From an uncultured Gallionellaceae bacterium (lineage in GTDB: Bacteria; Pseudomonadota; Gammaproteobacteria; Burkholderiales; Gallionellaceae), in NCBI GenBank assembly GCA_903847155.1, contig CAINCU010000053.1:1-64000 (forward strand): 64,000 nt of DNA. Direction: 5' to 3'. The translations under genes were made by a program, and so were the position numbers. The notes under the pieces are model-generated. The model was not told the origin of the DNA, did not search any database, and saw nothing but the letters and a program-made list of their open reading frames with translations. Below, piece after piece: positions 1-64,000 of the stretch (the stretch's first letter is position 1; the number at the start of each line of letters is the position of its first letter).

Positions 1-969
1 ACGATCTTTCACTTGTGGATGCAGGCGCACCGCCGCTTCGCACGCGGTCTGCGAATGGAACTCGGCGGGGAAGGAGATTTTGAACAGCACGTTTTCCATC
101 ACATAACTGCCGTATGGTTGCGGCAAGCTGAAGCGGCGCTGATCCTCCGGCTTAAGCTTTTGATCCTTGTTGGTCTTGGAAAACAGCACGTCGTAGAAGC
201 CCCATTGCGGCGCGGTCAGCACCCCGGGAATACCCATCTCGCCTGCCATGGTCATCATCGCCAGCCGCACCGCACGCGACGTGGCATCGCCCGCCGCCCA
301 CGATTTGCGCGAACCGGCATTGGGCGAATGGCGGTAAGTGCGCAAAGATTGTCCATCGACAAAGGCCTGCGACAGCGCATCGATCACCTGCGCTTCCGTG
401 CCGCCCAGCAAGCGCGTGACTACGGCAACGGATGCGACCTTCACCAGCACCACGTGATCCAGCCCGACACGGTTGAAACTGTTTTCAAGCGCCAGCAAGC
501 CTTGTATCTCGTGCGCCTTGATCATCGCGGTCAGCACATCGCGCACGGTCAGCGGCGCTTTGCCTTCGGCCACATGGCAGCGGCTCAGATAATCGGCCAC
601 GGCAAGAATGCCGCCGAGGTTGTCGGAAGGATGACCCCATTCCGCCGCCAGCCAAGTGTCGTTGAAATCCAGCCAGCGAATCGTCGCGCCGATGTCCCAC
701 GCGGCTTTCACCGGGTCGAGTTCGTGCGACGTGCCGGGCACGCGCGCTCCGTTGCGCACCGTGGTGCCGGGCACCAGTGCGCCGAGATGCTTGGTGCATT
801 CCGGGAAGCGCAACGCCAGCAGGCCGCAGCCCAATGTATCGATCAAACAGTTGCGCGCGGTGTCGTAAGCCTCCGCCGATTTGATGTCCATGCGGCAGAC
901 ATATTGTGCGATGTCCACCAACACTTGATCGGGAGCGGGGCGGTTGTTCATTTCTACATTGGCACTCAT
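1..969 (-). CDS. prpD: 2-methylcitrate dehydratase PrpD, N-terminal part
   Basis: The 323 visible codons are open to the left edge, so the C-terminus is missing. The product should dehydrate 2-methylcitrate to 2-methyl-cis-aconitate in cytosolic propionate breakdown. It begins [15 protein letters not shown] and carries the MmgE/PrpD-family stretches [18 protein letters not shown] (about residues 35-52), [19 protein letters not shown] (about 102-120) and [19 protein letters not shown]. The start ATG at 969 follows an AAGGA box seven bases upstream. It is the last visible gene of the GntR-prpB-prpC-prpD operon and lies 181 bases after prpC, with a palindromic repeat pair in the gap. No acnD or prpF is seen, so this is the PrpD-type rather than the AcnD-type cycle. 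Confidence 0.93.
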
Positions 970-1030
970 TTTGGTTTCCTTCATTTGTTAATTTGGTAAG
1001 TAAATAATTTGCAGCCATCGTGTTGGTTTT

Positions 1031-1149
1031 AGTCCCTCTCCCGCAGGCGGGAGAGGGGTTGGGGTGAGGGGCGTTAATTCCAAATTAATTTTGGAGATAA
1101 CCAGCAGCCCTCATCCCCAGCCCTTCTCCCGCCTGCGGGAGAAGGGAGC
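1031..1149. repeat. Pair of inverted palindromic intergenic repeats
   Basis: Two near-identical hairpins lie head to head in the prpC-prpD gap. The first has arms CCCTCTCCCGC / GCGGGAGAGGG (1034-1057, two-base loop). The second has arms CCCTTCTCCCGC / GCGGGAGAAGGG (1121-1146). The flanking GGGGTTGGGGTGAGGGG (about 1055-1071) is mirrored by CCCTCATCCCCAGCCC (1108-1123), so the whole unit can form one large cruciform. This resembles REP/BIME-type dispersed palindromes. In an operon such structures often protect or attenuate mRNA, but that role is inferred here. Confidence 0.8.
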
Positions 1150-1150
1150 T

Positions 1151-2299
1151 TCAACGTTTTTCAATCGGCACCCACGCCAGATTCTCCGGCCCGACATAGT
1201 TCGCGCTCGGTCGAATAATCTTGCCGTCGGCGCGTTGTTCCATCACGTGCGCGCCCCAGCCGGTGACGCGCGAGACGACGAACAGCGGCGTGAACATATT
1301 GGTCGGCACGCCCATCATGTGATACGACACGGCGGAGAACCAATCGAGGTTGGGGAACATCTTTTTGGTTTCCCACATCACGCTCTCGATGCGTTCGGCG
1401 ATGCTGAACAAACGCATTTCGCCCGCTTCCTCTGCCAGCAGTTTCGCCAGGCGTTTGATCACCTCGTTGCGCGGATCGGAAATGGTATAGACCGGATGGC
1501 CGAAACCGATGACGATGTCCTTGTGCCCGATGCGTTCGCGGATGTCGGCTTCGGCCGCATCGGCACTTTCGTAATGGCTCTGGATGCGGAACGCTTCCTC
1601 GTTCGCGCCGCCATGTTTCGGCCCGCGCAGCGCGCCGATGGCGCCGGTGATGCACGAGTACAGATCGGAGTTGGTTCCGGCGATCACGCGCGCGGTGAAA
1701 GTTGAAGCGTTGAACTCGTGCTCGGCGTAAAGGATCAGCGAGATGTGCATGGCGCGCACCCATGAAGCTTTCGGCGGCGTGCCGTGCAAAAGATGCAGGA
1801 AGTGCGCGCCAATGGAGTCGTCATCCGTCTCCACTTCGATGCGCTTGCCGTTGGTGCTGAAGTGATACCAGTACAACAACATTGAACCGAAGGTGGCCAT
1901 CAGCCGGTCGATCAGTTCGCGCGTGATGCCCTCGCTATGGATCTCCGGCTCATGCTCGCAGATGCCCATAATCGAACAGCCAGTGCGCATCACGTCCATC
2001 GGGTGGGCATTCGCTGGAATCGCTTCCAGCGCCCATTTGACTGGCTGCGGCAAGCCGCGCAGGGATTTGAGTTTGGCTTTGTACGCCTTCAATTGCGCGG
2101 CATCCGGCAACGTGCCATGGATCAGCAGATGCGCGATCTCTTCGAACTCCGCACGTTCCGCGAAATCCAGAATGTTGTAGCCGCGATAATGCAGATCGTT
2201 ACCGGCACGACCGACGGTACATACCGCCGTGTTGCCGGCAACCGTGCCGGAAAGTGCGACGGATTTTTTCGGTTTGAATGCGGGAGTGTTTTCTACCAT
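1151..2299 (-). CDS. prpC: 2-methylcitrate synthase
   Basis: The 382-residue product is of normal PrpC length. It condenses propionyl-CoA with oxaloacetate to give 2-methylcitrate. Citrate-synthase-fold signatures are clear: [16 protein letters not shown] (catalytic His region, about residues 187-202), [28 protein letters not shown] (second His, about 260-272) and the C-terminal [15 protein letters not shown]. These fit the short PrpC subgroup rather than the 428-residue citrate synthase encoded at 11.2-12.5 kb. The ATG at 2299 follows AAGGAG six bases upstream. The gene lies between prpB (75 bases upstream) and prpD. Confidence 0.96.
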
Positions 2300-2336
2300 G
2301 TTGTTCTCCTTGAAGTTCTATTCAGCCTTGCTTAAG

Positions 2337-2363
2337 TCCCTCTCCCAACTGGAGGAGAAGGGA
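2337..2363. repeat. Degenerate copy of the palindromic repeat
   Basis: This stem-loop in the prpB-prpC gap (TCCCTCTCC, loop CAACT, then GGAGGAGAAGGGA) shares the CCCTCTCC / GGAGAAGGG sequence of the repeat pair at 1031-1149 but has an imperfect stem. The same repeat family therefore occupies both intergenic gaps of the prp operon. Confidence 0.6.
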
Positions 2364-2373
2364 GCACAACCAA

Positions 2374-3258
2374 TTACTCGCTACCCTTTTCCGCAAACAA
2401 GCGATCCAACTGTTGCTCGTAAGCGTGATAACCAAGGTGGTCGTAAAGCTCCGCGCGCGTTTGCATTTCCGCTACCACGTTCTGTTGCGAACCGTCGGCA
2501 AGAATGTGTTGATATACGTTCAGCGCAGCCTTGCTCATGGCGCGGAAGGCGGTAAGCGGGTACAGCACCAGTTTGATGCCCACGCCCGCCAGTTGTTCAG
2601 AAGTGAACAGTGGTGTCGCACCGAATTCGGTGATGTTCGCCAGCACCGGCACCTGCACGGTGCGGGTGAATTCCTCGTACTGTTCCAACGTAGTTATCGC
2701 CTCGGGAAAGATCATGTCCGCACCCGCTTCCACGCAGGCTTGCGCGCGTTCGATGGCGCTCTGCATGCCTTCAACCGCCAGCGCATCGGTGCGTGCCATG
2801 ATGACGAAGCTGGCATCGATGCGCGCATCTACTGCCGCCTTGATGCGATCCACCATTTCGCTCTGGCTGACGATGGCTTTGTTGGGTCTATGGCCGCAGC
2901 GTTTCTGCATCACCTGGTCTTCGATATGAAATCCCGCTGCACCGGATTGCGCGATCTCGCGCGTGGCGCGTGCGATGTTGAATGCGCCCCCCCAGCCGGT
3001 GTCGATATCGACCAACAACGGCAAGTCGCTCGCGGCGGTGATGCGCCGCGCGTCTTCGCACACGTCATGCAAGGTGGTGATGCCAAGATCGGGAATGCCT
3101 AGCGAAGAAGCTGCCACACCGCCGCCGGAAAGATAGAGCGCCTTGTGTCCGCTGTGCTGCGCGAGGATGGCGCAATAAGCAGTGACTGTGCCGACGACTT
3201 GCAAGGGATGATTCTCTGTGACGGCGAGGCGAAGTTTTTGGCCGGGGGTATTATTCAT
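2374..3258 (-). CDS. prpB: Methylisocitrate lyase
   Basis: The 294-residue product splits 2-methylisocitrate into pyruvate and succinate, the last step of the methylcitrate cycle. It shows the isocitrate-lyase superfamily landmarks: [14 protein letters not shown] (about residues 42-55), [11 protein letters not shown] (Mg-binding Asp residues, about 81-91), the catalytic loop KRCGHRPNK (about 120-128) and VIMARTDA (about 153-160). The ATG overlaps the stop of the upstream GntR gene as ATGA, so the regulator and enzyme are translationally coupled. Succinate and pyruvate from this step would feed the TCA genes at 6.6-16.6 kb. Confidence 0.96.
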
Positions 3259-3935
3259 GTAGCTTGCTCCTCTTTATCCATCATCTCGCTGATGCTGCGC
3301 CATGCGCCCTGGATGTGGCGGCGCATCAGCATCTCGGCCAGTTCGCCGTCGCGTTGCGTCAAGGCTTCGACGATTTGGCGGTGTTGATTCAATGCCGGCT
3401 TGGTGCGTTGCGCATTGCGGCTGGTGCGGAAGCGACACATGCGCAGAAGTTGATATTGTTCGCTACCGAGTAGATCCATCAGCATCTGGTTGCCGCTGCC
3501 GCGCACGATGCGGTAATGGAAATCGAGGTCGCCTTCGCTTTGCGCGTACACTTTGCCGCCTTGCTGCTTGATCTGTTTTTCGTGCTGGTCGAGCAGGGTG
3601 TTCAATTGGGAAATTTCGTCATCGGACATTTGCGCTGCGGCTAGGCGGCAGGCCATGCCTTCCAGCACTTCGCGCACCGCGTACAAGTCGGACAGCGTCT
3701 TGCGATCCAGCACCACTACGCGCGCTCCGGCATTCGGAATGCGCTTGACCAGACGCATCCCTTCCAGATGACGCAATGCCTCGCGCAAGGGGCCGCGCCC
3801 CATACCGAAACTTTCCGCCAGCTCTGCCTCGTTCAATTTCTGGCCTTGTGCCAGTTCGCCGGTCACGATGCTATGCGCCAAACGACGCGCTGCAACGTCA
3901 GCGAGCGTACCTTGTTCTGGTGCCTGGGTTTGCAT
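3255..3935 (-). CDS. GntR/FadR-family regulator of the prp operon
   Basis: This 226-residue protein has an N-terminal GntR winged helix ([19 protein letters not shown] to [18 protein letters not shown], about residues 10-62) and a C-terminal all-helical FCD domain ([17 protein letters not shown]; later [10 protein letters not shown] and HRQIVEAL) that usually binds an organic acid. I chose the ATG at 3935 because GGAG lies eight bases upstream. An in-frame start at 3977 would place the operator palindrome at 3947-3960 inside the coding region. As the first gene of the operon it probably controls itself and prpBCD in response to a methylcitrate-type ligand. The family is secure and the ligand is inferred. 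Confidence 0.88.
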
Positions 3936-3946
3936 TGAATTACTCC

Positions 3947-3960
3947 GATTGTCGACAATC
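3947..3960. promoter_or_regulatory. Candidate operator of the prp GntR regulator
   Basis: A perfect 14-bp palindrome, GATTGTCGACAATC, lies directly upstream of the ribosome-binding site of the GntR gene. FadR-subfamily GntR proteins bind short palindromes of this size, and TTGTCGACAA-like sites are, as I recall, associated with propionate regulators in betaproteobacteria. Autoregulation of the operon is inferred from position. Confidence 0.65.
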
Positions 3961-4009
3961 TGTGTAAATAATAGCACTCAAAAAGGAAAAACAAGCAAAT
4001 AGTTTTCAC

Positions 4010-4021
4010 TATGTCGACATA
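4010..4021. promoter_or_regulatory. Second TGTCGACA palindrome upstream of the prp operon
   Basis: TATGTCGACATA is a 12-bp perfect palindrome sharing the TGTCGACA core with the site at 3947-3960. The centres are 62 bp apart, close to six helical turns, which would suit two dimers on one DNA face. It could be an upstream operator or a cooperative loop site. Confidence 0.5.
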
Positions 4022-4201
4022 AGCAATCTATGGATGAGCGGTAAAAATGTTCGAACCATCAAGCTTTTTAGCGTCGCGCAGCGATGAATCAAGGCGTAAG
4101 TGCAGCTTGAAATTCGGCCGATGTTTGTTGAAACTGGATTTGTTAGGGTAACTGATGGGGAAGCGGTATTATTTGCACAGACAATCACCGGGTGGATAGC
4201 T

Positions 4202-4387
4202 ATGGCTCGCTTGGAACTCAGGAACGTTAAGCGCCGTTTCGGCGACTTCGTCGCAGTTGACAATGTTAGCCTGACTATCGAGTCGGGCGAATTTTTCTCC
4301 TTGCTAGGGCCTTCCGGCAGTGGCAAGACCAACATCCTGCGCATGATCGCGGGATTTGAATTTCCCGATGCCGGCCGGAAAAGCTGA
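4202..4387 (+). pseudogene. Truncated ABC-transporter ATPase (PotA/FbpC type)
   Basis: Only the first 61 residues of an ABC ATPase remain. They start [16 protein letters not shown], keep the Walker A motif GPSGSGKT (about residues 37-44) and [13 protein letters not shown], and then stop. The Q-loop, signature, Walker B and H-loop are all missing, so this cannot be an active ATPase. After the stop, another frame (4383-4523) reads GVYALGSVNRKVAARLAEL and ends KADLKQKRIE; I could not identify its parent gene. The junction suggests a deletion that fused two unrelated gene ends. Confidence 0.75.
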
Positions 4388-4683
4388 TGGTAAAGGGGTT
4401 TATGCGCTGGGCAGTGTCAATCGCAAAGTTGCGGCGCGACTGGCCGAGCTGACCAAGATCAGGAAATCGTTTGCACGGCAGGCCAGCCGGAAAGCGGACT
4501 TGAAGCAAAAACGAATTGAATAAGCATAATTAAGGTGAACGATTAATTTTGCCCATGGTGATTGTCTCCAAGCGCCGGGCGTAGCCAAGGATGCCGTGAG
4601 TTTGAGTAGGCCTGACCACCGATCGGGTTGCGGTGGATGAGTAGGCATATTGCACAACCCTTTTGATTAAGGAGTTTACGAAG

Positions 4684-5052
4684 ATGAAAAACAAATCAAT
4701 ATTATTTGCTCTGGCTGCCGCACTTTCCTTGCCTGCCGGATTCGCATTGGCGGCTGACGCAACGCCGGTCAAGGAGAGGGTGAAAACCCAGAAGAAAGAG
4801 CAAGAGCAAATCTACGGCAGACAGCTCATGACGCAGCAAGAGCGAGCTGAGCAACGCGCCAAAATGCGCGCTGCGAAGACTGTCGAGGAACGAGAACAAA
4901 TCCGCAAGGAACATCATGACCGCATGCAAGAGCGAGCCAAAGAGAGAGGTGTAACACTTCCCAATGAGCCGCCAGCAAGAGGAGGCAGAATGGGGCCCGG
5001 TGGCGGTATGGGACCAGGAAGTGGTATGGGGCCAGGAGGCCGCAATCGCTGA
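4684..5052 (+). CDS. Small exported charged protein with a Met-Gly-Pro-Gly tail
   Basis: The product has 122 residues. The ATG at 4684 has AAGGAG ten bases upstream. A Sec signal peptide is clear (MKNKSILFALAAALSLPAG, cleavage near ALAADA), so the protein is probably periplasmic. The mature part is a long charged helix rich in Lys, Glu, Gln and Arg (EQRAKMRAAKTVEEREQIRK), followed by a Gly-rich tail with three RMGPGGG/GMGPGSG-like units ending GRNR. I do not recognise a named family. The charged helix loosely recalls Spy/CpxP-like or metal-responsive periplasmic proteins, but no LTxxQ motif is present. Confidence 0.65.
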   Translation: MKNKSILFALAAALSLPAGFALAADATPVKERVKTQKKEQEQIYGRQLMTQQERAEQRAKMRAAKTVEEREQIRKEHHDRMQERAKERGVTLPNEPPARGGRMGPGGGMGPGSGMGPGGRNR

Positions 5053-5123
5053 TTGATGACTGAACTTTGTTTCAACCGGACACACTTGGGGTGGCGTTTT
5101 ACTTGCCGTGGGTGTGCCGATGA

Positions 5124-5435
5124 GCCGACCTGCTGCGGCAGGAAACCATCGCACTGACCGATGCCGTGCTCGGCACCAAGCTGGATGTGCCGACGCTGGA
5201 CGGTTCCGCCAGCGTCACCATCCCGCCCGGCATCCAATCTGGCGCGGTGTTGCGGGTCAAAGGCAAAGGTCTGCCGGAATTCGGCAGCAGTCGCCACGGC
5301 GAACTGTATTTGCGCATCGAAGTGAAAATACCGGAACAGCTTACCCGCGAAGAACGCGAGCTATATGAGTGGCTAAGCGTTATTTGCGAAACAACACCCA
5401 AAACAACTGCCAGCCATTGGTGGCAAAGGAACTGA
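5124..5435 (+). pseudogene. DnaJ/CbpA C-terminal domain remnant
   Basis: The frame reads LLRQETIALTDAVLGTKLD, then VPTLDGSASVTIPPG, GAVLRVKGKGLPEFG, GELYLRIEVKIPEQLT and ERELYEWL. This is the last beta-domain of a DnaJ/CbpA-type co-chaperone. The J domain, linker and first C-terminal domain are absent, and an in-frame stop (5121-5123) lies immediately upstream. It is therefore a 5'-truncated remnant rather than a working gene. It sits beside the ABC ATPase fragment, so this kilobase has suffered repeated deletion. Confidence 0.8.
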
Positions 5436-5437
5436 TC

Positions 5438-5599
5438 ATGTTTAGAAAACCGCATATCCGTCGTCCCGTGGTGCTTTTTCTGATGCTGTTAGGTGCGGCA
5501 CTGATTTTTCTGGCTGCAGAAACAACAGCGGGTGCCTTGGTTTTCGCGCTTGGCGTGTTGATTGAGGTGGTTGCCATCGCGTTTAAGCGCAAAGAATAG
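5438..5599 (+). CDS. Small two-helix membrane protein
   Basis: This 53-residue protein starts MFRKPHIRRPVVLFLML and contains two hydrophobic stretches (VVLFLMLLGAALIFLAA, then GALVFALGVLIEVVAIAF) with a basic end, KRKE. GGA lies upstream of the ATG at 5438. It is probably an inner-membrane miniprotein. No function can be assigned, and it sits directly after the DnaJ remnant and 55 bases before pcm. Confidence 0.55.
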   Translation: MFRKPHIRRPVVLFLMLLGAALIFLAAETTAGALVFALGVLIEVVAIAFKRKE

Positions 5600-5653
5600 T
5601 TCACTTCAAAATCCGAAAGTCGCCAGATATTCTGGATGATGGAGTAATTGACA

Positions 5654-6349
5654 ATGCCGCACATCACAGACGTGAATTCTGAAACAGATGCTCGTCATTA
5701 TTTGGCGCGGCTTCGGATGGTCGAAGAAATCCGTGTGATGGCGCTCGATCCTTACAACTTCGAGCCGAGACCAATTTCCGAAGAAGTGCTTGCCGTCATG
5801 GCCAAAATCCCGCGCCACCGCTTTGTGCCCGAAGAAGAGAAGTTCGGCGCATATGGCAATTTTCCATTGCCCATCGAGCATGGACAGACTATCTCGCAGC
5901 CATATATCGTGGCGTTGATGACCGACTTGCTGGAACTGGACAAACGGCATCGGGTGTTGGAAGTCGGTACCGGGTCCGGCTACCAGACCGCCATTCTGTC
6001 CGAGCTGGCAGGCAAGGTGTACAGCATGGAAATCGTCGATCCGCTGGCAACAGCGGCTGCCGATCTGCTGAGTAAATTGGGTTATCGCAACGTCGAAGTG
6101 AAAGCGGGTGACGGTTCCAAAGGCTGGCCAGAACACGCGCCGTATGACTGCATTATTGTCACCGCAGCGGCAACGCAAGTTCCGCAGCCGCTATTGGATC
6201 AGCTCAAGCCCGGCGGGCGCTTGGTGATTCCTGTGGGGGGCCGGATGGAAATTCAGAAGTTGTACCTAATCACCAAGGATAGTGCAGGACTATTCCAGCA
6301 CAAGGTCATTGAGTCGGTACGCTTTGTGCCACTTACCGGAGGGGATTAG
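5654..6349 (+). CDS. pcm: Protein-L-isoaspartate O-methyltransferase
   Basis: This 231-residue cytosolic repair enzyme methylates isoaspartyl residues of aged proteins using S-adenosylmethionine. The family signatures are present: PRHRFVPEE (about residues 56-64), GQTISQPYIVALM (about 79-91), SAM-binding motif I VLEVGTGSGYQTA (about 102-114) and GGRLVIPVG. The ATG at 5654 has GGAG nine bases upstream. An upstream TTG at 5648 is in frame but too close to the box. No surE/nlpD/rpoS neighbourhood is seen. Confidence 0.93.
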   Translation: MPHITDVNSETDARHYLARLRMVEEIRVMALDPYNFEPRPISEEVLAVMAKIPRHRFVPEEEKFGAYGNFPLPIEHGQTISQPYIVALMTDLLELDKRHRVLEVGTGSGYQTAILSELAGKVYSMEIVDPLATAAADLLSKLGYRNVEVKAGDGSKGWPEHAPYDCIIVTAAATQVPQPLLDQLKPGGRLVIPVGGRMEIQKLYLITKDSAGLFQHKVIESVRFVPLTGGD

Positions 6350-6540
6350 GGTTTCGCGAGCCAGCAATCGTTATTGCGGAATGGCAACATCTGTTGCAAT
6401 GCGTAACCATCGAGGTGTCTGGCAAGACGGAAGAAATACACTCGACAGCATTGGGATGAGTTGCAGTTCGCTCAAGGTTAATCAAGTAACCCAAGCCTTC
6501 CATCCTGTCAATTTTTCTACGCTACTTTCCGAAGAACTTA

Positions 6541-6573
6541 AAAAAAATAGCCGATAAAATCGGCCATTTTTTT
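6541..6573. terminator. Bidirectional terminator
   Basis: The stem GCCGA / TCGGC (6550-6554 and 6560-6564) is flanked by an A-run on the left and a T-run on the right, with further pairing of AAAT with ATTT. It can end transcription from the pcm side (+) and from mdh (-), which converge here. The 190 bases between pcm and this hairpin show no recognisable gene. Confidence 0.75.
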
Positions 6574-6622
6574 GTGATGTCATCCGGTATTGCGCACTTA
6601 GACGAAATCCATGCGAAGCTGA

Positions 6623-7606
6623 TTATCCAAGCAAATGCTTTACCATCTCGCGTTCGCTGAGCAGTTCCTTGTAGCTGTCCATCATGTGCTTGCGGTTGAG
6701 TTCGGTGATGTGCAGGTCTTTGACTATGCAGTATTGCCCGTTGAGACAGGTGACCGGAAAACCGTACAGCACACCTTTTGGGATGCCGTAGCTGCCGTCG
6801 GATGGCACGCCCATGGTGACCCAGTCATTGTGCGGCGAATGCAGCAACCAGTCGTGGATGTGGGCAATAGCGGAATTGGCTGCGCTAGCAGCACTGCTTA
6901 AACCGCGCGCTTCAATCACCGCTGCGCCGCGTTTTTGTACGGTGGGGATGAAGGTACTTTCCACCCAATCTGCATCTTGCAGCATGTCCGACACTTTGGT
7001 TTTGTGTACGAGGGCATGCGAAAGATCGGGGTATTGCGAGCCGGAATGGTTGCCCCAGACCACCATCTTCCTGATGTCGCCGGTCGGCAACGACAGCTTG
7101 AGTGCCACTTGTGCGATGGCGCGGTTGTGGTCGAGGCGCATCATGGAGGTAAAGTTCAGCGGATCAATATCGGGTGCGTTGCGCATGGTAATGAGCGCGT
7201 TGGTGTTGGCCGGGTTACCAACGACCAGGACCTTGATGTTGCGCGAAGCTACTTCGTTGATAATGCGGCCTTGTTCGGAGAAAATCGCACCGTTGGCTTC
7301 GAGCAGGTCTTTACGCTCCATACCCTTGCCGCGCGGACGTGCGCCAACCAGCAGTGCTACCTCGGCATCGCGAAAGGCAACGCGCGGATCATCGGTGGTG
7401 ATGACTTGTTGCAACATGGGGAACACGCAATCTTCCAATTCCATCGCCACGCCGCGCAACACCGTCTGGGCTGCCGGAATATCCAGCAGTTGCAGAATGA
7501 TCGGCTGATCGCTCCCCAACATGTCGCCATTGGCGATACGGAACAATAGGTTGTAACCGATTTGTCCTGCTGCGCCAGTGATTGCTACGCGGATGGGAGC
7601 CTTCAT
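6623..7606 (-). CDS. mdh: Malate dehydrogenase
   Basis: The 327-residue NAD-dependent enzyme oxidises malate to oxaloacetate in the TCA cycle. It has the dinucleotide motif [12 protein letters not shown] (about residues 9-20), the substrate loop [15 protein letters not shown] with its two arginines (about 88-102), GNPANTNA (about 130-137) and the catalytic His in [11 protein letters not shown]. This is the cytosolic-type MDH common in betaproteobacteria. The ATG at 7606 follows GAGAGGA. It is divergent from sdhCDAB, and the shared upstream region holds AT-rich direct repeats. Confidence 0.96.
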
Positions 7607-7662
7607 ATTTTCCTCTCTGGAATTAGCGAGATGAGTGATCTCTTTGGTATTAAAATTTTAAT

Positions 7663-7695
7663 TATAAAATTTCCGTGAATGAAATATAAAATTTC
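7663..7695. promoter_or_regulatory. Direct repeats in the mdh-sdhC divergent promoter region
   Basis: The 11-mer TATAAAATTTC occurs twice (7663-7673 and 7685-7695) with a 22-bp period, about two helical turns, in the gap between mdh and sdhC. An AT palindrome TTAAAATTTTAA lies just to the left. The repeats could be regulator half-sites or overlapping -10 elements for the two promoters. This reading is inferred from spacing and position. Confidence 0.4.
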
Positions 7696-7776
7696 AGCCG
7701 CATAATAGTCTTTTGCTTTTAACTCGCCAAGTGTAGGAGTACGATTGAACCATTGTTATTCGGGTTAAATATAAAA

Positions 7777-8166
7777 ATGTCGATGAATAAAACGATAAAA
7801 ACCCGCCCCAAGCACCTTGCTCTCCATAAAATAAAATTGCCTGTTTCAGGCTATGTTTCCGTGTTGCACCGTATTAGTGGCGTAATACTTTTCCTCGCCC
7901 TTCCTCTGCTGTTGCTGTTGCTTGATCAGAGTCTGCGTTCCATCGAAACTTATACCAACCTGACCGAGTATCTGACGCACCCGATATTGAAATTGATTCT
8001 GCTCGGTATGCTGTGGGCATTTCTGCATCATTTTTGTGCCGGTTTGCGCTACCTTGCCATTGATTTGCATCTGTTGCCAAATCTTACGGCAGCGCGCGCC
8101 GCAAGCATGTGGGTGCTGGTCGTGAGTCTGATCATGACCGCTGTATTGGGAGTGAAGTTATGGTGA
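7777..8166 (+). CDS. sdhC: Succinate dehydrogenase cytochrome b556 subunit
   Basis: The 129-residue membrane anchor has the family signature VSVLHRISGVILF (about residues 29-41), a His-rich second helix (LWAFLHHFCAGLRYLAIDL, the likely haem ligand region) and a third helix near the C-terminus. It helps pass electrons from SdhB to quinone. I chose the ATG at 7777; a TTG at 7753 and an ATG at 7783 are alternatives, and none has a strong ribosome-binding site. The stop overlaps the sdhD start. Confidence 0.92.
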   Translation: MSMNKTIKTRPKHLALHKIKLPVSGYVSVLHRISGVILFLALPLLLLLLDQSLRSIETYTNLTEYLTHPILKLILLGMLWAFLHHFCAGLRYLAIDLHLLPNLTAARAASMWVLVVSLIMTAVLGVKLW

Positions 8167-8507
8167 ATCGTGTAGTAACCGGCGCACATTACGGACTGCG
8201 CGATTGGCTGGTACAGCGCGTAACAGCGGTCGTCATGGCGGTCTATACTCTGGCTGTAGCGGGTTATGTGTGGATGCTGCCGTCTTTCGGCTACGACACG
8301 TGGACCGAGATGTTTTCCGGCAATGTCATACGGTCTTTTTCATTGCTGTTTTTGCTGAGCCTGTTCTATCACGCCTGGATCGGTATGCGTGACATCGTGA
8401 TGGATTATGTGAAGCCAGCGGGTATTCGTCTGGTGATTCATGTGTTGGTCATTCTTGCGTTATTGCTGTACTTGATCTGGTCAGTGCAGATTCTTTGGGG
8501 AATATAA
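8160..8507 (+). CDS. sdhD: Succinate dehydrogenase membrane anchor subunit
   Basis: This 115-residue protein with three hydrophobic helices begins MVNRVVTGAHYGLRDWLVQR, a typical SdhD N-terminus, followed by FYHAWIGMRDIVMDYVKP, which carries the conserved His and the quinone-side Asp/Tyr. The start overlaps the sdhC stop by seven bases, and the stop abuts the sdhA ATG, so the four sdh genes are one translationally coupled unit. Confidence 0.92.
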   Translation: MVNRVVTGAHYGLRDWLVQRVTAVVMAVYTLAVAGYVWMLPSFGYDTWTEMFSGNVIRSFSLLFLLSLFYHAWIGMRDIVMDYVKPAGIRLVIHVLVILALLLYLIWSVQILWGI

Positions 8508-10271
8508 ATGGCATTGGCTAAGAGAACATTCGATGTAGTGGTGGTGGGCGCAGGCGGAGCCGGGATGCGCGCAGCGCTGACGTTATCGGAGGCTGGCCTT
8601 AAAGTCGCGGTGCTGTCCAAGGTGTTTCCGACGCGCTCGCATACGGTTGCCGCGCAGGGCGGCATCGCCGCTTCGCTGGGTAACGTCAATGAAGACAACT
8701 GGCACTGGCACATGTACGACACGGTGAAAGGTTCGGACTACCTCGGCGATCAGGATGCTATCGAGTACATGTGTCGAGCCGCGCCGGAAGTGGTGTACGA
8801 GCTGGAGCACTTTGGTATGCCGTTCGACCGTCTGGACAGCGGCAAGATTTACCAGCGCCCGTTCGGCGGGCACATGCAGGACTACGGCAAGAACCCCGTA
8901 CCGCGTGCCTGCGCCGCAGCCGACCGCACCGGCCATGCCTTATTGCACACTCTTTATCAGCAGAACGTCAAGGTCAACACCAACTTCTTTGTCGAATGGA
9001 TGGCGCTCGATCTGATCCGCGACGAGGATGGCGATGTGCTGGGCGTGGTGGCGATGGAAATCGAGACTTCTGAAGTGATGATCCTGCAGGCGCGTGCCAC
9101 CTTGTTTGCCACCGGTGGTGCAGGGCGCATCTTCTCGGCCAGTACCAATGCTTACATCAATACCGGCGACGGACTGGGCATGGCGGCACGCGCAGGCGTA
9201 CCGCTGGAAGACATGGAGTTCTTCCAGTTCCACCCGACGGGAGTGCATGGCTCAGGCGTGCTGATAACCGAAGGCGTGCGCGGAGAGGGCGGTTATCTGG
9301 TGAACAAGGATGGCGAACGCTTCATGCCACGCTATGCGCCTAACGCAAAAGACTTGGCTAGCCGCGACGTGGTGTCGCGCGCCATGGCGACCGAGATCAA
9401 GGAAGGGCGCGGTTGCGGCCCGCATGGCGACCACGTCATGCTCAAACTGGATCATTTGGGCGATGAAGTAATACGTCATCGGTTGCCGGGTATCCGCGAT
9501 ATCGCTCTCAAGTTCGCACATGTCGATCCTGCCAAAGAGCCGATCCCGGTAGTGCCAACCGCGCATTACATGATGGGCGGTATCCCGACCAATTATCACG
9601 GGCAAGTCGTCGCGCCGCACGGTACCGGCCCGGAAGATGTGGTGCAGGGATTTTATGCGGTGGGCGAATGCGCCTGCGTGTCGGTGCATGGTGCCAATCG
9701 GCTGGGCTGCAATTCCTTGCTCGATCTGATCGTGTTTGGTCGTTCAGCCGCACGCCAAATTATCGAAGACCTGAAAAATAATCCGAACCCGAAACCATTA
9801 CCGGCTGATGCGGCGGATAGGCCGCTGGCGCGCTTGGCACGTTTGGAAAACCAGAAAGATGGTGAGCGCGTCTCCGATGTTGGCGATGCCATGCGCAGAA
9901 CCATGCAAGCGCATTGCGGCGTGTTCCGCTTTCCCGATCTGATGGCGGAAGGCGTGAGCAAAATTCGCGAGGTGGCTGAGCGGGTGCGCCGCACCGAGAT
10001 CAAGGATAAGAGCAAGGTATTTAACACGGCACGTATCGAAGCTTTGGAACTGGATAATTTGATTGAGGTCGCCCAAGCCACCATGACTGCCGCCGAGGCG
10101 CGTCAGGAAAGTCGTGGCGCGCATGCGCGCGAAGATTTCCCAGAGCGCGACGACAAAAACTGGTTAAAGCATTCCCTGTATTACAGCGAAGGCCATCGTC
10201 TCGATTACAAACCGGTGCGCCTGAAGCCGCTGACAGTGGAATCGTTCCCGCTCAAACCACGCGTGTATTAG
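8508..10271 (+). CDS. sdhA: Succinate dehydrogenase flavoprotein subunit
   Basis: This 587-residue peripheral subunit oxidises succinate to fumarate. The FAD dinucleotide fold [14 protein letters not shown] (residues 10-23) is followed by [11 protein letters not shown], where His45 is the covalent flavin site. Active-site segments [16 protein letters not shown] and RDVVSRAM are intact, as are [19 protein letters not shown] and the C-terminal [16 protein letters not shown]. Length and ending are standard. It starts directly after sdhD and is ten bases from sdhB. Confidence 0.97.
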
Positions 10272-10281
10272 GGGCGATCAG

Positions 10282-10977
10282 ATGAAATTCAGAATCTACC
10301 GCTACAACCCGGACACGGATGCCAAACCTTACATGCAGGACTACGATCTTGACCTGCAGGCGGGCGATGCCATGTTGCTGGACGCGCTACTGTTGTTGAA
10401 GCAGCAGGACGACAGCATCGGTTTCCGCAAATCCTGCCGCGAGGGTGTGTGCGGTTCGGATGCGATGAGCATCAACGGGCGCAACGGTCTGGCTTGCATC
10501 ACGCCGCTGTCTTCGCTCAAGCAGCCGATCGAGATTCGCCCGTTGCCGGGACTGCCGATCATCCGCGACCTGATCGTCGATATGACGCAGTTTTTCAAAC
10601 AGTACCACTCGATCAAACCGTATCTGGTGAACAACGATCCTCCGCCTGAGACTGAGCGACTGCAATCGCCGCAAGCGCGTTCTGAGTTGGATGGTTTGTA
10701 TGAGTGCATCCTGTGCGGTTGCTGCACCACAGCCTGCCCGTCATTCTGGTGGAACCCGGATAAATTCGTCGGCCCCGCCGGACTGTTGCAAGCCTATCGC
10801 TTCATTGCCGACACGCGCGATCAAGACACGGCAGCACGCCTGGATAATCTGGAAGACCCGTACCGCCTGTTCCGCTGCCACACCATCATGAATTGCGTCG
10901 ATGTGTGTCCTAAAGAACTGAACCCGACGGAAGCCATCGGCAAGATTAAGGACATGATGGTAAAGCGTACCGTATGA
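10282..10977 (+). CDS. sdhB: Succinate dehydrogenase iron-sulfur subunit
   Basis: This 231-residue electron-transfer subunit has all its cluster cysteines: SCREGVCGSDAM and LAC for the [2Fe-2S] centre, CILCGCCTTACP for the [4Fe-4S] centre, and CHTIMNCVDVCPKELNP for the [3Fe-4S] centre. It links SdhA to the membrane anchors. The stop overlaps the sdhE start as ATGA. Confidence 0.97.
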   Translation: MKFRIYRYNPDTDAKPYMQDYDLDLQAGDAMLLDALLLLKQQDDSIGFRKSCREGVCGSDAMSINGRNGLACITPLSSLKQPIEIRPLPGLPIIRDLIVDMTQFFKQYHSIKPYLVNNDPPPETERLQSPQARSELDGLYECILCGCCTTACPSFWWNPDKFVGPAGLLQAYRFIADTRDQDTAARLDNLEDPYRLFRCHTIMNCVDVCPKELNPTEAIGKIKDMMVKRTV

Positions 10978-11207
10978 AGGAGCTGGAGCGTGTGCGCTGG
11001 CGCTGTCGGCGCGGTTTGCTGGAACTGGATATTGTGTTGGGGCGTTTCATTGAACATCGTTATCCGAAGATGGAAAATGAACAGCGGATAATTTTCGATG
11101 AGTTGCTGGATCTGCCGGATACGGAACTCTGGGATTTGATCACAGAAAAGAAAGAACCGGTACATGCACATCAGCTTGTGGTGCTGGAATGGCTGAAAGC
11201 CGCTTAA
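10974..11207 (+). CDS. sdhE: SDH flavinylation factor SdhE
   Basis: This 77-residue SdhE/YgfY-family protein carries the RGLLELDIVLG motif (RGxxELD, about residues 12-22), which is needed for FAD attachment to SdhA. LDLPDTELWDLI follows later. It overlaps sdhB by four bases, and its position in the sdh operon supports the role. Confidence 0.93.
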   Translation: MKELERVRWRCRRGLLELDIVLGRFIEHRYPKMENEQRIIFDELLDLPDTELWDLITEKKEPVHAHQLVVLEWLKAA

Positions 11208-11224
11208 TAGAAACGAGGTGAACC

Positions 11225-12511
11225 ATGGAAACCAAACGTGTTGCAATTCTGACCCTGGATGATGGCCGCAGCCTCGAATTGCCCATCCTGTCCGGCACCC
11301 TCGGCTCCGATGTGATCGACATCCGGGGATTGGGCAAGCTGGGTGTCTTCACTTACGACCCGGCATTTTTTTCCACATCAAGCTGCACCTCAAAAATCAC
11401 TTTCATTGATGGCGATGCAGGCCTGCTGTATTACCGGGGCTATCCTATCGAGCAACTGGCGAAGAGCTCTAATTTTTTGGAAGTTAGCTACCTGTTGCTG
11501 AATGGTGAATTGCCGAATACCGAGCAGTACGCCGCATTCGCCAAGCGCATGACAAAGCACACCATGGTGCATGAGCAGATGGCGCGCTTCTTTCACGGCT
11601 TCCGCCGCGACGCGCACCCGATGGCGGTGATGGTGGGCGTGGTGGGCGCACTGTCGGCCTTCTATCACGATTCGCTGGACATCGAAAATCCGTTGCATCG
11701 GGAACTGTCGGCGATGCGTATGCTGGCAAAAGTGCCAACCATTGCCGCGATGGCGCACAAATATTACGTCGGCCAGCCGTTCATGTACCCGAAGAACAAA
11801 TTCACCTATGCGGAAAACTTCATGTACATGATGTTCGGCACGCCCGCCGAGGAATACGTGCCAAATCCGGTGCTGGTGCGCGCGCTGGACCGCATTTTTA
11901 TTTTGCACGCGGACCACGAACAGAACGCATCCACCTCGACCGTGCGTCTGGCTGGTTCGAGCGGGGCCAACCCGTTTGCCTGCATCGCTTCCGGCATTGC
12001 CGCGCTATGGGGACCCGCGCACGGCGGGGCGAACGAAGCCGCTTTGAAAATGCTGGAAGAGATCGGCGACATCTCGCGTGTGAAAGAATATGTGCAAGGC
12101 GTGAAAGACAAAAAATATCGCCTGATGGGATTTGGTCACCGTGTTTACAAGAACATGGATCCGCGTGCGGCGGTGATGCGCGAGACTTGTTATGAAGTGC
12201 TCAAAGAACTGAAGCTGGAGAACAATAAACTGTTCGAACTGGCGATGGAGCTGGAGCGCGTCGCCTTGAGCGACCAGTATTTTATTGACCACAAGCTATA
12301 TCCGAACGTGGACTTTTATTCCGGCATCGTACTGCGTGCCTTGGGCATTCCAGTCAATATGTTCACGGTGATCTTTGCGGTGGCGCGTACTGTGGGCTGG
12401 ATCTCGCAATGGAACGAAATGATTGCCGATGCGGATCACAAGATTGGTCGACCGCGCCAGTTGTATCTCGGTGAAGCGCGGCGCGATTTTATTCCGCTTG
12501 CACAACGATAA
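11225..12511 (+). CDS. gltA: Citrate synthase
   Basis: The 428-residue type II citrate synthase condenses acetyl-CoA with oxaloacetate. It has the N-terminal extension of hexameric enzymes ([19 protein letters not shown]), the catalytic residues in [16 protein letters not shown] and [14 protein letters not shown], and [20 protein letters not shown] near the C-terminus. It is clearly distinct from PrpC at 1.1-2.3 kb. The ATG follows GAGGTGAACC. It lies 17 bases after sdhE, in the same operon. Confidence 0.97.
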
Positions 12512-12528
12512 GTGAAGCGGGGTCAAGC

Positions 12529-15396
12529 ATGAACGCACCGGAAATTTCCTATTTGCAATTCATGAAGAACACCTCGCTGTTATCCGGCGGTAACAACGCT
12601 TTCGTTGAGGGACTGTACGAAGATTATCTGCAAGACCCTGCCGCCGTTCCCGCCGAATGGCGCGCCTATTTTGACAAGTTGCAATCCTCCAACTTACCGC
12701 ATGATGTTGCGCACAGTCCTATCCAGCATGGCTTTCTCGAATTGGGTAAGCGCCAGGCACAATCGCCGCTGCGCGCTGACGAAACGCGCAAGCAGGCAGA
12801 AGTGCTGCAACTCATCAATACCTATCGTTTTCTGGGTGCGCGCATCGCCGATCTTGATCCGCTACAGCGCCATCCCAAACCGGAAGTGGCGGAGTTGAAT
12901 CTGTCCTATTACGGCTTGGGCGAAGCAGATATGGAGACCACCTTCTTTACCGGCTCGTTAGTCGGTGGGGTACGCATGACTTTGCGCGAGATATATCAGC
13001 GCCTGCGCCGAATCTATTGCAGCAGCATTGGCGCAGAGTACATGTACATCAACAGCGTTCCGCACAAGCGCTGGATTCAAGCTCGGTTGGAAGGTGATGC
13101 CGGAGTGCTGCGTTATTCCGGCGAGACAAAGAAGCGCGTACTGGAACGACTGACCGCGGCAGAGGGGCTCGAACGTTACCTGCATACCAAATACGTCGGG
13201 CAAAAACGCTTCTCGCTGGAAGGCGGCGACACGTTGATTCCCTTGCTCGATCATTTGCTGCAGCGCGCGGGCGAGCAGGGCGTGAAAGAGTCCGTGATTG
13301 GCATGGCGCATCGCGGCCGTCTGAACGTGCTCGTCAACACATTGGGTAAGTTGCCGCACGAATTGTTTGCCGAGTTTGAAGGTATCCATACCGAACATCT
13401 GGCTTCCGGTGACGTGAAATACCATCAGGGATTTTCGTCCGATATCGCCACTCCCGGCGGTGCCATGCATCTTACGCTGGCGTTCAATCCTTCGCATCTG
13501 GAGATCGTCAATCCGGTGGTGGAAGGTTCGGTGCGCGCGCGTCAGCATCGCCGTCAGGATTTCAAAGGAAAACAAGTGTTGCCCATCCTTATCCACGGCG
13601 ATGCGGCTTTGGCAGGGCAGGGAGTGAATCAGGAAACATTCAATCTGTCGCAAACGCGCGGCTACGGCACGGGCGGCACGGTGCATATCGTCGTTAACAA
13701 TCAGATCGGCTTCACCACTTCCGATCCGCGCGATGTGCGCTCGTCGCTGTATTGCACCGACGTGGCGAAAATGGTCGAAGCACCGATCTTTCATGTGAAT
13801 GCCGATGACCCGGAAGCGGTGATGTTGGTGACCGAGATCGCGCTCGACTTCCGCATGCAGTTCGGCAAAGACGTGGTTATCGACATGGTGTGTTTCCGCA
13901 AACTTGGACACAACGAACAAGACGAACCGCTGGTCACCCAGCCATTGATGTATCGCAAGGTCAACCAGCATCCGGGAACGCGCGCCTTGTATGCCAAACG
14001 TCTGTTGGAGCAGGGCGTGCTGGTGACGGGTGAAGACGATGCCATGATTGCCGCCTACCGCAACGCGATGGATGAAGGACGCAATCCAATCCAGCCGGTG
14101 CTGACAGATTTCAAACTGGAATATGCGGTGAGTTGGTCGAGGTTCACCGGCGGTAATTCATGGCGTACGCCCGCCATAACCAGCCTGCCGCGTGAAACTT
14201 TGCTGCAACTGGCACAACGCCTGGTAGCGATACCGGAAAATTTCAAACTGCATTCGCGCGTGGAAAAAATCATCACCGACCGCACAGCCATGGGCAAAGG
14301 CGAACTGGCGCTGGATTGGGGTATGGCAGAGAATCTTGCCTATGCCAGCCTAGTGGCCGAAGGCTATCCGGTGCGCCTGTCCGGCGAGGACTGCGGGCGT
14401 GGTACGTTCTTCCATCGCCACGCCGTATTGCACGATCTGAACCGCGAACAATGGGACGAAGGCGTCTATATCCCGCTGCAACACATCGCGTCCGACCAGG
14501 CCGACTTTGCGGTGATCGATTCTATCCTGTCGGAAGAAGCCGTACTCGGTTTTGAATACGGCTATGCCACTGCCGAGCCGGATACCTTGACCTTGTGGGA
14601 AGCGCAGTTCGGCGATTTCGCCAACGGCGCGCAAGTCGTCATCGACCAGTTCATTACCTCGGGCGAAGCCAAGTGGGGCAGGTTGTGCGGCCTTACCATG
14701 CTGCTGCCGCACGGCTATGAGGGGCAGGGGCCGGAGCATTCCTCCGCACGCATCGAACGTTATTTGCAATTGTGTGCCGACTACAATATTCAGGTGTGCA
14801 TTCCATCCACCGCAGCGCAAATCTTCCATTTGTTGCGCCGCCAGATGCTGCGCCCGTATCGAAAACCGCTCATCGTGTTCACGCCTAAAAGCTTGCTGCG
14901 CAGCAAGGATGCATCATCTCCGCTGCAAATGTTCGCGGAAGGATGTTTTCAAGCTGTGATCCCTGAAGTGGATGCTTTGCCTGCGGCAAAAGTGCAGCGC
15001 CTCATCATGTGCAGCGGCAAGGTGTATTTCGATCTCATCAAGTATCGCCGCGAGAAAGGTATTGATAACGTGGCCGTCATCCGCCTGGAACAACTTTATC
15101 CTTTCCCGCACGACGAATTCACCGTGCAGATTGCAGAATATCCGAATGCGAAAGAAGTTGTGTGGTGTCAGGAAGAGCCGGGCAACCAGGGAGCGTGGCA
15201 TCGCATTCAGCATTACCTGCTGCGCCATTTGCGTGAAGGGATGCATCTCGATTATTCCTTGCGTCCCTCGTCTGCATCGCCTGCCGCCGGTTATCTGGCG
15301 ACGCATAACGAACAGCAAAAAGATGTGGTTGCGGCGGCCTTCCGTCCCAATCTAGATGTCAAGATCACACCAGGAGCACACCATGAGTCTCATTGA
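12529..15396 (+). CDS. sucA: 2-oxoglutarate dehydrogenase E1 component
   Basis: This 955-residue thiamine-diphosphate enzyme decarboxylates 2-oxoglutarate and acylates the lipoyl arm of SucB. Markers are the N-terminal E1o peptide ([17 protein letters not shown]), [12 protein letters not shown], the cofactor region [16 protein letters not shown] with NNQIGFTTS, and the transketolase-like C-terminal part ([28 protein letters not shown]). Length is standard. Its stop overlaps the sucB start by 14 bases. Confidence 0.97.
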
Positions 15397-16564
15397 AGTA
15401 AAAGTCCCGCAACTTTCCGAATCCATTGCCGAAGCCACGCTGCTGACTTGGCACAAAAAGATCGGTGATGCCGTGAATGAAGGCGAAAGCCTGATCGACA
15501 TCGAAACCGACAAGGTGGTGCTTGAATTGCCTGCTATCAAAAGCGGGGTGCTGGTGAAGATCATCAAGGCGGATGGCGAGAAAGTGGTCAGCAGCGAGGT
15601 TATCGCCCAGATCGACACCGATGCTGTGGCGCAGGCCGCAGCCGTTGCACCCGCAGCAGTCGCCAGCGTTGCAACAGTACCAACTGCCGCCGCTGTCTCT
15701 CCCGCCGCACGCAAACTGGCGCATGCGCATGATGTGGATGCTGCCAACTTGCAAGGCAGCGGTCGGCATGGTCTGGTCAACAAACAGGACGTGCTGGGTG
15801 CGGTGCAGCAACCTGCAGCGGCGAGTCAGACCAGCATCGCGCCAGTCGTTGTACCAACAGGTGATCGCCCTGAACAGCGCGTGCCGATGACGCGCATCCG
15901 CCAGCGTATCGCCGAGCGCCTGCTGCAATCGCAACAAAATTCCGCCATCCTCACCACCTTCAACGAAGTGAACATGCAGCCGGTGATCGAACTGCGCAAC
16001 AAGTACAAAGATGCGTTCGAAAAAAAGCACGGCGTGAAGCTCGGCTTCTCCTCGTTCTTCGTCAAAGCTGCGGTGCTGGCCTTGCAAAAATTCCCCATCG
16101 TCAATGCGTCGGTGGATGGCACAGACATCATCTATCACGGTTTCTTCGACATCGGCATGTCCATCGGCAGTGAGCGCGGTCTGGTCGTGCCCATCCTGCG
16201 CGATGCCGACCAGTTATCGTTGGCCGATATCGAAAAACGCATCGCCGATTACGCCGTGCGCGCAAAGGACGGCAAGCTCACCATGGAAGAACTTTCCGGC
16301 GGCACGTTCTCCATCACCAACGGCGGCGTGTTCGGCTCCATGCTTTCCACCCCCATCATCAACCCGCCGCAAAGCGCCATTCTCGGCATTCACGCCACCA
16401 AAGACCGCCCCGTCGCCGAAAACGGCCAAGTCGTCATCCGCCCCATGAACTACCTCGCCCTGTCCTACGATCACCGCATCATCGACGGACGCGAAGCCGT
16501 GCAATTTCTGGGTACCATCAAGGAAGCTCTGGAGTATCCGGGACGGGTGTTGCTGGATTTGTAA
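15383..16564 (+). CDS. sucB: Dihydrolipoamide succinyltransferase E2
   Basis: The 393-residue E2 core of 2-oxoglutarate dehydrogenase has one lipoyl domain ([10 protein letters not shown] with the lipoylated Lys44), an Ala/Pro linker, a peripheral-subunit-binding domain ([18 protein letters not shown]) and a catalytic domain ending [16 protein letters not shown] with the active-site His and Asp. The ATG at 15383 has AGGAG seven bases upstream, inside the end of sucA. No E3 (lpd) gene follows, so E3 must be encoded elsewhere. Confidence 0.97.
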
Positions 16565-16887
16565 ACACACCTTGCCCGCAGGCCAGTAAATACGGGCCAC
16601 TCCATTAAGTACATGGTGTGGATCGCCTATTGACGGGCGTTTCCATTAGGTATGGTTTCTGAAATCTGCTCGACAATATTTCTGTGATGTTGACACAAAA
16701 TGTATTTTCTCCATCAATTTCCAGAAATGCCGTTCACCGAATTTATCCTGCAATAAACAGTGGTTTCCAGTTTATTTTTGAAGTCTTGTTCGCGGTCCTT
16801 GAACGATTCAAGGCGATCGTAGGGAACTTTGCGAGCAATTTCCTTTCTGTATGCAACAAGAAATAAAACAAACAGAAAGGATTTTCA
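16565..16887. other. Intergenic region between sucB and moxR
   Basis: No gene is visible in this 323-base stretch. It holds one small perfect inverted repeat, CCTTGAA-CGA-TTCAAGG (16797-16813), and a TTGACA hexamer near 16690, which may mark a promoter for the MoxR/Bat operon. The moxR ribosome-binding site AGAAAGGA is at its right end. Confidence 0.4.
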
Positions 16888-17877
16888 ATGCAAAACCTCG
16901 CTCCCCGAGCCACTACGGCGCTCGCCGCATTTGACGGTCTGCGCTCTTATCTGAATGAACAAATATTGGGGCAAGAAAATTTGGTGGAACGCTTGTTGCT
17001 GGCCTTGTTGGCTGATGGACATCTGCTGGTGGAGGGCCCACCGGGGCTGGCTAAAACCCGTGCCATCAAAGCGCTGGCGCATGGTATTGAGGGAGATTTT
17101 CAGCGCATTCAGTTCACACCCGATATGCTTCCGGCAGACCTCACCGGTTCCGACATCTACCGTCCCGAGGCTGGCGGTTTTCATTTTCAGCGCGGGCCTT
17201 TGTTCCACAATCTGATTCTGGCCGACGAGATCAACCGTGCTCCGGCCAAGGTTCAATCCGCTTTGCTGGAGGCCATGGCCGAGCACCAGATCAGTGTGGG
17301 TGCTGCAACCTATCCTTTGCCTCGCCTGTTTTTGGTGATGGCCACCCAGAATCCCATCGAGCATGAGGGAACCTATCCATTGCCGGAAGCGCAGTTGGAT
17401 CGTTTCATGCTGCATGTGCTGGTGGATTATCCCGACCGCGCCACCACGCTGCGCATCATGCAATTGTCGCGGCAAGAGGCGCGGGATGCGCGTGAACTGC
17501 CGCCGCCCGATTGCCGGTTGACTCAGGATCAAGTCTTCGACGCACGGCGTGAGGTGCTGGAAATCACGCTGGCCGATTCGGTGGCCGAATACATCGCGGC
17601 GCTGGTCGAAGCCACGCACATACCGGAAAAATATAGCGCCAAACTAGCCGAGTGGTTGCGCTGGGGTGCCAGCCCGAGGGCGGCCATCGCCATGGAGCGG
17701 GGCGCGCGTGCGCTGGCCTGGCTGGACGGGCGCGATTACGTCAACCCAGAGGATGTGCAAACTATTGCGCCGGATGTGTTGCGCCATCGTTTGCTGTTGG
17801 ACTACACCGCTCAGGCGCACGGTATTTCGGCTCAGGATTGCGTGTCAGAATTGTTGAGGCAGGTGCCCGCGCCATGA
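16888..17877 (+). CDS. MoxR-family AAA+ ATPase
   Basis: This 329-residue AAA+ chaperone-like ATPase has Walker A VEGPPGLAKTR (about residues 48-58), Walker B LADEINRAPAKVQSALLEAM (about 110-129), sensor MATQNPIEHEGTYPLPEAQLDRF and a C-terminal lid (WGASPRAAIAMERGARALA). MoxR proteins remodel von Willebrand factor A (VWA) partner proteins, which here are the two VWA proteins in the same operon. The stop overlaps the DUF58 start as ATGA. Confidence 0.93.
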   Translation: MQNLAPRATTALAAFDGLRSYLNEQILGQENLVERLLLALLADGHLLVEGPPGLAKTRAIKALAHGIEGDFQRIQFTPDMLPADLTGSDIYRPEAGGFHFQRGPLFHNLILADEINRAPAKVQSALLEAMAEHQISVGAATYPLPRLFLVMATQNPIEHEGTYPLPEAQLDRFMLHVLVDYPDRATTLRIMQLSRQEARDARELPPPDCRLTQDQVFDARREVLEITLADSVAEYIAALVEATHIPEKYSAKLAEWLRWGASPRAAIAMERGARALAWLDGRDYVNPEDVQTIAPDVLRHRLLLDYTAQAHGISAQDCVSELLRQVPAP

Positions 17878-18776
17878 TCCTTCCCGACCTGGCAGAACTC
17901 GTTGCCTTGCGCGGAACCGCTCACGATCTCAACTTGCATGCACGTCGGCCGGTGTTGGCGCGCTTGCATGGTGCGCATCGCACTGCCCAACGCGGTCGCG
18001 GTCTGGAGTTCGAGGAAGTACGCCTGTACACCGCCGGCGATGATGCGCGCAACATCGACTGGCGCGTCACGGCGCGGCGCGGTCAGCCTCATACCAAATT
18101 GTTCCGTGAAGAACGCGAACGTCCGGTGTGGCTGGTGGCTGACCTGCATGCTGGTTTGTATTTCGGCAGTCGCTACCAGCTCAAGTCTTCGCTGCTGTTG
18201 CGTTCGGCAGCTTTGCTGGCCTGGGTTGCCGCGATGGATGGCGACCGTCTGGGGGCGTTGATTACCGACAGCAATGATGAACTGCACATCTTTCCGCCGC
18301 GTGCGCGGGAAGCCGGAGTGTTGCCAGTGCTGGAAGCGCTGGTGGAGGCGCAACCCAGAAGTCCCGGCGTACCAAGCCTCGGCAACTTGAATACCGCACT
18401 GACATCCCTGAAACCGCTGCTGCAACCGGGCAGTCTGGTGCTGATTCTGAGCGATTTCAGCGGGCTGGACGAGTTTACTGAAACGCTGTTGGCAAGCATT
18501 GCGCTGCGCTGCGACTGCCGCCTGCTGTGGCTGGTCGATCCGCTTGAAAATTCCGGTCTGCCGGACGGCGTTTACCGGGCCGGATTGCCGGGTCAGTTGT
18601 GGTGGCTGGACGGAAATGACAGCCGCAGCGCATGGCAGAAAAAATGGGCGGCGCGCGAAAGCCGTCTGGAACAACTGACTCGCCGTCTCAATTTGCCGCT
18701 GATCCGTCTGGATACACCGAATCCGGTAGCCGAGTCGCTGCCGCCAATGTTGCGAGAGCCGCTATGGAAAACATGA
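17874..18776 (+). CDS. DUF58 protein of the MoxR/Bat operon
   Basis: This 300-residue DUF58 protein contains the signature GRGLEFEEVRLYTAGDDAR followed by NIDWRVTARRGQPHTKLF (about residues 41-77), and a degenerate VWA-like fold after it (VWLVADLHAGLYFGS). It lacks a full MIDAS motif. The start is fixed by ATGA overlap with moxR. It probably acts as a partner of the ATPase in assembling or inserting periplasmic complexes; the exact job is unknown. Confidence 0.9.
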   Translation: MILPDLAELVALRGTAHDLNLHARRPVLARLHGAHRTAQRGRGLEFEEVRLYTAGDDARNIDWRVTARRGQPHTKLFREERERPVWLVADLHAGLYFGSRYQLKSSLLLRSAALLAWVAAMDGDRLGALITDSNDELHIFPPRAREAGVLPVLEALVEAQPRSPGVPSLGNLNTALTSLKPLLQPGSLVLILSDFSGLDEFTETLLASIALRCDCRLLWLVDPLENSGLPDGVYRAGLPGQLWWLDGNDSRSAWQKKWAARESRLEQLTRRLNLPLIRLDTPNPVAESLPPMLREPLWKT

Positions 18777-19225
18777 ATGCCGACTGGCTGAGCAAATTGG
18801 CGCCGCCACATGCGCCGCCAGCTCCGGGCTGGTGGCCTCCGGCACCGGGCTGGTGGTTGCTGGCGCTGTTGCTGTTGATGCTTGTTGCAGCCTTGAGCTA
18901 CTGGTATCTGCGTCCGGCCAGCCGCTTGCGCCGAATCGCACTGCGCGAGCTCAAACTGCTGGGAACGCACACGCACAATGACATTCAACTGGCGGGCGAA
19001 TTGCAGGACTTGATGCGCCGCTACGCCATTGCCGTTTACGGCCGCGATACGGTGGGCAACTTGAGCGGAGCCGATTGGCTGGCTTTCGTCGTAGAACATG
19101 GTGGAAAAGACTTGGATGGTGAAGCTGGTCAAAGTTTGTTGCGCGCAGCGTATGGCAGTCGTTTGCTGTATGACCGTACCCCTTGGTTGCGGGGCGCGCG
19201 AGACTTCTTGCGGGGGCGGCGATGA
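18773..19225 (+). CDS. DUF4381 membrane protein
   Basis: This 150-residue protein begins MNADWLSKLAPPHAPP, has the Trp/Pro-rich segment APGWWPPAPGWWLLALLL leading into one transmembrane helix (about residues 20-43), and then a helical domain with DLMRRYAIAVYGRD. It matches the DUF4381 protein usually found between DUF58 and BatA. The ATG at 18773 gives an ATGA overlap with DUF58; an ATG nine bases earlier is possible. Confidence 0.85.
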   Translation: MNADWLSKLAPPHAPPAPGWWPPAPGWWLLALLLLMLVAALSYWYLRPASRLRRIALRELKLLGTHTHNDIQLAGELQDLMRRYAIAVYGRDTVGNLSGADWLAFVVEHGGKDLDGEAGQSLLRAAYGSRLLYDRTPWLRGARDFLRGRR

Positions 19226-20196
19226 TTCATTTCGAATGGCCGTGGATGTTGCTTTTCCTGCCGCTGCCTTGGCTGCTGGCTAGATGGTTGCCACCTGCGC
19301 AGCCGCAGGGTGAGGGTGTGTTCCTGCCCTTTGCTGCCGCAGTCGCAGCCGATGCTGCACCCCACACCGTCGGTGTCATGCAGCGTTCGCGCAAGCTTCT
19401 ATTCGCTTTGGTTTGGGTATTGCTGGTGCTGGCCGCCGTGCGTCCACAATGGCTGGGTGATCCACAGCCGGTGCCCACTACAGGGCGGCGTTTGCTGTTG
19501 GCGGTGGATGTCTCCGGCTCCATGTCCACGCAAGACATGGCGGGCGGATACACCCGCTTGCAGGTGGTGCAGAAAGTGGCCGGGGATTTCATCCGGCGCA
19601 GACACGGCGATCAGGTGGGGCTTATATTGTTCGGTACCCAACCCTATTTGCAGGCGCCGATCACTACCGATCTGGACACGGTGGGACAGTTCCTGAATGA
19701 GGCGATGATAGGCGTGGCCGGTACGCAAACGGCCATCGGCGATGCCATTGGTCTGGCGATCAAACGGCTACAGGGCGAAACGAACAAATCCAGGAGCAAA
19801 GGCGATACGGTGCTGGTCTTGCTGACCGATGGCAGCAACGATGCCGGTGCCATGCCGCCTGCCGAGGCGGCGAAGATGGCCGCAGCATCGGGTTTTCGCA
19901 TCTACACCATAGGCGTGGGTTCCGATCAGCAACCGGGTTTCTTTGGTATGGGCGGCGGTGGCGATCTGGATGAAGACACGCTCAAGCTCATCGCAAAAAC
20001 AACAGGCGGCGAATATTTTCGCGCGACGGATGTCGAAAACCTTGAGAAGGTTTATGCGCGGATTGACAAGCTGGAACCCAGCGACGCGAGGCAGCAATGG
20101 TATCGCCCGAGCGATGAATGGTTTCCGTGGCCATTGGGGCTGGCATTGCTGCTGAGCTTGCCAGCCGTATTGTGGAGAAACAAAAAATGGAGTTGA
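19222..20196 (+). CDS. batA: BatA-type VWA-domain membrane protein
   Basis: The 324-residue protein has two N-terminal hydrophobic helices, a VWA domain with an intact MIDAS (AVDVSGSMSTQD, about residues 93-104; LTDGSNDAG later) and a C-terminal transmembrane helix (WPLGLALLLSLPAVLW). The metal-binding VWA domain faces the periplasm. It overlaps DUF4381 by ATGA and batB by ten bases. In other bacteria Bat proteins support stress tolerance. Confidence 0.9.
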   Translation: MIHFEWPWMLLFLPLPWLLARWLPPAQPQGEGVFLPFAAAVAADAAPHTVGVMQRSRKLLFALVWVLLVLAAVRPQWLGDPQPVPTTGRRLLLAVDVSGSMSTQDMAGGYTRLQVVQKVAGDFIRRRHGDQVGLILFGTQPYLQAPITTDLDTVGQFLNEAMIGVAGTQTAIGDAIGLAIKRLQGETNKSRSKGDTVLVLLTDGSNDAGAMPPAEAAKMAAASGFRIYTIGVGSDQQPGFFGMGGGGDLDEDTLKLIAKTTGGEYFRATDVENLEKVYARIDKLEPSDARQQWYRPSDEWFPWPLGLALLLSLPAVLWRNKKWS

Positions 20197-21182
20197 TACA
20201 ACATTTTCATTTTCTGCGCCCGGCCTGGTTGCTGGCGCTGCCGCTGTTGTGGGGACTGAGCCTGTGGTTGGCGCGGCGACACAGTAAAGATGGCGGTTGG
20301 GCGCAGGTCATCGACGCTGAGTTGTTGCCCATCTTGCGTCTGGACAGAGTCGGCAAACGCGGGAGGACACCTTGGCTTTGGCTGGCGCTGGCATGGACGC
20401 TGGCGGTGCTGGCTTTGGCTGGCCCCAGTTGGCAGCAGGCACCATCCATTGCTTACCGTGGCAATAGTGCATGGATATTGGTGCTGGATTTATCGCCTTC
20501 GATGCTGGCCACCGATCTGTCGCCGAACCGGGTCACCCGCGCACGCTATGCCTTGGACGATATTCTCAACGCCGCGCAAGATGCCCGCGTGGGACTGGTA
20601 GCGTTCAGCGATGAATCCTTTACCGTCACGCCGATGACCGATGATGTTGCCACGATACGCACGCTGTTGCCGACACTGAATCCAGACATCATGCCCAGCG
20701 CGGGAGATAACCTGGCCCCGGCTTTGGAGCAAGCCGGAAAGCTGGCCGAGCAGGGCGGCGGCAAGAACGTTCAGGTGGTGGTGCTGACAGATGGCTTTGC
20801 TGATCCGGCTGCTTCCTTCGGGGCAATAAAAAAACTCAAGTCGCAAGGTGTCACGGTAAATGTGGTGGGGATCGGCACCCGTAGCGGTGCGCCGCTGAGT
20901 CGGGCGGGTGGTGGATTTGCTCAAAACCCGCAGGGACAGGTGAATCTCGCCCGTCTCGATGTGGAGCAACTGCAACAACTGGCCGCGACCGGTGGCGGTC
21001 GTTATGTGGACTTGGTGCAACTGCCGATGCTGATTAGCGACTTGCAAGCCAACGCGGATCGAACCGGTCATGCCAAGTCTGAGAGCGATATTCGGGTGGC
21101 GCATTGGCTGGATGGCGGTGTTTGGCTGTTGCCGCTGCTGCTATTGATCGCAGCATTTTTGGGTAGACGGGGATGGTTGTGA
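20187..21182 (+). CDS. batB: BatB-type VWA-domain membrane protein
   Basis: This 331-residue protein has the same layout as the preceding one: N-terminal helices, a VWA domain with a modified MIDAS (VLDLSPSMLATDLS; VVLTDGFADP) and a C-terminal transmembrane helix (GVWLLPLLLLIAAFL). SPSM in place of SGSM keeps the serines that bind metal. The start lies inside the end of batA, and the gene overlaps the TPR protein gene. Confidence 0.9.
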   Translation: MELIQHFHFLRPAWLLALPLLWGLSLWLARRHSKDGGWAQVIDAELLPILRLDRVGKRGRTPWLWLALAWTLAVLALAGPSWQQAPSIAYRGNSAWILVLDLSPSMLATDLSPNRVTRARYALDDILNAAQDARVGLVAFSDESFTVTPMTDDVATIRTLLPTLNPDIMPSAGDNLAPALEQAGKLAEQGGGKNVQVVVLTDGFADPAASFGAIKKLKSQGVTVNVVGIGTRSGAPLSRAGGGFAQNPQGQVNLARLDVEQLQQLAATGGGRYVDLVQLPMLISDLQANADRTGHAKSESDIRVAHWLDGGVWLLPLLLLIAAFLGRRGWL

Positions 21183-22057
21183 AACGCGGTCTGATACTTG
21201 CGATGTTTCTGTTCTGCGCGGCATCGGCGCAGGCGGGGGAGGTTTGGGATAAATGGTGGCGCACTGCCGATCAGCGCGGCGAACATCTGTTGAGACAGGG
21301 CGATGCCACAGCGGCTGCACGCACTTTCAGCGATCCGCGACACAAGGCTTATGCTGAATTGCAAGCCGACCAGTATCAGGACGCAGCGCGGGATTTCGCC
21401 GCTTTTGACGACAGCGACGGCAACTACAATCGCGGCAATGCCTTGGCTCAGGTCGGACAATTGGATGAGGCGATCAAGGCTTACGATACAGCCTTGGCTC
21501 GTGATCCGAACAATCAGGACGCACGCCACAACCGTCGTTTGGTAGAGCAGGCGTTGAAAAAACAGCCGCCCCAATCCAAACCATCTTCGGATAAAGATTC
21601 CGCTTCCAAAGACGGACAAAAGGACGACAAAAATCAGTCGAATAAGTCTGACAGCAAGGACTCAGGCAAACAAAGCGACGCTTCAAAAAATTCGTCCGGC
21701 AAAGAACAACAGGGCAAGAGCGGGCAAGGCAAAGAAGGACGCAAAGGCGAGCAGAAAGACGGTCAAGGTCAGCAACAGTCCGCCCAAGCCAATCAACCAG
21801 ACTCAAACGATCAGTCCAATTCAAGCGCACAAAATAAATCTGACGATGCGGCTCAGGCCAAGCAAGATGCGGCAGCCGCGCTGGGTAAGTCGCCAACGAG
21901 AAATGACAAGCAAGCTGCCGCATCGGATGTTCCCGTCAGCGAAAAACAACTTGCGCAGGAGCAATGGCTGCGGGCCATACCGGATGATCCAGGTGGCCTG
22001 TTGCGGCGCAAATTCATGATTGAGCACATGATCCGACAACAAGGTGGAAGGCAATGA
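21173..22057 (+). CDS. batC: BatC-like TPR protein with a low-complexity hydrophilic segment
   Basis: The 294-residue protein has a signal peptide (MVVKRGLILAMFLFCAASAQA) and TPR helices (NYNRGNALAQVGQLDEAIKA, about residues 83-102). A roughly 100-residue segment very rich in Lys, Asp, Ser, Gln and Gly (about 120-225) follows, then a conserved ending, EEQWLRAIPDDPGGLLRRKF-like, that typifies BatC/BatB-BatC fusions. It is probably periplasmic and pairs with the VWA proteins. A GTG at 21179 is an alternative start. Confidence 0.85.
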   Translation: MVVKRGLILAMFLFCAASAQAGEVWDKWWRTADQRGEHLLRQGDATAAARTFSDPRHKAYAELQADQYQDAARDFAAFDDSDGNYNRGNALAQVGQLDEAIKAYDTALARDPNNQDARHNRRLVEQALKKQPPQSKPSSDKDSASKDGQKDDKNQSNKSDSKDSGKQSDASKNSSGKEQQGKSGQGKEGRKGEQKDGQGQQQSAQANQPDSNDQSNSSAQNKSDDAAQAKQDAAAALGKSPTRNDKQAAASDVPVSEKQLAQEQWLRAIPDDPGGLLRRKFMIEHMIRQQGGRQ

Positions 22058-23808
22058 AGAATCTATTTCGAATTTATATTTCTCTCATATTCTTGGGGCT
22101 GAGCCTGCATGCTTCGGCGGACATTACCGCCAGCTTGGATCATGATCAGGTCGCCCCGGGCGAAACGGTGCAACTCACCCTGCAACACAAAGGACAGACC
22201 GACAGTCAGCCTAATCTGAGTCCGCTTAAACAGGACTTCGAAATTGTCGGGCGCAGTTCGGGTTCCAACATCCAGATCATCAACGGCAAGATGAATGCGC
22301 AAGTTCAGGTGAGCCTGATGCTTCTGCCGAAACATAGCGGCAAACTGCATATTCCGGCATTGCAATGGGACGGGCAATCTTCGCCTTTTCTTCCGCTGAC
22401 GGTGAGCAGCAATGGCGCTACTCAGTCAGGAAGTACGGCACCAGGAAATACACTCACGGGAAATGCATCACATGTTTTTGTCACCGCGACCACGGATCAG
22501 AAGCAGCCATATGTGCAGGCCGCAATACCCATGACGGTTCGACTTTATACCGATCAACAGCTCTATCAGGCCAGTCTCGATTTGTCGCCCAACAATGATG
22601 TTCTGATCCAGCAATTGGGACAGGACAAACAGACCAGCGAAACGCGCAATGGCCGAAGCTACCAAATGGTCGAGCGAAAATATCTGCTTTTCCCGCAACG
22701 CAGCGGACGCATCCAACTGGACGGTCCAGTGTTGAATGCGCAAGTGCAGGACACGGGCGGCAACAACGATACGTTCGGCAACATATTCGGCGGTAATCCT
22801 TTTGCGGGCATGATGAATTCCACCCGACCGATTCGAATTCAAGGAAGCCAGATCGTGCTGAACGTGCGACCTCGTCCCGCCAGTGCAAACGGGCACGATT
22901 GGTTGCCGGCACAAAATGTAACTTTGGAAGAAACTTGGTCGCCTGATGGTGGCCCTATCCATGCCGGTGATCCCGTCACCCGTCATCTGCATTTGAGCGC
23001 CCAAGGGCTGACCGCAGCCCAATTGCCCGACCTGAGTCAGCTCATGCAATTACCAACCGGTCTGCGTGCTTACCCCGATCAGCCCAAGCTGAATAACGAT
23101 ACCAACGGCAACGGTGTAGTCGGCGCGCGCGATCAGGACATCGCCGTCATCGCCAACGTGGCCGGTCACTATGAGATTTCCGTTTTGCACCTATTCTGGT
23201 GGGATACCGTCAAAAACATGCAGCGAGAAATCGTCTTGCCCGCACACACGATGGAGGTCTTGCCCAGTGTGGGCGGTGTCGTCATTGGAACGAAGCCGCC
23301 AAGTCAAGGTAGTGTTTCGAACGAATCCCCCACTTCAAATGGAATAGAAAATTCAAACACAAATTATCGCTGGAAGTGGATTAGTCTCGTCTTCGTGCTG
23401 CTATGGCTTGGAACACTTACTGCATGGTGGTTGAGCCGCAGACGCAATCCAAAGCAACCAAGTATACATGTCGAAGCCATAACACCAGTTGATCACACGC
23501 CCCGCATGGCTGAAGCGCGCAAGGCATTCTGGCAAGCCTGTCGTGATAACGATCCGCAGTCCGCACGTCGCCATTTACTTGCTTGGGCGCATGCAACTTG
23601 GCCGCAAGATTCACCCATTGGGCTCAAGGCATTGGCAGAACGCTTGGATGAGTCAGTGCAGAAAACATTATTGAATCAACTTGACCGCGCTTGTTATACC
23701 AATGGTGAATGGCAGGGTAAAGCGCTACTGGAATCCCTGAAGACGTTATCAACAGTTTTGAATAAGGTTGTATCGGCTGAGCCAAAACTGGCTAGCTTGT
23801 ATCCTTGA
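22054..23808 (+). CDS. batD: BatD-like membrane protein
   Basis: This 584-residue protein has a signal peptide (LFRIYISLIFLGLSLHASA) and repeated beta-rich domains (DHDQVAPGETVQLTLQHKG; YLLFPQRSGRIQLDGP). A late transmembrane helix (WISLVFVLLWLGTLTAWWL, about residues 448-466) and a short cytoplasmic tail follow. BatD family members accompany BatA/B/C and MoxR. The start overlaps the TPR gene as ATGA, completing a seven-gene operon with almost no spaces. Confidence 0.88.
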   Translation: MKNLFRIYISLIFLGLSLHASADITASLDHDQVAPGETVQLTLQHKGQTDSQPNLSPLKQDFEIVGRSSGSNIQIINGKMNAQVQVSLMLLPKHSGKLHIPALQWDGQSSPFLPLTVSSNGATQSGSTAPGNTLTGNASHVFVTATTDQKQPYVQAAIPMTVRLYTDQQLYQASLDLSPNNDVLIQQLGQDKQTSETRNGRSYQMVERKYLLFPQRSGRIQLDGPVLNAQVQDTGGNNDTFGNIFGGNPFAGMMNSTRPIRIQGSQIVLNVRPRPASANGHDWLPAQNVTLEETWSPDGGPIHAGDPVTRHLHLSAQGLTAAQLPDLSQLMQLPTGLRAYPDQPKLNNDTNGNGVVGARDQDIAVIANVAGHYEISVLHLFWWDTVKNMQREIVLPAHTMEVLPSVGGVVIGTKPPSQGSVSNESPTSNGIENSNTNYRWKWISLVFVLLWLGTLTAWWLSRRRNPKQPSIHVEAITPVDHTPRMAEARKAFWQACRDNDPQSARRHLLAWAHATWPQDSPIGLKALAERLDESVQKTLLNQLDRACYTNGEWQGKALLESLKTLSTVLNKVVSAEPKLASLYP

Positions 23809-23845
23809 TCGATCCATCTTATTGCTCTGCTTGATTTGCTACCAT

Positions 23846-23877
23846 AAAAAATCCCTGCGCTAGGGCAGGGATTTTTC
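23846..23877. terminator. Strong bidirectional terminator
   Basis: The stem AATCCCTGC / GCAGGGATT (loop GCTAGG) is flanked by A-rich DNA on the left and T-rich DNA on the right. It can stop the Bat operon from the left and dksA from the right. Its right arm includes GGGCAGGG (23863-23870). Confidence 0.85.
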
Positions 23878-23904
23878 TTTTACTATCTTATTTAAACAGA
23901 GCAG

Positions 23905-24327
23905 TTATTTTGCAACTTGTTTTTCTCTGATTTCATCCAGCGTTTTGCAGTCGATGCAAAGTGTAGCGGTGGGGCGAGCTTCCAAGCGGCTTAAGCCGAT
24001 TTCTACACCGCATTTGTCACAGAAGCCATAATCACCAGCGTCGATTCGCCCCAGCATTTTGTCGATATTCTTGATGAGCTTGCGTTCACGGTCACGATTG
24101 CGTAACTCAAGACTCATATCCGATTCCTGGCTGGCACGGTCATTGGGATCGGCAAAAACTGTAGCCTCGTCTTGCATGGTATGCACGGTGCGATCAATGT
24201 CATGGCTTAAGCCCAGCTTGATTTCATTCAGAACGTTACGAAAATGATTAAGCTGCTTGGGATTCATATATACCTCTCCTTTTTTCGCTTTGTAAGGGGC
24301 GGCAGTTTTATTCGCTTGTACTGGCAT
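23905..24327 (-). CDS. dksA: RNA polymerase-binding transcription factor DksA
   Basis: The 140-residue protein has the DksA coiled coil (HFRNVLNEIKLGLSHDIDRT through DPNDRASQESDMSLELRNRD, with the functional Asp pair at the tip, here ADPNDRAS) and a four-Cys zinc finger, CDKCGVEIGLSRLEARP...CIDCK, near the C-terminus. It works with ppGpp on the RNA polymerase secondary channel. The ATG at 24327 has GGAG nine bases upstream; an upstream TTG is less likely. Confidence 0.94.
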   Translation of the reverse strand: MPVQANKTAAPYKAKKGEVYMNPKQLNHFRNVLNEIKLGLSHDIDRTVHTMQDEATVFADPNDRASQESDMSLELRNRDRERKLIKNIDKMLGRIDAGDYGFCDKCGVEIGLSRLEARPTATLCIDCKTLDEIREKQVAK

Positions 24328-24419
24328 TGTGTCGTTCTCCAAGGGGTGCTGAATTTTTCAAGCGCGCTTTAATACCAGAAACGTTTTTGTGCCGCAACAA
24401 GAAATTCTGCTAAACTTGG

Positions 24420-25031
24420 CTATAAAATACTAACTCCTTGTTTTTTAAGCATATCAACAAGTTCAATGAGAGGAAGGCCGATCAATGCATTAGGGTCGTT
24501 ACCTTCAATACGCTGAATTAGCGCGATTCCTAACCCTTCAGATTTTGCGCTTCCGGCACAGTGATATGGTTGTTCTTTCTTGAGGTAGCGTTCTATCTCA
24601 TCGTCGCTGACCTCGCGAAAACTAACCTTTGTTTCAACAAGTGATGTCTGAATGTCATTTGTGCGGGCGTTTAACAGGCTTACGGCAGTGCAAAAACTTA
24701 CGGTCTTCCCGCGCATGGCGCGGAGTTGGCGCACGGCATTATCGTGTGTGAGTGGCTTCCCTAATTGCTGGCCGTCAAGAAGTGCAACCTGGTCTGAGCC
24801 GATGATAAGCGCGTTAGGGTGTTGATGAGCTACAGCGTGCGCTTTTAACTGTGAAAGGCGTTGGGCAGTTTGTTTTGCATCTTCTCCATCGGCAGGTGTT
24901 TCATCTACATCGGGCGATGCTGTTAGGAATGCCAGTTGTAGAGTGGAAAGAAGCTGACTCCTATATATAGAGGTTGAGGCCAATACAATCGGTTGAGAAT
25001 TCAAGATATTCCTTTTACGCGTCTTTGACAT
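24420..25031 (-). CDS. Maf-like nucleotide pyrophosphatase (YceF type)
   Basis: This 203-residue Maf/HAM1 family protein has LASTSIYRSQLL (about residues 17-28), DETPADGE, LIIGSDQVALLDGQQLGKP (about 75-93), CAGSAKSEGLGI and RIEGNDPNALIGLPL. These match the YceF subgroup, whose members hydrolyse 7-methyl-GTP. It is divergent from yceD with only 31 bases between the starts, so the yceD promoter must overlap coding DNA. Confidence 0.92.
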   Translation of the reverse strand: MSKTRKRNILNSQPIVLASTSIYRSQLLSTLQLAFLTASPDVDETPADGEDAKQTAQRLSQLKAHAVAHQHPNALIIGSDQVALLDGQQLGKPLTHDNAVRQLRAMRGKTVSFCTAVSLLNARTNDIQTSLVETKVSFREVSDDEIERYLKKEQPYHCAGSAKSEGLGIALIQRIEGNDPNALIGLPLIELVDMLKKQGVSIL

Positions 25032-25062
25032 AGGGGGGCAGAATATATATCATGCGCGCCTC

Positions 25063-25551
25063 ATGTTTGCACAGCCTTTAATTGACGGGATGGACTTTGC
25101 CCGCAACGGCAGGGAATTGCACGGTGAAATATCGATAAAGTCGTTGCTCAGACTGGGTGATATGCTGGCGAAATCTGATGGATCGCTGGCTTATGTAGTG
25201 CGCGGTTTGCGAGTAAGTGATCGATACATGTTGGAGGTTGCACTTAGCGGTGTGTGTCATTTGCGCTGTCATCGTTGTTTGGGGGAAATTGAATACCCGG
25301 TTGGTATTACGACGCGCTTACAATTGGTTTCTGCCGAGAAGATGGATGAAATTGATGCAAACGACGATGAGATGGAATGCATTGAAGCATCGTCGCAGAT
25401 TGATGTGCTTGCGTTGGTTGAAGATGAGTTGATATTGGGTCTCCCTTTTGCGCCCAAGCATCCCGAAGGGACTTGTAGTCCAGATATTGAGGGATTGCAG
25501 CAACCCGCCAGTGCATTTTCAGTATTGGCGAATTTAAAAAAGAAGTATTAG
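25063..25551 (+). CDS. yceD: YceD/DUF177 protein (23S rRNA accumulation)
   Basis: The 162-residue DUF177 protein has the CHLRCHRCLGEIEYPV cysteine motif (about residues 66-81) and the conserved ending NPFSVLANLKKK-like (here AFSVLANLKKKY). It is encoded just before rpmF as in most proteobacteria and is linked to 23S rRNA levels. It is the first gene of the fab cluster. Confidence 0.9.
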   Translation: MFAQPLIDGMDFARNGRELHGEISIKSLLRLGDMLAKSDGSLAYVVRGLRVSDRYMLEVALSGVCHLRCHRCLGEIEYPVGITTRLQLVSAEKMDEIDANDDEMECIEASSQIDVLALVEDELILGLPFAPKHPEGTCSPDIEGLQQPASAFSVLANLKKKY

Positions 25552-25576
25552 AGTTGTTTTTTTGTGAGGAGTTAAC

Positions 25577-25756
25577 ATGGCAGTTCAGCAGAATAAAAAA
25601 TCCCCGTCAAAGCGTGGGATGCATCGCGCGCACGATTTCTTGACCGCACCGGCGCTGGCCGTTGAGCCATCTACTGGTGAGCCTCATCTGCGTCATCACA
25701 TCAGTCCCAGCGGCTACTATCGTGGCAAAAAGGTAGTCAACACCAAGAGCGAATAA
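25577..25756 (+). CDS. rpmF: Ribosomal protein bL32
   Basis: This 59-residue protein begins [20 protein letters not shown] and ends [14 protein letters not shown], the standard bL32 pattern of the non-zinc (Cys-less) type. The ribosome-binding site GAGGAG lies just upstream of the ATG. It sits between yceD and plsX, the usual order. Confidence 0.96.
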
Positions 25757-25838
25757 GCTCCTTGCTCGATCTCAGTAAGCATCCTTTTCTTCAGGGTGCT
25801 ATGTGTTCGACCATTTTCTCGACATTGAGGATCGCCTA

Positions 25839-26879
25839 GTGGATGTAACTATTGCCATTGATGCCATGGGGGGCGACCATGGGGTGTCTGTAACTGTCCC
25901 TTCAGCTATCAACTACCTTCGTAAACATCCCGGCGACACCATTGTATTGGTTGGCTTGCCAGATGCGATTGAAGCAGAGTTGCTGGCTTTGGGGGGGGCA
26001 GGTAATAACTCGCGCCTTCGCGTTCATGCGGCGAACGAAGTGGTTGGCATGGATGAACAACCACAATCTGCATTGCGCGGGAAAAAAGACTCATCCATGC
26101 GAGTCTCGATTAATCTTGTTAAGAGCGGAGAAGCTGTTGCTTGCGTTAGTGCCGGCAATACCGGCGCGCTGATGGCAACTGCCAGATATGTTCTCAAAAC
26201 ACTTCCCGGAATAGATCGCCCTGCGATTGCCTCCTTCCTGCCTACCAATGCTGGGCAGGTTTGCATGCTGGATCTGGGTGCAAACGTCGATTGCACGGCT
26301 GAGCATTTGCTGCAATTTGCGCTGATGGGAAGCACCTTGGTTTCAGCTTTGGAGCACAAGGAGAATCCTACGGTTGGGCTGCTTAACATTGGTAGCGAAG
26401 ATATCAAAGGTAATGAAGTGGTAAAACAGGCTGCTGAGCTGCTGCAAAACAGCGACCTGAATTTTTATGGAAATATTGAAGGCGACGATATTTTCAAAGG
26501 TGTCACCGACGTGGTGGTGTGTGACGGCTTTGTGGGTAACGTTGCACTAAAGACCGCCGAGGGAGTTGCCAAAATGATGGGCGGTTTCCTTAAAGAAGGT
26601 TTTAGTCGCAGCCCGTTTACCAAGTTTGCTGCTTTGGTGGCTATGCCAGTGCTTAAAGCTTTCAAGCATCGGCTGGATCACCGTCGATATAACGGAGCAA
26701 GCTTTCTTGGACTTAAGGGAATCGTGGTGAAAAGTCACGGTTCTGCTGATTCATTTGCCTTCCTTTGTGCTATCGAACGCGCAGCCGAAGAAGCGCGTGG
26801 CGGAATGCTGAGCCACATTAGTGAACACGTCGAAAAATGGCATCACGCACGCCAGCCAAGTTTAGGAGAAGTGCTTTGA
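25839..26879 (+). CDS. plsX: Phosphate acyltransferase PlsX
   Basis: This 346-residue enzyme makes acyl-phosphate from acyl-ACP for phospholipid synthesis. It begins with the family signature [12 protein letters not shown] and includes [41 protein letters not shown] and [15 protein letters not shown] chose the GTG at 25839 because GAGG lies eight bases upstream and the product then starts just before the conserved core. A GTG at 25803 would add 12 residues. Confidence 0.93.
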
Positions 26880-27805
26880 TCTATTCGAAAATCATCGGTA
26901 CTGGCAGTTATTTGCCAGCTAAAGTATTAACTAATTTCGACCTGGAAAAGATTGTCGAGACCACGCACGAATGGATTTTTTCACGAAGCGGCATCATGGA
27001 ACGCCACATCGCTGATGAAAATGAATTAACCAGTGATCTTGCGCTTCAAGCCAGCCTCAAGGCAATTGAGGCTGCTGGTATCAGTGCCAATGAGATTGAT
27101 CTTGTCATCGTGGCAACCACTTCTCCAGATATGCCATTCCCCAGTACTGCTTGCATTTTACAGGATAAGTTGGGTATCAAGAATGGTGGTCCAGCTTTCG
27201 ACATTCAGGCAGTGTGTGGCGGTTTTGTCTATGCACTGAACACAGCAGATTTATATATCCGTGGTGGACAGGCTAAGACTGTGCTGGTTGTTGGTGCTGA
27301 AGTTTTGTCGCGCATGTTGGATTGGAATGACCGCACAACCTGTGTATTATTTGGCGACGGAGCAGGCGCAATAATTTTGCACGCTTCTGACAAGCCGGGT
27401 ATCGTTGCCGCAAAGTTGCATGCTGATGGCCGTCATCGCAATATGTTGAAAGCAGACCCCATGATTTCAATGGATGGTCAGGCGGTATTTAAATTTGCAG
27501 TCAAGGTATTAACTGATGTTGTTGAAGAATTGCTGGAAGATCAAAAACTAGCTGGTTCAGAAATAAATTGGCTGGTTCCGCATCAGGCCAACATTCGCAT
27601 CATCGAAGCGACGGCTAGGAAACTTGGTTTGAAAATGGACAATGTCGTACTGACGGTCGCTACTCATGGCAATACGTCTGCCGCCTCAGTCCCGCTCGCA
27701 TTGGACACTGCCGTTCGTGACGGGCGCATCAAAACCGGGCAAAACATTTTGATCGAGGCCGTAGGTGGAGGGTTTACCTGGGGTGCAGCTCTAATTAAAT
27801 GGTAA
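26876..27805 (+). CDS. fabH: Beta-ketoacyl-ACP synthase III
   Basis: The 309-residue condensing enzyme starts fatty-acid chains from acetyl-CoA and malonyl-ACP. The catalytic triad is complete: Cys114 in QAVCGGF, His in VPHQANIRI and Asn in [10 protein letters not shown]. The start is TTG at 26876, with AGGAG seven bases upstream and a TTGA overlap with the plsX stop. Upstream in-frame codons would extend it into plsX without support. Confidence 0.94.
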
Positions 27806-27812
27806 GTTCGCT

Positions 27813-28745
27813 ATGACTAAGTTTGCTTTCGTATTTCCCGGACAGGGATCTCAATCGCGCGGCATGATGAACGCTTATGCTGATTTTCCCGCTGTGCGCG
27901 ACACGTTTACCGAGGCATCAGGCGTATTAAAACAGGATTTATGGCAATTGGTAGCCGAGGGTGGCGATTCCGATTTAAATGCCACGGTGAATACACAGCC
28001 GATTATGCTGACAGCAGGAGTGGCGGTTTACCGTGCTTGGCAATCGCAAAGCGGCGCTAGACCGACCATCATGGCCGGACACAGCTTGGGTGAATATACT
28101 GCGCTGGTCGCCGCAGGCGCATTGAGCTTTGCAGACGCGTTGCCATTGGTGCGTTACCGTGCACAATGCATGCAACAAGCCGTGCCGGAAGGTGTGGGCG
28201 GCATCGCGGCTATCTTGGGTCTGGACGACGACGCAGTGCGCGCGGTATGTGTCGAAGGCGCTCAGGGTGAAGTGCTGGAAGCAGTAAACTTCAACTCTGC
28301 CGGGCAAGTGGTCATTGCTGGGAATCGTGGCGCGGTTGAGCGCGGTATGGCATTGGCTAAAGCAAAGGGTGCGAAACGCGCCATCATGCTGCCAATGAGC
28401 GTACCGTCGCATTGCAGCCTGCTAAAAGGTGCTGCAGATCAATTGCGTGAATATCTGAATAATATTGTAGTGCAAATCCCGGCTATTCAGGTACTGCACA
28501 ATGCCGATGTTGCAGCTTATAGTGATGCCACTAAAATCAAGGACGCGTTAGTGCGCCAGTTGTATTCGCCGGTGCGCTGGGTAGAAACCGTGCTGGAGTT
28601 TGGCAAACAGGGCATTACGCACAATGTGGAATGCGCACCGGGCAAAGTGCTGGCGGGACTGAATAAACGCATTGATGCTAACCAACAGGCCTTAGCCATC
28701 AGCGATGGTGAAGCGTTGAAGTCGATTTTGAGTGTGCTCATATAA
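27813..28745 (+). CDS. fabD: Malonyl-CoA:ACP transacylase
   Basis: This 310-residue enzyme loads malonate onto ACP. It shows FVFPGQGSQSRGM (about residues 6-18), the active-site GHSLGEYTALVAAGAL with Ser91, the catalytic His in VPSHCSLL and the C-terminal GPGKVLAGL-like APGKVLAGL. It follows fabH after seven bases. Confidence 0.96.
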   Translation: MTKFAFVFPGQGSQSRGMMNAYADFPAVRDTFTEASGVLKQDLWQLVAEGGDSDLNATVNTQPIMLTAGVAVYRAWQSQSGARPTIMAGHSLGEYTALVAAGALSFADALPLVRYRAQCMQQAVPEGVGGIAAILGLDDDAVRAVCVEGAQGEVLEAVNFNSAGQVVIAGNRGAVERGMALAKAKGAKRAIMLPMSVPSHCSLLKGAADQLREYLNNIVVQIPAIQVLHNADVAAYSDATKIKDALVRQLYSPVRWVETVLEFGKQGITHNVECAPGKVLAGLNKRIDANQQALAISDGEALKSILSVLI

Positions 28746-28793
28746 ATCTAAATCGTTTTCGTGGTTTTCGTAGGTTGAGTTTAGGAGAATATT

Positions 28794-29531
28794 ATGAGTT
28801 TAAAAGGCAAAACAGCTCTAGTCACCGGCGGTGCCCGCGGGATCGGTAAAGCCATTGCTCTTAAGTTAGCTCGTCTAGGTGCTAGTGTAGCTATTCTTGA
28901 TATGGTCATGGCCCCAGATACGGTTAAAGAGATTGAGGCACTTGGTGTTAAAGCCATCAGCCTTGAAGCTAATGTTACTAAGCTGGAATCGGTTGAAAAG
29001 GCTGTTGAGCATGTGATTACCACATTTGGTAGCCTCGATATGGTTGTCAACAATGCAGGAATTACCAAAGATAATCTTTTCTTGCGGATGAAACCGGAAG
29101 AGTGGGATATGGTTATTTCTGTTAATTTGACTGGCACTTTTAATGTATGTAAAGCTGTTAATAAACAGATGTTTAAGCAACGATCTGGTAAAATTGTAAA
29201 TATCGCTTCTGTTGTTGGACAAATGGGTAATGCGGGACAAGCAAACTATGCTGCGTCAAAGGCTGGCCTTATTGGTCTGACGAAGACATTGGCACGTGAA
29301 TTTGCAGCACGAAATATTCAAGTCAATGCGGTTGCTCCAGGGTTTATCAATACAGAAATGACCGAAAAGTTGCCCGCTGACGTGAAACAACATTTCATTA
29401 ATAACATTCCCGCTGGCACCTTTGGCAGTGCCGAGAATGTTGCCGATGCAGTTGCCTTTCTATGCAGTGCCGATGCGGATTATATTACCGGTCAAGTCAT
29501 CAATGTCGATGGCGGAATGGTCATGTCTTAG
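28794..29531 (+). CDS. fabG: 3-oxoacyl-ACP reductase
   Basis: The 245-residue NADPH-dependent short-chain dehydrogenase has the cofactor motif TGGARGIGKA (residues 11-20), NNAG (86-89) and the catalytic Ser139, Tyr152 and Lys156 (YAASKAG). A good AGGAG box precedes the ATG. Codon usage is visibly more AT-rich than in fabD before it, suggesting high expression or a different history. Confidence 0.96.
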   Translation: MSLKGKTALVTGGARGIGKAIALKLARLGASVAILDMVMAPDTVKEIEALGVKAISLEANVTKLESVEKAVEHVITTFGSLDMVVNNAGITKDNLFLRMKPEEWDMVISVNLTGTFNVCKAVNKQMFKQRSGKIVNIASVVGQMGNAGQANYAASKAGLIGLTKTLAREFAARNIQVNAVAPGFINTEMTEKLPADVKQHFINNIPAGTFGSAENVADAVAFLCSADADYITGQVINVDGGMVMS

Positions 29532-29639
29532 CATTAGTAGCCATTCAAATGCTTCAGCAGTCCAACGCCTGGCGTCACATTATCACCGGTTGCACATTGC
29601 AAGCGGATAGCGGAATGTACATGCAGTAGTGCGGGGAGT

Positions 29640-29667
29640 TTGGAAATCGGCGCGAGTTTGGTAGAAT
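29640..29667 (+). promoter_or_regulatory. Likely sigma70 promoter for acpP
   Basis: TTGGAA (29640-29645), a 16-base spacer and TAGAAT (29662-29667) lie 42 bases before the acpP start, in the only sizeable gap (177 bases) inside the fab cluster. Separate strong transcription of acpP is known in E. coli and is inferred here. Confidence 0.55.
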
Positions 29668-29708
29668 GCTGGCGCTTTTTTGTACTTTAATTAAAAGGGA
29701 GTAATGCA

Positions 29709-29945
29709 ATGTCCAACAACGAACAACGTGTAAAGAAAATCGTCGCCGAGCAACTTGGCGTTAACGAATCTGAAGTCAAGAACGAGTCTTCCTTCGTGAA
29801 CGATTTGGGTGCTGACTCTCTGGATACCGTGGAACTGGTCATGGCTTTGGAAGAAGAATTTGAAGTTGAAATTCCTGACGAAGATGCCGAAAAGATCACT
29901 ACCGTGCAACAAGCACTTGATTACGTTAATACACATTCCAAGTAA
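29709..29945 (+). CDS. acpP: Acyl carrier protein
   Basis: This 78-residue acidic protein carries the phosphopantetheine site [18 protein letters not shown], with Ser37. It shuttles acyl chains among the Fab enzymes. The ribosome-binding site GGGAG precedes the ATG. It lies between fabG and fabF as usual. Confidence 0.97.
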
Positions 29946-29987
29946 TTTTGTCTCAAGGTTTTATTCCTTCATACATCGGAGTCCAGC

Positions 29988-31220
29988 TTGGCTAAGCGTA
30001 GAGTTGTTGTGACCGGCTTGGGTGCAGTTACACCCGTCGGTATTGGGGTCGCCGCAACATGGCAGAATATCGTGGCAGGAAAATCCGGTATTGGTCGTAT
30101 TACACGTTTCGACCCTACGCCATTTGCCAGCCAAATCGCAGGGGAAGTCAAAGACTTTGATGTCACGCAGTTCATACCTGCTAAGGACGCTCGCCGCATG
30201 GATCGCTTCGTGCATCTCGGGCTTGCTGCCGGAATAGAGGCGTTCAAGGACTCGGGTTTGGAAGTAACAGAGCAAAACGCTGACCGCATCGGCGTGTGCA
30301 TCAGTTCTGGCATTGGCGGTCTACCGATGATTGAAGATACGCACAATGATTATCTGGCTGGTGGACCGCGCAAGATTTCTCCGTTCTTTATTGCCGGAAC
30401 GATCATCAACATGATTTCTGGCAATCTCTCCATTTTATTTGGTTTGCGTGGCCCTAATTTTGCGGTCGTTTCGGCTTGCACAACCGGCACACATAGCATT
30501 GGAGAGGCAATGCGCATGATTCAATATGGTGATGCCGATGCGATGGTCGCCGGAGGTTCTGAGTCATCCGTTTCTCCTCTGGCAATCGGTGGTTTCGCCG
30601 CATCCCGCGCACTTTCAACACGCAACGATGATCCGACAACGGCAAGTCGTCCTTGGGACAAAGACCGTGACGGTTTTGTGCTGGGCGAGGGTTCTGGCGT
30701 ATTGGTGCTGGAAGAATACGAGCATGCAAAAGCGCGTGGAGCCAAGATATATGCGGAGTTAAGCGGCTACGGCATGAGCGCTGATGCCTACCACATCACC
30801 GCACCGAACATGGATGGTCCCAAGCGTAGCATGCTCAACGCAATGCGGGATGCCGGAATCACACCCGAACAAGTGCAATACGTCAATGCGCACGGCACTT
30901 CGACCCCGCTGGGCGACAAGAATGAAACCGATGCGATTAAGGCTGCTTTTGGAAGTTACGCCAAGAAATTAGTGGTCAATTCCACCAAGTCTATGACAGG
31001 GCATTTGCTGGGCGGAGCGGGCGGTTTAGAGTCGCTGGTCTGTGTGCTGGCTCTGCACCATCAGATTTCCCCTCCAACCATCAACATCTTCGAGCAAGAT
31101 CCAGAATGTGATTTGGATTACTGTGCAAATACTGCCCGTAATATGAAGATAGACGTGGCCATCAATAATAACTTTGGCTTTGGCGGAACCAACGGAACGC
31201 TGGTATTCCGTAAAGTCTGA
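29988..31220 (+). CDS. fabF: Beta-ketoacyl-ACP synthase II
   Basis: The 410-residue elongating condensing enzyme has Cys164 in VSACTTGTHSIGEAM and the two catalytic histidines in VNAHGTSTPLGD and KSMTGHLLGGAGG. The start is TTG at 29988 (product MAKRRVVVTGLG), with GGAG six bases upstream. An ATG start would lose the conserved first strand. Confidence 0.95.
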   Translation: MAKRRVVVTGLGAVTPVGIGVAATWQNIVAGKSGIGRITRFDPTPFASQIAGEVKDFDVTQFIPAKDARRMDRFVHLGLAAGIEAFKDSGLEVTEQNADRIGVCISSGIGGLPMIEDTHNDYLAGGPRKISPFFIAGTIINMISGNLSILFGLRGPNFAVVSACTTGTHSIGEAMRMIQYGDADAMVAGGSESSVSPLAIGGFAASRALSTRNDDPTTASRPWDKDRDGFVLGEGSGVLVLEEYEHAKARGAKIYAELSGYGMSADAYHITAPNMDGPKRSMLNAMRDAGITPEQVQYVNAHGTSTPLGDKNETDAIKAAFGSYAKKLVVNSTKSMTGHLLGGAGGLESLVCVLALHHQISPPTINIFEQDPECDLDYCANTARNMKIDVAINNNFGFGGTNGTLVFRKV

Positions 31221-31232
31221 TCTTAGGCAGAG

Positions 31233-32045
31233 ATGCTGGTCAACGGCTTGCCAGGTGATTCAATCAACGCCGAAGACCGAGGTCTATCGTATGGAGACGG
31301 GGTATTTCGCACCTTGCGAGTTGTTCAAGGTGCGCCTGTATCCTGGCTTCATCACTACCGCAAACTCCGGTACGATTGCGACGCCCTCAAAATTCCTTGT
31401 CCTGTCGCTGACTTGCTGTTTGGCGAAATTAAATCGCTATGTACCCCACTACAGGATCTCGTCGCAAAAATTATCATCACCCGTGGCGCGGGACAGCGCG
31501 GGTATGCTCCGATTGCGTGTGAGAGTTCCACTCGAATTATCAGTATCAGCGCAAATCCGCGATTTGAGACAAGTAATTACTCTACCGGTGTTGCACTGCA
31601 CTTATGCCAATTGAAACTTGGGCATCAGCCGCTACTGGCAGGAATCAAACATCTTAACCGTCTGGAGAACGTTCTCGCCGCCAATGAGTGTCAGGAAGTC
31701 GGCGTTCCCGAAGGTATTTTGGAAGATGAAAGCGGGTTTGTAATCTCCGGTACTCGTTCGAATGTTTTCTTCAAAAGTGGTAGAGCTCTTTTTACACCTG
31801 ATCTAAATCAATGCGGAGTGGCGGGCGTACAGCGTGAACGAGTAATGGCTTGGGCGGATCAACACGGAATCCCCTGCCTGATTAAACAAATCCGTATGGA
31901 AGAATTGCTGCAGGCGGATGAGATATTTTTAGTGAATAGCGTATTCGGGCTATGGCCTGTTCGCGAAATTTCCGGTTACCATCGCACTGTCCATCCAGTT
32001 TCATGGGAAATTCAAGAGTGGCTTAACGATGAGAATAATGAGTAA
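31233..32045 (+). CDS. pabC: Aminodeoxychorismate lyase
   Basis: The 270-residue PLP enzyme of fold type IV releases 4-aminobenzoate for folate synthesis. It shows DRGLSYGDGVFRTLRV (about residues 15-30), the PLP-lysine region GIKHLNRLENVLA (Lys at about 139) and ISGTRSNVFF. It overlaps mltG by 17 bases. Confidence 0.93.
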   Translation: MLVNGLPGDSINAEDRGLSYGDGVFRTLRVVQGAPVSWLHHYRKLRYDCDALKIPCPVADLLFGEIKSLCTPLQDLVAKIIITRGAGQRGYAPIACESSTRIISISANPRFETSNYSTGVALHLCQLKLGHQPLLAGIKHLNRLENVLAANECQEVGVPEGILEDESGFVISGTRSNVFFKSGRALFTPDLNQCGVAGVQRERVMAWADQHGIPCLIKQIRMEELLQADEIFLVNSVFGLWPVREISGYHRTVHPVSWEIQEWLNDENNE

Positions 32046-33024
32046 ATTAGCATTATTGATTATTTTGATTCTCTTTTGCTTGGCAGGAACGGTTGCCTAT
32101 TTCGCATTTAAACCCTTGCAGTTATCTCATAAGCCTCTGGCGTTCACACTCAATCCAGGCAGCAGCCTTAAAAACGCTGCATTTCAAATGAAGCTAGCAG
32201 GTATTTTGGAGGACGACTGGTCGTTTGTCTGGTTGGCAAGAGCTTTGGGGAAAGCAGGGCATATAAAATACGGTAATTATCAATTAGAGAAAGATATTTC
32301 GCTGTATGAACTGATAGAAATGATTAGTGCCGGTCGGACTGAGCGGGGACAAATAACATTTGTAGAAGGCATTACATTCAAAGAATTACGCGCTTTACTG
32401 GATGCATATCCGGGATTGAGGCATGACTCCATGCCAATAACAGATTCAGAGATTTTGAAACGCATTGGTGCAGTGGAACCTGATTCAGAAGGACTATTCT
32501 TTCCTGATACATACAATTTTGCCAGCGGGAGTAGTGATCTTGCCGTGTTGAAGAGAGCCTACCAAACCATGCAGCACCACTTACAAGATAGCTGGGCGAA
32601 GCGTGATTCAGACCTTCCTCTAGATTCACCCTATCAGGCACTGATACTTGCATCAATTATTGAGAAGGAGACTGGGAAGCCTGAAGATCGCCGCATGGTC
32701 GCATCCGTGTTTATTAACCGTTTGCGCAAGAATATGCGCTTGCAAACAGATCCTACGGTCATTTATGGTATGGGTGATAAATTCGACGGGAATCTGCGCA
32801 AACGCGACCTGACTACCGACACGTCATACAATACATACACGCGCGCAGGCTTGACGCCGACCCCTATTGCATTACCGGGCTTGGCATCGATAGAGGCGGT
32901 TTTGCATCCAGCCCAGAGCAAAGCACTTTATTTTGTGGCGAGAGGAGATGGTAGTTCGTATTTTTCTGAATCTTTGACTGAACATAACAATGCGGTTAAC
33001 CGTTACCAACTAAATCAAAAATGA
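32029..33024 (+). CDS. mltG: Endolytic murein transglycosylase MltG
   Basis: The 331-residue YceG-family protein has an N-terminal membrane anchor ([19 protein letters not shown]), a LysM-like region ([17 protein letters not shown]), the catalytic Glu in [20 protein letters not shown] and the conserved [11 protein letters not shown] and [18 protein letters not shown]. It cleaves nascent peptidoglycan strands. An ATG nine bases downstream is an equally possible start. Confidence 0.94.
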
Positions 33025-33629
33025 TACAAGCGAAATTTATTACCTTCGAAGGCGTAGACGGGGCAGGGAAGAGTACGCATCTGGAATGGTTTGCCAATAC
33101 TCTGCGTCAGCGAGGAATTGATCTGTTGGTGACGCGCGAACCGGGCGGTACGCCGCTAGGTGAACGTCTGCGCGAGATACTGCTGAACCAACCGATGCAC
33201 GCAGAGACTGAGGCTATGTTGATGTTTGCAGCGCGTCGTGAGCATGTAGAACAGGTCATCCGTCCCGCTTTGCAGCGTGGAACTTGGGTCATTTCAGACC
33301 GTTTCAGCGACGCAAGTTTCGCTTATCAAGGCGGGGGCAGGGGGGTTCCACTGGCCAAACTGGAACAGTTGGAACAGTGGGTGCATGGCGACCTTCAGCC
33401 CGACCTGACCTTGCTGTTCGATATACCGATTGAGATTGCACGCCAGCGTCTTGCCAATAATGTTAGTCTGGATCGTTTCGAGCAGGAACGCGGTGACTTT
33501 TTCGAGCGTGTGCGTCAGGCTTACCTCGCCAGAGCGTCCAAAACACCGCAACGTTTCGCCGTCATTCATGCCGAAAATACCATACCTGAAGTTCAGCATG
33601 CACTGGAAAAAATAGTCGCATCACTTTGA
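33021..33629 (+). CDS. tmk: Thymidylate kinase
   Basis: The 202-residue enzyme phosphorylates dTMP to dTDP. The P-loop [11 protein letters not shown] (about residues 8-18), the DR(E/D) loop [16 protein letters not shown] and [19 protein letters not shown] are intact. The ATGA overlap with mltG fixes the start. Confidence 0.96.
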
Positions 33630-33630
33630 A

Positions 33631-34638
33631 ATGAAAACACTCTATCCATGGCAAACGGAATCTTGGAGATCACTGCAAGGACTGCGTTCCCGACTGCCGC
33701 ACGCGCTGTTATTGAGAGGTGCTCAAGGGATAGGCAAGCTCGACTTGACACTCAATTTTGCCCAATCGCTACTGTGCGAAAAGCCAAACGCTGATGGATT
33801 AGCTTGTCAAGAATGCCGTTCATGTCATTGGTTTGAGCTGGACAGTCACCCCGATTTTCGTCTCATCCAGCCCGATGCTTTGACAGCGACAGAAGATAGC
33901 GATGAAAAGCCTGGCGGAAAAAAACCGTCGCGAGAAATCTCGGTGGACCAGATTCGTGACTTGTCGAATTTTGCCAACCTGTCAGCGCATTGCGGCGGCT
34001 ATCGCATCGTCGTTATCCACCCTGCAGAGGCGATGAACAACAATGCTGCCAACTCGCTACTCAAAACGCTGGAAGAACCCACCGACAATCTACTTTTTCT
34101 TCTGGTCACCCACAAGCCGCAGCAACTATTACCTACTATCCTAAGCCGCTGCCTCAGCTTTGTCGTGCACACTCCGACGCGCGAAGATGGTACTGCTTGG
34201 CTTGTACAGCAGGGGGTAAAACACCCCAATGAAGCACTGACGCAGACTGGTTTTGCACCTTTGCAGGCACTTAACTGGGCGGAGTCAGGCGAGGGGGCTG
34301 AAGAACGAATCATTTTGCTGGCGGCCATCCGGCAACCCGCGAAACTGGACGCACTCGCGCTGGCCGACAGTTTGCAGCGGAGTGCACCAGGGCATGTAAT
34401 TCATTGCCTGCAGCAATGGTGTCACGATCTAACCAGCGCCAAACTGACTGGCTTAGTACGTTATTTTCCAGCGCAAGCTGAAGAGATTAACAAATTGGCA
34501 GCTGGTGTCACTTCAGCAGCGTTGATGCGCTTCCAGAAGGAATTACTGGAGGCTCGGCGCGCCGCTTTTCATCCACTTAATCCCAAACTATTTTTAGAGT
34601 CACTGCTGTTGTCGTACCGTCATCTTTTCTCAGCCTGA
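33631..34638 (+). CDS. holB: DNA polymerase III delta-prime subunit
   Basis: This 335-residue clamp-loader subunit has a P-loop-like segment LRGAQGIGKLDL (about residues 28-39), the zinc-binding cysteines in ACQECRSCHW, and SANSLLKTLEEP-like NSLLKTLEEPTDN with LSRCLSF (sensor region). It helps load the sliding clamp. It lies one base after tmk. Confidence 0.92.
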   Translation: MKTLYPWQTESWRSLQGLRSRLPHALLLRGAQGIGKLDLTLNFAQSLLCEKPNADGLACQECRSCHWFELDSHPDFRLIQPDALTATEDSDEKPGGKKPSREISVDQIRDLSNFANLSAHCGGYRIVVIHPAEAMNNNAANSLLKTLEEPTDNLLFLLVTHKPQQLLPTILSRCLSFVVHTPTREDGTAWLVQQGVKHPNEALTQTGFAPLQALNWAESGEGAEERIILLAAIRQPAKLDALALADSLQRSAPGHVIHCLQQWCHDLTSAKLTGLVRYFPAQAEEINKLAAGVTSAALMRFQKELLEARRAAFHPLNPKLFLESLLLSYRHLFSA

Positions 34639-34650
34639 TTATTTAAGTCC

Positions 34651-35418
34651 ATGTTCATAGATTCACATTGCCACCTTAACTTTCCCGGATTAGCGAACAA
34701 TCTGGATGCCGTTCTTGCCAACATGCACGCAAATGATGTCTCTCATGCATTGTGCGTCTCAGTTGATCTTGCGACATTTCCACAAGTGCTTGAATTTGCA
34801 GAACAACACGAAAACTTGTTTGCATCTGTTGGTGTGCATCCTGATTACGAACTGGAAAATGAACCAACGCAGAAAGATTTAGTTCGATTGGCGCAGCATT
34901 CTCAAGTAATTGCCATTGGCGAAACCGGGCTTGATTACTTCCGCCTTACGGGCGATCTTGACTGGCAACGCGAACGCTTCCGAATACATATCAGAGCAGC
35001 AAGGGAATGCGGTAAGCCACTCATCATCCATACACGTTCGGCTGTTGCAGATACTTTGCGCATAATGTCTGAGGAAGATGCGGGGAGCGTCGGAGGGGTG
35101 ATGCATTGTTTTACAGAAAATCTTGATGTCGCCAAAGCAGCAATTGAACTTGGATTCCATATCTCGTTTTCGGGGATTCTGACTTTTAAGAATGCGACCA
35201 TTATTAAAGAGGTCGCCCAGTCAATCCCGCTTGAAAAGATTTTGATCGAAACTGATTCGCCTTACCTTGCACCGACTCCACATCGAGGAAAAACAAATCA
35301 GCCAGCCTTTGTGAAACACGTGGCTGAAGAGATCGCCAGATTAAGGAACATCTCTCTTGAGGAGGTAGGTGTAGCGACTAGTCAGAATTTCAGGAGATTG
35401 TTCCTGAAACAATCGTAA
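34651..35418 (+). CDS. TatD-family metal-dependent hydrolase (YcfH type)
   Basis: The 255-residue TatD DNase-family protein has metal ligands in DSHCHLNFPG, GETGLDYFR, IIHTRSA, MHCFTEN and ETDSPYLAPTPHRGK. It is the usual last member of the tmk-holB-tatD string. Its last 29 bases overlap, on the opposite strand, the end of the fifth gene of the adjacent Xer element, because integration lies just 66 bases downstream. Confidence 0.92.
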   Translation: MFIDSHCHLNFPGLANNLDAVLANMHANDVSHALCVSVDLATFPQVLEFAEQHENLFASVGVHPDYELENEPTQKDLVRLAQHSQVIAIGETGLDYFRLTGDLDWQRERFRIHIRAARECGKPLIIHTRSAVADTLRIMSEEDAGSVGGVMHCFTENLDVAKAAIELGFHISFSGILTFKNATIIKEVAQSIPLEKILIETDSPYLAPTPHRGKTNQPAFVKHVAEEIARLRNISLEEVGVATSQNFRRLFLKQS

Positions 35419-35635
35419 CACTCTGATACAGAATAAAAGCTACTGTTTTGCTGTCTACCTTCCAAGAAGTCTTAATGCTTATTAAGTGCGCATAATGTAT
35501 AGAACGGCCAATATAACCGACTGTATCTATTACGCTTTCTGATGGTAAGGCAAGATTCATAGACGACGAAACTATACCGAGTTTCTGCATGTTCATGATT
35601 TTCCGATCTCCTGTCAATGTGTAGGGTTGTTTCAT
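35390..35635 (-). CDS. Fifth gene of the Xer element, reading across its left attachment site
   Basis: This 81-residue unknown protein starts MKQPYTLTGDRKIMNMQKLG. The ATG overlaps the stop of the preceding gene, and GGAGG lies five bases upstream, so the start is convincing. The frame passes through the left Xer core (encoding SIHYAH) and ends in chromosomal DNA antisense to tatD. Only the first 50 residues or so come from the element. In a circular element the frame would instead continue into the DNA left of the right-hand dif and stay open for about 129 more residues. The native C-terminus is therefore uncertain. Confidence 0.55.
   Translation of the reverse strand: MKQPYTLTGDRKIMNMQKLGIVSSSMNLALPSESVIDTVGYIGRSIHYAHLISIKTSWKVDSKTVAFILYQSVTIVSGTIS
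35485..35512 (+). mobile_element. Left attachment site (hybrid dif) of the Xer element
   Basis: AGTGCGCATAA (XerC arm, one change from dif), then central TGTATA, then GAACGGCCAAT where dif would have a XerD arm. The last part matches the right-hand dif at only 6 of 11 positions. The site shares 16 identical contiguous bases (35486-35501) with the right site in the same orientation. A good XerC arm with a degenerate XerD arm is the pattern known for the TLC-phi attachment site. Confidence 0.85.
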
Positions 35636-35997
35636 TCCGTCCTCCGTTCCGTGTTATCGACAGCCAGACGGAGCCCCTTTTCCGGCTTCTGGTGGCGCTT
35701 CAAATCAGGGCCACGAGTGCCCATCGTGAAGATGTAGGGATAGCGAACATCCCAATATCCATTAGGTTGCATCTGTCCCCAAAGCCGACCAGCCGCCAAC
35801 AAAGCACGTATCCGGCGAGGGCTAACTTTCCAATCCTTTGCCACAAACGAAACCGGAACAAAATTGGCATATGGACCAAATCTATTCGTAGGTTTGCGAT
35901 CAACACAATCAGGCAATCGTTCGAACATCGCTCGATCATCTGATTTGCCATCAAAGACCAAATCTCTGGTTACTTGTGGCTTCTTGATTTTCTTCAT
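35632..35997 (-). CDS. Small winged-helix-like protein of the Xer element
   Basis: This 121-residue basic protein has no family I can name with certainty. The central part, FVAKDWKVSPRRIRALLAAG followed by RLWGQ, NGYWDVRYPY and TRGP, reads like a MerR/excisionase-style helix-turn-helix (a lookup helix, then a wing). The ATG at 35997 overlaps the stop of the XafT gene, and AAGGAGG lies eight bases upstream. It could be a repressor or a directionality factor. That is inferred from its size, charge and place beside XafT. Confidence 0.7.
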   Translation of the reverse strand: MKKIKKPQVTRDLVFDGKSDDRAMFERLPDCVDRKPTNRFGPYANFVPVSFVAKDWKVSPRRIRALLAAGRLWGQMQPNGYWDVRYPYIFTMGTRGPDLKRHQKPEKGLRLAVDNTERRTE

Positions 35998-36467
35998 CGT
36001 GTGGCCTCCTTGTTTTTCGTCACTATTTCGGGAATAGGGAATTGCGTTACTGTTGCTAAATTTGGTTCAGGATCCAGAGCGCGTTTTTTGCGATCAGGGA
36101 AGGGCAGCACGGTTGATGCGGGTTTAACAATGCAGCTTTGCGCGTATGCATGCCGCCACAATCGAGCCTGTGCAAACACATGCTCGATGGTTTCGAGTTG
36201 CCGTGCATCGAAGCCACGGCCGGCAGGGCTGAACAGCTTGGCACCGCGAAGCGTCCAGCCTTCCCATGCAAGACCCGGCAAGGCGTAGCCGCGCAGAATG
36301 CGCAGCATCCGATACGCCATCCAAGGGATGCGTGCGCCGCCAGTCTCCCAGTTCTGAATGGTGCGCACTGTCACATCCAACGCCTCAGCAGCTTCCATGC
36401 GCGTCAGTCCGGCCGCTCTGCGTAGGTCGGCGAAGTCATGCCGATCTATCCAACGGCGGCGGCTCAC
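35994..36467 (-). CDS. xafT: VC1465-family Xer recombination activation factor (XafT-like)
   Basis: The 157-residue protein begins MSRRRWIDRHDFADLRRAAG. It has an N-terminal helix-turn-helix (LTRMEAAEALDVTVRTIQNW, about residues 21-40), then GGARIPWMAYRMLRILRGYALPG and WEGWTLRGAKLFSPAGRGF, the pattern of the VC1465 family. In Vibrio cholerae the TLC-phi member switches on XerCD/dif recombination without FtsK. The GTG start overlaps the upstream stop (GTGA), with GGGAGGG five bases before it. Location between two dif-like sites strongly supports the call. Confidence 0.85.
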   Translation of the reverse strand: MSRRRWIDRHDFADLRRAAGLTRMEAAEALDVTVRTIQNWETGGARIPWMAYRMLRILRGYALPGLAWEGWTLRGAKLFSPAGRGFDARQLETIEHVFAQARLWRHAYAQSCIVKPASTVLPFPDRKKRALDPEPNLATVTQFPIPEIVTKNKEATR

Positions 36468-36670
36468 CAGACCCTCCCTTCAAGAATTTGTGCAGGGGGA
36501 TACACCCACCATTTTTTAGTGACGGCGTGCTTGCGTGCACCGACGATGCGACCTCTCAATGCGAGCTTTGCCAATGATTGCGGCGACTTGCCTTTGAGCT
36601 TGGCGAAGTCTGCAAGGCTCATGCCGCCCTGTTGCTGATGAAGCGTTTCAAGCTGTACGGTTTGGCTCAT
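36464..36670 (-). CDS. Small excisionase-like DNA-binding protein of the Xer element
   Basis: This 68-residue protein contains MSLADFAKLKGKSPQSLAKL followed by ALRGRIVGARKHAVTKKWWVYP, a short winged-helix layout like AlpA/Xis proteins (helix-turn-helix, then a wing ending in an aromatic-Pro strand). The ATG overlaps the preceding stop (ATGA), with GGGGGA five bases upstream. It may act as regulator or architectural partner for Xer recombination. The fold assignment is by pattern only. Confidence 0.65.
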   Translation of the reverse strand: MSQTVQLETLHQQQGGMSLADFAKLKGKSPQSLAKLALRGRIVGARKHAVTKKWWVYPPAQILEGRVW

Positions 36671-37134
36671 AGCGTCCCCCGTTGATACATGCGAAGGTAG
36701 CCATGCTCACGAATCGCTCTGACCTCTTGCAGCTTCTCCCAGAGGGTTGCGGTGCTCTCCATGTCGGCTTCAACGGCCTTGCCCTTTTTGATGGCCTTGC
36801 GCGTAGCGTTGCGGTCTTGCTCGACGGCTGAAAGCAGATTCAAGAATTCGCAGTCGGTCAATTCGAGGTAGTGATACGGCAACAGCTCGAAAACACCTGA
36901 AGCCTTGGCATCCAGTGCGCGTTGCGCACTGGTGATGCCGTTGGCTTCACCTTCGATTGGCTGAACGCCAGGTGAAACTACCTGCGCGCCTTCGGCTTGC
37001 TGGTCTACCAGAGAACGAGGTGCGGCCTTTCCGCGTGTTTTCTGAATCGGTCGAACGACATCGGCAGGCAGGCCATGCGGCCTAGTGCCAACGTCAACGG
37101 CAGACCCTTGGGCTTGCCTCGTGGTTTTACTCAT
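36667..37134 (-). CDS. First gene of the Xer element, unknown function
   Basis: This 155-residue protein begins MSKTTRQAQGSAVDVGTRPH. The N-terminal half looks disordered (Pro, Gly, Gln, Ala). The C-terminal half is charged and helical (DRNATRKAIKKGKAVEADME, then LWEKLQEVRAIREHGYLRMY), possibly a coiled coil. GGGAGG lies just upstream of the ATG at 37134; an in-frame codon 51 bases earlier lacks such a box. I recognise no family. It heads the operon, so its leader (37135-37515) probably carries the promoter. Confidence 0.65.
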   Translation of the reverse strand: MSKTTRQAQGSAVDVGTRPHGLPADVVRPIQKTRGKAAPRSLVDQQAEGAQVVSPGVQPIEGEANGITSAQRALDAKASGVFELLPYHYLELTDCEFLNLLSAVEQDRNATRKAIKKGKAVEADMESTATLWEKLQEVRAIREHGYLRMYQRGTL

Positions 37135-37331
37135 GGCAGCCTCCCAAAAAGCCGAAAACTGGCCGAGTTTCATAGACTTGCGCAAAAAGTCGGTTTTTGG
37201 GCGGTTTTTCGGGTTTTTGAGCTAAAAAGTCGGAACAGTTGTTTTTAGGGGGGTAAAACGATGGGAAGCCAGTAACGGCAAGACTTTCCGTAGGTTTTGA
37301 AGGTGTTTTTGTTGTCTCAATTTGACACAAA

Positions 37332-37356
37332 GGTACGGTATTACTAGTACCGTACC
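37332..37356. promoter_or_regulatory. Inverted repeat in the leader of the Xer element
   Basis: A perfect 9-bp inverted repeat, GGTACGGTA - TTACTAG - TACCGTACC, lies in the gene-free right part of the element, about 200 bases before the first gene. It could be an operator for one of the element's small DNA-binding proteins or a hairpin of a single-strand replication origin. A TTGACA hexamer (37322-37327) abuts it on the plus strand. Confidence 0.5.
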
Positions 37357-37515
37357 TACGACGACCGAAACAGATCGCCAACCGTGCGCGCCGCAGTGCT
37401 CGTGCCTCGCCCGCCGTCGCTCCCGCTGGCGTTTGAAAGTAGGGCGCGACCGCTAATCTTGAGTATGTAAAATGCGAAACCATACCGCGAACCGTTCCGG
37501 CTCTGGTTTGGCTTT

Positions 37516-37543
37516 GGTGCGCATAATGTATATTATGTCAAAT
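37516..37543 (+). other. dif: Chromosomal dif site (right end of the Xer element)
   Basis: XerC arm GGTGCGCATAA, central TGTATA, XerD arm TTATGTCAAAT. This equals E. coli dif at 27 of 28 positions (C for T in the XerD arm). It is where XerCD resolve chromosome dimers at the terminus. GGGCAGGG motifs, the FtsK-guiding consensus, point toward it from both sides at 13615, 14722, 23863, 33061 and 33335 (plus strand) and at 38953 (minus strand). Confidence 0.93.
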
Positions 37544-37592
37544 AAATGAAGTTTAGGAAAAGGCCTGAAGGAATACTCCAAGCCTTTGCGAT

Positions 37593-37667
37593 TGGTGGGC
37601 GGTACTGGGTTCGAACCAGTGGCCCCTGCCGTGTGAAGGCAGTGCTCTACCGCTGAGCTAACCGCCC
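37593..37667 (-). tRNA. tRNA-Val (anticodon CAC)
   Basis: The 75-base gene on the minus strand starts GGGCGGTTAGCTCAGC and folds with acceptor GGGCGGT/ACCGCCC. The anticodon stem is CTGCC/GGCAG around loop TTCACAC (anticodon CAC, reading GUG). A T-arm with GGTTCGAACC and an encoded CCA end follow. It lies 49 bases to the right of dif. Confidence 0.95.
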
Positions 37668-37789
37668 AATCAAGGGCGCGCATTTAATCATACGGATAGA
37701 TATGAGGTCAATTTCTTTATAGGCTATACCCAACTATCGTAGAATGCGCACCTTCATTTCATGCCTCTTTATCTTTACAGGAAAGCAAC

Positions 37790-39196
37790 ATGACCGTCCG
37801 CACCCGTTTCGCTCCCAGTCCAACCGGTTACCTGCACATCGGAGGCGCACGCACTGCGCTGTTCTCTTGGGCTTATGCACGTAAGCATGGCGGCACGTTC
37901 ATTTTGCGTATAGAAGACACTGATGTCGAGCGCTCAACACCGGAAGCTGTACAAGCCATTCTGGATGGCATGGCATGGCTCAAGTTGAATTATGACGAAG
38001 GCCCGTTCTATCAGATGCAGCGTATGCCGCGCTATAAAGAAGTTATCCAGCAGATGTTAGCCGCAGGTCAGGCCTATTATTGCTACACCACTCCAGCCGA
38101 ATTGGATGCCATGCGCGAGGCACAGCGCGCTCGCAGCGAAAAACCCAGATACGATGGAACATGGCGTCCCGAACCTGGCAAGAACCTGCCGCCTGTTCCT
38201 GCTGATTGCAAACCCGTAGTGCGTTTCAAGAATCCGACCGAAGGTGTCGTCGCATGGAAAGATATGGTCAAAGGCCACATCGAATTCAGCAACTCCGAAC
38301 TGGACGACCTCATCATCGCCCGCTCGGACGGCACGCCGACTTATAACTTTTGCGTGGTAGTGGATGATTGGGACATGGGCATCACCCAAGTGATACGCGG
38401 CGACGACCACGTTAACAACACGCCGCGCCAGATCAACATCCTCAAAGCGCTCGGCGCCACCGTGCCCGGTTATGCCCACCTGTCGATGATTCTCGGCGAC
38501 GACGGTACTAAACTTTCCAAGCGCCACGGTGCAGTAAGCGTGATGCAATACGACGAAGACGGCTATTTGCCAGAGGCGGTCATCAACTATCTTGCACGTC
38601 TGGGCTGGTCGCACGGCGACGAGGAAGTATTTTCGGTCGAGCAATTCTGCGAGTGGTTCGATCTGGACCACATCACACCTTCCGCCGCGCAGTTCAACAC
38701 CGAAAAACTGAACTGGATAAATAACCACTACCTCAAGCTGACTGACAATAATCAATTGGCTGAAATGGTGTGTCCACGTCTTGAAGCACGCGGAATCAAG
38801 GTTTCCGACAGCCCCGCACTGTCTGCCATCGTTGGCTTATATAAAGAACGTGTCGCTACACTGAACGAACTGGCCGATGCTGCGGAAGTGTTCTATATTG
38901 ACCTGCACCCGGACGCTGCCTTGCTCGACGCGCAACTTTCTGCCGAGTCCATCCCTGCCCTGCGCGACTTGGCACAACAATTTGCAACTGTCGTATGGGA
39001 AACCGCAGCCATCAGCACAGCCATTAAAGAAGTGATCGGTAAGCATGGCTTGAAAATGCCCAAGCTCGCCATGCCGTTGCGCGTAATACTCACCGGACAA
39101 ACACAGACACCATCCGTGGATGCTTTAGTGACGCTATTCACGCGTGAAATGGTGTTAGCGCGGATAGAAAAAAATCTCTCTAAAAAAACAGACTGA
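37790..39196 (+). CDS. gltX: Glutamyl-tRNA synthetase
   Basis: This 468-residue class I synthetase has the HIGH-type motif [15 protein letters not shown] (about residues 8-22), the KMSKS-type motif [20 protein letters not shown] (about 240-259) and an anticodon-binding C-terminal domain. It charges tRNA-Glu, whose gene lies 150 bases downstream. Its plus strand is strongly C-rich, unlike the G-rich fab genes to the left of dif. Confidence 0.96.
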
Positions 39197-39252
39197 CTTG
39201 CTTTACAAGGTCGGGGTGCATCACTATAATGCGCGCTCTTTTGAAGGTCGTC

Positions 39253-39328
<76 letters not shown>

Positions 39329-39348
39329 AAAAGAAAAGCAGTAACGAA

Positions 39349-39424
39349 GTCCCCATCGTCTAGAGGCCTAGGACACCGCCCTTTCACGGCGATAACACGA
39401 GTTCGAATCTCGTTGGGGACGCCA
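39349..39424 (+). tRNA. tRNA-Glu (anticodon TTC)
   Basis: The gene starts GTCCCCATCGTCTAGAGGCC. The anticodon loop CTTTCAC reads GAA/GAG, the T-arm has GTTCGAATC, and the end is GGGGACGCCA. It is almost identical in layout to E. coli tRNA-Glu. It lies 20 bases after tRNA-Ala, so the two are co-transcribed. Confidence 0.95.
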
Positions 39425-39491
39425 CATTCAAGTTGCATGTTGTTTCCAAACGTTGCAATATCAGCGAGAAACCCAAAGAAACAAGCAATCC

Positions 39492-39511
39492 AAGCCCTTC
39501 TGGGCTTTTTT
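39492..39511 (+). terminator. Rho-independent terminator after the tRNA pair
   Basis: The stem AAGCCC / GGGCTT with a four-base loop is followed by a T-run. It lies 68 bases after tRNA-Glu. The next 263 bases, up to the DUF302 gene, show no recognisable feature. Confidence 0.8.
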
Positions 39512-39774
39512 GTTGTTGCACGATGTTTGACAGGTCTGCGACATAAAGTGAAGCAATCGCTCAATTGATCCACCTTGTAGGTCGCCTTCGGGTCGATTGT
39601 GAGAGTTCACCAGTGTCAGCAATCGGGCAGTACAGGTTTTATGACGCCGGAAAATTTCCAATTCCATAAACCTGCCGTTCGCGAACTAGCGCAACCGACC
39701 CGTTGCAGCCATTCTGAATAACGAAAAGCAGTCGTTCAAAATTGCGATTTACACAACTTCGGACAAATTCGTAC

Positions 39775-40284
39775 TTACAAGTCACCGCTACTTGCAGCCT
39801 TCATCATATCTTTCATTGCTTCCATAACATGTTCTGCGCTCTTGCGGGTTTCGATCGGCATTGCTTGAATCATCTTGATGTCCATCATCATGGAAATGAT
39901 CCAGCGCTTGCCGTCCTTATCCTCGATCAGTGCGATGCGGCAAGGCATGTAGGCAATCATCTTTGGATCGGCGGCCAGCATTTTGTTGGCTGTCAATCCG
40001 TCACAGAAATTAAATATCTCAATGCGCTTGGAGGGCTTGCCGGTCAGCGCTTCTATTTCCTTGTAGAGCTGATTGACGCCGACGAACTTGAGGTTGTACT
40101 GGTTGGCGCGCAGCTTGAGCGATTCCACCGCGTCGTCGAAACTGACATTGTCCTGTATCCTGATTCGTGCGATCTGCAGTTTGACATCGGTATAGTCGAT
40201 ACTTGGGGCAGTCTCGGCAGACAGTGCAAATTGGGGAACAGACACCAACAAAAGCGCAATAATATATAGACGAAATATATTCAT
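39775..40284 (-). CDS. DUF302-type periplasmic protein beside soxB
   Basis: The 169-residue protein has a signal peptide (MNIFRLYIIALLLVSVPQFALS, cleavage near SAET) and the DUF302 core: SFDDAVESLKLRANQYNLKF, EIFNFCDGLTANKML and MPCRIALIEDKDGKRW. It probably lies in the periplasm. DUF302 proteins often accompany sulfur-oxidation genes, but their role is unknown. It is the last gene of the sox operon, 21 bases after soxB. Confidence 0.8.
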   Translation of the reverse strand: MNIFRLYIIALLLVSVPQFALSAETAPSIDYTDVKLQIARIRIQDNVSFDDAVESLKLRANQYNLKFVGVNQLYKEIEALTGKPSKRIEIFNFCDGLTANKMLAADPKMIAYMPCRIALIEDKDGKRWIISMMMDIKMIQAMPIETRKSAEHVMEAMKDMMKAASSGDL

Positions 40285-40305
40285 ATCAAATTCCTTGTAT
40301 CGATT

Positions 40306-42030
40306 TTAAATCATGCCTGGATTGCCGGCGACACCCTTGAGATGTGGTACATTCGGAGTGGTTACCTTGACCACCTTCTCGCTACGCAAATGTCTGGCAA
40401 CCAGATCCCAGATCGGCTCGCCGCCCTTGTCTCGTGCCGCTTCCGAAACAGGTGCCCAGCCAGCAACCTTGTAGGTCTTGCTGGCATCCAGCAGTTTTCC
40501 GTCCAGACGCATATCCTGAATTCGATTGCCCATGGCTGCGTTTGGCTCGCAGGTGTATTCGAGTCCACCCACGCGCACCATATCGCCGCCCTGTTGGTAA
40601 TACGGGTCAGGGTTGAACAAGTTATCGCATACGTCTTCCAGAATCGTCTTGATCTGGACCCCGGTCATTTCGGTCAGTGTGGTGTACGGATAGGTAATCG
40701 CCGTCTGGTTGAGTACATCTTCCATAGTGATGGATGAGCCCGGCAACAGCGAGGTACCCCAGCGGAAGCCCGGCGAGAAAGCGATGGGCGCGTCCTTCTC
40801 TTTCATCAGTGCATCGAGTATCACCTGATCGAAACTGCCGTTGAAATTGCTTCGGCGATACAGCAGGCCGTCGGTCGTCGCCAGTTTTTCGGAGAGTTTG
40901 CTTTCGTAAGGTGCACGATGTTTTTGTATCAGCGCGGACATGCTCTTGTCTGCCGCAAGCAGATTGGAGAATACCGGCAGCAGCTTGTAGCGGAAGTCGG
41001 TCACCTTGCCAGCCTTGACCTCGAAGTCCAGCACGCCGAGGAACTTGCCGTTGGAACCGGCATTTGTCACCAGCGTCGTGCCGCCGCGATTCTTCACTGG
41101 GATCGGCACCGGGATACCATCATGCGTATGGCCGCCGAGAATGGCATCCAGGCCGATGACACGCGATGCAAGCTTGAGATCGACGTCCATGCCGTTATGC
41201 GAAAGCAGCACCACGACCTGCGCGCCATTTTTGCGCGCGGCGGCTATGGTTAGTTGCAGATTCTCCTCCTGTATTCCGTATGACCACTCCGGCACAAAAT
41301 AGCGGGGGTTGGCGATGGTGCTGTAGGGGAATGCCTGACCGATGATCGCCACCGGGACACCGCTCATTTCTCTAATGACGTAAGGTTTGAAGACTGGATC
41401 GCCGAAGTCTGTGGTCTTTACATTCTGCGCAACCACATCCATCTTGCCCTTCAATGCTCCCTCTTCCGTATCCTTGATGCGTTGAGCACCATATGTGCAT
41501 TCCCAGTGCATGGTCATTATGTCCACACCCAATTCCAAGCATGCATCGATCATGTCCTGGCCGTTGCTCCACATGGCTTGGCCGGTACCTTGCCATGTAT
41601 CTCCGCCATCTAGTAACAAAGCATTGGGGCGCGATGCGCGGATCTGTTTGATAAGCGTCGCCAAATGGGCGAAACCGCCCACTTTGCCGTAGGTGCGAGC
41701 CTCCTCGACGTAATTAAGGCTGGTATAGGCATGTGCTTCGACCGTGCCAGGCTTGACGCCGAAATGCTTGAGCAGCGCGCTGCCAACCAGATGTGGCGGC
41801 TGGCCGCTCATCGTACCGACGCCAAGATTGATATCCGGCTCGCGGAAATACATCGGATTGAGTTGCGCGTGAGTATCGGTGATGTGAAGCAGGCTGACAT
41901 TGCCGAACTTCGGCAGGTCGTACAGATGTCCAGTATCACTGGCGGCATAGTTCACGCCGCTCTTCAACAGGAACCCTCCTGCCGATGCGATAGCCAGCAT
42001 TTGGAGAAACTCGCGGCGATTCATGTCCAT
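40306..42030 (-). CDS. soxB: Thiosulfohydrolase SoxB
   Basis: This 574-residue periplasmic di-manganese enzyme hydrolyses sulfate from the SoxY-bound sulfonate. It has a twin-arginine signal (MNRREFLQMLAIASAGGFLL), metal-binding motifs LLHITDTHAQLNP, LLDGGDTWQGTG, LLSHNGMDVD and GGHTHDGIP, and a 5'-nucleotidase C-terminal domain. The ATG at 42030 follows AAGGA. The cluster order (Y, Z, A, X, B) and length are standard. Confidence 0.96.
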   Translation of the reverse strand: MDMNRREFLQMLAIASAGGFLLKSGVNYAASDTGHLYDLPKFGNVSLLHITDTHAQLNPMYFREPDINLGVGTMSGQPPHLVGSALLKHFGVKPGTVEAHAYTSLNYVEEARTYGKVGGFAHLATLIKQIRASRPNALLLDGGDTWQGTGQAMWSNGQDMIDACLELGVDIMTMHWECTYGAQRIKDTEEGALKGKMDVVAQNVKTTDFGDPVFKPYVIREMSGVPVAIIGQAFPYSTIANPRYFVPEWSYGIQEENLQLTIAAARKNGAQVVVLLSHNGMDVDLKLASRVIGLDAILGGHTHDGIPVPIPVKNRGGTTLVTNAGSNGKFLGVLDFEVKAGKVTDFRYKLLPVFSNLLAADKSMSALIQKHRAPYESKLSEKLATTDGLLYRRSNFNGSFDQVILDALMKEKDAPIAFSPGFRWGTSLLPGSSITMEDVLNQTAITYPYTTLTEMTGVQIKTILEDVCDNLFNPDPYYQQGGDMVRVGGLEYTCEPNAAMGNRIQDMRLDGKLLDASKTYKVAGWAPVSEAARDKGGEPIWDLVARHLRSEKVVKVTTPNVPHLKGVAGNPGMI

Positions 42031-42135
42031 GGAATTTCCTTCTCGAATAACATGCCCGGTAGATGCGCAGGTTTTTTGTAGAGGACTTTCGAAGTCCTGC
42101 TTTTCACCTTGCGGTGAGAAGCAGGTCAGTGAAGA

Positions 42136-42780
42136 TTATTTATTAACCGGCGATTCAGGATCCATCAGCAAAGCCACCAGATCCTTAATCTGCGCTTCCG
42201 ACAAAATACCCATGGATCCAAATCGGGGCATATTGGAGCAGGCAATGTAGGCCTTCACGTTGTAGATATGTCCATAGGCACGGCGCTCTGACTCTTCACG
42301 CGAGCCGTGTTTCTTGGCGTAATTCAGCAGGCTGGGACCTATCGTGCCATAAGCGATTTCCTTGGATGAAAGCTGATGGCAGTTATAGCAATTGCCACCG
42401 GCCGGTTCGTCCGCCTTGTCACTCCAAGTCATTCCCTTGCCGCTCTGTGCCAGCTTTTCACCGGCTTTCCAGTCGCCCACGAAGTTCCCGTCTGCTGGCC
42501 ATTTGATGGACTTGAGCTGCTTTTCCTCCAGATTGACCTTTGTGCGGTTCGGCATGTCGTTTGTACCATCCGGCATGTCGTCCCTATATTTGCTGCATGC
42601 TACCTGCAACTCATCCTGATTCACGCGATCGGCCTTGGCGATGCCCTTGTCGCGAAAATCGCGCTTGATGATTGCAGCAGTCTTAGCGTCGAGGTACGGG
42701 CTTTTCGAATCAGCCTGAACAGGCATGGCGGTAGCCAGGCTCAGCGTTATTGTCATACCGAATATAAGTTTTGCGTTCAT
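42136..42780 (-). CDS. soxX: Sulfur-oxidation c-type cytochrome SoxX
   Basis: The 214-residue protein has a signal peptide (KLIFGMTITLSLATAMPVQA), a haem site CYNCH (about residue 130) and the distal Met in NMPRFGSMGILSEAQIKD. With SoxA it forms the SoxAX enzyme that links thiosulfate to SoxY. The ATG at 42780 has AGGAG nine bases upstream; a second ATG at 42789 abuts the box and is unlikely. It follows soxA after 12 bases. Confidence 0.93.
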   Translation of the reverse strand: MNAKLIFGMTITLSLATAMPVQADSKSPYLDAKTAAIIKRDFRDKGIAKADRVNQDELQVACSKYRDDMPDGTNDMPNRTKVNLEEKQLKSIKWPADGNFVGDWKAGEKLAQSGKGMTWSDKADEPAGGNCYNCHQLSSKEIAYGTIGPSLLNYAKKHGSREESERRAYGHIYNVKAYIACSNMPRFGSMGILSEAQIKDLVALLMDPESPVNK

Positions 42781-42792
42781 ATTTGTCATCTC

Positions 42793-43611
42793 CTAGCGTT
42801 TCAGACCCGGACCTGCATACTCGGCACCATTGGCATTGACTGCCGAATACATGGTCAAAGCGATAGTCGCTTCTGAAGCAAACTTGGGCTCTGGGAAACG
42901 TTGCTGACGGAAGCAATCATTCAGGCGCCACTCGAAGGAACGAGTCAAACCTTGCGAAACGCGATACGCTGGCCAACTGGTATAAGCCGCCTGCGCATCC
43001 TTCGCGACATTCAGGTTGGGCAAATCCTGCATGCGGATGCGCACACCGCTGGTGGCATGGCAGGTTGAGCAGGAAAAGTCATACGGCCCTGCACGATAAT
43101 TGAAGATGCGCTTACCGATTTCGTAAGCCTCCTTTTCCTTAGGATGCTTGACTGAAACAGCCATCTTGATGCCCTTGGATTGGCCCACCACGTAGGTCGC
43201 TAAGGTAGAGATATCTGAATTTTTCTGTTCCGTGCTGAACGGTTTGGCGGCGATTTCCTCCTCAGGTATGCCCTGCAGTGTGTTCATGCAAGTCATCAAG
43301 CGCGATTCCAGATCCTGCACTCTATCGGTGTCCTTGAAGTAGCGCGGCATTTCTGCGTAAGCTCCCTTCACAACACCCGAACCTTTTCCCAGATCACACT
43401 TTTCCAAGGATGCATTTTTCGGTCCGCCAGGTTTTTTCCACAATTCTTCGCCAGCCATTTCATCAAAATCAGCAGGATTGCCATCGCTGATCATTTCCCG
43501 ATATTGCGCGATGCGGTCCGAGTCTGAAACCCCACCCTCAGCCGCTATCGCTACATAGCTTGTCGCCAATGCCAGTAGCATCACTACCTTACTTACGTTG
43601 CTGGTGTTCAT
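42793..43611 (-). CDS. soxA: L-cysteine S-thiosulfotransferase subunit SoxA
   Basis: The 272-residue protein has a signal peptide (KVVMLLALATSYVAIAA) and one haem site, CSTCH (about residue 181). The active-site Cys is in NDCFRQQRFPEP. Two further cysteines (EKCDLG and LMTCMNT) sit where diheme SoxA has its first haem but lack the CxxCH pattern, so this is the monohaem type. It works with SoxX on thiosulfate and SoxYZ in the periplasm. Confidence 0.94.
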   Translation of the reverse strand: MNTSNVSKVVMLLALATSYVAIAAEGGVSDSDRIAQYREMISDGNPADFDEMAGEELWKKPGGPKNASLEKCDLGKGSGVVKGAYAEMPRYFKDTDRVQDLESRLMTCMNTLQGIPEEEIAAKPFSTEQKNSDISTLATYVVGQSKGIKMAVSVKHPKEKEAYEIGKRIFNYRAGPYDFSCSTCHATSGVRIRMQDLPNLNVAKDAQAAYTSWPAYRVSQGLTRSFEWRLNDCFRQQRFPEPKFASEATIALTMYSAVNANGAEYAGPGLKR

Positions 43612-43676
43612 CTAATATCTCCTCCCAGAAAATACAGCCTCAACAGTTGCACTCAGCCCTATTGAACTGGTTGTGA

Positions 43677-43997
43677 TCAAGCGGAAATTGCAGTCTCATC
43701 AGAGCGTGTATCACCCTTGTTATCCACCCAACTGATTGTGATCTTGTCTCCTGCTACGCCTCCCTTGAAGCGGAATACCAAGTACGGATTCTTGGAAACG
43801 GATTGACCGAACTGCGCCTCCAGTACGGTGCGCCCGTTATGTTGCGCTTTCACTTCAGTGATGAAACAGGCAGGCACCAAATTGCCGTCTGCATCTTTAC
43901 GCAAGCCGGTTTCCATTTCGTGTTGCATCAGAATCTTGACTTCGGTTACGCCGTCTTTGACTGCGGCGCGAATCTTCATTGGGTTGCCCATATTCAT
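43677..43997 (-). CDS. soxZ: Thiosulfate carrier subunit SoxZ
   Basis: This 106-residue protein has the pattern PMKIRAAVKDGVTEVKILMQ, HEMETGLRKD, PACFITEVKAQHNGRTVLEA and FGQSVSKNPYLVFRFKGG. It partners SoxY in the carrier complex. It has no signal peptide and is exported with Tat-targeted SoxY. It lies 37 bases after soxY. Confidence 0.95.
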   Translation of the reverse strand: MNMGNPMKIRAAVKDGVTEVKILMQHEMETGLRKDADGNLVPACFITEVKAQHNGRTVLEAQFGQSVSKNPYLVFRFKGGVAGDKITISWVDNKGDTRSDETAISA

Positions 43998-44034
43998 TTC
44001 ACCTCTATTCGTTTGATTTGTGCCTGGAGATTAT

Positions 44035-44532
44035 TTAGCCGCCACAGCCGCCAGCCGTCACTTTGACTTCTTTTGCAGTCCGATAGAATTTACCGTCCGC
44101 TTTTACCAGCGCTACAACGTTCGCTGTTTGCCCCATCTTGACGCGAGTGGTAACCATATATTCTGTCCCCTCTGGGAAAATAAAATTGGCTGCCATTACA
44201 TTTGGATTCTTGTCCACGAAGATGGAAATCTGTTCGACTTTGGGCAGCGAGCTGACCACAGTGACCGGAACGATGGCGCCGTTCTCAGCGATTTCAGGCA
44301 CGGTCAGATGAATAAAGACCGAGTTGTTCTCCGGTGACATAGCACCCATTGCGGCGAGTGCATCATCCATCGTCTTGGACGTAAAGGCGGGTTTGTTCCA
44401 GTCCGCAAGCGCAATACCGGATTTCAATAAGCCGAATGCGCCGAATAGTGCCAGCAGCCCAAAACTGCCACCTGCCTTGAGTGCATTGCGGCGCTCCATG
44501 AGGATCACTTCTTGTCCTGTTCTATTTGTCAT
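44035..44532 (-). CDS. soxY: Thiosulfate carrier protein SoxY
   Basis: This 165-residue protein ends in the carrier arm VTAGGCGG, whose Cys bears the sulfur intermediate. It has a twin-arginine signal (ERRNALKAGGSFGLLALFG). I chose the ATG at 44532, with a GGGGGAA box upstream; an ATG at 44499, immediately before ERRNALK, is also possible. As first gene of the operon it faces a 287-base divergent promoter region shared with the sensor kinase. Confidence 0.92.
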   Translation of the reverse strand: MTNRTGQEVILMERRNALKAGGSFGLLALFGAFGLLKSGIALADWNKPAFTSKTMDDALAAMGAMSPENNSVFIHLTVPEIAENGAIVPVTVVSSLPKVEQISIFVDKNPNVMAANFIFPEGTEYMVTTRVKMGQTANVVALVKADGKFYRTAKEVKVTAGGCGG

Positions 44533-44702
44533 CCTTAATTCCCCCGCTAGAAAATTTACTGTTGTAAAAAATGGCCATTCTCGACCCGCTTCTGTCAGGA
44601 AATACCAATCTGGAATGGAACGTTGCGGCCGCCCTCTCATGGAGATTTCACACAATGCCTCGCCAACAGCGACGGTTGCAAGATAAGGTATCGATGCATA
44701 GA

Positions 44703-44779
44703 AATATATTGGCATGTTCTAGTAACTGACTACGCACAAGTGCGTAGTGACGGTATAGATGATTTCAGACGGGTATAAT
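44703..44779. promoter_or_regulatory. Divergent sox / two-component promoter region with candidate operator
   Basis: A 20-bp inverted repeat, ACTACGCAC-AA-GTGCGTAGT (44729-44748), lies between soxY and the sensor kinase. A TATAAT at 44774-44779 would start transcription near 44786, placing the repeat about 47 bp upstream. On the minus strand TATATT at 44708-44703 would start sox transcription near 44696, with the repeat about 42 bp upstream. Both spacings suit activation by a LuxR-type response regulator such as the adjacent one. The roles are inferred from spacing only. Confidence 0.6.
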
Positions 44780-44819
44780 TTAAATGAGTCATTGCCCCGA
44801 GGTTGAAAGGTCTTTGTTC

Positions 44820-46592
44820 ATGTTTTGCATCTGCACCTTTGCTCGCTTCGTTCTGGTGGCTTTTCTGATCACTTACACAGCGTGCGCCACTTCTGCTGAA
44901 GTAACCACAGTTCGTATTGGTGTGCTGTCCTATCGTGAACTGGACGGTGAGGTCGTCAATTGGCAGGAAACCCAGTCACGGCTTGCAACGGCGATACCGG
45001 GATACCGTTTCGAACTCAGGTCGCTGGATGGCAAGAGTTTGCATGACGCAGTACAAAAAGGTGAACTGGGGTTCGTGCTAACCAATAGCAGCCAGTATGT
45101 TTCGCTTGCGACAGAATTCGGCATCCAACGCATTGCCACTATCATACTGCCCGAAGCAGCATCGCCAGATAAGGCTCTTGGCTCGACGGTGCTGACGCTG
45201 GCTGGCCGCAACGACATCAACCAACTCGCTGATTTGCGCGGCAAGCGCATTGCGATAGTAGCCAATGATGCTTTCGGCGGTTATATCGCTGCAGCACGCG
45301 AATTGTTTGGCGTTGGCGTGGATCTTGAAGCCGGAGACGCCCATCTGGTATATGTGGGTTTTCCTATGCCCAAGGCTATTGAGGCCCTGCGCACAAACAA
45401 GGCTGATGTAGCCATCGTTCGTACCTGCCTAATCGAGCACTTGGCAAAACAGGGCAAGCTACAGCTTGCCGATTTTAAAGTGGTATCTCCCCGTCCTGTG
45501 TCCGGCTTCAAATGTGTCTCATCAACACAACTCTACCCTGACTGGCCTTTGGCTGCTGCACGAGACACAGATCAGAATCTTGCCAAGAAGGTAGCCGTCA
45601 CACTGTTTTCTATGCCTCCTTCAAACATGGGACTGTCTTGGAGTATCCCTGCTGACTACCAATCAATAATGGAACTCGATCATGAACTTATGATCGGCCC
45701 TTACGCCGACCTAAGAACCACCAGTTTGCGAGGGCTGATAAAAAACTATCGTGCTTACTTGCTGATCGCGCTATTCATTGTCATCGGCGTTTCAATTCAT
45801 TTCATTCGGGTTCAGATTCTGGTTAAGCGACGTACAATCGAGCTAAGAGAATCCAAGGCGAATGCCTACGAACTGCAAAGAAAGACCGAACATATGGCAC
45901 GGCTCTCCATTCTGGGAGAGATGACTAGCTCCTTGGCGCACGAACTCAATCAGCCGTTAGCAACGATTGCCACCTATGCTCAGGGGCTGGAAAGGAACTG
46001 CGCCTCCGGTCAGGTTAATGTCGACATGGTCACTAGGGTGAACAGGGAGATCGTCGCTCAAACTATGCGTGCGGATAAAGTCATCCGCCAAGTGCGCGCC
46101 TTCGCTCGCAAGCGCATGGAGGCCAGCGAACTTCGCCCGATAGCCGAAACAGTCAATGAGGCTATCGACATCTTCTCGACCATGTTGCCGGGCTCACCGC
46201 CTGTAACGTTAGTCAATCGCCTGCCGATCGGCAAGATGCTCAAGGCCGATCATCAACAGGTACAGCAAGTGTTGATCAACCTAATGAAGAACGCTGCCGA
46301 TGCCATGATTCGTCTTTCCCCGGAAAACCGCATGATCGACATCATCCTCGATCGAACCAATAACGACCTGACCATTGCTGTTTCCGATCATGGCCCTCAA
46401 ATTTCTGCCGATACGCTGCACCATTTGTTCGAGCCATTCTTTACCACCAAACCGGATGGCCTCGGTCTTGGGCTTGCCATCTGCAAGAGTATCGCCGAAG
46501 CACACAGTGGCAAACTAAGCGTTCATCCTCGCGACCCGGCACCCGGGCTCGTTTTCCAACTCAATCTGCCGGAATACCGAAATGACGAATGA
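44820..46592 (+). CDS. TtrS/ThsS-like sensor histidine kinase
   Basis: This 590-residue membrane sensor has a signal peptide (MFCICTFARFVLVAFLITYT), a periplasmic PhnD-type binding domain (VRIGVLSYRE, LRGKRIAIVANDAFGGYIAA, LRTNKADVAIVRTCLIEHL), one transmembrane helix (YLLIALFIVIGVSIHFI), and a HisKA domain with His in SSLAHELNQPLATIATYAQG. An ATPase domain follows (NLMKNAADAMI, DGLGLGLAICKSIAEAHSG). This layout is that of tetrathionate/thiosulfate sensors. I place the start at 44820; an ATG at 44784 would overlap the predicted promoter. It overlaps the regulator gene by 11 bases. Confidence 0.9.
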   Translation: MFCICTFARFVLVAFLITYTACATSAEVTTVRIGVLSYRELDGEVVNWQETQSRLATAIPGYRFELRSLDGKSLHDAVQKGELGFVLTNSSQYVSLATEFGIQRIATIILPEAASPDKALGSTVLTLAGRNDINQLADLRGKRIAIVANDAFGGYIAAARELFGVGVDLEAGDAHLVYVGFPMPKAIEALRTNKADVAIVRTCLIEHLAKQGKLQLADFKVVSPRPVSGFKCVSSTQLYPDWPLAAARDTDQNLAKKVAVTLFSMPPSNMGLSWSIPADYQSIMELDHELMIGPYADLRTTSLRGLIKNYRAYLLIALFIVIGVSIHFIRVQILVKRRTIELRESKANAYELQRKTEHMARLSILGEMTSSLAHELNQPLATIATYAQGLERNCASGQVNVDMVTRVNREIVAQTMRADKVIRQVRAFARKRMEASELRPIAETVNEAIDIFSTMLPGSPPVTLVNRLPIGKMLKADHQQVQQVLINLMKNAADAMIRLSPENRMIDIILDRTNNDLTIAVSDHGPQISADTLHHLFEPFFTTKPDGLGLGLAICKSIAEAHSGKLSVHPRDPAPGLVFQLNLPEYRNDE

Positions 46593-47214
46593 TTGCCTGT
46601 CCCCACAAGTTGTAGTTGTTGATGATGACGCAGCGCTGCGAGAAGCTCTGGTGTTTCTGCTTGAGTCAGTCGGCTGGCATGTCGTCGCCTACGACTCGGC
46701 AAAATCCTTCTTGGCTGCTTTGGATGAAGTTACACATCCCGGATGTCTGATCCTGGACATTCGCATGCCGTTGATGAGCGGCTTGGAGTTGCAACGAACA
46801 CTCAACGAAAGGAACGTACAACTGCCGGTCATTTTCCTCACTGGCCATGCTGATGTCACAATCGCCGTTCAAGCCATGAAGTTCGGTGCAAGAGACTTCA
46901 TCGAGAAACCGTTCAAGGATCAAACGTTGCTCGATGCTGTCAGTCAGGCCGTGAGGCATGACCTTATGCGGCAAAAAGAGAACGCCACGAAGTCGATGCT
47001 GTCCGAACGCCTGAGTAAGCTTACCTTGCGCGAGATGGAAGTCGCCCGGCTCGTAGTCGAAGGTTTGCCCTACAAGGCAATCGGAATGCGGCTCTATATC
47101 TCCGAACGAACCGTTCAGGTGCATTGCCAGAATCTGAAATCGAAGCTTGGTATTAATTCCGCCGCAGAACTGACGCAGTTGTTGCTTCAGTTCAACGACG
47201 CCAAGGACTTATGA
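46582..47214 (+). CDS. FixJ/TtrR-type response regulator
   Basis: The 210-residue protein has a receiver domain (VVVDDDAALREALVFLLESV, phosphorylated Asp in LILDIRMPLMSG, Lys in FIEKPFKD) and a LuxR-type helix-turn-helix (LTLREMEVARLVVEGLPYKA, then ERTVQVHCQNLKSKLGI). It pairs with the kinase encoded just upstream. By position it is the likely activator of the divergent sox operon in response to a sulfur oxyanion. Confidence 0.92.
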   Translation: MTNDCLSPQVVVVDDDAALREALVFLLESVGWHVVAYDSAKSFLAALDEVTHPGCLILDIRMPLMSGLELQRTLNERNVQLPVIFLTGHADVTIAVQAMKFGARDFIEKPFKDQTLLDAVSQAVRHDLMRQKENATKSMLSERLSKLTLREMEVARLVVEGLPYKAIGMRLYISERTVQVHCQNLKSKLGINSAAELTQLLLQFNDAKDL

Positions 47215-47456
47215 CACATTTTCTACAAGTGATGCTATCCCCTATGTCAAGTCGGCAAAAGCTGATTCAGTTGCCGATAAATAAAAAGATCCAAAGCAGC
47301 AATCCTTTCTGAGTCCAATTACCAAATTGGAAGGCAACTCTAGATGGCAGCTTATGGCACGCCACTCATAGCACCATGCTACCGCAAAGCGGCCATTGGC
47401 TGACATATGGCGCGCGAGTTTGCGACTGGCCGGAAGGTCAGCCGAAAACCCATTGC

Positions 47457-48071
47457 TTATATCTCGGTTTGTTCGGAAATCTCCAGCGCATCGTCAACTT
47501 CAATGCCCAAATACCGCACTGTGCTTTCCAGCTTCGAGTGGCCCAGCAACAGTTGCACTGCCCGCAGGTTTTTGGTTCGCCGGTAGATCAGAGTTGCCTT
47601 GGTTCGGCGCATCGTATGTGTGCCATAGACGGTGGAATCAAGACCAATAGCGGCGACCCATCGATGAACGATCCTGGCGTATTGCCGGGTTGAAACATGC
47701 GGAGAGTTTTGCAGCCGACTTTGGAACAAGTACTGTTCCGACTTCAGACTGGCCTTGGCAATCCATGCGGCAACCGCATTTCTGGTATCTTCCGTCAGTT
47801 CAAACTGCACCAGCTTCTGCGTCTTTCGTTGAATGACCATTGCCCGACTCAACATCTGGTTGCCGTGAGCAACGTCCCTGACTCGTAGGTTGACCAGATC
47901 ACAACCTCGCAGCTTGCTGTCGATGGCCAAGTTAAACATTGCCAGATCATGGATACGTTTGCCGAGTTGCAAATGAATATGAATAACCCAGATGTCCTTC
48001 AGTTTCAGTGGTGGCTTCTGCTCGATCAGTTTGCCTTTATTCCAGGGTTCACGGGATTGAGTGATTTTCAT
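47457..48071 (-). CDS. Short tyrosine recombinase (phage integrase family)
   Basis: The 204-residue protein covers mainly the catalytic domain: the first Arg in SKLRGCDLVNLRVRDV, HTMRRTKATLIYRRT (the His-x-x-Arg box), LLGHSKLESTVRYLG with the second His and the nucleophile Tyr. The N-terminal SAM-like core-binding domain is reduced or absent, so the protein is much shorter than usual phage integrases. It is isolated, with no excisionase or attachment site that I could see. The gap to its right (48072-48251) and the 240 bases on its left hold nothing recognisable. Confidence 0.85.
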   Translation of the reverse strand: MKITQSREPWNKGKLIEQKPPLKLKDIWVIHIHLQLGKRIHDLAMFNLAIDSKLRGCDLVNLRVRDVAHGNQMLSRAMVIQRKTQKLVQFELTEDTRNAVAAWIAKASLKSEQYLFQSRLQNSPHVSTRQYARIVHRWVAAIGLDSTVYGTHTMRRTKATLIYRRTKNLRAVQLLLGHSKLESTVRYLGIEVDDALEISEQTEI

Positions 48072-48251
48072 TTCAGACTCCTTGTGATTGAACGGAATCT
48101 GATTTTGCGGCTTGGCTTCGCTACTGTCGGCGTCCGCTTTGGGATACCTTTACGCTATGCGTGCTCCGTGCCATAAGCCGCCAATACTTACTAACAAGGA
48201 TGTGCAAGGTTGCCACATTTGACGCAACTGGTGCACGACCAAGTGTACGTA

Positions 48252-48866
48252 TCACTTAGCTTCAACGCGCGCAATCCGTACAATTTCTTTAGCGATATCT
48301 TCCGGGGACAGGACAAAATCGATACACCCGCTTTCAATTGCGCTCTCGGGCATGTCTAGCTGTTTCGCCGTACTAAGCTTCTGCGCGATTGTAATGTCGC
48401 CTATTTCCTGGATGCCGCACAACGCTGCTGCCCCGTCGCCATCGTAGCCCGAGACAATAATTGCAATAAGCTTGCCGTCCCAGTATCTGGTCAGTGAACG
48501 CAGGAATACCGTGATTACGTCAGGCCAGCCCCGAGACTTAGATATCGGCTTGAGAAGGAACTCTCCATTGAGGACGTGTAAATCCCGATTTTCGGGGATG
48601 ATAAATACATGGTTAGGTTCGATTAGCAAACTTTCCGTAATCAGTTCAACCGGCATCGTTGTGAATCGGGGAAGAACCTCATGGAGATGGGTAGGCATAC
48701 TTGTGATGTGATTTACGATGACGATGGTCACTCCCATATCAGCCGGAAGATTTTGCAATAACCGAATATACGCGTCGAGGCCACCGGCCGAACCGCCGAC
48801 GCAAACTATAGGAAAATCCTGCTGCTGCGGACCCGCTTTAATAGACATCTTCATTATCTTTAACAT
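48252..48866 (-). CDS. Stand-alone CheB methylesterase domain protein
   Basis: The 204-residue protein is a CheB catalytic domain without a receiver domain. It has the Ser in CVGGSAGGLDAY (about residues 22-33), the His in IVNHITSMPTHLHEVL and the Asp in VSGYDGDGAAAL. It would remove methyl groups from glutamyl esters of chemoreceptors, but no cheR or receptor gene is near. The start is uncertain: ATG codons at 48866, 48854 and 48848 are all in frame and none has a strong ribosome-binding site. Confidence 0.85.
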   Translation of the reverse strand: MLKIMKMSIKAGPQQQDFPIVCVGGSAGGLDAYIRLLQNLPADMGVTIVIVNHITSMPTHLHEVLPRFTTMPVELITESLLIEPNHVFIIPENRDLHVLNGEFLLKPISKSRGWPDVITVFLRSLTRYWDGKLIAIIVSGYDGDGAAALCGIQEIGDITIAQKLSTAKQLDMPESAIESGCIDFVLSPEDIAKEIVRIARVEAK

Positions 48867-49211
48867 CGCCAACGATGATGGAACTTATGGATATAAGATT
48901 TTCGACGCAAAGAATCAAATTGCCAGAATCATTTTGTTCCGCACCCCCACTGTTTTAAGAATAATAAATATTCAATAATCGTTCTGTCTGCTGGCGTGCT
49001 TAGGGAATTCTTGTTTAGATAATTCGATTGAACATCTCTTATAGTTCGACCACATTTGGCGGACACTCTAAACGGCGCACCGGTAATTCAGGCAGGAACA
49101 ATTGATTTTTTTAGATTAAAAGTTCGTTACCACACAGACCGGTGGCAACACGAAGTTCAATCTTCAGTTCCAACAGGAATAGCCTGTCAACTTGGATGAA
49201 GGGGTACGAAC

Positions 49212-49385
49212 ATGAACAAGAATCAAGTCAAAGGAGCTGTAAAAGACATCGCCGGTAAGGTGCAGGAAGAAGCGGGGAAACTGGCCGGCAGCAAAGAACA
49301 GCAAGTCAAAGGCCTCAACAAACAAATTTCAGGAAAAGCCGAAAAAGCCTACGGTGATGTAAAAGAAGCAGCCAAACATGCATGA
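49212..49385 (+). CDS. CsbD-family stress protein
   Basis: This 57-residue protein begins MNKNQVKGAVKDIAGKVQEE and continues AGKLAGSKEQQVKGLNKQIS. It is a typical CsbD-like hydrophilic helical protein linked to general stress. GAAGGGG precedes the ATG. The 345 bases upstream (48867-49211) carry no gene and probably hold its promoter. Confidence 0.9.
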   Translation: MNKNQVKGAVKDIAGKVQEEAGKLAGSKEQQVKGLNKQISGKAEKAYGDVKEAAKHA

Positions 49386-49402
49386 AGTTTGAACGTGATA
49401 CC

Positions 49403-49427
49403 AAATGACCCCTGTGCGGGGTCATTT
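49403..49427 (+). terminator. Hairpin after the CsbD gene
   Basis: A 10-bp stem, AAATGACCCC / GGGGTCATTT, encloses a five-base loop 17 bases after the CsbD stop. The T-run is weak, so it may be a terminator or an mRNA-stabilising end. Confidence 0.65.
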
Positions 49428-49454
49428 GCATTCCATCATCAGGAGAGATAAACA

Positions 49455-49649
49455 ATGAAACTCAAAAATACAATCACCACAGCCATAGTCATGAGCGCGT
49501 TCATTGTAGCGCTGGCTGGTTGCCAGAAAGAGGCTGGGCCGGCAGAGAAGGCCGGCAAGACAGTCGACAATGCAACAGAGAAAGCCGGACAACAGATTGA
49601 AAAAGCGGGTGACAACATCCAGGATGCAGCCAAAGGCAACAAGAAGTAA
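49455..49649 (+). CDS. Small lipoprotein with Lys/Ala/Gly repeats
   Basis: The 64-residue lipoprotein has a lipobox ALAGC (Cys at about residue 23) after a hydrophobic signal. Its mature part has repeated units near AEKAGKTVDNATEKAGQQIE and KAGDNIQDAAKG. Its composition resembles the CsbD protein 70 bases upstream, so both are probably envelope or stress proteins. GGAGAGA precedes the ATG. Confidence 0.75.
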   Translation: MKLKNTITTAIVMSAFIVALAGCQKEAGPAEKAGKTVDNATEKAGQQIEKAGDNIQDAAKGNKK

Positions 49650-50447
49650 GTGCCTAGCAAAACAAGCATAAGTGGATTGTTAAATGGCAATACGCTACGG
49701 CGCTGGCATATGCGCCGGATACTGCATCGCAATCAGATACCCCATCACATATGGAGCAGTGCGACGCGCCGTATTGCAGTACTGCGGGGGCTGGATGCAG
49801 TTCAAATGGCGCGTTTACGCGAACTGACGACATGGTTCCTGTACAGCAAGTCGATCAACGGTGCGCAAGGCCTGAATGTGACGCTGACGATGCGCGTAGT
49901 GGTGGCTGCTCAGGCCTGTCTGTTGATCTTAAATCTGGATATTGATTGCTTTGATAACTGGGTCGAAGTCATCCTCTATCCGGGCGCGTTCCGAATCAAT
50001 CATGAGCAGGCGGATGCCAATGGCCTTGTACAAAACGAAGCCAGTGTTTTAACCGGTGAGTCATGGTTGCGCGGTCCTGTGATCTTGTCTTGGGATGACG
50101 TGGAACGGGATAGCTTTCATCCGCAAGCTGGCCACAATGTCGTATTGCACGAGTTCGCACACAAGCTGGATGGCCTCAATGGGGTAATGAATGGCATGCC
50201 GCCGTTGCGTCGCGGCATGAACCGGAATAGATGGGCCGAGGATTTCAATAAATCATACGATGAGCTAAGCCTACGGGTGTCCGCTGGAAAATCGGCCTTC
50301 ATCAATCCATATGCCACTACCAGCCCGGTGGAATTCTTTGCGGTCGTGAGCGAGTATTTTTTTACTGCTCCGGCGATTTTGAAAAAATGTTGTCCCGCTG
50401 TCCACAGGCAACTGACGCAGTTTTACCTGCAGCCCGTTTTGCGTTGA
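49650..50447 (+). CDS. MtfA-type M90 zinc metallopeptidase
   Basis: This 265-residue peptidase has the zinc motif VVLHEFAHKLDGLNG (about residues 162-176) and the downstream glutamate in TTSPVEFFAVVSEYFF, plus VILYPGAF earlier. MtfA cleaves or binds the glucose-transport repressor Mlc in E. coli, but here the partner is unknown. The GTG start at 49650 directly abuts the lipoprotein stop and no strong ribosome-binding site is seen, so translation is probably coupled. Confidence 0.85.
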   Translation: MPSKTSISGLLNGNTLRRWHMRRILHRNQIPHHIWSSATRRIAVLRGLDAVQMARLRELTTWFLYSKSINGAQGLNVTLTMRVVVAAQACLLILNLDIDCFDNWVEVILYPGAFRINHEQADANGLVQNEASVLTGESWLRGPVILSWDDVERDSFHPQAGHNVVLHEFAHKLDGLNGVMNGMPPLRRGMNRNRWAEDFNKSYDELSLRVSAGKSAFINPYATTSPVEFFAVVSEYFFTAPAILKKCCPAVHRQLTQFYLQPVLR

Positions 50448-51236
50448 TCCTCTTTGTTTGCGTACGGCAACGTACGGAAAGATTCAAGACAAATCCCTAT
50501 CGTGAATCAGTAAGCCAAAGGTTGGCTTGCGACGGTATGGTGATCTGAAAATGACATGAAAGATGCCAGAAATGGCAAATAATAAAGAAATGGGACATAT
50601 TTATTTGCCTCTTGCCGCTGTTGCCGGTGAAGCTGCCGCGATCGAAGCTCTGGTTGGCGCCGTCGGTGCTGGCCCTGTTAGTAGCCTCCTAGCCGGCGTA
50701 TTGAAGGCGTCCTTGACCCGTATAGCCCGGCGCCTTCATCGATAGCAGCGCAGGCCGGCGAATTCAAGCGTTCACGTCCGCTATTTTGGAAACGCGAATG
50801 ACCGTTTCGAGAGCACGCAGTCGCGTTTCGAGAAAGCCGCCGTTCGTGATGATTCCCGCGCCTATGGCAGGTGACGATTCCATACCGGTCGTTGGCCCAT
50901 CTGGATGCCACCGGCAGCTATGGCCGAACAGCAGAACTCTCTGCTTCCACAAAATCCTGTCCAACTCAAGCGGAACTGGCACGCCATCGCGATGCATGGC
51001 TACCTGGTTACCAAATGATCAATGTGCGGTTACGCACAGACGCAAACGACAAGTTCCAATAAAGTTACTGTAATTACATACCGTGCTTAGCGTATTGCAG
51101 ATACCCGAGTATCAAATATAACGAAACAATAAATCGGGCATTAATTGCAATGAGCGATCAAGAGAAGGCTATGGATTCGGCAGCAATAATCTAGCTTCTT
51201 GGCACTTAATATAAACCGACCCGTTAAGGTGCACCC
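50448..51236. other. Gene-poor stretch between mtfA and the HU-like gene
   Basis: No recognisable gene fills these 789 bases. A 60-residue frame at 50563-50745 (begins MPEMANNKEMGHIYLPLAAV, then Ala/Gly-rich) could be a small hydrophobic protein, but support is weak. Another frame ending in YQMINVRLRTDANDKFQ (to 51062) might be a decayed gene end. The last 170 bases are AT-rich and probably carry the promoter of the HU-like pair. Confidence 0.3.
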
Positions 51237-51542
51237 ATGGATCAATCTGAGCTTATTGAAAAAGTTGCAAAGGAGTTGGGCATATCGAACGCTCTGTCGC
51301 AGCGGTTGCTGAGGTCAACACTGCGGGAGATTCGTGACCTGCTCCGGGTTGGACACGCGGTAACCATTCCCCACCTTGGCACCTTCGACACGGCGACGTA
51401 CGTGGAGCACCGCGGTTATCGGCCAGCCAGTCATGACTTTGCGATTTTCCCAAAACGGCGCGTGCCCGTGTTTCGCACGGGTACATTGCTCCGTGAAGAA
51501 GTTTACGATGTCGAATCGGACGAAGCAGGTGCGCCGACATGA
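51237..51542 (+). CDS. HU/IHF-like DNA-binding protein
   Basis: The 101-residue protein starts MDQSELIEKVAKELGISNAL and carries LREIRDLLRVGHAVTIPHLGTFD, an HU/IHF-fold pattern (two helices, then GxxVxIxxxGTF). RGYRPASHDFAIFPKRRVPVF follows, with the position of the DNA-binding arm altered. It is not a standard HU. Its stop overlaps the next gene as ATGA, so it is translated with the HU-TM-LysM protein and probably pairs with its HU domain. Confidence 0.8.
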   Translation: MDQSELIEKVAKELGISNALSQRLLRSTLREIRDLLRVGHAVTIPHLGTFDTATYVEHRGYRPASHDFAIFPKRRVPVFRTGTLLREEVYDVESDEAGAPT

Positions 51543-52426
51543 GCGACGACAACAAGATAGCGCTCCACTCCTTTGCGGCGCTGGTGGCCAAGCGTGCCAA
51601 GGTCAGCAATGTCGAAGCAGACACCTTTATCCACCAATTCGCGAAGACCATGAGTGAGGAATTGGAGACGGGCGGCGAGATTCCTCTGTATCACTTTGGC
51701 CGTTTCCATACGACCCATGTCGATGAACAGACGGGGCACGATCCCAACTCCGGCGCGCCGTTAACGATTCCTGAGCACTCGCGTGTCCACTTTCGCCCCT
51801 ACAGCGCATTGCGTTTCGCGGTCAACGCGCCTTTCCGTCAGTTGCGAATCAAGGAACTCACTCCGGACAAAACAGCTTGGCGTACCAGAACCGGCGCCTG
51901 GATCTTGCTGGTGCTGCTTGTATTGCTGCTGATCGTGCTTGGCATCAGGGCAAAGAGTGGGACATCCACCCAGGATGCGTCCGTGGTGCCGCCCGAGATG
52001 CCATCGAATCAAGCCGTAGTAGCGCACACCGACCAAACTCCCGCTACAGGCGTGCCCGCAATCGTCCTCGCTTCTCCCGTAGAACCGGAAACCACGCCGA
52101 CGGCAATCGCAGCGGCGACAAAGGTTATCGTGTCGCCCGGCGATACGTTGTGGGCGATTGCTGCGACCAGATTGGGCGATTCCTATTGGTGGCCGGTAAT
52201 CTATGCGGAGAACAGACCTGAGTTGACCCGCCGAAACCCGGACCTGATCGATAGCGGGATCACACTACGGATACCCGCTCTGGCCGGTAGCGTGAACAGT
52301 CCCAATGTCGCGGATCTTCGTCTGAAAACGAACAGTTACCAAATGGTGGCCGACGATTACCGGAAAATCGGCAATCCTCGAGCCGCAGAGTATGAGAAGG
52401 TCGCTGCTCGCTGGTCTAAAGAATAA
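51539..52426 (+). CDS. Membrane protein with an HU-like domain, one TM helix and LysM
   Basis: The 295-residue protein has an unusual order: an HU/IHF-like domain (LVAKRAKVSNVEADTFIHQF, ETGGEIPLYHFGRFHTTHVD, residues about 10-95), one transmembrane helix (WILLVLLVLLLIVLGI, about 121-136), a Pro/Thr linker and a periplasmic LysM (KVIVSPGDTLWAIAATRLGD, WPVIYAENRPEL, about 198-250). It could tie nucleoid DNA or a DNA-like ligand to the cell wall. The domains are clear by pattern; the function is inferred. Confidence 0.8.
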   Translation: MSDDNKIALHSFAALVAKRAKVSNVEADTFIHQFAKTMSEELETGGEIPLYHFGRFHTTHVDEQTGHDPNSGAPLTIPEHSRVHFRPYSALRFAVNAPFRQLRIKELTPDKTAWRTRTGAWILLVLLVLLLIVLGIRAKSGTSTQDASVVPPEMPSNQAVVAHTDQTPATGVPAIVLASPVEPETTPTAIAAATKVIVSPGDTLWAIAATRLGDSYWWPVIYAENRPELTRRNPDLIDSGITLRIPALAGSVNSPNVADLRLKTNSYQMVADDYRKIGNPRAAEYEKVAARWSKE

Positions 52427-53176
52427 TCGGGTAGCGTAGATCAGCCTTGTGTTTGTCCTCCCTCATTAAACCGTACATTCTGGGCGAACTAATTGCGTAT
52501 GGCAATTCATCGGTCATTGCTGCCGGTGGCATCTAGATCGGCCAACGGCCGGTATGAAATCGTCACCAGTCATAGGCAAAGGAATCATTGCACGACCTGC
52601 CCAAAGCCCGCAAATGTGCTCTAATGGTTGATGGTCGCCCCCCTGTTACGGCAACTCTCTCGATCTCTCCGGTGTCGTAATTTGAGAAATAGGCCCGACC
52701 ATTTGATAGAGTGACGTTAAACGCTCCACCAACGTTAGCCAGCTTCGTGATTGTTCTCTATGTTCCCGAGCTTCCAGTAGTGCCACTCCCCCTCCACAAG
52801 AAACGAGCAAATCGGCGGCAACAATCAAATAAAACAGCGACTGAACCACTCGCTTTGAGCTTCCCCTTTGGATATCAAGTTTTCGACATCCTCCTTGTTC
52901 TGTGCGAACTAATCATTATTTTTCCGCATTCTACTCTGCGCGATTATTAAACCATCCCAAACTAAATGCTGAACAACAGAGCTGGAGGACAACTGTGAAT
53001 GACTGGTTTGCGTCAGTCACACGGTTCAATATACTGCCCGAAACAGGTCATTGGTAAAAACAAATTTTCATTGCTGCATAGCGGACGGTCGCAATGGGTA
53101 GAAAGTAACTCAAAGATTCTATGATTCAGGTCAAGCATTTTGACAGGCGTGCTGGATCGAATTCCGTGTTGTATGT
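52427..53176. other. Gene-poor stretch before the IS110 remnant
   Basis: I see no convincing gene in these 750 bases. Short frames exist on both strands (for example 52646-52849 on the minus strand) but have no family signature or ribosome-binding site. The stretch may be debris linked to the adjacent transposase remnant. Confidence 0.3.
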
Positions 53177-53496
53177 TTACATCGACCAAGCAATGCGAGC
53201 GATTCGACGCGCCAAAATGACGAGAGACGCAGTAGTGGATAGTCCCTTTGCTCTGTAATGGTCGAAGAGTGGCTTCCAGGCTTTGTTCTTCTTAGCCGAC
53301 ATTGCCGCCACGTAGAATAATCGACTTAGCTCAGACGGGCCGCGTTTGGAGAGGCGCCGTTTACCGCGATGCTTTCCAGAGTCATCAGGTCGAGGATCCA
53401 AGCCAGTGAACGCAACGAAGGCATCAGCACTCTTCAGAGGCACACGTTCGAGGGTGTTAATCAGTGCCGCACTGACATCCCAATGTTCGCCACCCT
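53177..53496 (-). pseudogene. IS110-family transposase, C-terminal remnant
   Basis: The minus strand reads SADAFVAFTGLDPRPDDSGK, then RGKRRLSKRGPSELSRLFYV, AAMSAKKNKAWKPLFDHYRA and TTASLVILARRIARIAWS, the last part of an IS110/IS902 transposase (transposase_20 domain). The frame extends upstream only to about 53496 and lacks the N-terminal RuvC-like catalytic domain. Inactive remnant. The next 215 bases before the Thr-rich gene hold no recognisable element end. Confidence 0.85.
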
Positions 53497-53711
53497 ACAG
53501 AATTTGCGGTGAGGCAGGTGTATGGTGGTTCTTGATCGGTGTCGGATGCGACGTTATTGACGAACTATTTATCAGTAGGCATTCACCCCCGACGAGCCCG
53601 AGCAGTTGCCGTCCAATGGCTATAACAAAGTAACCATTCCACAGCATTTGCGTTCGTTAACAACCTAGTTTAATTCAAGTTGATGCGCACTGGCATCATG
53701 GGAAAGCGGTT

Positions 53712-55208
53712 ATGAATATTTCGCCTGTCATTTCTTCTTCAATCGTACAAACCGGCCTTGTTTCTACGGCCAGCGCCCAACCTGTTGCCTATTCGATCAA
53801 CACACCCACGACGACAAGTGCGAGCATTGTCGATATTTCAGAGCTGGGCAAATTGCTTTCGGCAGCCTCAATATTAGAGAATGGAATGTCGCAACCAGCC
53901 GCGACTAGCCAAAGTGGCTTTCCCACTGTCATTGCCACCTCACAACTCTTTGTTGACGTCTTCAATAGCTATCTACAAAGTGATTCCAACACCTTGCAAA
54001 GTCCGTCAGGCGAATCGCTCGGCAGTCTGTTTGTGCAGGTGCTGGACTCGCAGGCGACTACGGGATTCGGCAATGGGAAATCGATCCTTGCCCGCCTGGC
54101 AGAGGTCGGCATCAACTATCAGGCTCCTTCGATTCTGAACGATACAGGTCAGATGACTATCGACATCAAGTCGCTGCAATCCGCATTCAACGCCGACCCA
54201 GTCGGAACTTCCTCGCTACTGGAGCAAGCGATTCAATCAATTGAACCGCTCGCCACGCTTGCCACGACTACATTAAACGGGGTTCTGGCGACGGCGACGG
54301 CTGCGACTACAACTACGACCACGCCAACAGCTGCGACAACGACTGCGACAACGATACCGCTATTAACCGCGACCGCATCTCTAGCTGCAACCGAGCAGCT
54401 TGCCACGACGGCGCAGCCAACTGTGACCGAGTTGCCAACCACGACAACGCAAGCAACTACGACAACACCGTTGGCAGCAACAACGACAGCCGTCGCAACT
54501 GCGTTACCAACAACAATAACTCAATTAACTACGGGGGTCGCGGTAGCACCAACAGCCGAGACCGCGACCGTCACACCTACTGCGGCAATGACGACAGCCA
54601 CGGTACAGCTATTAAATGCAATCGCGTCTCTTACTGCCGCAGAGCCGCTCGCGACGACAGCGCAGCCAACTACGACCGTGTTGCTTTCCGCCACCAATTC
54701 GTTAACTACGCCCGAATCTATAGTTACTCTAATCGCGACTGAACAGTTAGTTGCTGCCGAGTTGCTTTCCGCCACCGCGCCACTAACCACGACGGCGCAG
54801 CCAATTGCGCCCGAGTTGCCAACAACGACAACGCCTTTGGCAGCGACAACGCCAATAGTTGCGACAGAGCTGCCAGTCACGGCAGCGCTTCCAACAACAA
54901 CTACGCAATTAACCACGACAGTCGCGGCTGCGCCAGCAGCAGGGGCCGCGACCGTCGCACTGCCCGCGACACCCTCGAATTTCGTTGGCCCGATCATCGT
55001 TGCAATCAACCCCACCACTGCGGCAGCCATTGCGGCCTATCACTTGGTAGATGGCATTTTCGACACCGGGATGCCCCATGTCGATGGGCATTCAACCGCT
55101 GCTAATACTTATAGCGAAATCTGGGCAGTTGCGAAGATACGACCAGTCAAACTGGATCTTCATGCTATGAGTGCTTTTCAACGCCAGCACCAAACAAATT
55201 TACTATAA
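53712..55208 (+). CDS. Large Thr/Ala-rich repetitive protein with a FliD-like N-terminal motif
   Basis: This 498-residue protein has no signal peptide. The N-terminal 190 residues contain ILARLAEVGINYQAP, QMTIDIKSLQSAFNADP and VGTSSLLEQAIQ, which resemble the end of flagellar cap protein FliD (L..iGi..g.l.iD...L..al..dp). Residues about 195-425 are low-complexity Thr/Ala/Pro with partly repeating blocks (LATTAQPT, ELPTTTT, PLAATT, QLTT). The last 70 residues are again ordinary sequence (PIIVAINPTTAAAIAAYHLV). I cannot name a function; a secreted or surface filament is possible. Confidence 0.65.
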   Translation: MNISPVISSSIVQTGLVSTASAQPVAYSINTPTTTSASIVDISELGKLLSAASILENGMSQPAATSQSGFPTVIATSQLFVDVFNSYLQSDSNTLQSPSGESLGSLFVQVLDSQATTGFGNGKSILARLAEVGINYQAPSILNDTGQMTIDIKSLQSAFNADPVGTSSLLEQAIQSIEPLATLATTTLNGVLATATAATTTTTTPTAATTTATTIPLLTATASLAATEQLATTAQPTVTELPTTTTQATTTTPLAATTTAVATALPTTITQLTTGVAVAPTAETATVTPTAAMTTATVQLLNAIASLTAAEPLATTAQPTTTVLLSATNSLTTPESIVTLIATEQLVAAELLSATAPLTTTAQPIAPELPTTTTPLAATTPIVATELPVTAALPTTTTQLTTTVAAAPAAGAATVALPATPSNFVGPIIVAINPTTAAAIAAYHLVDGIFDTGMPHVDGHSTAANTYSEIWAVAKIRPVKLDLHAMSAFQRQHQTNLL

Positions 55209-55226
55209 TTTCTATAGGGGCTATTT

Positions 55227-55634
55227 ATGTATAAAACGACTCTCACTGTTTGCGCGAGCAAAATTATCCAGGATGTCACATCTAATGCGGTATCGATCAT
55301 AGATGTATTTGAAGAATTCAATGCGCCAGGACTTCCATTCGTAATACCTGGTTTGAGTATATTATGGACAATCGAACGTGAGGCAGTAGACCCTCCTACA
55401 CTAGTTGGGCATATTCGAATCCTGCAGGAACAAGAGCTGGGCATTTACCCGGTCAACATTGACTTTAAAGGCTCACTCCGAACCAGAAGTATATTGGTAA
55501 TCAGAGGACTCGTAATTGCGCACTTAAGTGACCTTAAAATTGAATTTAAATTAAATGAAGAGTTAATAACAACTCTATCGCTTCCGATAAAAACAACTCC
55601 ACACTTAGCCCTGGGGCACGTTGGCCATTATTGA
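55227..55634 (+). CDS. DUF6941-like small protein
   Basis: This 135-residue protein begins MYKTTLTVCASKIIQDVTSN and contains AVSIIDVFEEFNAPGLPFVIPG and LRTRSILVIRGLVIAHLSDL. The layout (DxxxNxxSLxxVFExxxxxxxP near the start, a beta-rich rest) matches DUF6941 as I know it. It has no signal peptide. It follows the Thr-rich gene after 18 bases and could be in one operon with it. Confidence 0.6.
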   Translation: MYKTTLTVCASKIIQDVTSNAVSIIDVFEEFNAPGLPFVIPGLSILWTIEREAVDPPTLVGHIRILQEQELGIYPVNIDFKGSLRTRSILVIRGLVIAHLSDLKIEFKLNEELITTLSLPIKTTPHLALGHVGHY

Positions 55635-55867
55635 AGGGAGCGGTCACAGATGCAAGGCTTTCCGTCTATCCCCTCGCAAGCGAAGTCAGCCATCCAACTA
55701 CCGTTGTTTGGCCGGGACTTCCTTGCTTTACCCAGTGTTTGTTTGAGTGCGCCGAATGTGCCCGGGTCGTTGTAATCACCGGAAACATACTGCAGCAATG
55801 AAAGCAAGTGATCGAGGGCTGCCCGGTCATCAATCTTGCCGGCTTGCCGGATGCTGTCCCGCATCCG
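55628..55867 (-). CDS. Possible small gene overlapping the end of pgm
   Basis: The 79-residue frame begins MRDSIRQAGKIDDRAALDHL and continues LSLLQYVSGDYNDPGTFGAL before KQTLGKARKSR, an amphipathic pattern that looks like a real helix-rich protein. It overlaps the last 38 bases of pgm in another frame and has no clear ribosome-binding site, so it is uncertain. An alternative is a longer start at 55900. Confidence 0.35.
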   Translation of the reverse strand, partial: RMRDSIRQAGKIDDRAALDHLLSLLQYVSGDYNDPGTFGALKQTLGKARKSRPNNGSWMADFACEGIDGKPCICDRSLQ

Positions 55868-57536
55868 GTTGCTGCGCTGGCGCCGCCAGCGCAGCACCAA
55901 CTATGGTTTGTGCTTCTTCCAGGATGCGGCGCAGATGATCCTCTCCACAAAAGCTCTCGGCATAGATCTTGTAGATGTCTTCGGTGCCGGATGGACGAGC
56001 CGCAAACCATCCGCTTTCAGCCAATACCTTCAAACCGCCAATAGGGGCGCCGTTGCCTGGAGCTTGGGTGAGGATGCTCTGGATTTTTTCGCCCGCCAGC
56101 TCCGCAGACAATACCTGATGCGGTGACAGTTTTGCCAGTCTTTGCTTTTGTTCCGGAGTCGCTGACGCCTCGACACGATCGTAAACAGGTTCGCCGAACT
56201 CGCGCGCAAAATCAGCGTAGATTTCGCCGGGATCGCGGCCCATGCGCGCGGTGATCTCCGCCGACAGCAAAGCCGGAACGATGCCGTCTTTGTCCGTCGT
56301 CCAGACACTGCCATCCAGACGCACAAAGGAGGCGCCCGCACTCTCTTCGCCGCCAAAGGCCAGCGAGCCGTCGAGCAAGCCATTCACAAACCACTTGAAG
56401 CCGACCGGTACCTCATACAGCTTGCGGCCGAGCTTCGCCGTGACGCGATCGATCATTTGGCTGCTGACGACCGTCTTGCCTACCGCCGCATCCTTGCGCC
56501 ATTTAGGGCGATGCTGAAAGAGGTAGAAAATGGCGACTGCAAGGTAATGGTTGGGCGGCAGCAAGCCCGCATTACGTGTGACGATCCCGTGCCGATCATG
56601 GTCGGTGTCGCAAGCGAAGGCGATGTCATAGCGATCCTTGAGGTCTATCAGGCTCTGCATTGCGTAGGACGAGGACGGGTCCATGCGTATCTGGCCGTCC
56701 CAATCGACCGTCATGAAGCGGAAGGTCGGATCGACGACTTCGTTCACCACCATGAGATTCAAACCATAGCGCTCGGCAATCGGTCCCCAATAATGAACGC
56801 CGGCGCCACCAAGTGGATCCACGCCCATACAGATGTTCGCGCCGCGAATCGCATCCATATCGAGCACGCTGCCAAGATCATTCACGTAAGTATTGAGATA
56901 GTCGTGTTTGTGCGTGGTGGTTGCGTGCAGCGCTTTTTGGAAAGAAATTCGTTGCACACCCTTCAGGCCGTTTTCCAGAATCGCGTTGGCATGGGCTTCA
57001 ATCCATCCGGTGACTTCGTTGCCCGCCGACCCGCCGTTGGGCGGGTTGTACTTGAAGCCGCCATTGTCCGGTGGATTGTGCGAAGGCGTGATGACTATAC
57101 CGTCCGCCATTCCTTGGTCGCGGCCGCGGTTGTATGCAAGTATCGCGTGAGAAATCACCGGAGTAGGCGTGTATTCGTTGTTGTCCGCAATCATGACGTC
57201 CATGCCGTTGGCCGCCAGCACTTCGAGCGCGCTGGCACACGCCGGTTCAGAAAGCGCATGCGTGTCAATGCCGAGAAACAGCGGACCGCTTATACCCTGA
57301 CGCTTGCGGTAGTCACAAATAGCCTGACTGATGGCAAGCACATGCCATTCGTTAAAGCTGGTTTCGAACGCGGAGCCACGATGGCCCGAGGTGCCGAACG
57401 CGACTCTTTGTCCGGGCAGCGCAGGATCCGGCATATTGCTGTAGTAGGCCGTGATGAGTCTCGGTACATTGACCAGCATTGCTGGTGTGGCCGGCTTGCC
57501 TGCCAGCGGGCTTACCAAGCGCTCTGTCGCACTCAT
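55830..57536 (-). CDS. pgm: Phosphoglucomutase (alpha-D-glucose phosphate-specific)
   Basis: This 568-residue cytosolic enzyme interconverts glucose 1-phosphate and glucose 6-phosphate. It has VAFGTSGHRGSAFETSFNEW near the start, the phosphoserine loop in ITPSHNPPDNGGFKYNPPNGG, the metal loop CDTDHDRHG and the sugar-binding FGGEESAGASF, with RPSGTEDIYKIYAESF near the end. The ATG at 57536 has AGGAG seven bases upstream. The last 15 residues (PAQQPDAGQHPASRQD) are an unusual tail. It supplies glucose 1-phosphate for glycogen, matching the GH13 gene at the right edge. Confidence 0.95.
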   Translation of the reverse strand: MSATERLVSPLAGKPATPAMLVNVPRLITAYYSNMPDPALPGQRVAFGTSGHRGSAFETSFNEWHVLAISQAICDYRKRQGISGPLFLGIDTHALSEPACASALEVLAANGMDVMIADNNEYTPTPVISHAILAYNRGRDQGMADGIVITPSHNPPDNGGFKYNPPNGGSAGNEVTGWIEAHANAILENGLKGVQRISFQKALHATTTHKHDYLNTYVNDLGSVLDMDAIRGANICMGVDPLGGAGVHYWGPIAERYGLNLMVVNEVVDPTFRFMTVDWDGQIRMDPSSSYAMQSLIDLKDRYDIAFACDTDHDRHGIVTRNAGLLPPNHYLAVAIFYLFQHRPKWRKDAAVGKTVVSSQMIDRVTAKLGRKLYEVPVGFKWFVNGLLDGSLAFGGEESAGASFVRLDGSVWTTDKDGIVPALLSAEITARMGRDPGEIYADFAREFGEPVYDRVEASATPEQKQRLAKLSPHQVLSAELAGEKIQSILTQAPGNGAPIGGLKVLAESGWFAARPSGTEDIYKIYAESFCGEDHLRRILEEAQTIVGAALAAPAQQPDAGQHPASRQD

Positions 57537-57646
57537 GCCGCTACTCCTCGTTTTTTCCAACCCGTTTAACAGCCGCAAGGCACCTTGCGGCTTAATCGTG
57601 ATGACCTATTCAACACCGGTGTTTTGCTACTCTCACAACCGGAAAA

Positions 57647-58228
57647 TTATGCGAAATTCTTCGCCGCAAAATCCCAGTTCGCCAAATGATTGATGAAGTT
57701 CTCAACGAACTTGGCGCGCAGGTTTCGGTAGTCGATGTAATAAGCATGTTCCCACACGTCCACGCACAGCAGCGCCTTGTCACCCGTGGTCAGAGGCGTA
57801 CCGGCCGCACCCATGTTGACGATATCCACCGAACCATCTGCCTTCTTCACCAGCCAGGTCCAGCCGGAGCCGAAGTTGCCCACGGCGGAGGTCACGAACG
57901 CCTTCTTGAACTCGTCGTGGCTGCCCCACTTCTTGTTGATGGCATCGGCCAGTTTGCCGGAAGGAGCGCCGCCGCCGTTCGGTTTCATGCAGTTCCAGAA
58001 AAAGGTATGGTTCCACACTTGCGCGGAGTTATTGTAAATTCCACCGGAAGATTTCTTGATGATGTCTTCCAGCGCAGAACTCTCGAATTCGGTACCCTTG
58101 ATCAGTTTGTTAAGATTGGTCACGTAGGCCTGATGATGCTTGCCGTAGTGGTACTCGAGTGTTTCCTTGGATATGTGGGGTTGCAGCGCATCCATCGCAT
58201 AAGGCAGTGGGAGCAGGGTATGTTCCAT
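57647..58228 (-). CDS. sodB: Iron/manganese superoxide dismutase
   Basis: The 193-residue enzyme removes superoxide. Metal ligands are in LEYHYGKHHQAYVTNLN (His), QVWNHTFFWNCMKP (His) and CVDVWEHAYYIDYRN (Asp and His). The GNFGSGWTWLVKK segment with NHTFFW and the overall pattern favour the iron type. It begins MEHTLLPLPYAMDAL. It is the only antioxidant gene in the window. Confidence 0.95.
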   Translation of the reverse strand: MEHTLLPLPYAMDALQPHISKETLEYHYGKHHQAYVTNLNKLIKGTEFESSALEDIIKKSSGGIYNNSAQVWNHTFFWNCMKPNGGGAPSGKLADAINKKWGSHDEFKKAFVTSAVGNFGSGWTWLVKKADGSVDIVNMGAAGTPLTTGDKALLCVDVWEHAYYIDYRNLRAKFVENFINHLANWDFAAKNFA

Positions 58229-58483
58229 TTATTTTCTCCTTGGTAAAAACTTTAAGGGGTCGTGAAGTGCAGCCATATCTGCAGCGGCAAACCTAATCAC
58301 TTTAGAAATTATCACTTGCACACAAAATGTTGTACGTACGCTGGCGTACGTAATGCAGAAAAATGTGATTGCCAGCAAATATGTGCCAACATGACCAGCG
58401 CAGCAGCCAGATGGTCGCAAGCGTGATGCACAATCCGGGTACCATCTTCAGGCCGGTCCGTTCAAACAGTCATTGGAGCAATC

Positions 58484-59494
58484 ATGACCTATTACCATTA
58501 TCTGCATACCGGCCAACGCACCTGCCATGCTGATGATGGAAAAGAGATCCCGTGCGAAAGTTCCGGCCAGGACGCATCATTTGCCGTCGGTACAACTTGG
58601 CCGGAACCGAGGTTCGACTTACGCGGCGACGAAGTCGTGGACGGCCTGACCGGTCTGATCTGGTGTCGTAATGCCAACCTCGCGGAATTCCCGCTCACTT
58701 GGCAGGAAGCACTGGATTTCGTCGCCACCATGAACCTTGAACAACGTTTCGGCCAGCGTGATTGGCGCATGCCCAATCGCCGTGAATTGCGCAGTTTGCT
58801 CAGTCTGCAAACCAAGTTACCCGCTTTGCCCGAGCGACATCCATTCATCAATGTGTTCAACGGCTGGTACTGGACATCAACGACGGCGGCCATCGGTCCG
58901 GCGCACGCCTGGTATGTGGCGCTCGATGGTGCGCGCATGTTTTACGGCGGCAAGGACCAATCTTTCATGCTCTGGCCGGTACGCGGCAAAGGACTTAACG
59001 TGATCCCGCGCACAGGCCAAGGCCTGTGCTATGACGCAGCAGGGAAAGTCATGGCATGCACCGGCACCGGTCAGGACGGTGAATTCCGTTACGGCGCCCC
59101 GTGGCCGGAACCGCGTTTTGAAATCCTTGACGGCGGTGTACTGGACCGTCTCACCCGCTTGCTTTGGCGCCGCAGCGCGAACCTCACGCCGCAACCGGTG
59201 ATCTGGCGCGAGGCATTGGCAGCGGTGGCAGCGCTTAACCGCGAAGGCACAGCCGGCACTTGGCGGTTGCCCACTATCAACGAATTGGAGTCGTTGGTGG
59301 ATTGCGCCACCCACAGCCCGGCCTTGCCGTCCGGCCATCCTTTTGTCGATGTGCAGGAGATTTACTGGTCGTCTTCCACCAGTATGTTCGAACCCGATTG
59401 GGCATGGGCACTGTATTTGCAAAAAGGCGCGACGGGTGTCGGACAAAAAAGGTCCGCACAATTTTCGGTTTGGGCTGTTACAACTTTTGATTGA
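58484..59494 (+). CDS. Protein with two DUF1566 domains
   Basis: This 336-residue protein is an internal duplication. Residues about 40-165 (VVDGLTGLIWCRNANLAEFP, DWRMPNRRELRSLLSLQTKL, GWYWTSTTAA) and about 215-335 (VLDRLTRLLWRRSANLTPQP, TWRLPTINELESLVDCATHS, IYWSSSTSMF) carry the same DUF1566 (Lcl C-terminal) signatures. Each half is preceded by a TGQ-C-DD/DAAGK-type motif. Secreted or surface DUF1566 proteins occur in many bacteria, but no signal peptide is seen here. The function is unknown. Confidence 0.8.
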   Translation: MTYYHYLHTGQRTCHADDGKEIPCESSGQDASFAVGTTWPEPRFDLRGDEVVDGLTGLIWCRNANLAEFPLTWQEALDFVATMNLEQRFGQRDWRMPNRRELRSLLSLQTKLPALPERHPFINVFNGWYWTSTTAAIGPAHAWYVALDGARMFYGGKDQSFMLWPVRGKGLNVIPRTGQGLCYDAAGKVMACTGTGQDGEFRYGAPWPEPRFEILDGGVLDRLTRLLWRRSANLTPQPVIWREALAAVAALNREGTAGTWRLPTINELESLVDCATHSPALPSGHPFVDVQEIYWSSSTSMFEPDWAWALYLQKGATGVGQKRSAQFSVWAVTTFD

Positions 59495-59501
59495 ATTATT
59501 T

Positions 59502-61577
59502 TCATGTCTTCTTTGGCATGGCATCAGTAATCCCGGCCAGCAGTGCCTTTGCCCGCGCACATACATTGTCGACGGTGAAGCCATATTCGCGCAGCACGAC
59601 TGCGGCCGGTGCGGAAGCGCCAAAACGTTCCACGCCTAGCATGACGCCGCGCGCACCGACGTAACGATCCCAACCCTGCGGCACACCCAGTTCGACCGCG
59701 AGCCGCGCACTGACCGAGGGTGGCAACACCGCATCGCGCTCGGCTTGCGGCAAGGCCTCAAACAACTCCCAGCTCGGCATCGACACGCAGCGCACAGCGA
59801 TGCCTTGCTGTTGCAGGCGTTCCGCCGCCGCCACGATCAGGCCGACTTCGGAACCGCTGGCGATCAGGATCAGCTCGGGCTTGCCGTCAGTCGCATCGCT
59901 TAACACATAGGCGCCACGGCGCAATCCATCCGCCGCAGCGTAACGGCTGCGATCGAGCGTGGGCAGATCCTGCCGGGTCAACACCAGCATCACCGGACGG
60001 TCGCGCGTTTCCAGAGCAACGCGCCAAGCGACCGCTGTTTCGTTGGCGTCGCCGGGGCGGATCACGGTGAGGTTCGGAATCGCGCGCAGGCTGGCAAGTT
60101 GCTCCACCGGCTGATGCGTGGGTCCGTCCTCGCCGACGGCGATGCTGTCGTGCGTGAACACATGCACGACGTGCAGTCCCATCAGTGCCGCCAGCCGGAT
60201 AGCTGGGCGCATGTAGTCGGAGAAGATCAAGAAGGTCGAACCGTACGCAATAAATCCGCCATGCGCGGCGAGGCCGTTGACGATGGTACCCATCGCATGT
60301 TCGCGTATGCCGAAGTGCAGGTTGCGGCCGGCATAGCTCCAGCCGGCGCTATCGGAACCCTGTTGGTCGCTGTTCTTGTCCGGAAGCGGGTTAAAATCGC
60401 CCATACCTTTCAAAGCTGTTTTCGTCGATGGATCGAGGTCTGCCGAGCCGCCGGTCAGCGCCGGCAGCTTGGGTGCAATGCTGTTCATCACCTTGCCCGA
60501 TGCCTCGCGTGTCGCAAGTCCTTTGGCGTCGGCCGGAAATACTGGGATATCCGCATCCCAGCCCGGCGGCAGTTCGTCGCGCTGGCGGTACTGAAGCTCT
60601 GCTGCCAACTCCGGAAACGCCTTGGCGTAGGCACTCATGCGCTCGTTCCACGCTGCCTCGTCTCGCGCGCCGCGTGTCACTGCTTCTCGGAAAACCGCCA
60701 GCGCTGCATCCGGTATCAGAAAATCCGGCTCGGTCGGCCAGCCCAGATTTTGCTTGGTCTTGCGCACGTTGTCGGTACCAAGCGGCGAGCCATGTGCCTT
60801 GAAGCTGTCCTGCTCGGGCGAACCGTAACCGATATGGGTACGCATCAGGATCAGCGATGGCCGCGCGGTTTCCGCGCGTGCCGTAGCCAGCGCAGCATCG
60901 ATTGCTGCGAGATCGTTGCCGTCCGCCACCGAAACAGTATGCCAGCCGTAAGCCTCGAAGCGCTGTGCACGATTTTCGGAGAAGCTGATGTCGGTACCGG
61001 CGGCCAGCGTGACGTAGTTATCGTCGTAGAGGCAGGTGAGTTTGCCGAGCTTGAGATGACCGGCCAGTGAGGCTGCTTCGGAAGCCACGCCTTCCATTAG
61101 GTCGCCGTCGCTGACAATGGCAAAGGTATGGTGATCGATGAGGGCATGACCGGGCCGGTTGTAGCGTGCGGCGAGTTGTGCCTCCGCGATTGCCATGCCG
61201 ACTGCGTTGCCGAAGCCTTGACCCAGCGGTCCGGTGGTGGTTTCCACACCCGGCGTGTGTCCGCGCTCGGGATGTCCCGGTGCCTTGCTGCCCCATTGGC
61301 GGAATTGCCGGATGTCATTCAGCGACAATCCGTAGCCGGTCAGATGCAACAGACTATAGAGCAGCGCCGAACCGTGTCCGGCCGAGAGCACGAAGCGATC
61401 GCGGTTGAACCAGTGCGGATTTTTCGGGTTGAACCTGAGCCAGCGCATCCACAGCGCATAGGCCATCGGTGCTGCTCCCAGCGGCAGGCCCGGATGTCCG
61501 CTGTTGGCTTTTTGAATCATGTCCACCGACAGGAAGCGCAAGGTGTTGATGCATTGCTGGTCGAGTTCGACGGTCAT
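59502..61577 (-). CDS. tkt: Transketolase
   Basis: This 691-residue thiamine-diphosphate enzyme moves two-carbon units in the pentose phosphate and Calvin cycles. It shows [36 protein letters not shown], the cofactor loop GDGDLMEGV-like [40 protein letters not shown] and [20 protein letters not shown]. The ATG at 61577 has AGGAG seven bases upstream; an in-frame start at 61649 lacks support. Confidence 0.96.
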
Positions 61578-61649
61578 GACAGACTCCTGATTGGGTGCAT
61601 GGTGGGCGAATTGCGAGCGCGGATTATCCGGTCCAGCGGCCGGATTCAT

Positions 61650-62024
61650 CTATGCCTTGCCGTTGTGCTCGAGCCAGTCCCATGCAGCATCCTCACGCGT
61701 GAAATCGAAATGCCGCACTTGTGCATGGACAAAATGGTTTGCAATGTTCGGCATGATATTCGCCAAAGCACCGTCTGCGACGACCGCAACTTTCTCGATC
61801 CTCTGAATATGCTCATTGAGGAACTTCAAGTGAGCAAGCATCGCGGCAAAGTCTTTCCAGCCGGGAAATGATTTGGCGTGTATCAATACTCCGCGCAGCT
61901 TTCCGTGCCCCGCCAGATAAGTATCGACCTGACTGGCTATCGAAAGAAAATCTGCCTCTTCAAGCGGCCCTTCCGGGTGCAGCACGAGTATGCCTTCGTC
62001 GTGTCGCAATTCGTGATTGATCAT
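61650..62024 (-). CDS. SpoIIAA/STAS-like protein
   Basis: This 124-residue protein begins MINHELRHDEGILVLHPEGP and contains LEEADFLSIASQVDTYLAGHG and GWKDFAAMLAHLKFLNEHIQ, then RIEKVAVVADG. This is the SpoIIAA-like fold found in stand-alone proteins of unknown function. The ATG at 62024 has GAGG seven bases upstream. It lies 72 bases upstream of tkt on the same strand and may share its transcript. Confidence 0.85.
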   Translation of the reverse strand: MINHELRHDEGILVLHPEGPLEEADFLSIASQVDTYLAGHGKLRGVLIHAKSFPGWKDFAAMLAHLKFLNEHIQRIEKVAVVADGALANIMPNIANHFVHAQVRHFDFTREDAAWDWLEHNGKA

Positions 62025-62433
62025 TGGGTATCCTCGATTAGGTAATGGCGCGAATATTACTCGCGCGGCAAACATGCACAGACACGTCTTTAGCCATGTG
62101 CATAAAACGAGCATGCCTGCTCCGAATGGGTAGGTCTGTTCGCTAACGCACTCATGACGTAGCGGGATGCCTAGACTATTCCCGCTGCATTACATCGATG
62201 GAAATGAGTGCAGGATATTGATACGCAACTGGTCACACAAAGGGTGATCCACTGGAATTACTGGACGCAAGATACGAGTACGTACAAATCACCTCTGTGC
62301 TGCAACGCACAGAACATGCGGACAGCGAAGAAGATAATTTTCAGAGTTATAAGATATCAGCAATTATTACTGCCACTATCTGTCAAGCCCCCAATGCAAC
62401 GCATCTTCATAAAGCAATAAATCGGATGCCAGA
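62025..62433. other. Intergenic region upstream of the GH13 gene
   Basis: These 409 bases hold no recognisable gene. They must contain the divergent promoters of the SpoIIAA-like/tkt pair and of the GH13 gene. The right half is AT-rich. Confidence 0.4.
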
Positions 62434-64000
62434 ATGTCAGAAAAATCCAATAGCGCATCAAAACATCCAGGCATGGGAGCCATACCCGGTGCAAGGGGTG
62501 CAATCTTTCGCGTATGGGCGCCTCATGCTGAAAAGGTTTACGTGACCGGAACCTTCAATGGCTGGAGCAAAACCTCCACACCTCTCATTGGCGAGCACAA
62601 CGGTTACTGGTCAACTGAAGTGTCAGGGGCAAAAGTGGGAGATGAGTACAGATACATGATTCACACTCCTGTCGATTGGAAGCTTCCTCCTTTCTCTCGT
62701 ATTGACCCGTATGCAAGAAGAGTGACGAACTCGGTTGGCAACGGAATTATCTATGACCCTAAAGCGTTTGATTGGGGTGGTGATAACTTTAAAATGGCCT
62801 CGTGGAATGAGCTGGTCATTTATGAGATGCACATCGGCACTTTTAATGTCAAAGAACATGGGCATCCTGGCACCTTCGATAGCGCCATGGAAAAGTTTCC
62901 CTATCTTCAGGAGCTGGGCATCAATGCCATCGAAGTGATGCCGGTCATGGAATTTCCTGGAGATTTTTCATGCGGATACGATCCATCCCAACCCTTTGCC
63001 ATCAAGAGTATTTACGGAGGCCCAGATGGTTTTAAGCGATTTGTGAAGGCTGCTCACGAACATGGAATCGCTGTCATCGTCGATATTATTTACAACCACT
63101 TGGGGCCTTCAGATCTTGATTTGTGGCAGTTTGATGGTTGGAGCGAAAACGGGAAGGGTGGAAACTACTTCTACAATGATCATCGCTCGAATACGCCATG
63201 GGGCGAGACCCGCCCCGATTATGGTAGGGGTGAAGTGCGCCAATATCTGCGCGATAACGCTTTGATGTGGTTCGAGGAGTGCCACGTCGATGGCCTGCGC
63301 TGGGACATGATTGTTTATATCAAAAGCGTCGATGGTAATGACAACAATCCGCCTAATGACATCCCCGACGGCTGGAGCTTGATGCAGTGGATCAATGCGG
63401 AAATTCAGCAACGATTCCCCGGCAAGATCAGCATTGCCGAAGGGATGCACAGGAACAACGGTGTCACCAAGGACGTGGGATCGGGAGGCGCAGGCTTTAA
63501 TGCGCAATGGGATGCCGATTTTGTTCACCATGTGCGTCAAGCCGTTATTGTCGGTGATGACAGGTCTCGCGATCTGGGCGCAGTCAGTAAAGCGATTGAG
63601 CATCGCTATGACATGGACGCCTTCAAACGGATTATTTATACCGAGTCTCACGATGCAGTCTCTAATGGCCGTGCCCGCTTGCCCGAGGATATCTGGCCCG
63701 GCAAGGCGGATAGCTGGTTTTCCAGGAAACGCTCTACATTGGCTGGCGCGCTTGTTTTTACTTCGCCCGGCATCCCGATGATTTTCGAAGGGCAGGAGCT
63801 GCTCGAAGATCGCTGGTTCCAGGATAAGGTCCCGATCGACTGGTCCAGAGTTGAGAGCGAACGCGGTATTCTCGGTATGTACCGTGACCTGATCGCCCTG
63901 CGACGCAATCTGTCGGATATGACGCGGGGATTGTGCGGGCAAAATATCCATCTTTATCATTTTGACGATGGTGCCAAGATCATCGCTTTCCATCGCTGGG
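62434..64000 (+). CDS. GH13 branching-enzyme-like alpha-glucan enzyme, N-terminal part
   Basis: The 522 visible residues run off the right edge. An N-terminal CBM48-type domain (FRVWAPHAEKVYVTGTFNGW, about residues 27-46) is followed by a GH13 barrel with region I VIVDIIYNHLGP, region II GLRWDMIVYI (catalytic Asp), region III ISIAEGMHR (acid Glu) and region IV YTESHDAVSNG. YEMHIGTFN and CGYDPSQPFAI are typical of 1,4-alpha-glucan branching enzymes. With pgm nearby, a role in glycogen or trehalose metabolism is likely; the exact specificity is open. The ATG at 62434 is chosen because the conserved domain follows shortly. Confidence 0.85.
   Translation, partial: MSEKSNSASKHPGMGAIPGARGAIFRVWAPHAEKVYVTGTFNGWSKTSTPLIGEHNGYWSTEVSGAKVGDEYRYMIHTPVDWKLPPFSRIDPYARRVTNSVGNGIIYDPKAFDWGGDNFKMASWNELVIYEMHIGTFNVKEHGHPGTFDSAMEKFPYLQELGINAIEVMPVMEFPGDFSCGYDPSQPFAIKSIYGGPDGFKRFVKAAHEHGIAVIVDIIYNHLGPSDLDLWQFDGWSENGKGGNYFYNDHRSNTPWGETRPDYGRGEVRQYLRDNALMWFEECHVDGLRWDMIVYIKSVDGNDNNPPNDIPDGWSLMQWINAEIQQRFPGKISIAEGMHRNNGVTKDVGSGGAGFNAQWDADFVHHVRQAVIVGDDRSRDLGAVSKAIEHRYDMDAFKRIIYTESHDAVSNGRARLPEDIWPGKADSWFSRKRSTLAGALVFTSPGIPMIFEGQELLEDRWFQDKVPIDWSRVESERGILGMYRDLIALRRNLSDMTRGLCGQNIHLYHFDDGAKIIAFHRW

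Follow-up and report, generated by a model that had tools for sequence, protein, structure and literature searches.

The window, meaning the whole 64-kb stretch of DNA analysed here, comes from a genome related to iron-oxidising bacteria and contains a unit flanked by two Xer sites in direct orientation (Table 1). The 16-mer GTGCGCATAATGTATA starts at 35486 and again at 37517 as a direct repeat, and the two cores lie 2,031 bp apart, as the first-pass annotation had described. Only six exact 16-mers were present twice on the plus strand of the whole window: GTGCGCATAATGTATA, four in the interval 54.4-54.8 kb, and one whose two copies are separated by 7 kb. Scored against a dif consensus that we compiled, the left 28-mer (at 35485) had one mismatch in the XerC arm and five in the XerD arm, whereas the right 28-mer (at 37516) had none in either arm, which agrees with the earlier account of a left site without a proper XerD arm and a nearly perfect dif on the right. 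The element was single-copy within its own genome, which also encodes XerD and a second XerC/XerD-like protein. Consistent with an IMEX, the unit is flanked by Xer sites at the chromosomal dif and no integrase family of its own was found.

Table 1. Positions of the genes, attachment sites and non-coding features in the window.
Feature	Position	Strand	Description
Left attachment site	35485..35512	+	XerC arm, then TGTATA, then degenerate XerD arm GAACGGCCAAT
Element, core to core	35489..37519	.	2,031 bp
Right attachment site	37516..37543	+	Full chromosomal-type dif
Att-crossing ORF	35390..35596	-	ATG at 35596, ribosome-site-like leader; frame passes the left att into the chromosome
Left-end conserved block	35567..35619	.	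Motif GAAACYRTACCG
g1, 121 aa	35632..35997	-	Winged HTH, MerR/Xis type, weak fold evidence; homologue in 14/14 elements
XafT-type Xer recombination activation factor, VC1465 family	35994..36467	-	HTH + DUF3653, 157 aa
g3, 68 aa	36464..36670	-	Weakly HTH-like, under Pfam cut-off; homologue in 7/14 elements including the window
g4, 155 aa, or 172 aa with a TTG start at 37185	36667..37134	-	No family matched; overlaps H2
H2 hairpin	37065..37092	+	AGGCC-ATGC-GGCCT, then AGTGCCAA; in inoviruses it lies 3' of zot
g5, 118-aa ORF	37127..37483	-	Overlaps H1
H1 double hairpin	37314..37356	+	GTATTAC at 37338-37344; architecture shared with the DNA immediately 5' of eight CRI-type rep genes
Right-end conserved block	37463..37499	.	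GTATGTMAAAT + motif GAAACYRTACCGCG; just inside the XerC arm

The genes of the element all lie on the minus strand, with short mutual overlaps. Profile analysis confirmed that one of them encodes a VC1465/XafT homologue, with a whole-protein score of 95.6 bits against NF040522 (VC1465 family; cut-off 70 bits) and 60.5 bits against DUF3653 (cut-off 22.4). The g1 protein gave nothing useful against Pfam and was confined to this lineage in the searches run here. Partial homologues of g4 were identified in a few other elements. The g5 ORF showed short matches only in the other 13 elements (31 residues in G146, 26 residues in G052, and 60 residues on the opposite strand in G130, with an E value of 0.59), and because of this and its overlap with the H1 hairpin it is probably not a real gene. 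The previously reported set of five overlapping minus-strand ORFs was reproduced, with g5 doubtful as a gene. As the first-pass annotation had claimed for integrase and replication genes, the window ORFs matched no such family; in whole-genome profile searches, no Rep or Zot match fell inside the element. The att-crossing ORF and the hairpins H1 and H2 had been overlooked. The att-crossing ORF was rejected as a gene, since there was no protein conservation past its first residues and its start pattern was absent in a related element (G064). An Rfam search of 35400-37700 identified only the flanking tRNA.

Relatives of the host provided the expected empty site. A single dif was present 3' of tatD in 13/13 same-genus loci examined, a set selected for having a dif at the matching flank or close to it. 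In none of the loci examined were the five genes present at the same place without flanking Xer sites.

XafT scored above the cut-off in 18 of the 158 genomes searched, with both att cores present in 14 of these, one core in three and none in one. The cores of the 14 two-core elements were 1,125-2,031 bp apart, and all 14 left sites had 5-8 mismatches of 11 in the XerD arm, so that the TLC-like att first noted in the window, with the XerC arm and centre kept and the XerD arm degenerate, holds throughout. Only g1 and XafT, both HTH proteins, were common to all 14 elements, and their frames were kept at 35-75% identity. The Zot, Phage_CRI and REP_ORF2-G2P profiles, run on the 158 whole genomes, had no match inside any of the 14 elements, and Pfam gave no match for large ORFs of 10 elements, taken one per element. 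Rep was sought by profile, and virion genes beyond Zot by tblastn with few queries; the Zot/G1P, coat and Rep genes that an Inovirus would carry as its own were not found in the family searches of the window ORFs or by the whole-genome profiles. Similarly, the Zot, CRI Rep and PF23343 Rep profiles detected nothing in the window's own genome. There was no whole-element DNA similarity to plasmids and phages, and a search of these with the XafT protein gave distant Vibrio matches only (four phage and two plasmid records). Look-alike units of ~1.5-1.6 kb were also observed in other bacteria, on viral contigs L147-L150 and in G204 and G470, which belong to other families of the same order.

All 14 elements carried short non-coding DNA in common with inoviruses. 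With the att sites masked, the best blastn match to a set of 17 inovirus regions, trimmed by eye, was at least 42 bits in 14/14 elements and in 0/700 shuffles, one of which reached 40.1 bits. Among the chromosomal control segments, 12/195 scored at least 42 bits; we sorted these into eight near dif beside inovirus-like DNA, two that were tRNA-end-like and two in Rep coding DNA. The shared pieces sit upstream of rep, for several Rep types, or 3' of zot; some elements carry the leaders of other reps instead of H1. The gene strand of the element was the same as that of the phage in all shared matches. Since every one of the 14 elements carries helper-type cis DNA and none contains a Zot match, the family is consistent with inovirus satellites, and this cis-acting DNA supports the suggestion of the first-pass annotation that the unit needs a helper phage. 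In G079 and G022 a satellite and an inovirus stand in tandem with shared att cores, and in G032 and L147 they flank one dif on opposite sides. The satellites might conceivably lend XafT to helpers that have a TLC-like att and no XafT match (G079, G022); these phages have their own HTH-like protein beside att (weak in G079).

The H1 pattern had eight matches in the 158 genomes, comprising seven XafT loci at dif and one site upstream of a phage rep; the reversed pattern, used as a control, had none. Of its seven matches in viral contigs, two were copies of one satellite and five lay directly before a CRI-type rep. The H1 stems covaried, with both sides changed in 17 cells (0/500 shuffles were as high). 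In 8/8 rep loci GTATTAC and rep were on opposite strands, as were GTATTAC and xafT in the 8/8 elements having the motif. H1 is a candidate origin at which a helper Rep could start replication, and H2, whose loop and tail are kept across contigs with different Reps, is a candidate packaging signal. The matches of the window copy to inoviruses by blastn were around H2 only, and its H1 was assigned by architecture. The window H1 variant, with arms GGTACGG...CCGTACC, was unique in the 158 genomes at up to three mismatches and had no exact match in the viral contigs; this copy therefore has no known matching helper. The motif GAAACYRTACCG, present at both ends of the element, was discounted as a phage origin because inoviruses gave only scattered matches with 1-2 mismatches; it may instead serve as a XafT or accessory site close to attP.

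We consider the unit to be an integrated inovirus satellite, in effect a natural phagemid, in which XafT would drive integration at dif, with Rep, coat and export functions coming from a helper (probability about 0.78). From the att sites, the gene identity, the single-dif relatives, the 14 elements without a detected Rep or Zot and the orientation-fixed helper-type cis DNA, we infer Xer activation, origin use, packaging and transfer. The XafT-type protein would activate the host XerD, and XerCD would recombine attP, with its degenerate XerD arm, and the chromosomal dif with no need for FtsK. A full dif would be restored at the hybrid right end, so that dimer resolution would survive. The winged MerR/Xis-type protein g1 may regulate the operon or have a part in directing excision. 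Nicking of the H1-type origin, either after excision or on the integrated copy, would fall to the Rep of a helper inovirus and lead to single-strand replication of the circle, and H2 would allow the export proteins of the helper to package it.

The unit could instead be an immobile relic, namely a TLC-like phage or inovirus that persists at dif after deletions removed rep and the virion genes. Its small size and single copy, with no helper Rep or Zot detected in its own genome, would fit this, as would the in-frame stop in the G080 copy of xafT and the weaker XafT homologue that lies ~1 kb from a CRI Rep in G038 and G157, as in a Rep-bearing ancestor. However, 14 elements of similar size that keep the XafT and g1 frames, the att pairs, covarying H1 stems and varied rep-leader types are unexpected of relics, and we regard this explanation as unlikely. 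The location of H1 is also difficult to reconcile with the hairpins being terminators or regulator sites of both kinds of element, the unit then being an IMEX moved by another route. While H2 and the G032-type hairpin follow zot, a possible terminator position, all eight CRI-type rep loci that carry H1 have it immediately before rep and always on the same strand, and the H2 loop and tail are constant across contigs with different Reps, making this reading quite improbable.

The failure of g4 and the 10 large ORFs to match any family leaves some room for an autonomous small rolling-circle plasmid or IMEX with its own unrecognised initiator (g4 or another small ORF), as a divergent initiator could escape the profiles. 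Against this, the only genes in 14/14 elements encode two HTH proteins, a further gene would hardly fit into the smallest element (G059, 1,125 bp), and the phages matched by the rep-leader DNA vary from element to element; we give this explanation very little weight.

XafT-bearing IMEXs are reportedly widespread in beta- and gamma-proteobacteria (a statement ascribed to Midonet, 2019), and the earlier remark that the cassette may be undescribed does not apply to XafT elements as such. No description of a Rep-less, origin-bearing form was found in the literature listings, and the Rep-less XafT element with helper-type signals looks to be new.

Like the element, laboratory phagemids and f1 miniphages combine an origin and a packaging signal with no Rep or coat and depend on a helper; unlike it, they are engineered or passage-derived and have no Xer integration module. 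RS1 of CTXphi is likewise a satellite of a filamentous phage (PMC11389934). It differs in that it encodes replication and regulatory functions itself and is not known to carry XafT. The closely comparable TLCphi of Vibrio cholerae shares dif integration, a degenerate XerD arm, a VC1465-family factor and the lack of virion genes, and has its own replication module (PMC4246890), whereas none was detected in the elements here, which carry helper-type rep-leader DNA. The XafT protein was 31% identical to its TLC-Kn1/TLCphi counterpart over 59% of its length. As no replication initiator (Cri) of its own was detected, the element was not filed as TLCphi. The inovirus satellite plasmid pDolos (Schmid 2024) is similarly a small DNA exploiting an inovirus, but is reported to be an autonomous plasmid, while the element here is dif-integrated with no Rep detected. 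The inoviruses XacF1, CTXphi and VGJphi also integrate at dif by Xer, the attP of XacF1 lying within an ORF (PMC5666396); unlike the element, they are complete phages equipped with replication and virion genes of their own.

On balance, we lean towards a class of dif-resident natural phagemids that carry XafT and winged HTH genes together with swappable origin and packaging hairpins of ~30-60 bp matching the circulating inovirus lineage. Helper specificity would therefore be set by the hairpin rather than by a gene, and such elements would be recognisable by their non-coding DNA and att sites, beyond their genes. If the satellite reading is correct, the unit would be a minimal phage satellite of ~2 kb that lacks replication and virion genes and resides at the site of chromosome-dimer resolution. 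Origins and packaging signals of environmental inoviruses are difficult to locate by other means, and the unit would provide candidates for both. It would also serve as a natural test case for how small the set of parts of a transmissible element can be.

The element is a unit of 2,031 bp from core to core, bounded by two direct copies of GTGCGCATAATGTATA. Against the dif consensus used for scoring (arms GGTGCGCATAA and TTATGTYAAAT), the right attachment (att) site is a complete dif; the left site shares its centre and keeps the XerC arm almost unchanged, but its XerD arm is degenerate. The two direct Xer sites around a 2031-bp unit, the left poor in its XerD arm and the right a near-perfect dif, had been described in the first-pass annotation and were confirmed. 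The cumulative GC skew of the window reaches its maximum at 33.5 kb, close to dif, as expected in the neighbourhood of the terminus. The genome (G000, 76 contigs) carries a single copy of the element; its proteins include XerD (394 bits) and one more that is XerC/XerD-like (275 bits).

Features of the dif-bounded unit in the window (ORFs on the minus strand)
Feature	Position	Sequence
Left att site, shared sequence	35486	GTGCGCATAATGTATA
Conserved block with end motif, left	35567-35619	GAAACYRTACCG
g1	35632-35997	
xafT	35994-36467	
g3	36464-36670	
g4	36667-37134	
H2, hairpin and tail	37065-37092	CAGGCAGGCCATGCGGCCTAGTGCCAAC
g5	37127-37483	
H1, double hairpin	37314-37356	GGTACGG TATTAC ... CCGTACC
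Conserved block with end motif, right	37463-37499	GAAACYRTACCG
Right att site, shared sequence	37517	GTGCGCATAATGTATA

The flank past dif was matched in 30 of 34 same-genus genomes, from which 13 loci were fetched, chosen as having dif at or near the flank match. The empty site anticipated by the first-pass annotation, tatD followed by a single dif, was present in all 13 chosen loci, with tRNA-Val at most about 0.1 kb beyond in 10 and 0.3-1.8 kb beyond in G140, G124 and G123. The dif-like match sits elsewhere in several flank-matched genomes outside the chosen 13.

The 157-aa product of xafT matches the VC1465 family of Xer recombination activation factors (95.6 bits, cut-off 70), in line with its initial naming as a VC1465/XafT homologue, and also contains DUF3653. 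Neither g1 (121 aa) nor g4 matched a family in the profile searches. An AlphaFold model of g1, built from 9 sequences (mean pLDDT 65.6 overall), was confident over about residues 46-88 only, a stretch that resembles BldC, Pukovnik Xis, RacA and similar winged HTH proteins; the probability of these fold matches was up to 1.00, yet the best E was 0.089. In the class sample, g1 was detected in one of 274 genomes, the window's own (E <= 1e-6). The HTH likeness of g3 is weak and under the cut-off, and g5 is doubtful as a real gene.

A VC1465-family match above the cut-off was present in 18 of 158 genomes of this bacterial family, and in 14 of the 18, the window counted, xafT is flanked by both att cores, 1,125-2,031 bp apart. 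The right dif alone was found in G013 and G080, the left core alone in G121, and neither in G048. Lower-scoring matches in G038, G157 and G030 had no full dif nearby. In G038 and G157 (L085 on G038:C39, L086 on G157:C116; 62-65 bits, no recognised dif), a CRI-type Rep lies about 1 kb from the XafT homologue, as Cri is carried by TLCphi, and these are possibly Rep-bearing, TLC-like elements. Named genomes yielded 37 matching loci: 14 strong ones (58-74% identity across most of the protein) from Gallionella, Sideroxydans, Ferrigenium and further members of the same group, and 23 short HTH stretches from other phyla. In the order-wide sample, 6 of 399 genomes exceeded the cut-off, three of them from this family. 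Further dif units occur in G204 (1,556 bp) and G470 (1,497 bp, one mismatch in the core), and the viral contigs L147-L150 carry units of 1,495-1,599 bp ending in dif, two in tandem in L147; across dif, on the opposite side, L147-L149 have phage DNA with a PF23343 Rep and a Zot-like ORF noted by eye. Another locus of the same order (L139, G205) has two VC1465-family genes with 1.4 kb between them, and a search there found no dif core. The motif GAAACYRTACCG is conserved at both element ends, flanking attP in the circle, and the right-end block includes an XerD-arm-like ATGTMAAAT; either XafT or XerD may use these as accessory sites.

The window ORFs gave no Rep, coat or Zot match in NCBIfam, Pfam or PHROGs. 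Six-frame profile searches of the 158 genomes with Zot, Phage_CRI and REP_ORF2-G2P gave 17 matches in 15 genomes, 21 in 17 and 18 in 16, respectively, none within any of the 14 elements, which agrees with the earlier reading that the unit lacks a replication gene. A single large ORF was taken from each of 10 elements for a Pfam search, and none matched at E <= 0.1. With inovirus proteins as tblastn queries, the sole search for coat and other virion genes, nothing in the elements matched; the matches were to phage DNA and to two Rep fragments elsewhere.

Since the 1,986-bp element of G079 adjoins a 6.7-kb inovirus (Rep, coat, DUF2523, Zot) at one dif, the 14 elements were compared with inovirus regions by blastn, with att sites masked. 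When the comparison set was 12 Zot-bearing regions totalling 80.6 kb, a score of at least 42 bits was reached by 12 of 14 elements (0/420 shuffles). With five further viral contigs all 14 did so (0/700 shuffles), which supports the proposed satellite of a helper phage; 13 attained 45 bits, and the top shuffle (one) 40.1. In both runs 12 of 195 chromosomal control segments attained 42 bits; we sorted these as eight near dif at loci containing inovirus-like DNA (G074, G017, G103, G080), two resembling tRNA ends and two containing Rep coding DNA. The inovirus regions were trimmed by eye, so this control carries less weight than the shuffles. In every row tabulated, the strand relation of match to genes was identical in element and phage.

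The G079 inovirus (L068 11308-18047) looks complete, has a TLC-like att and an HTH-type ORF adjoining it, and gave no XafT match. Phage regions in L131 (5534-13648, G032), L124 (10830-18328, G019) and L147 (534-7640) lie on the XerD side of dif and end in a site whose XerC arm is degenerate. This polarity is the reverse of that of the satellites, so that one dif can host both kinds. In L309 (100-6098), TLC-like att sites bound the tandem copies of an inovirus in which H2 follows zot; its Rep shares 70% identity with the Rep of the G079 inovirus.

GTATTAC, which resembles the site nicked by HUH initiators of the circovirus type, lies within a hairpin that usually follows a smaller one in 7 of 14 elements plus G013 (H1, the candidate origin); by blastn, the G064 element aligns with that same phage DNA. 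An H1 search pattern, which misses the variant in the window, matched once in each of 8 of 158 genomes (reversed pattern, 0): seven XafT loci at dif (G013, G022, G032, G089, G103, G130, G146) and a site upstream of rep in G118. A similar pattern matched seven viral contigs, two being copies of the G022 satellite; in the other five, a CRI-type Rep 49-83% identical to G022 Rep starts about 27-78 bp beyond H1. H1 likewise precedes rep in G022, G118 and G062:C9, making eight rep loci, seven with a Zot match on the contig and G062:C9 outside the Zot test. The viral contig L268 has a 127-bp terminal repeat and is thus probably a complete circle. Across ten sequences, 86% of cells in the H1 helices were paired and eight pairs were altered on both sides; the window row sits one base out of register in this alignment, an offset that biases the test against the structure. 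No shuffle of 500 matched H1 for paired cells, two-sided changes or covariation score, three had as many pair types, and slid helices scored lower.

Judging by sequence matches, elements outside the H1 group carry leaders of other reps: those of G017 and G079 match DNA 22-61 bp upstream of G069 Rep, and those of G062 and G074 DNA 5-62 bp upstream of G072 Rep, both divergent CRI Reps, and that of G059 matches zot-rep intergenic DNA of G071 and G079. The window H1 has the same architecture with different arms; it is unique among the 158 genomes and has no exact match in the viral contigs, so no helper is assigned to the window copy.

H2 in the window is identical at 27 of 28 positions to G072 inovirus DNA 3' of zot. 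The motif occurs in 5 of 14 elements, and the G052, G064 and G130 elements match DNA adjoining H2 in L263 and L265. Its pattern matched nine viral contigs, two being the G022 satellite; L263, L265, L309, L310 and L312 have Zot matches, and L308 and L311 matched none of the queries used. The 3' end of zot is followed immediately by H2 in G072, G069, L262, L263 and L309, and H2 comes 1.3-1.6 kb farther on in L268, L310 and L312. The stem shows paired changes: most copies have AGCCC/GGGCT, the window and G072 have AGGCC/GGCCT, and L262 and L268 have ATCCC/GGGAT. Where found, the Reps on H2 contigs are of CRI, G069 or PF23343 type, and occurrence with different Rep types fits a packaging signal, a role proposed from the position of H2 and by analogy with f1.

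TLCphi has its own replication module, a degenerate XerD arm and FtsK-independent recombination (PMC4246890). Further sources consulted were PMC9765430, PMC5666396, PMC11389934, PMC13230959, PMC7307601 and PMC3731265. Literature searches, mostly at the level of listings, turned up no account of XafT elements that lack a Rep and carry inovirus origins. The sequences themselves show the att sites, the genes, the relatives with one dif, and the shared DNA with its orientation. To account for these parts, we propose that XafT would drive XerCD integration at dif, the right end of the integrated element regenerating dif, and that a helper would supply replication, its Rep presumably nicking at H1, and packaging, probably through H2. 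Against this mechanism, profile searches detected no helper Rep or Zot in the window's own genome. The first reading is supported overall, and as an addition to it, the window unit belongs to a family of probable phagemid-like inovirus satellites.
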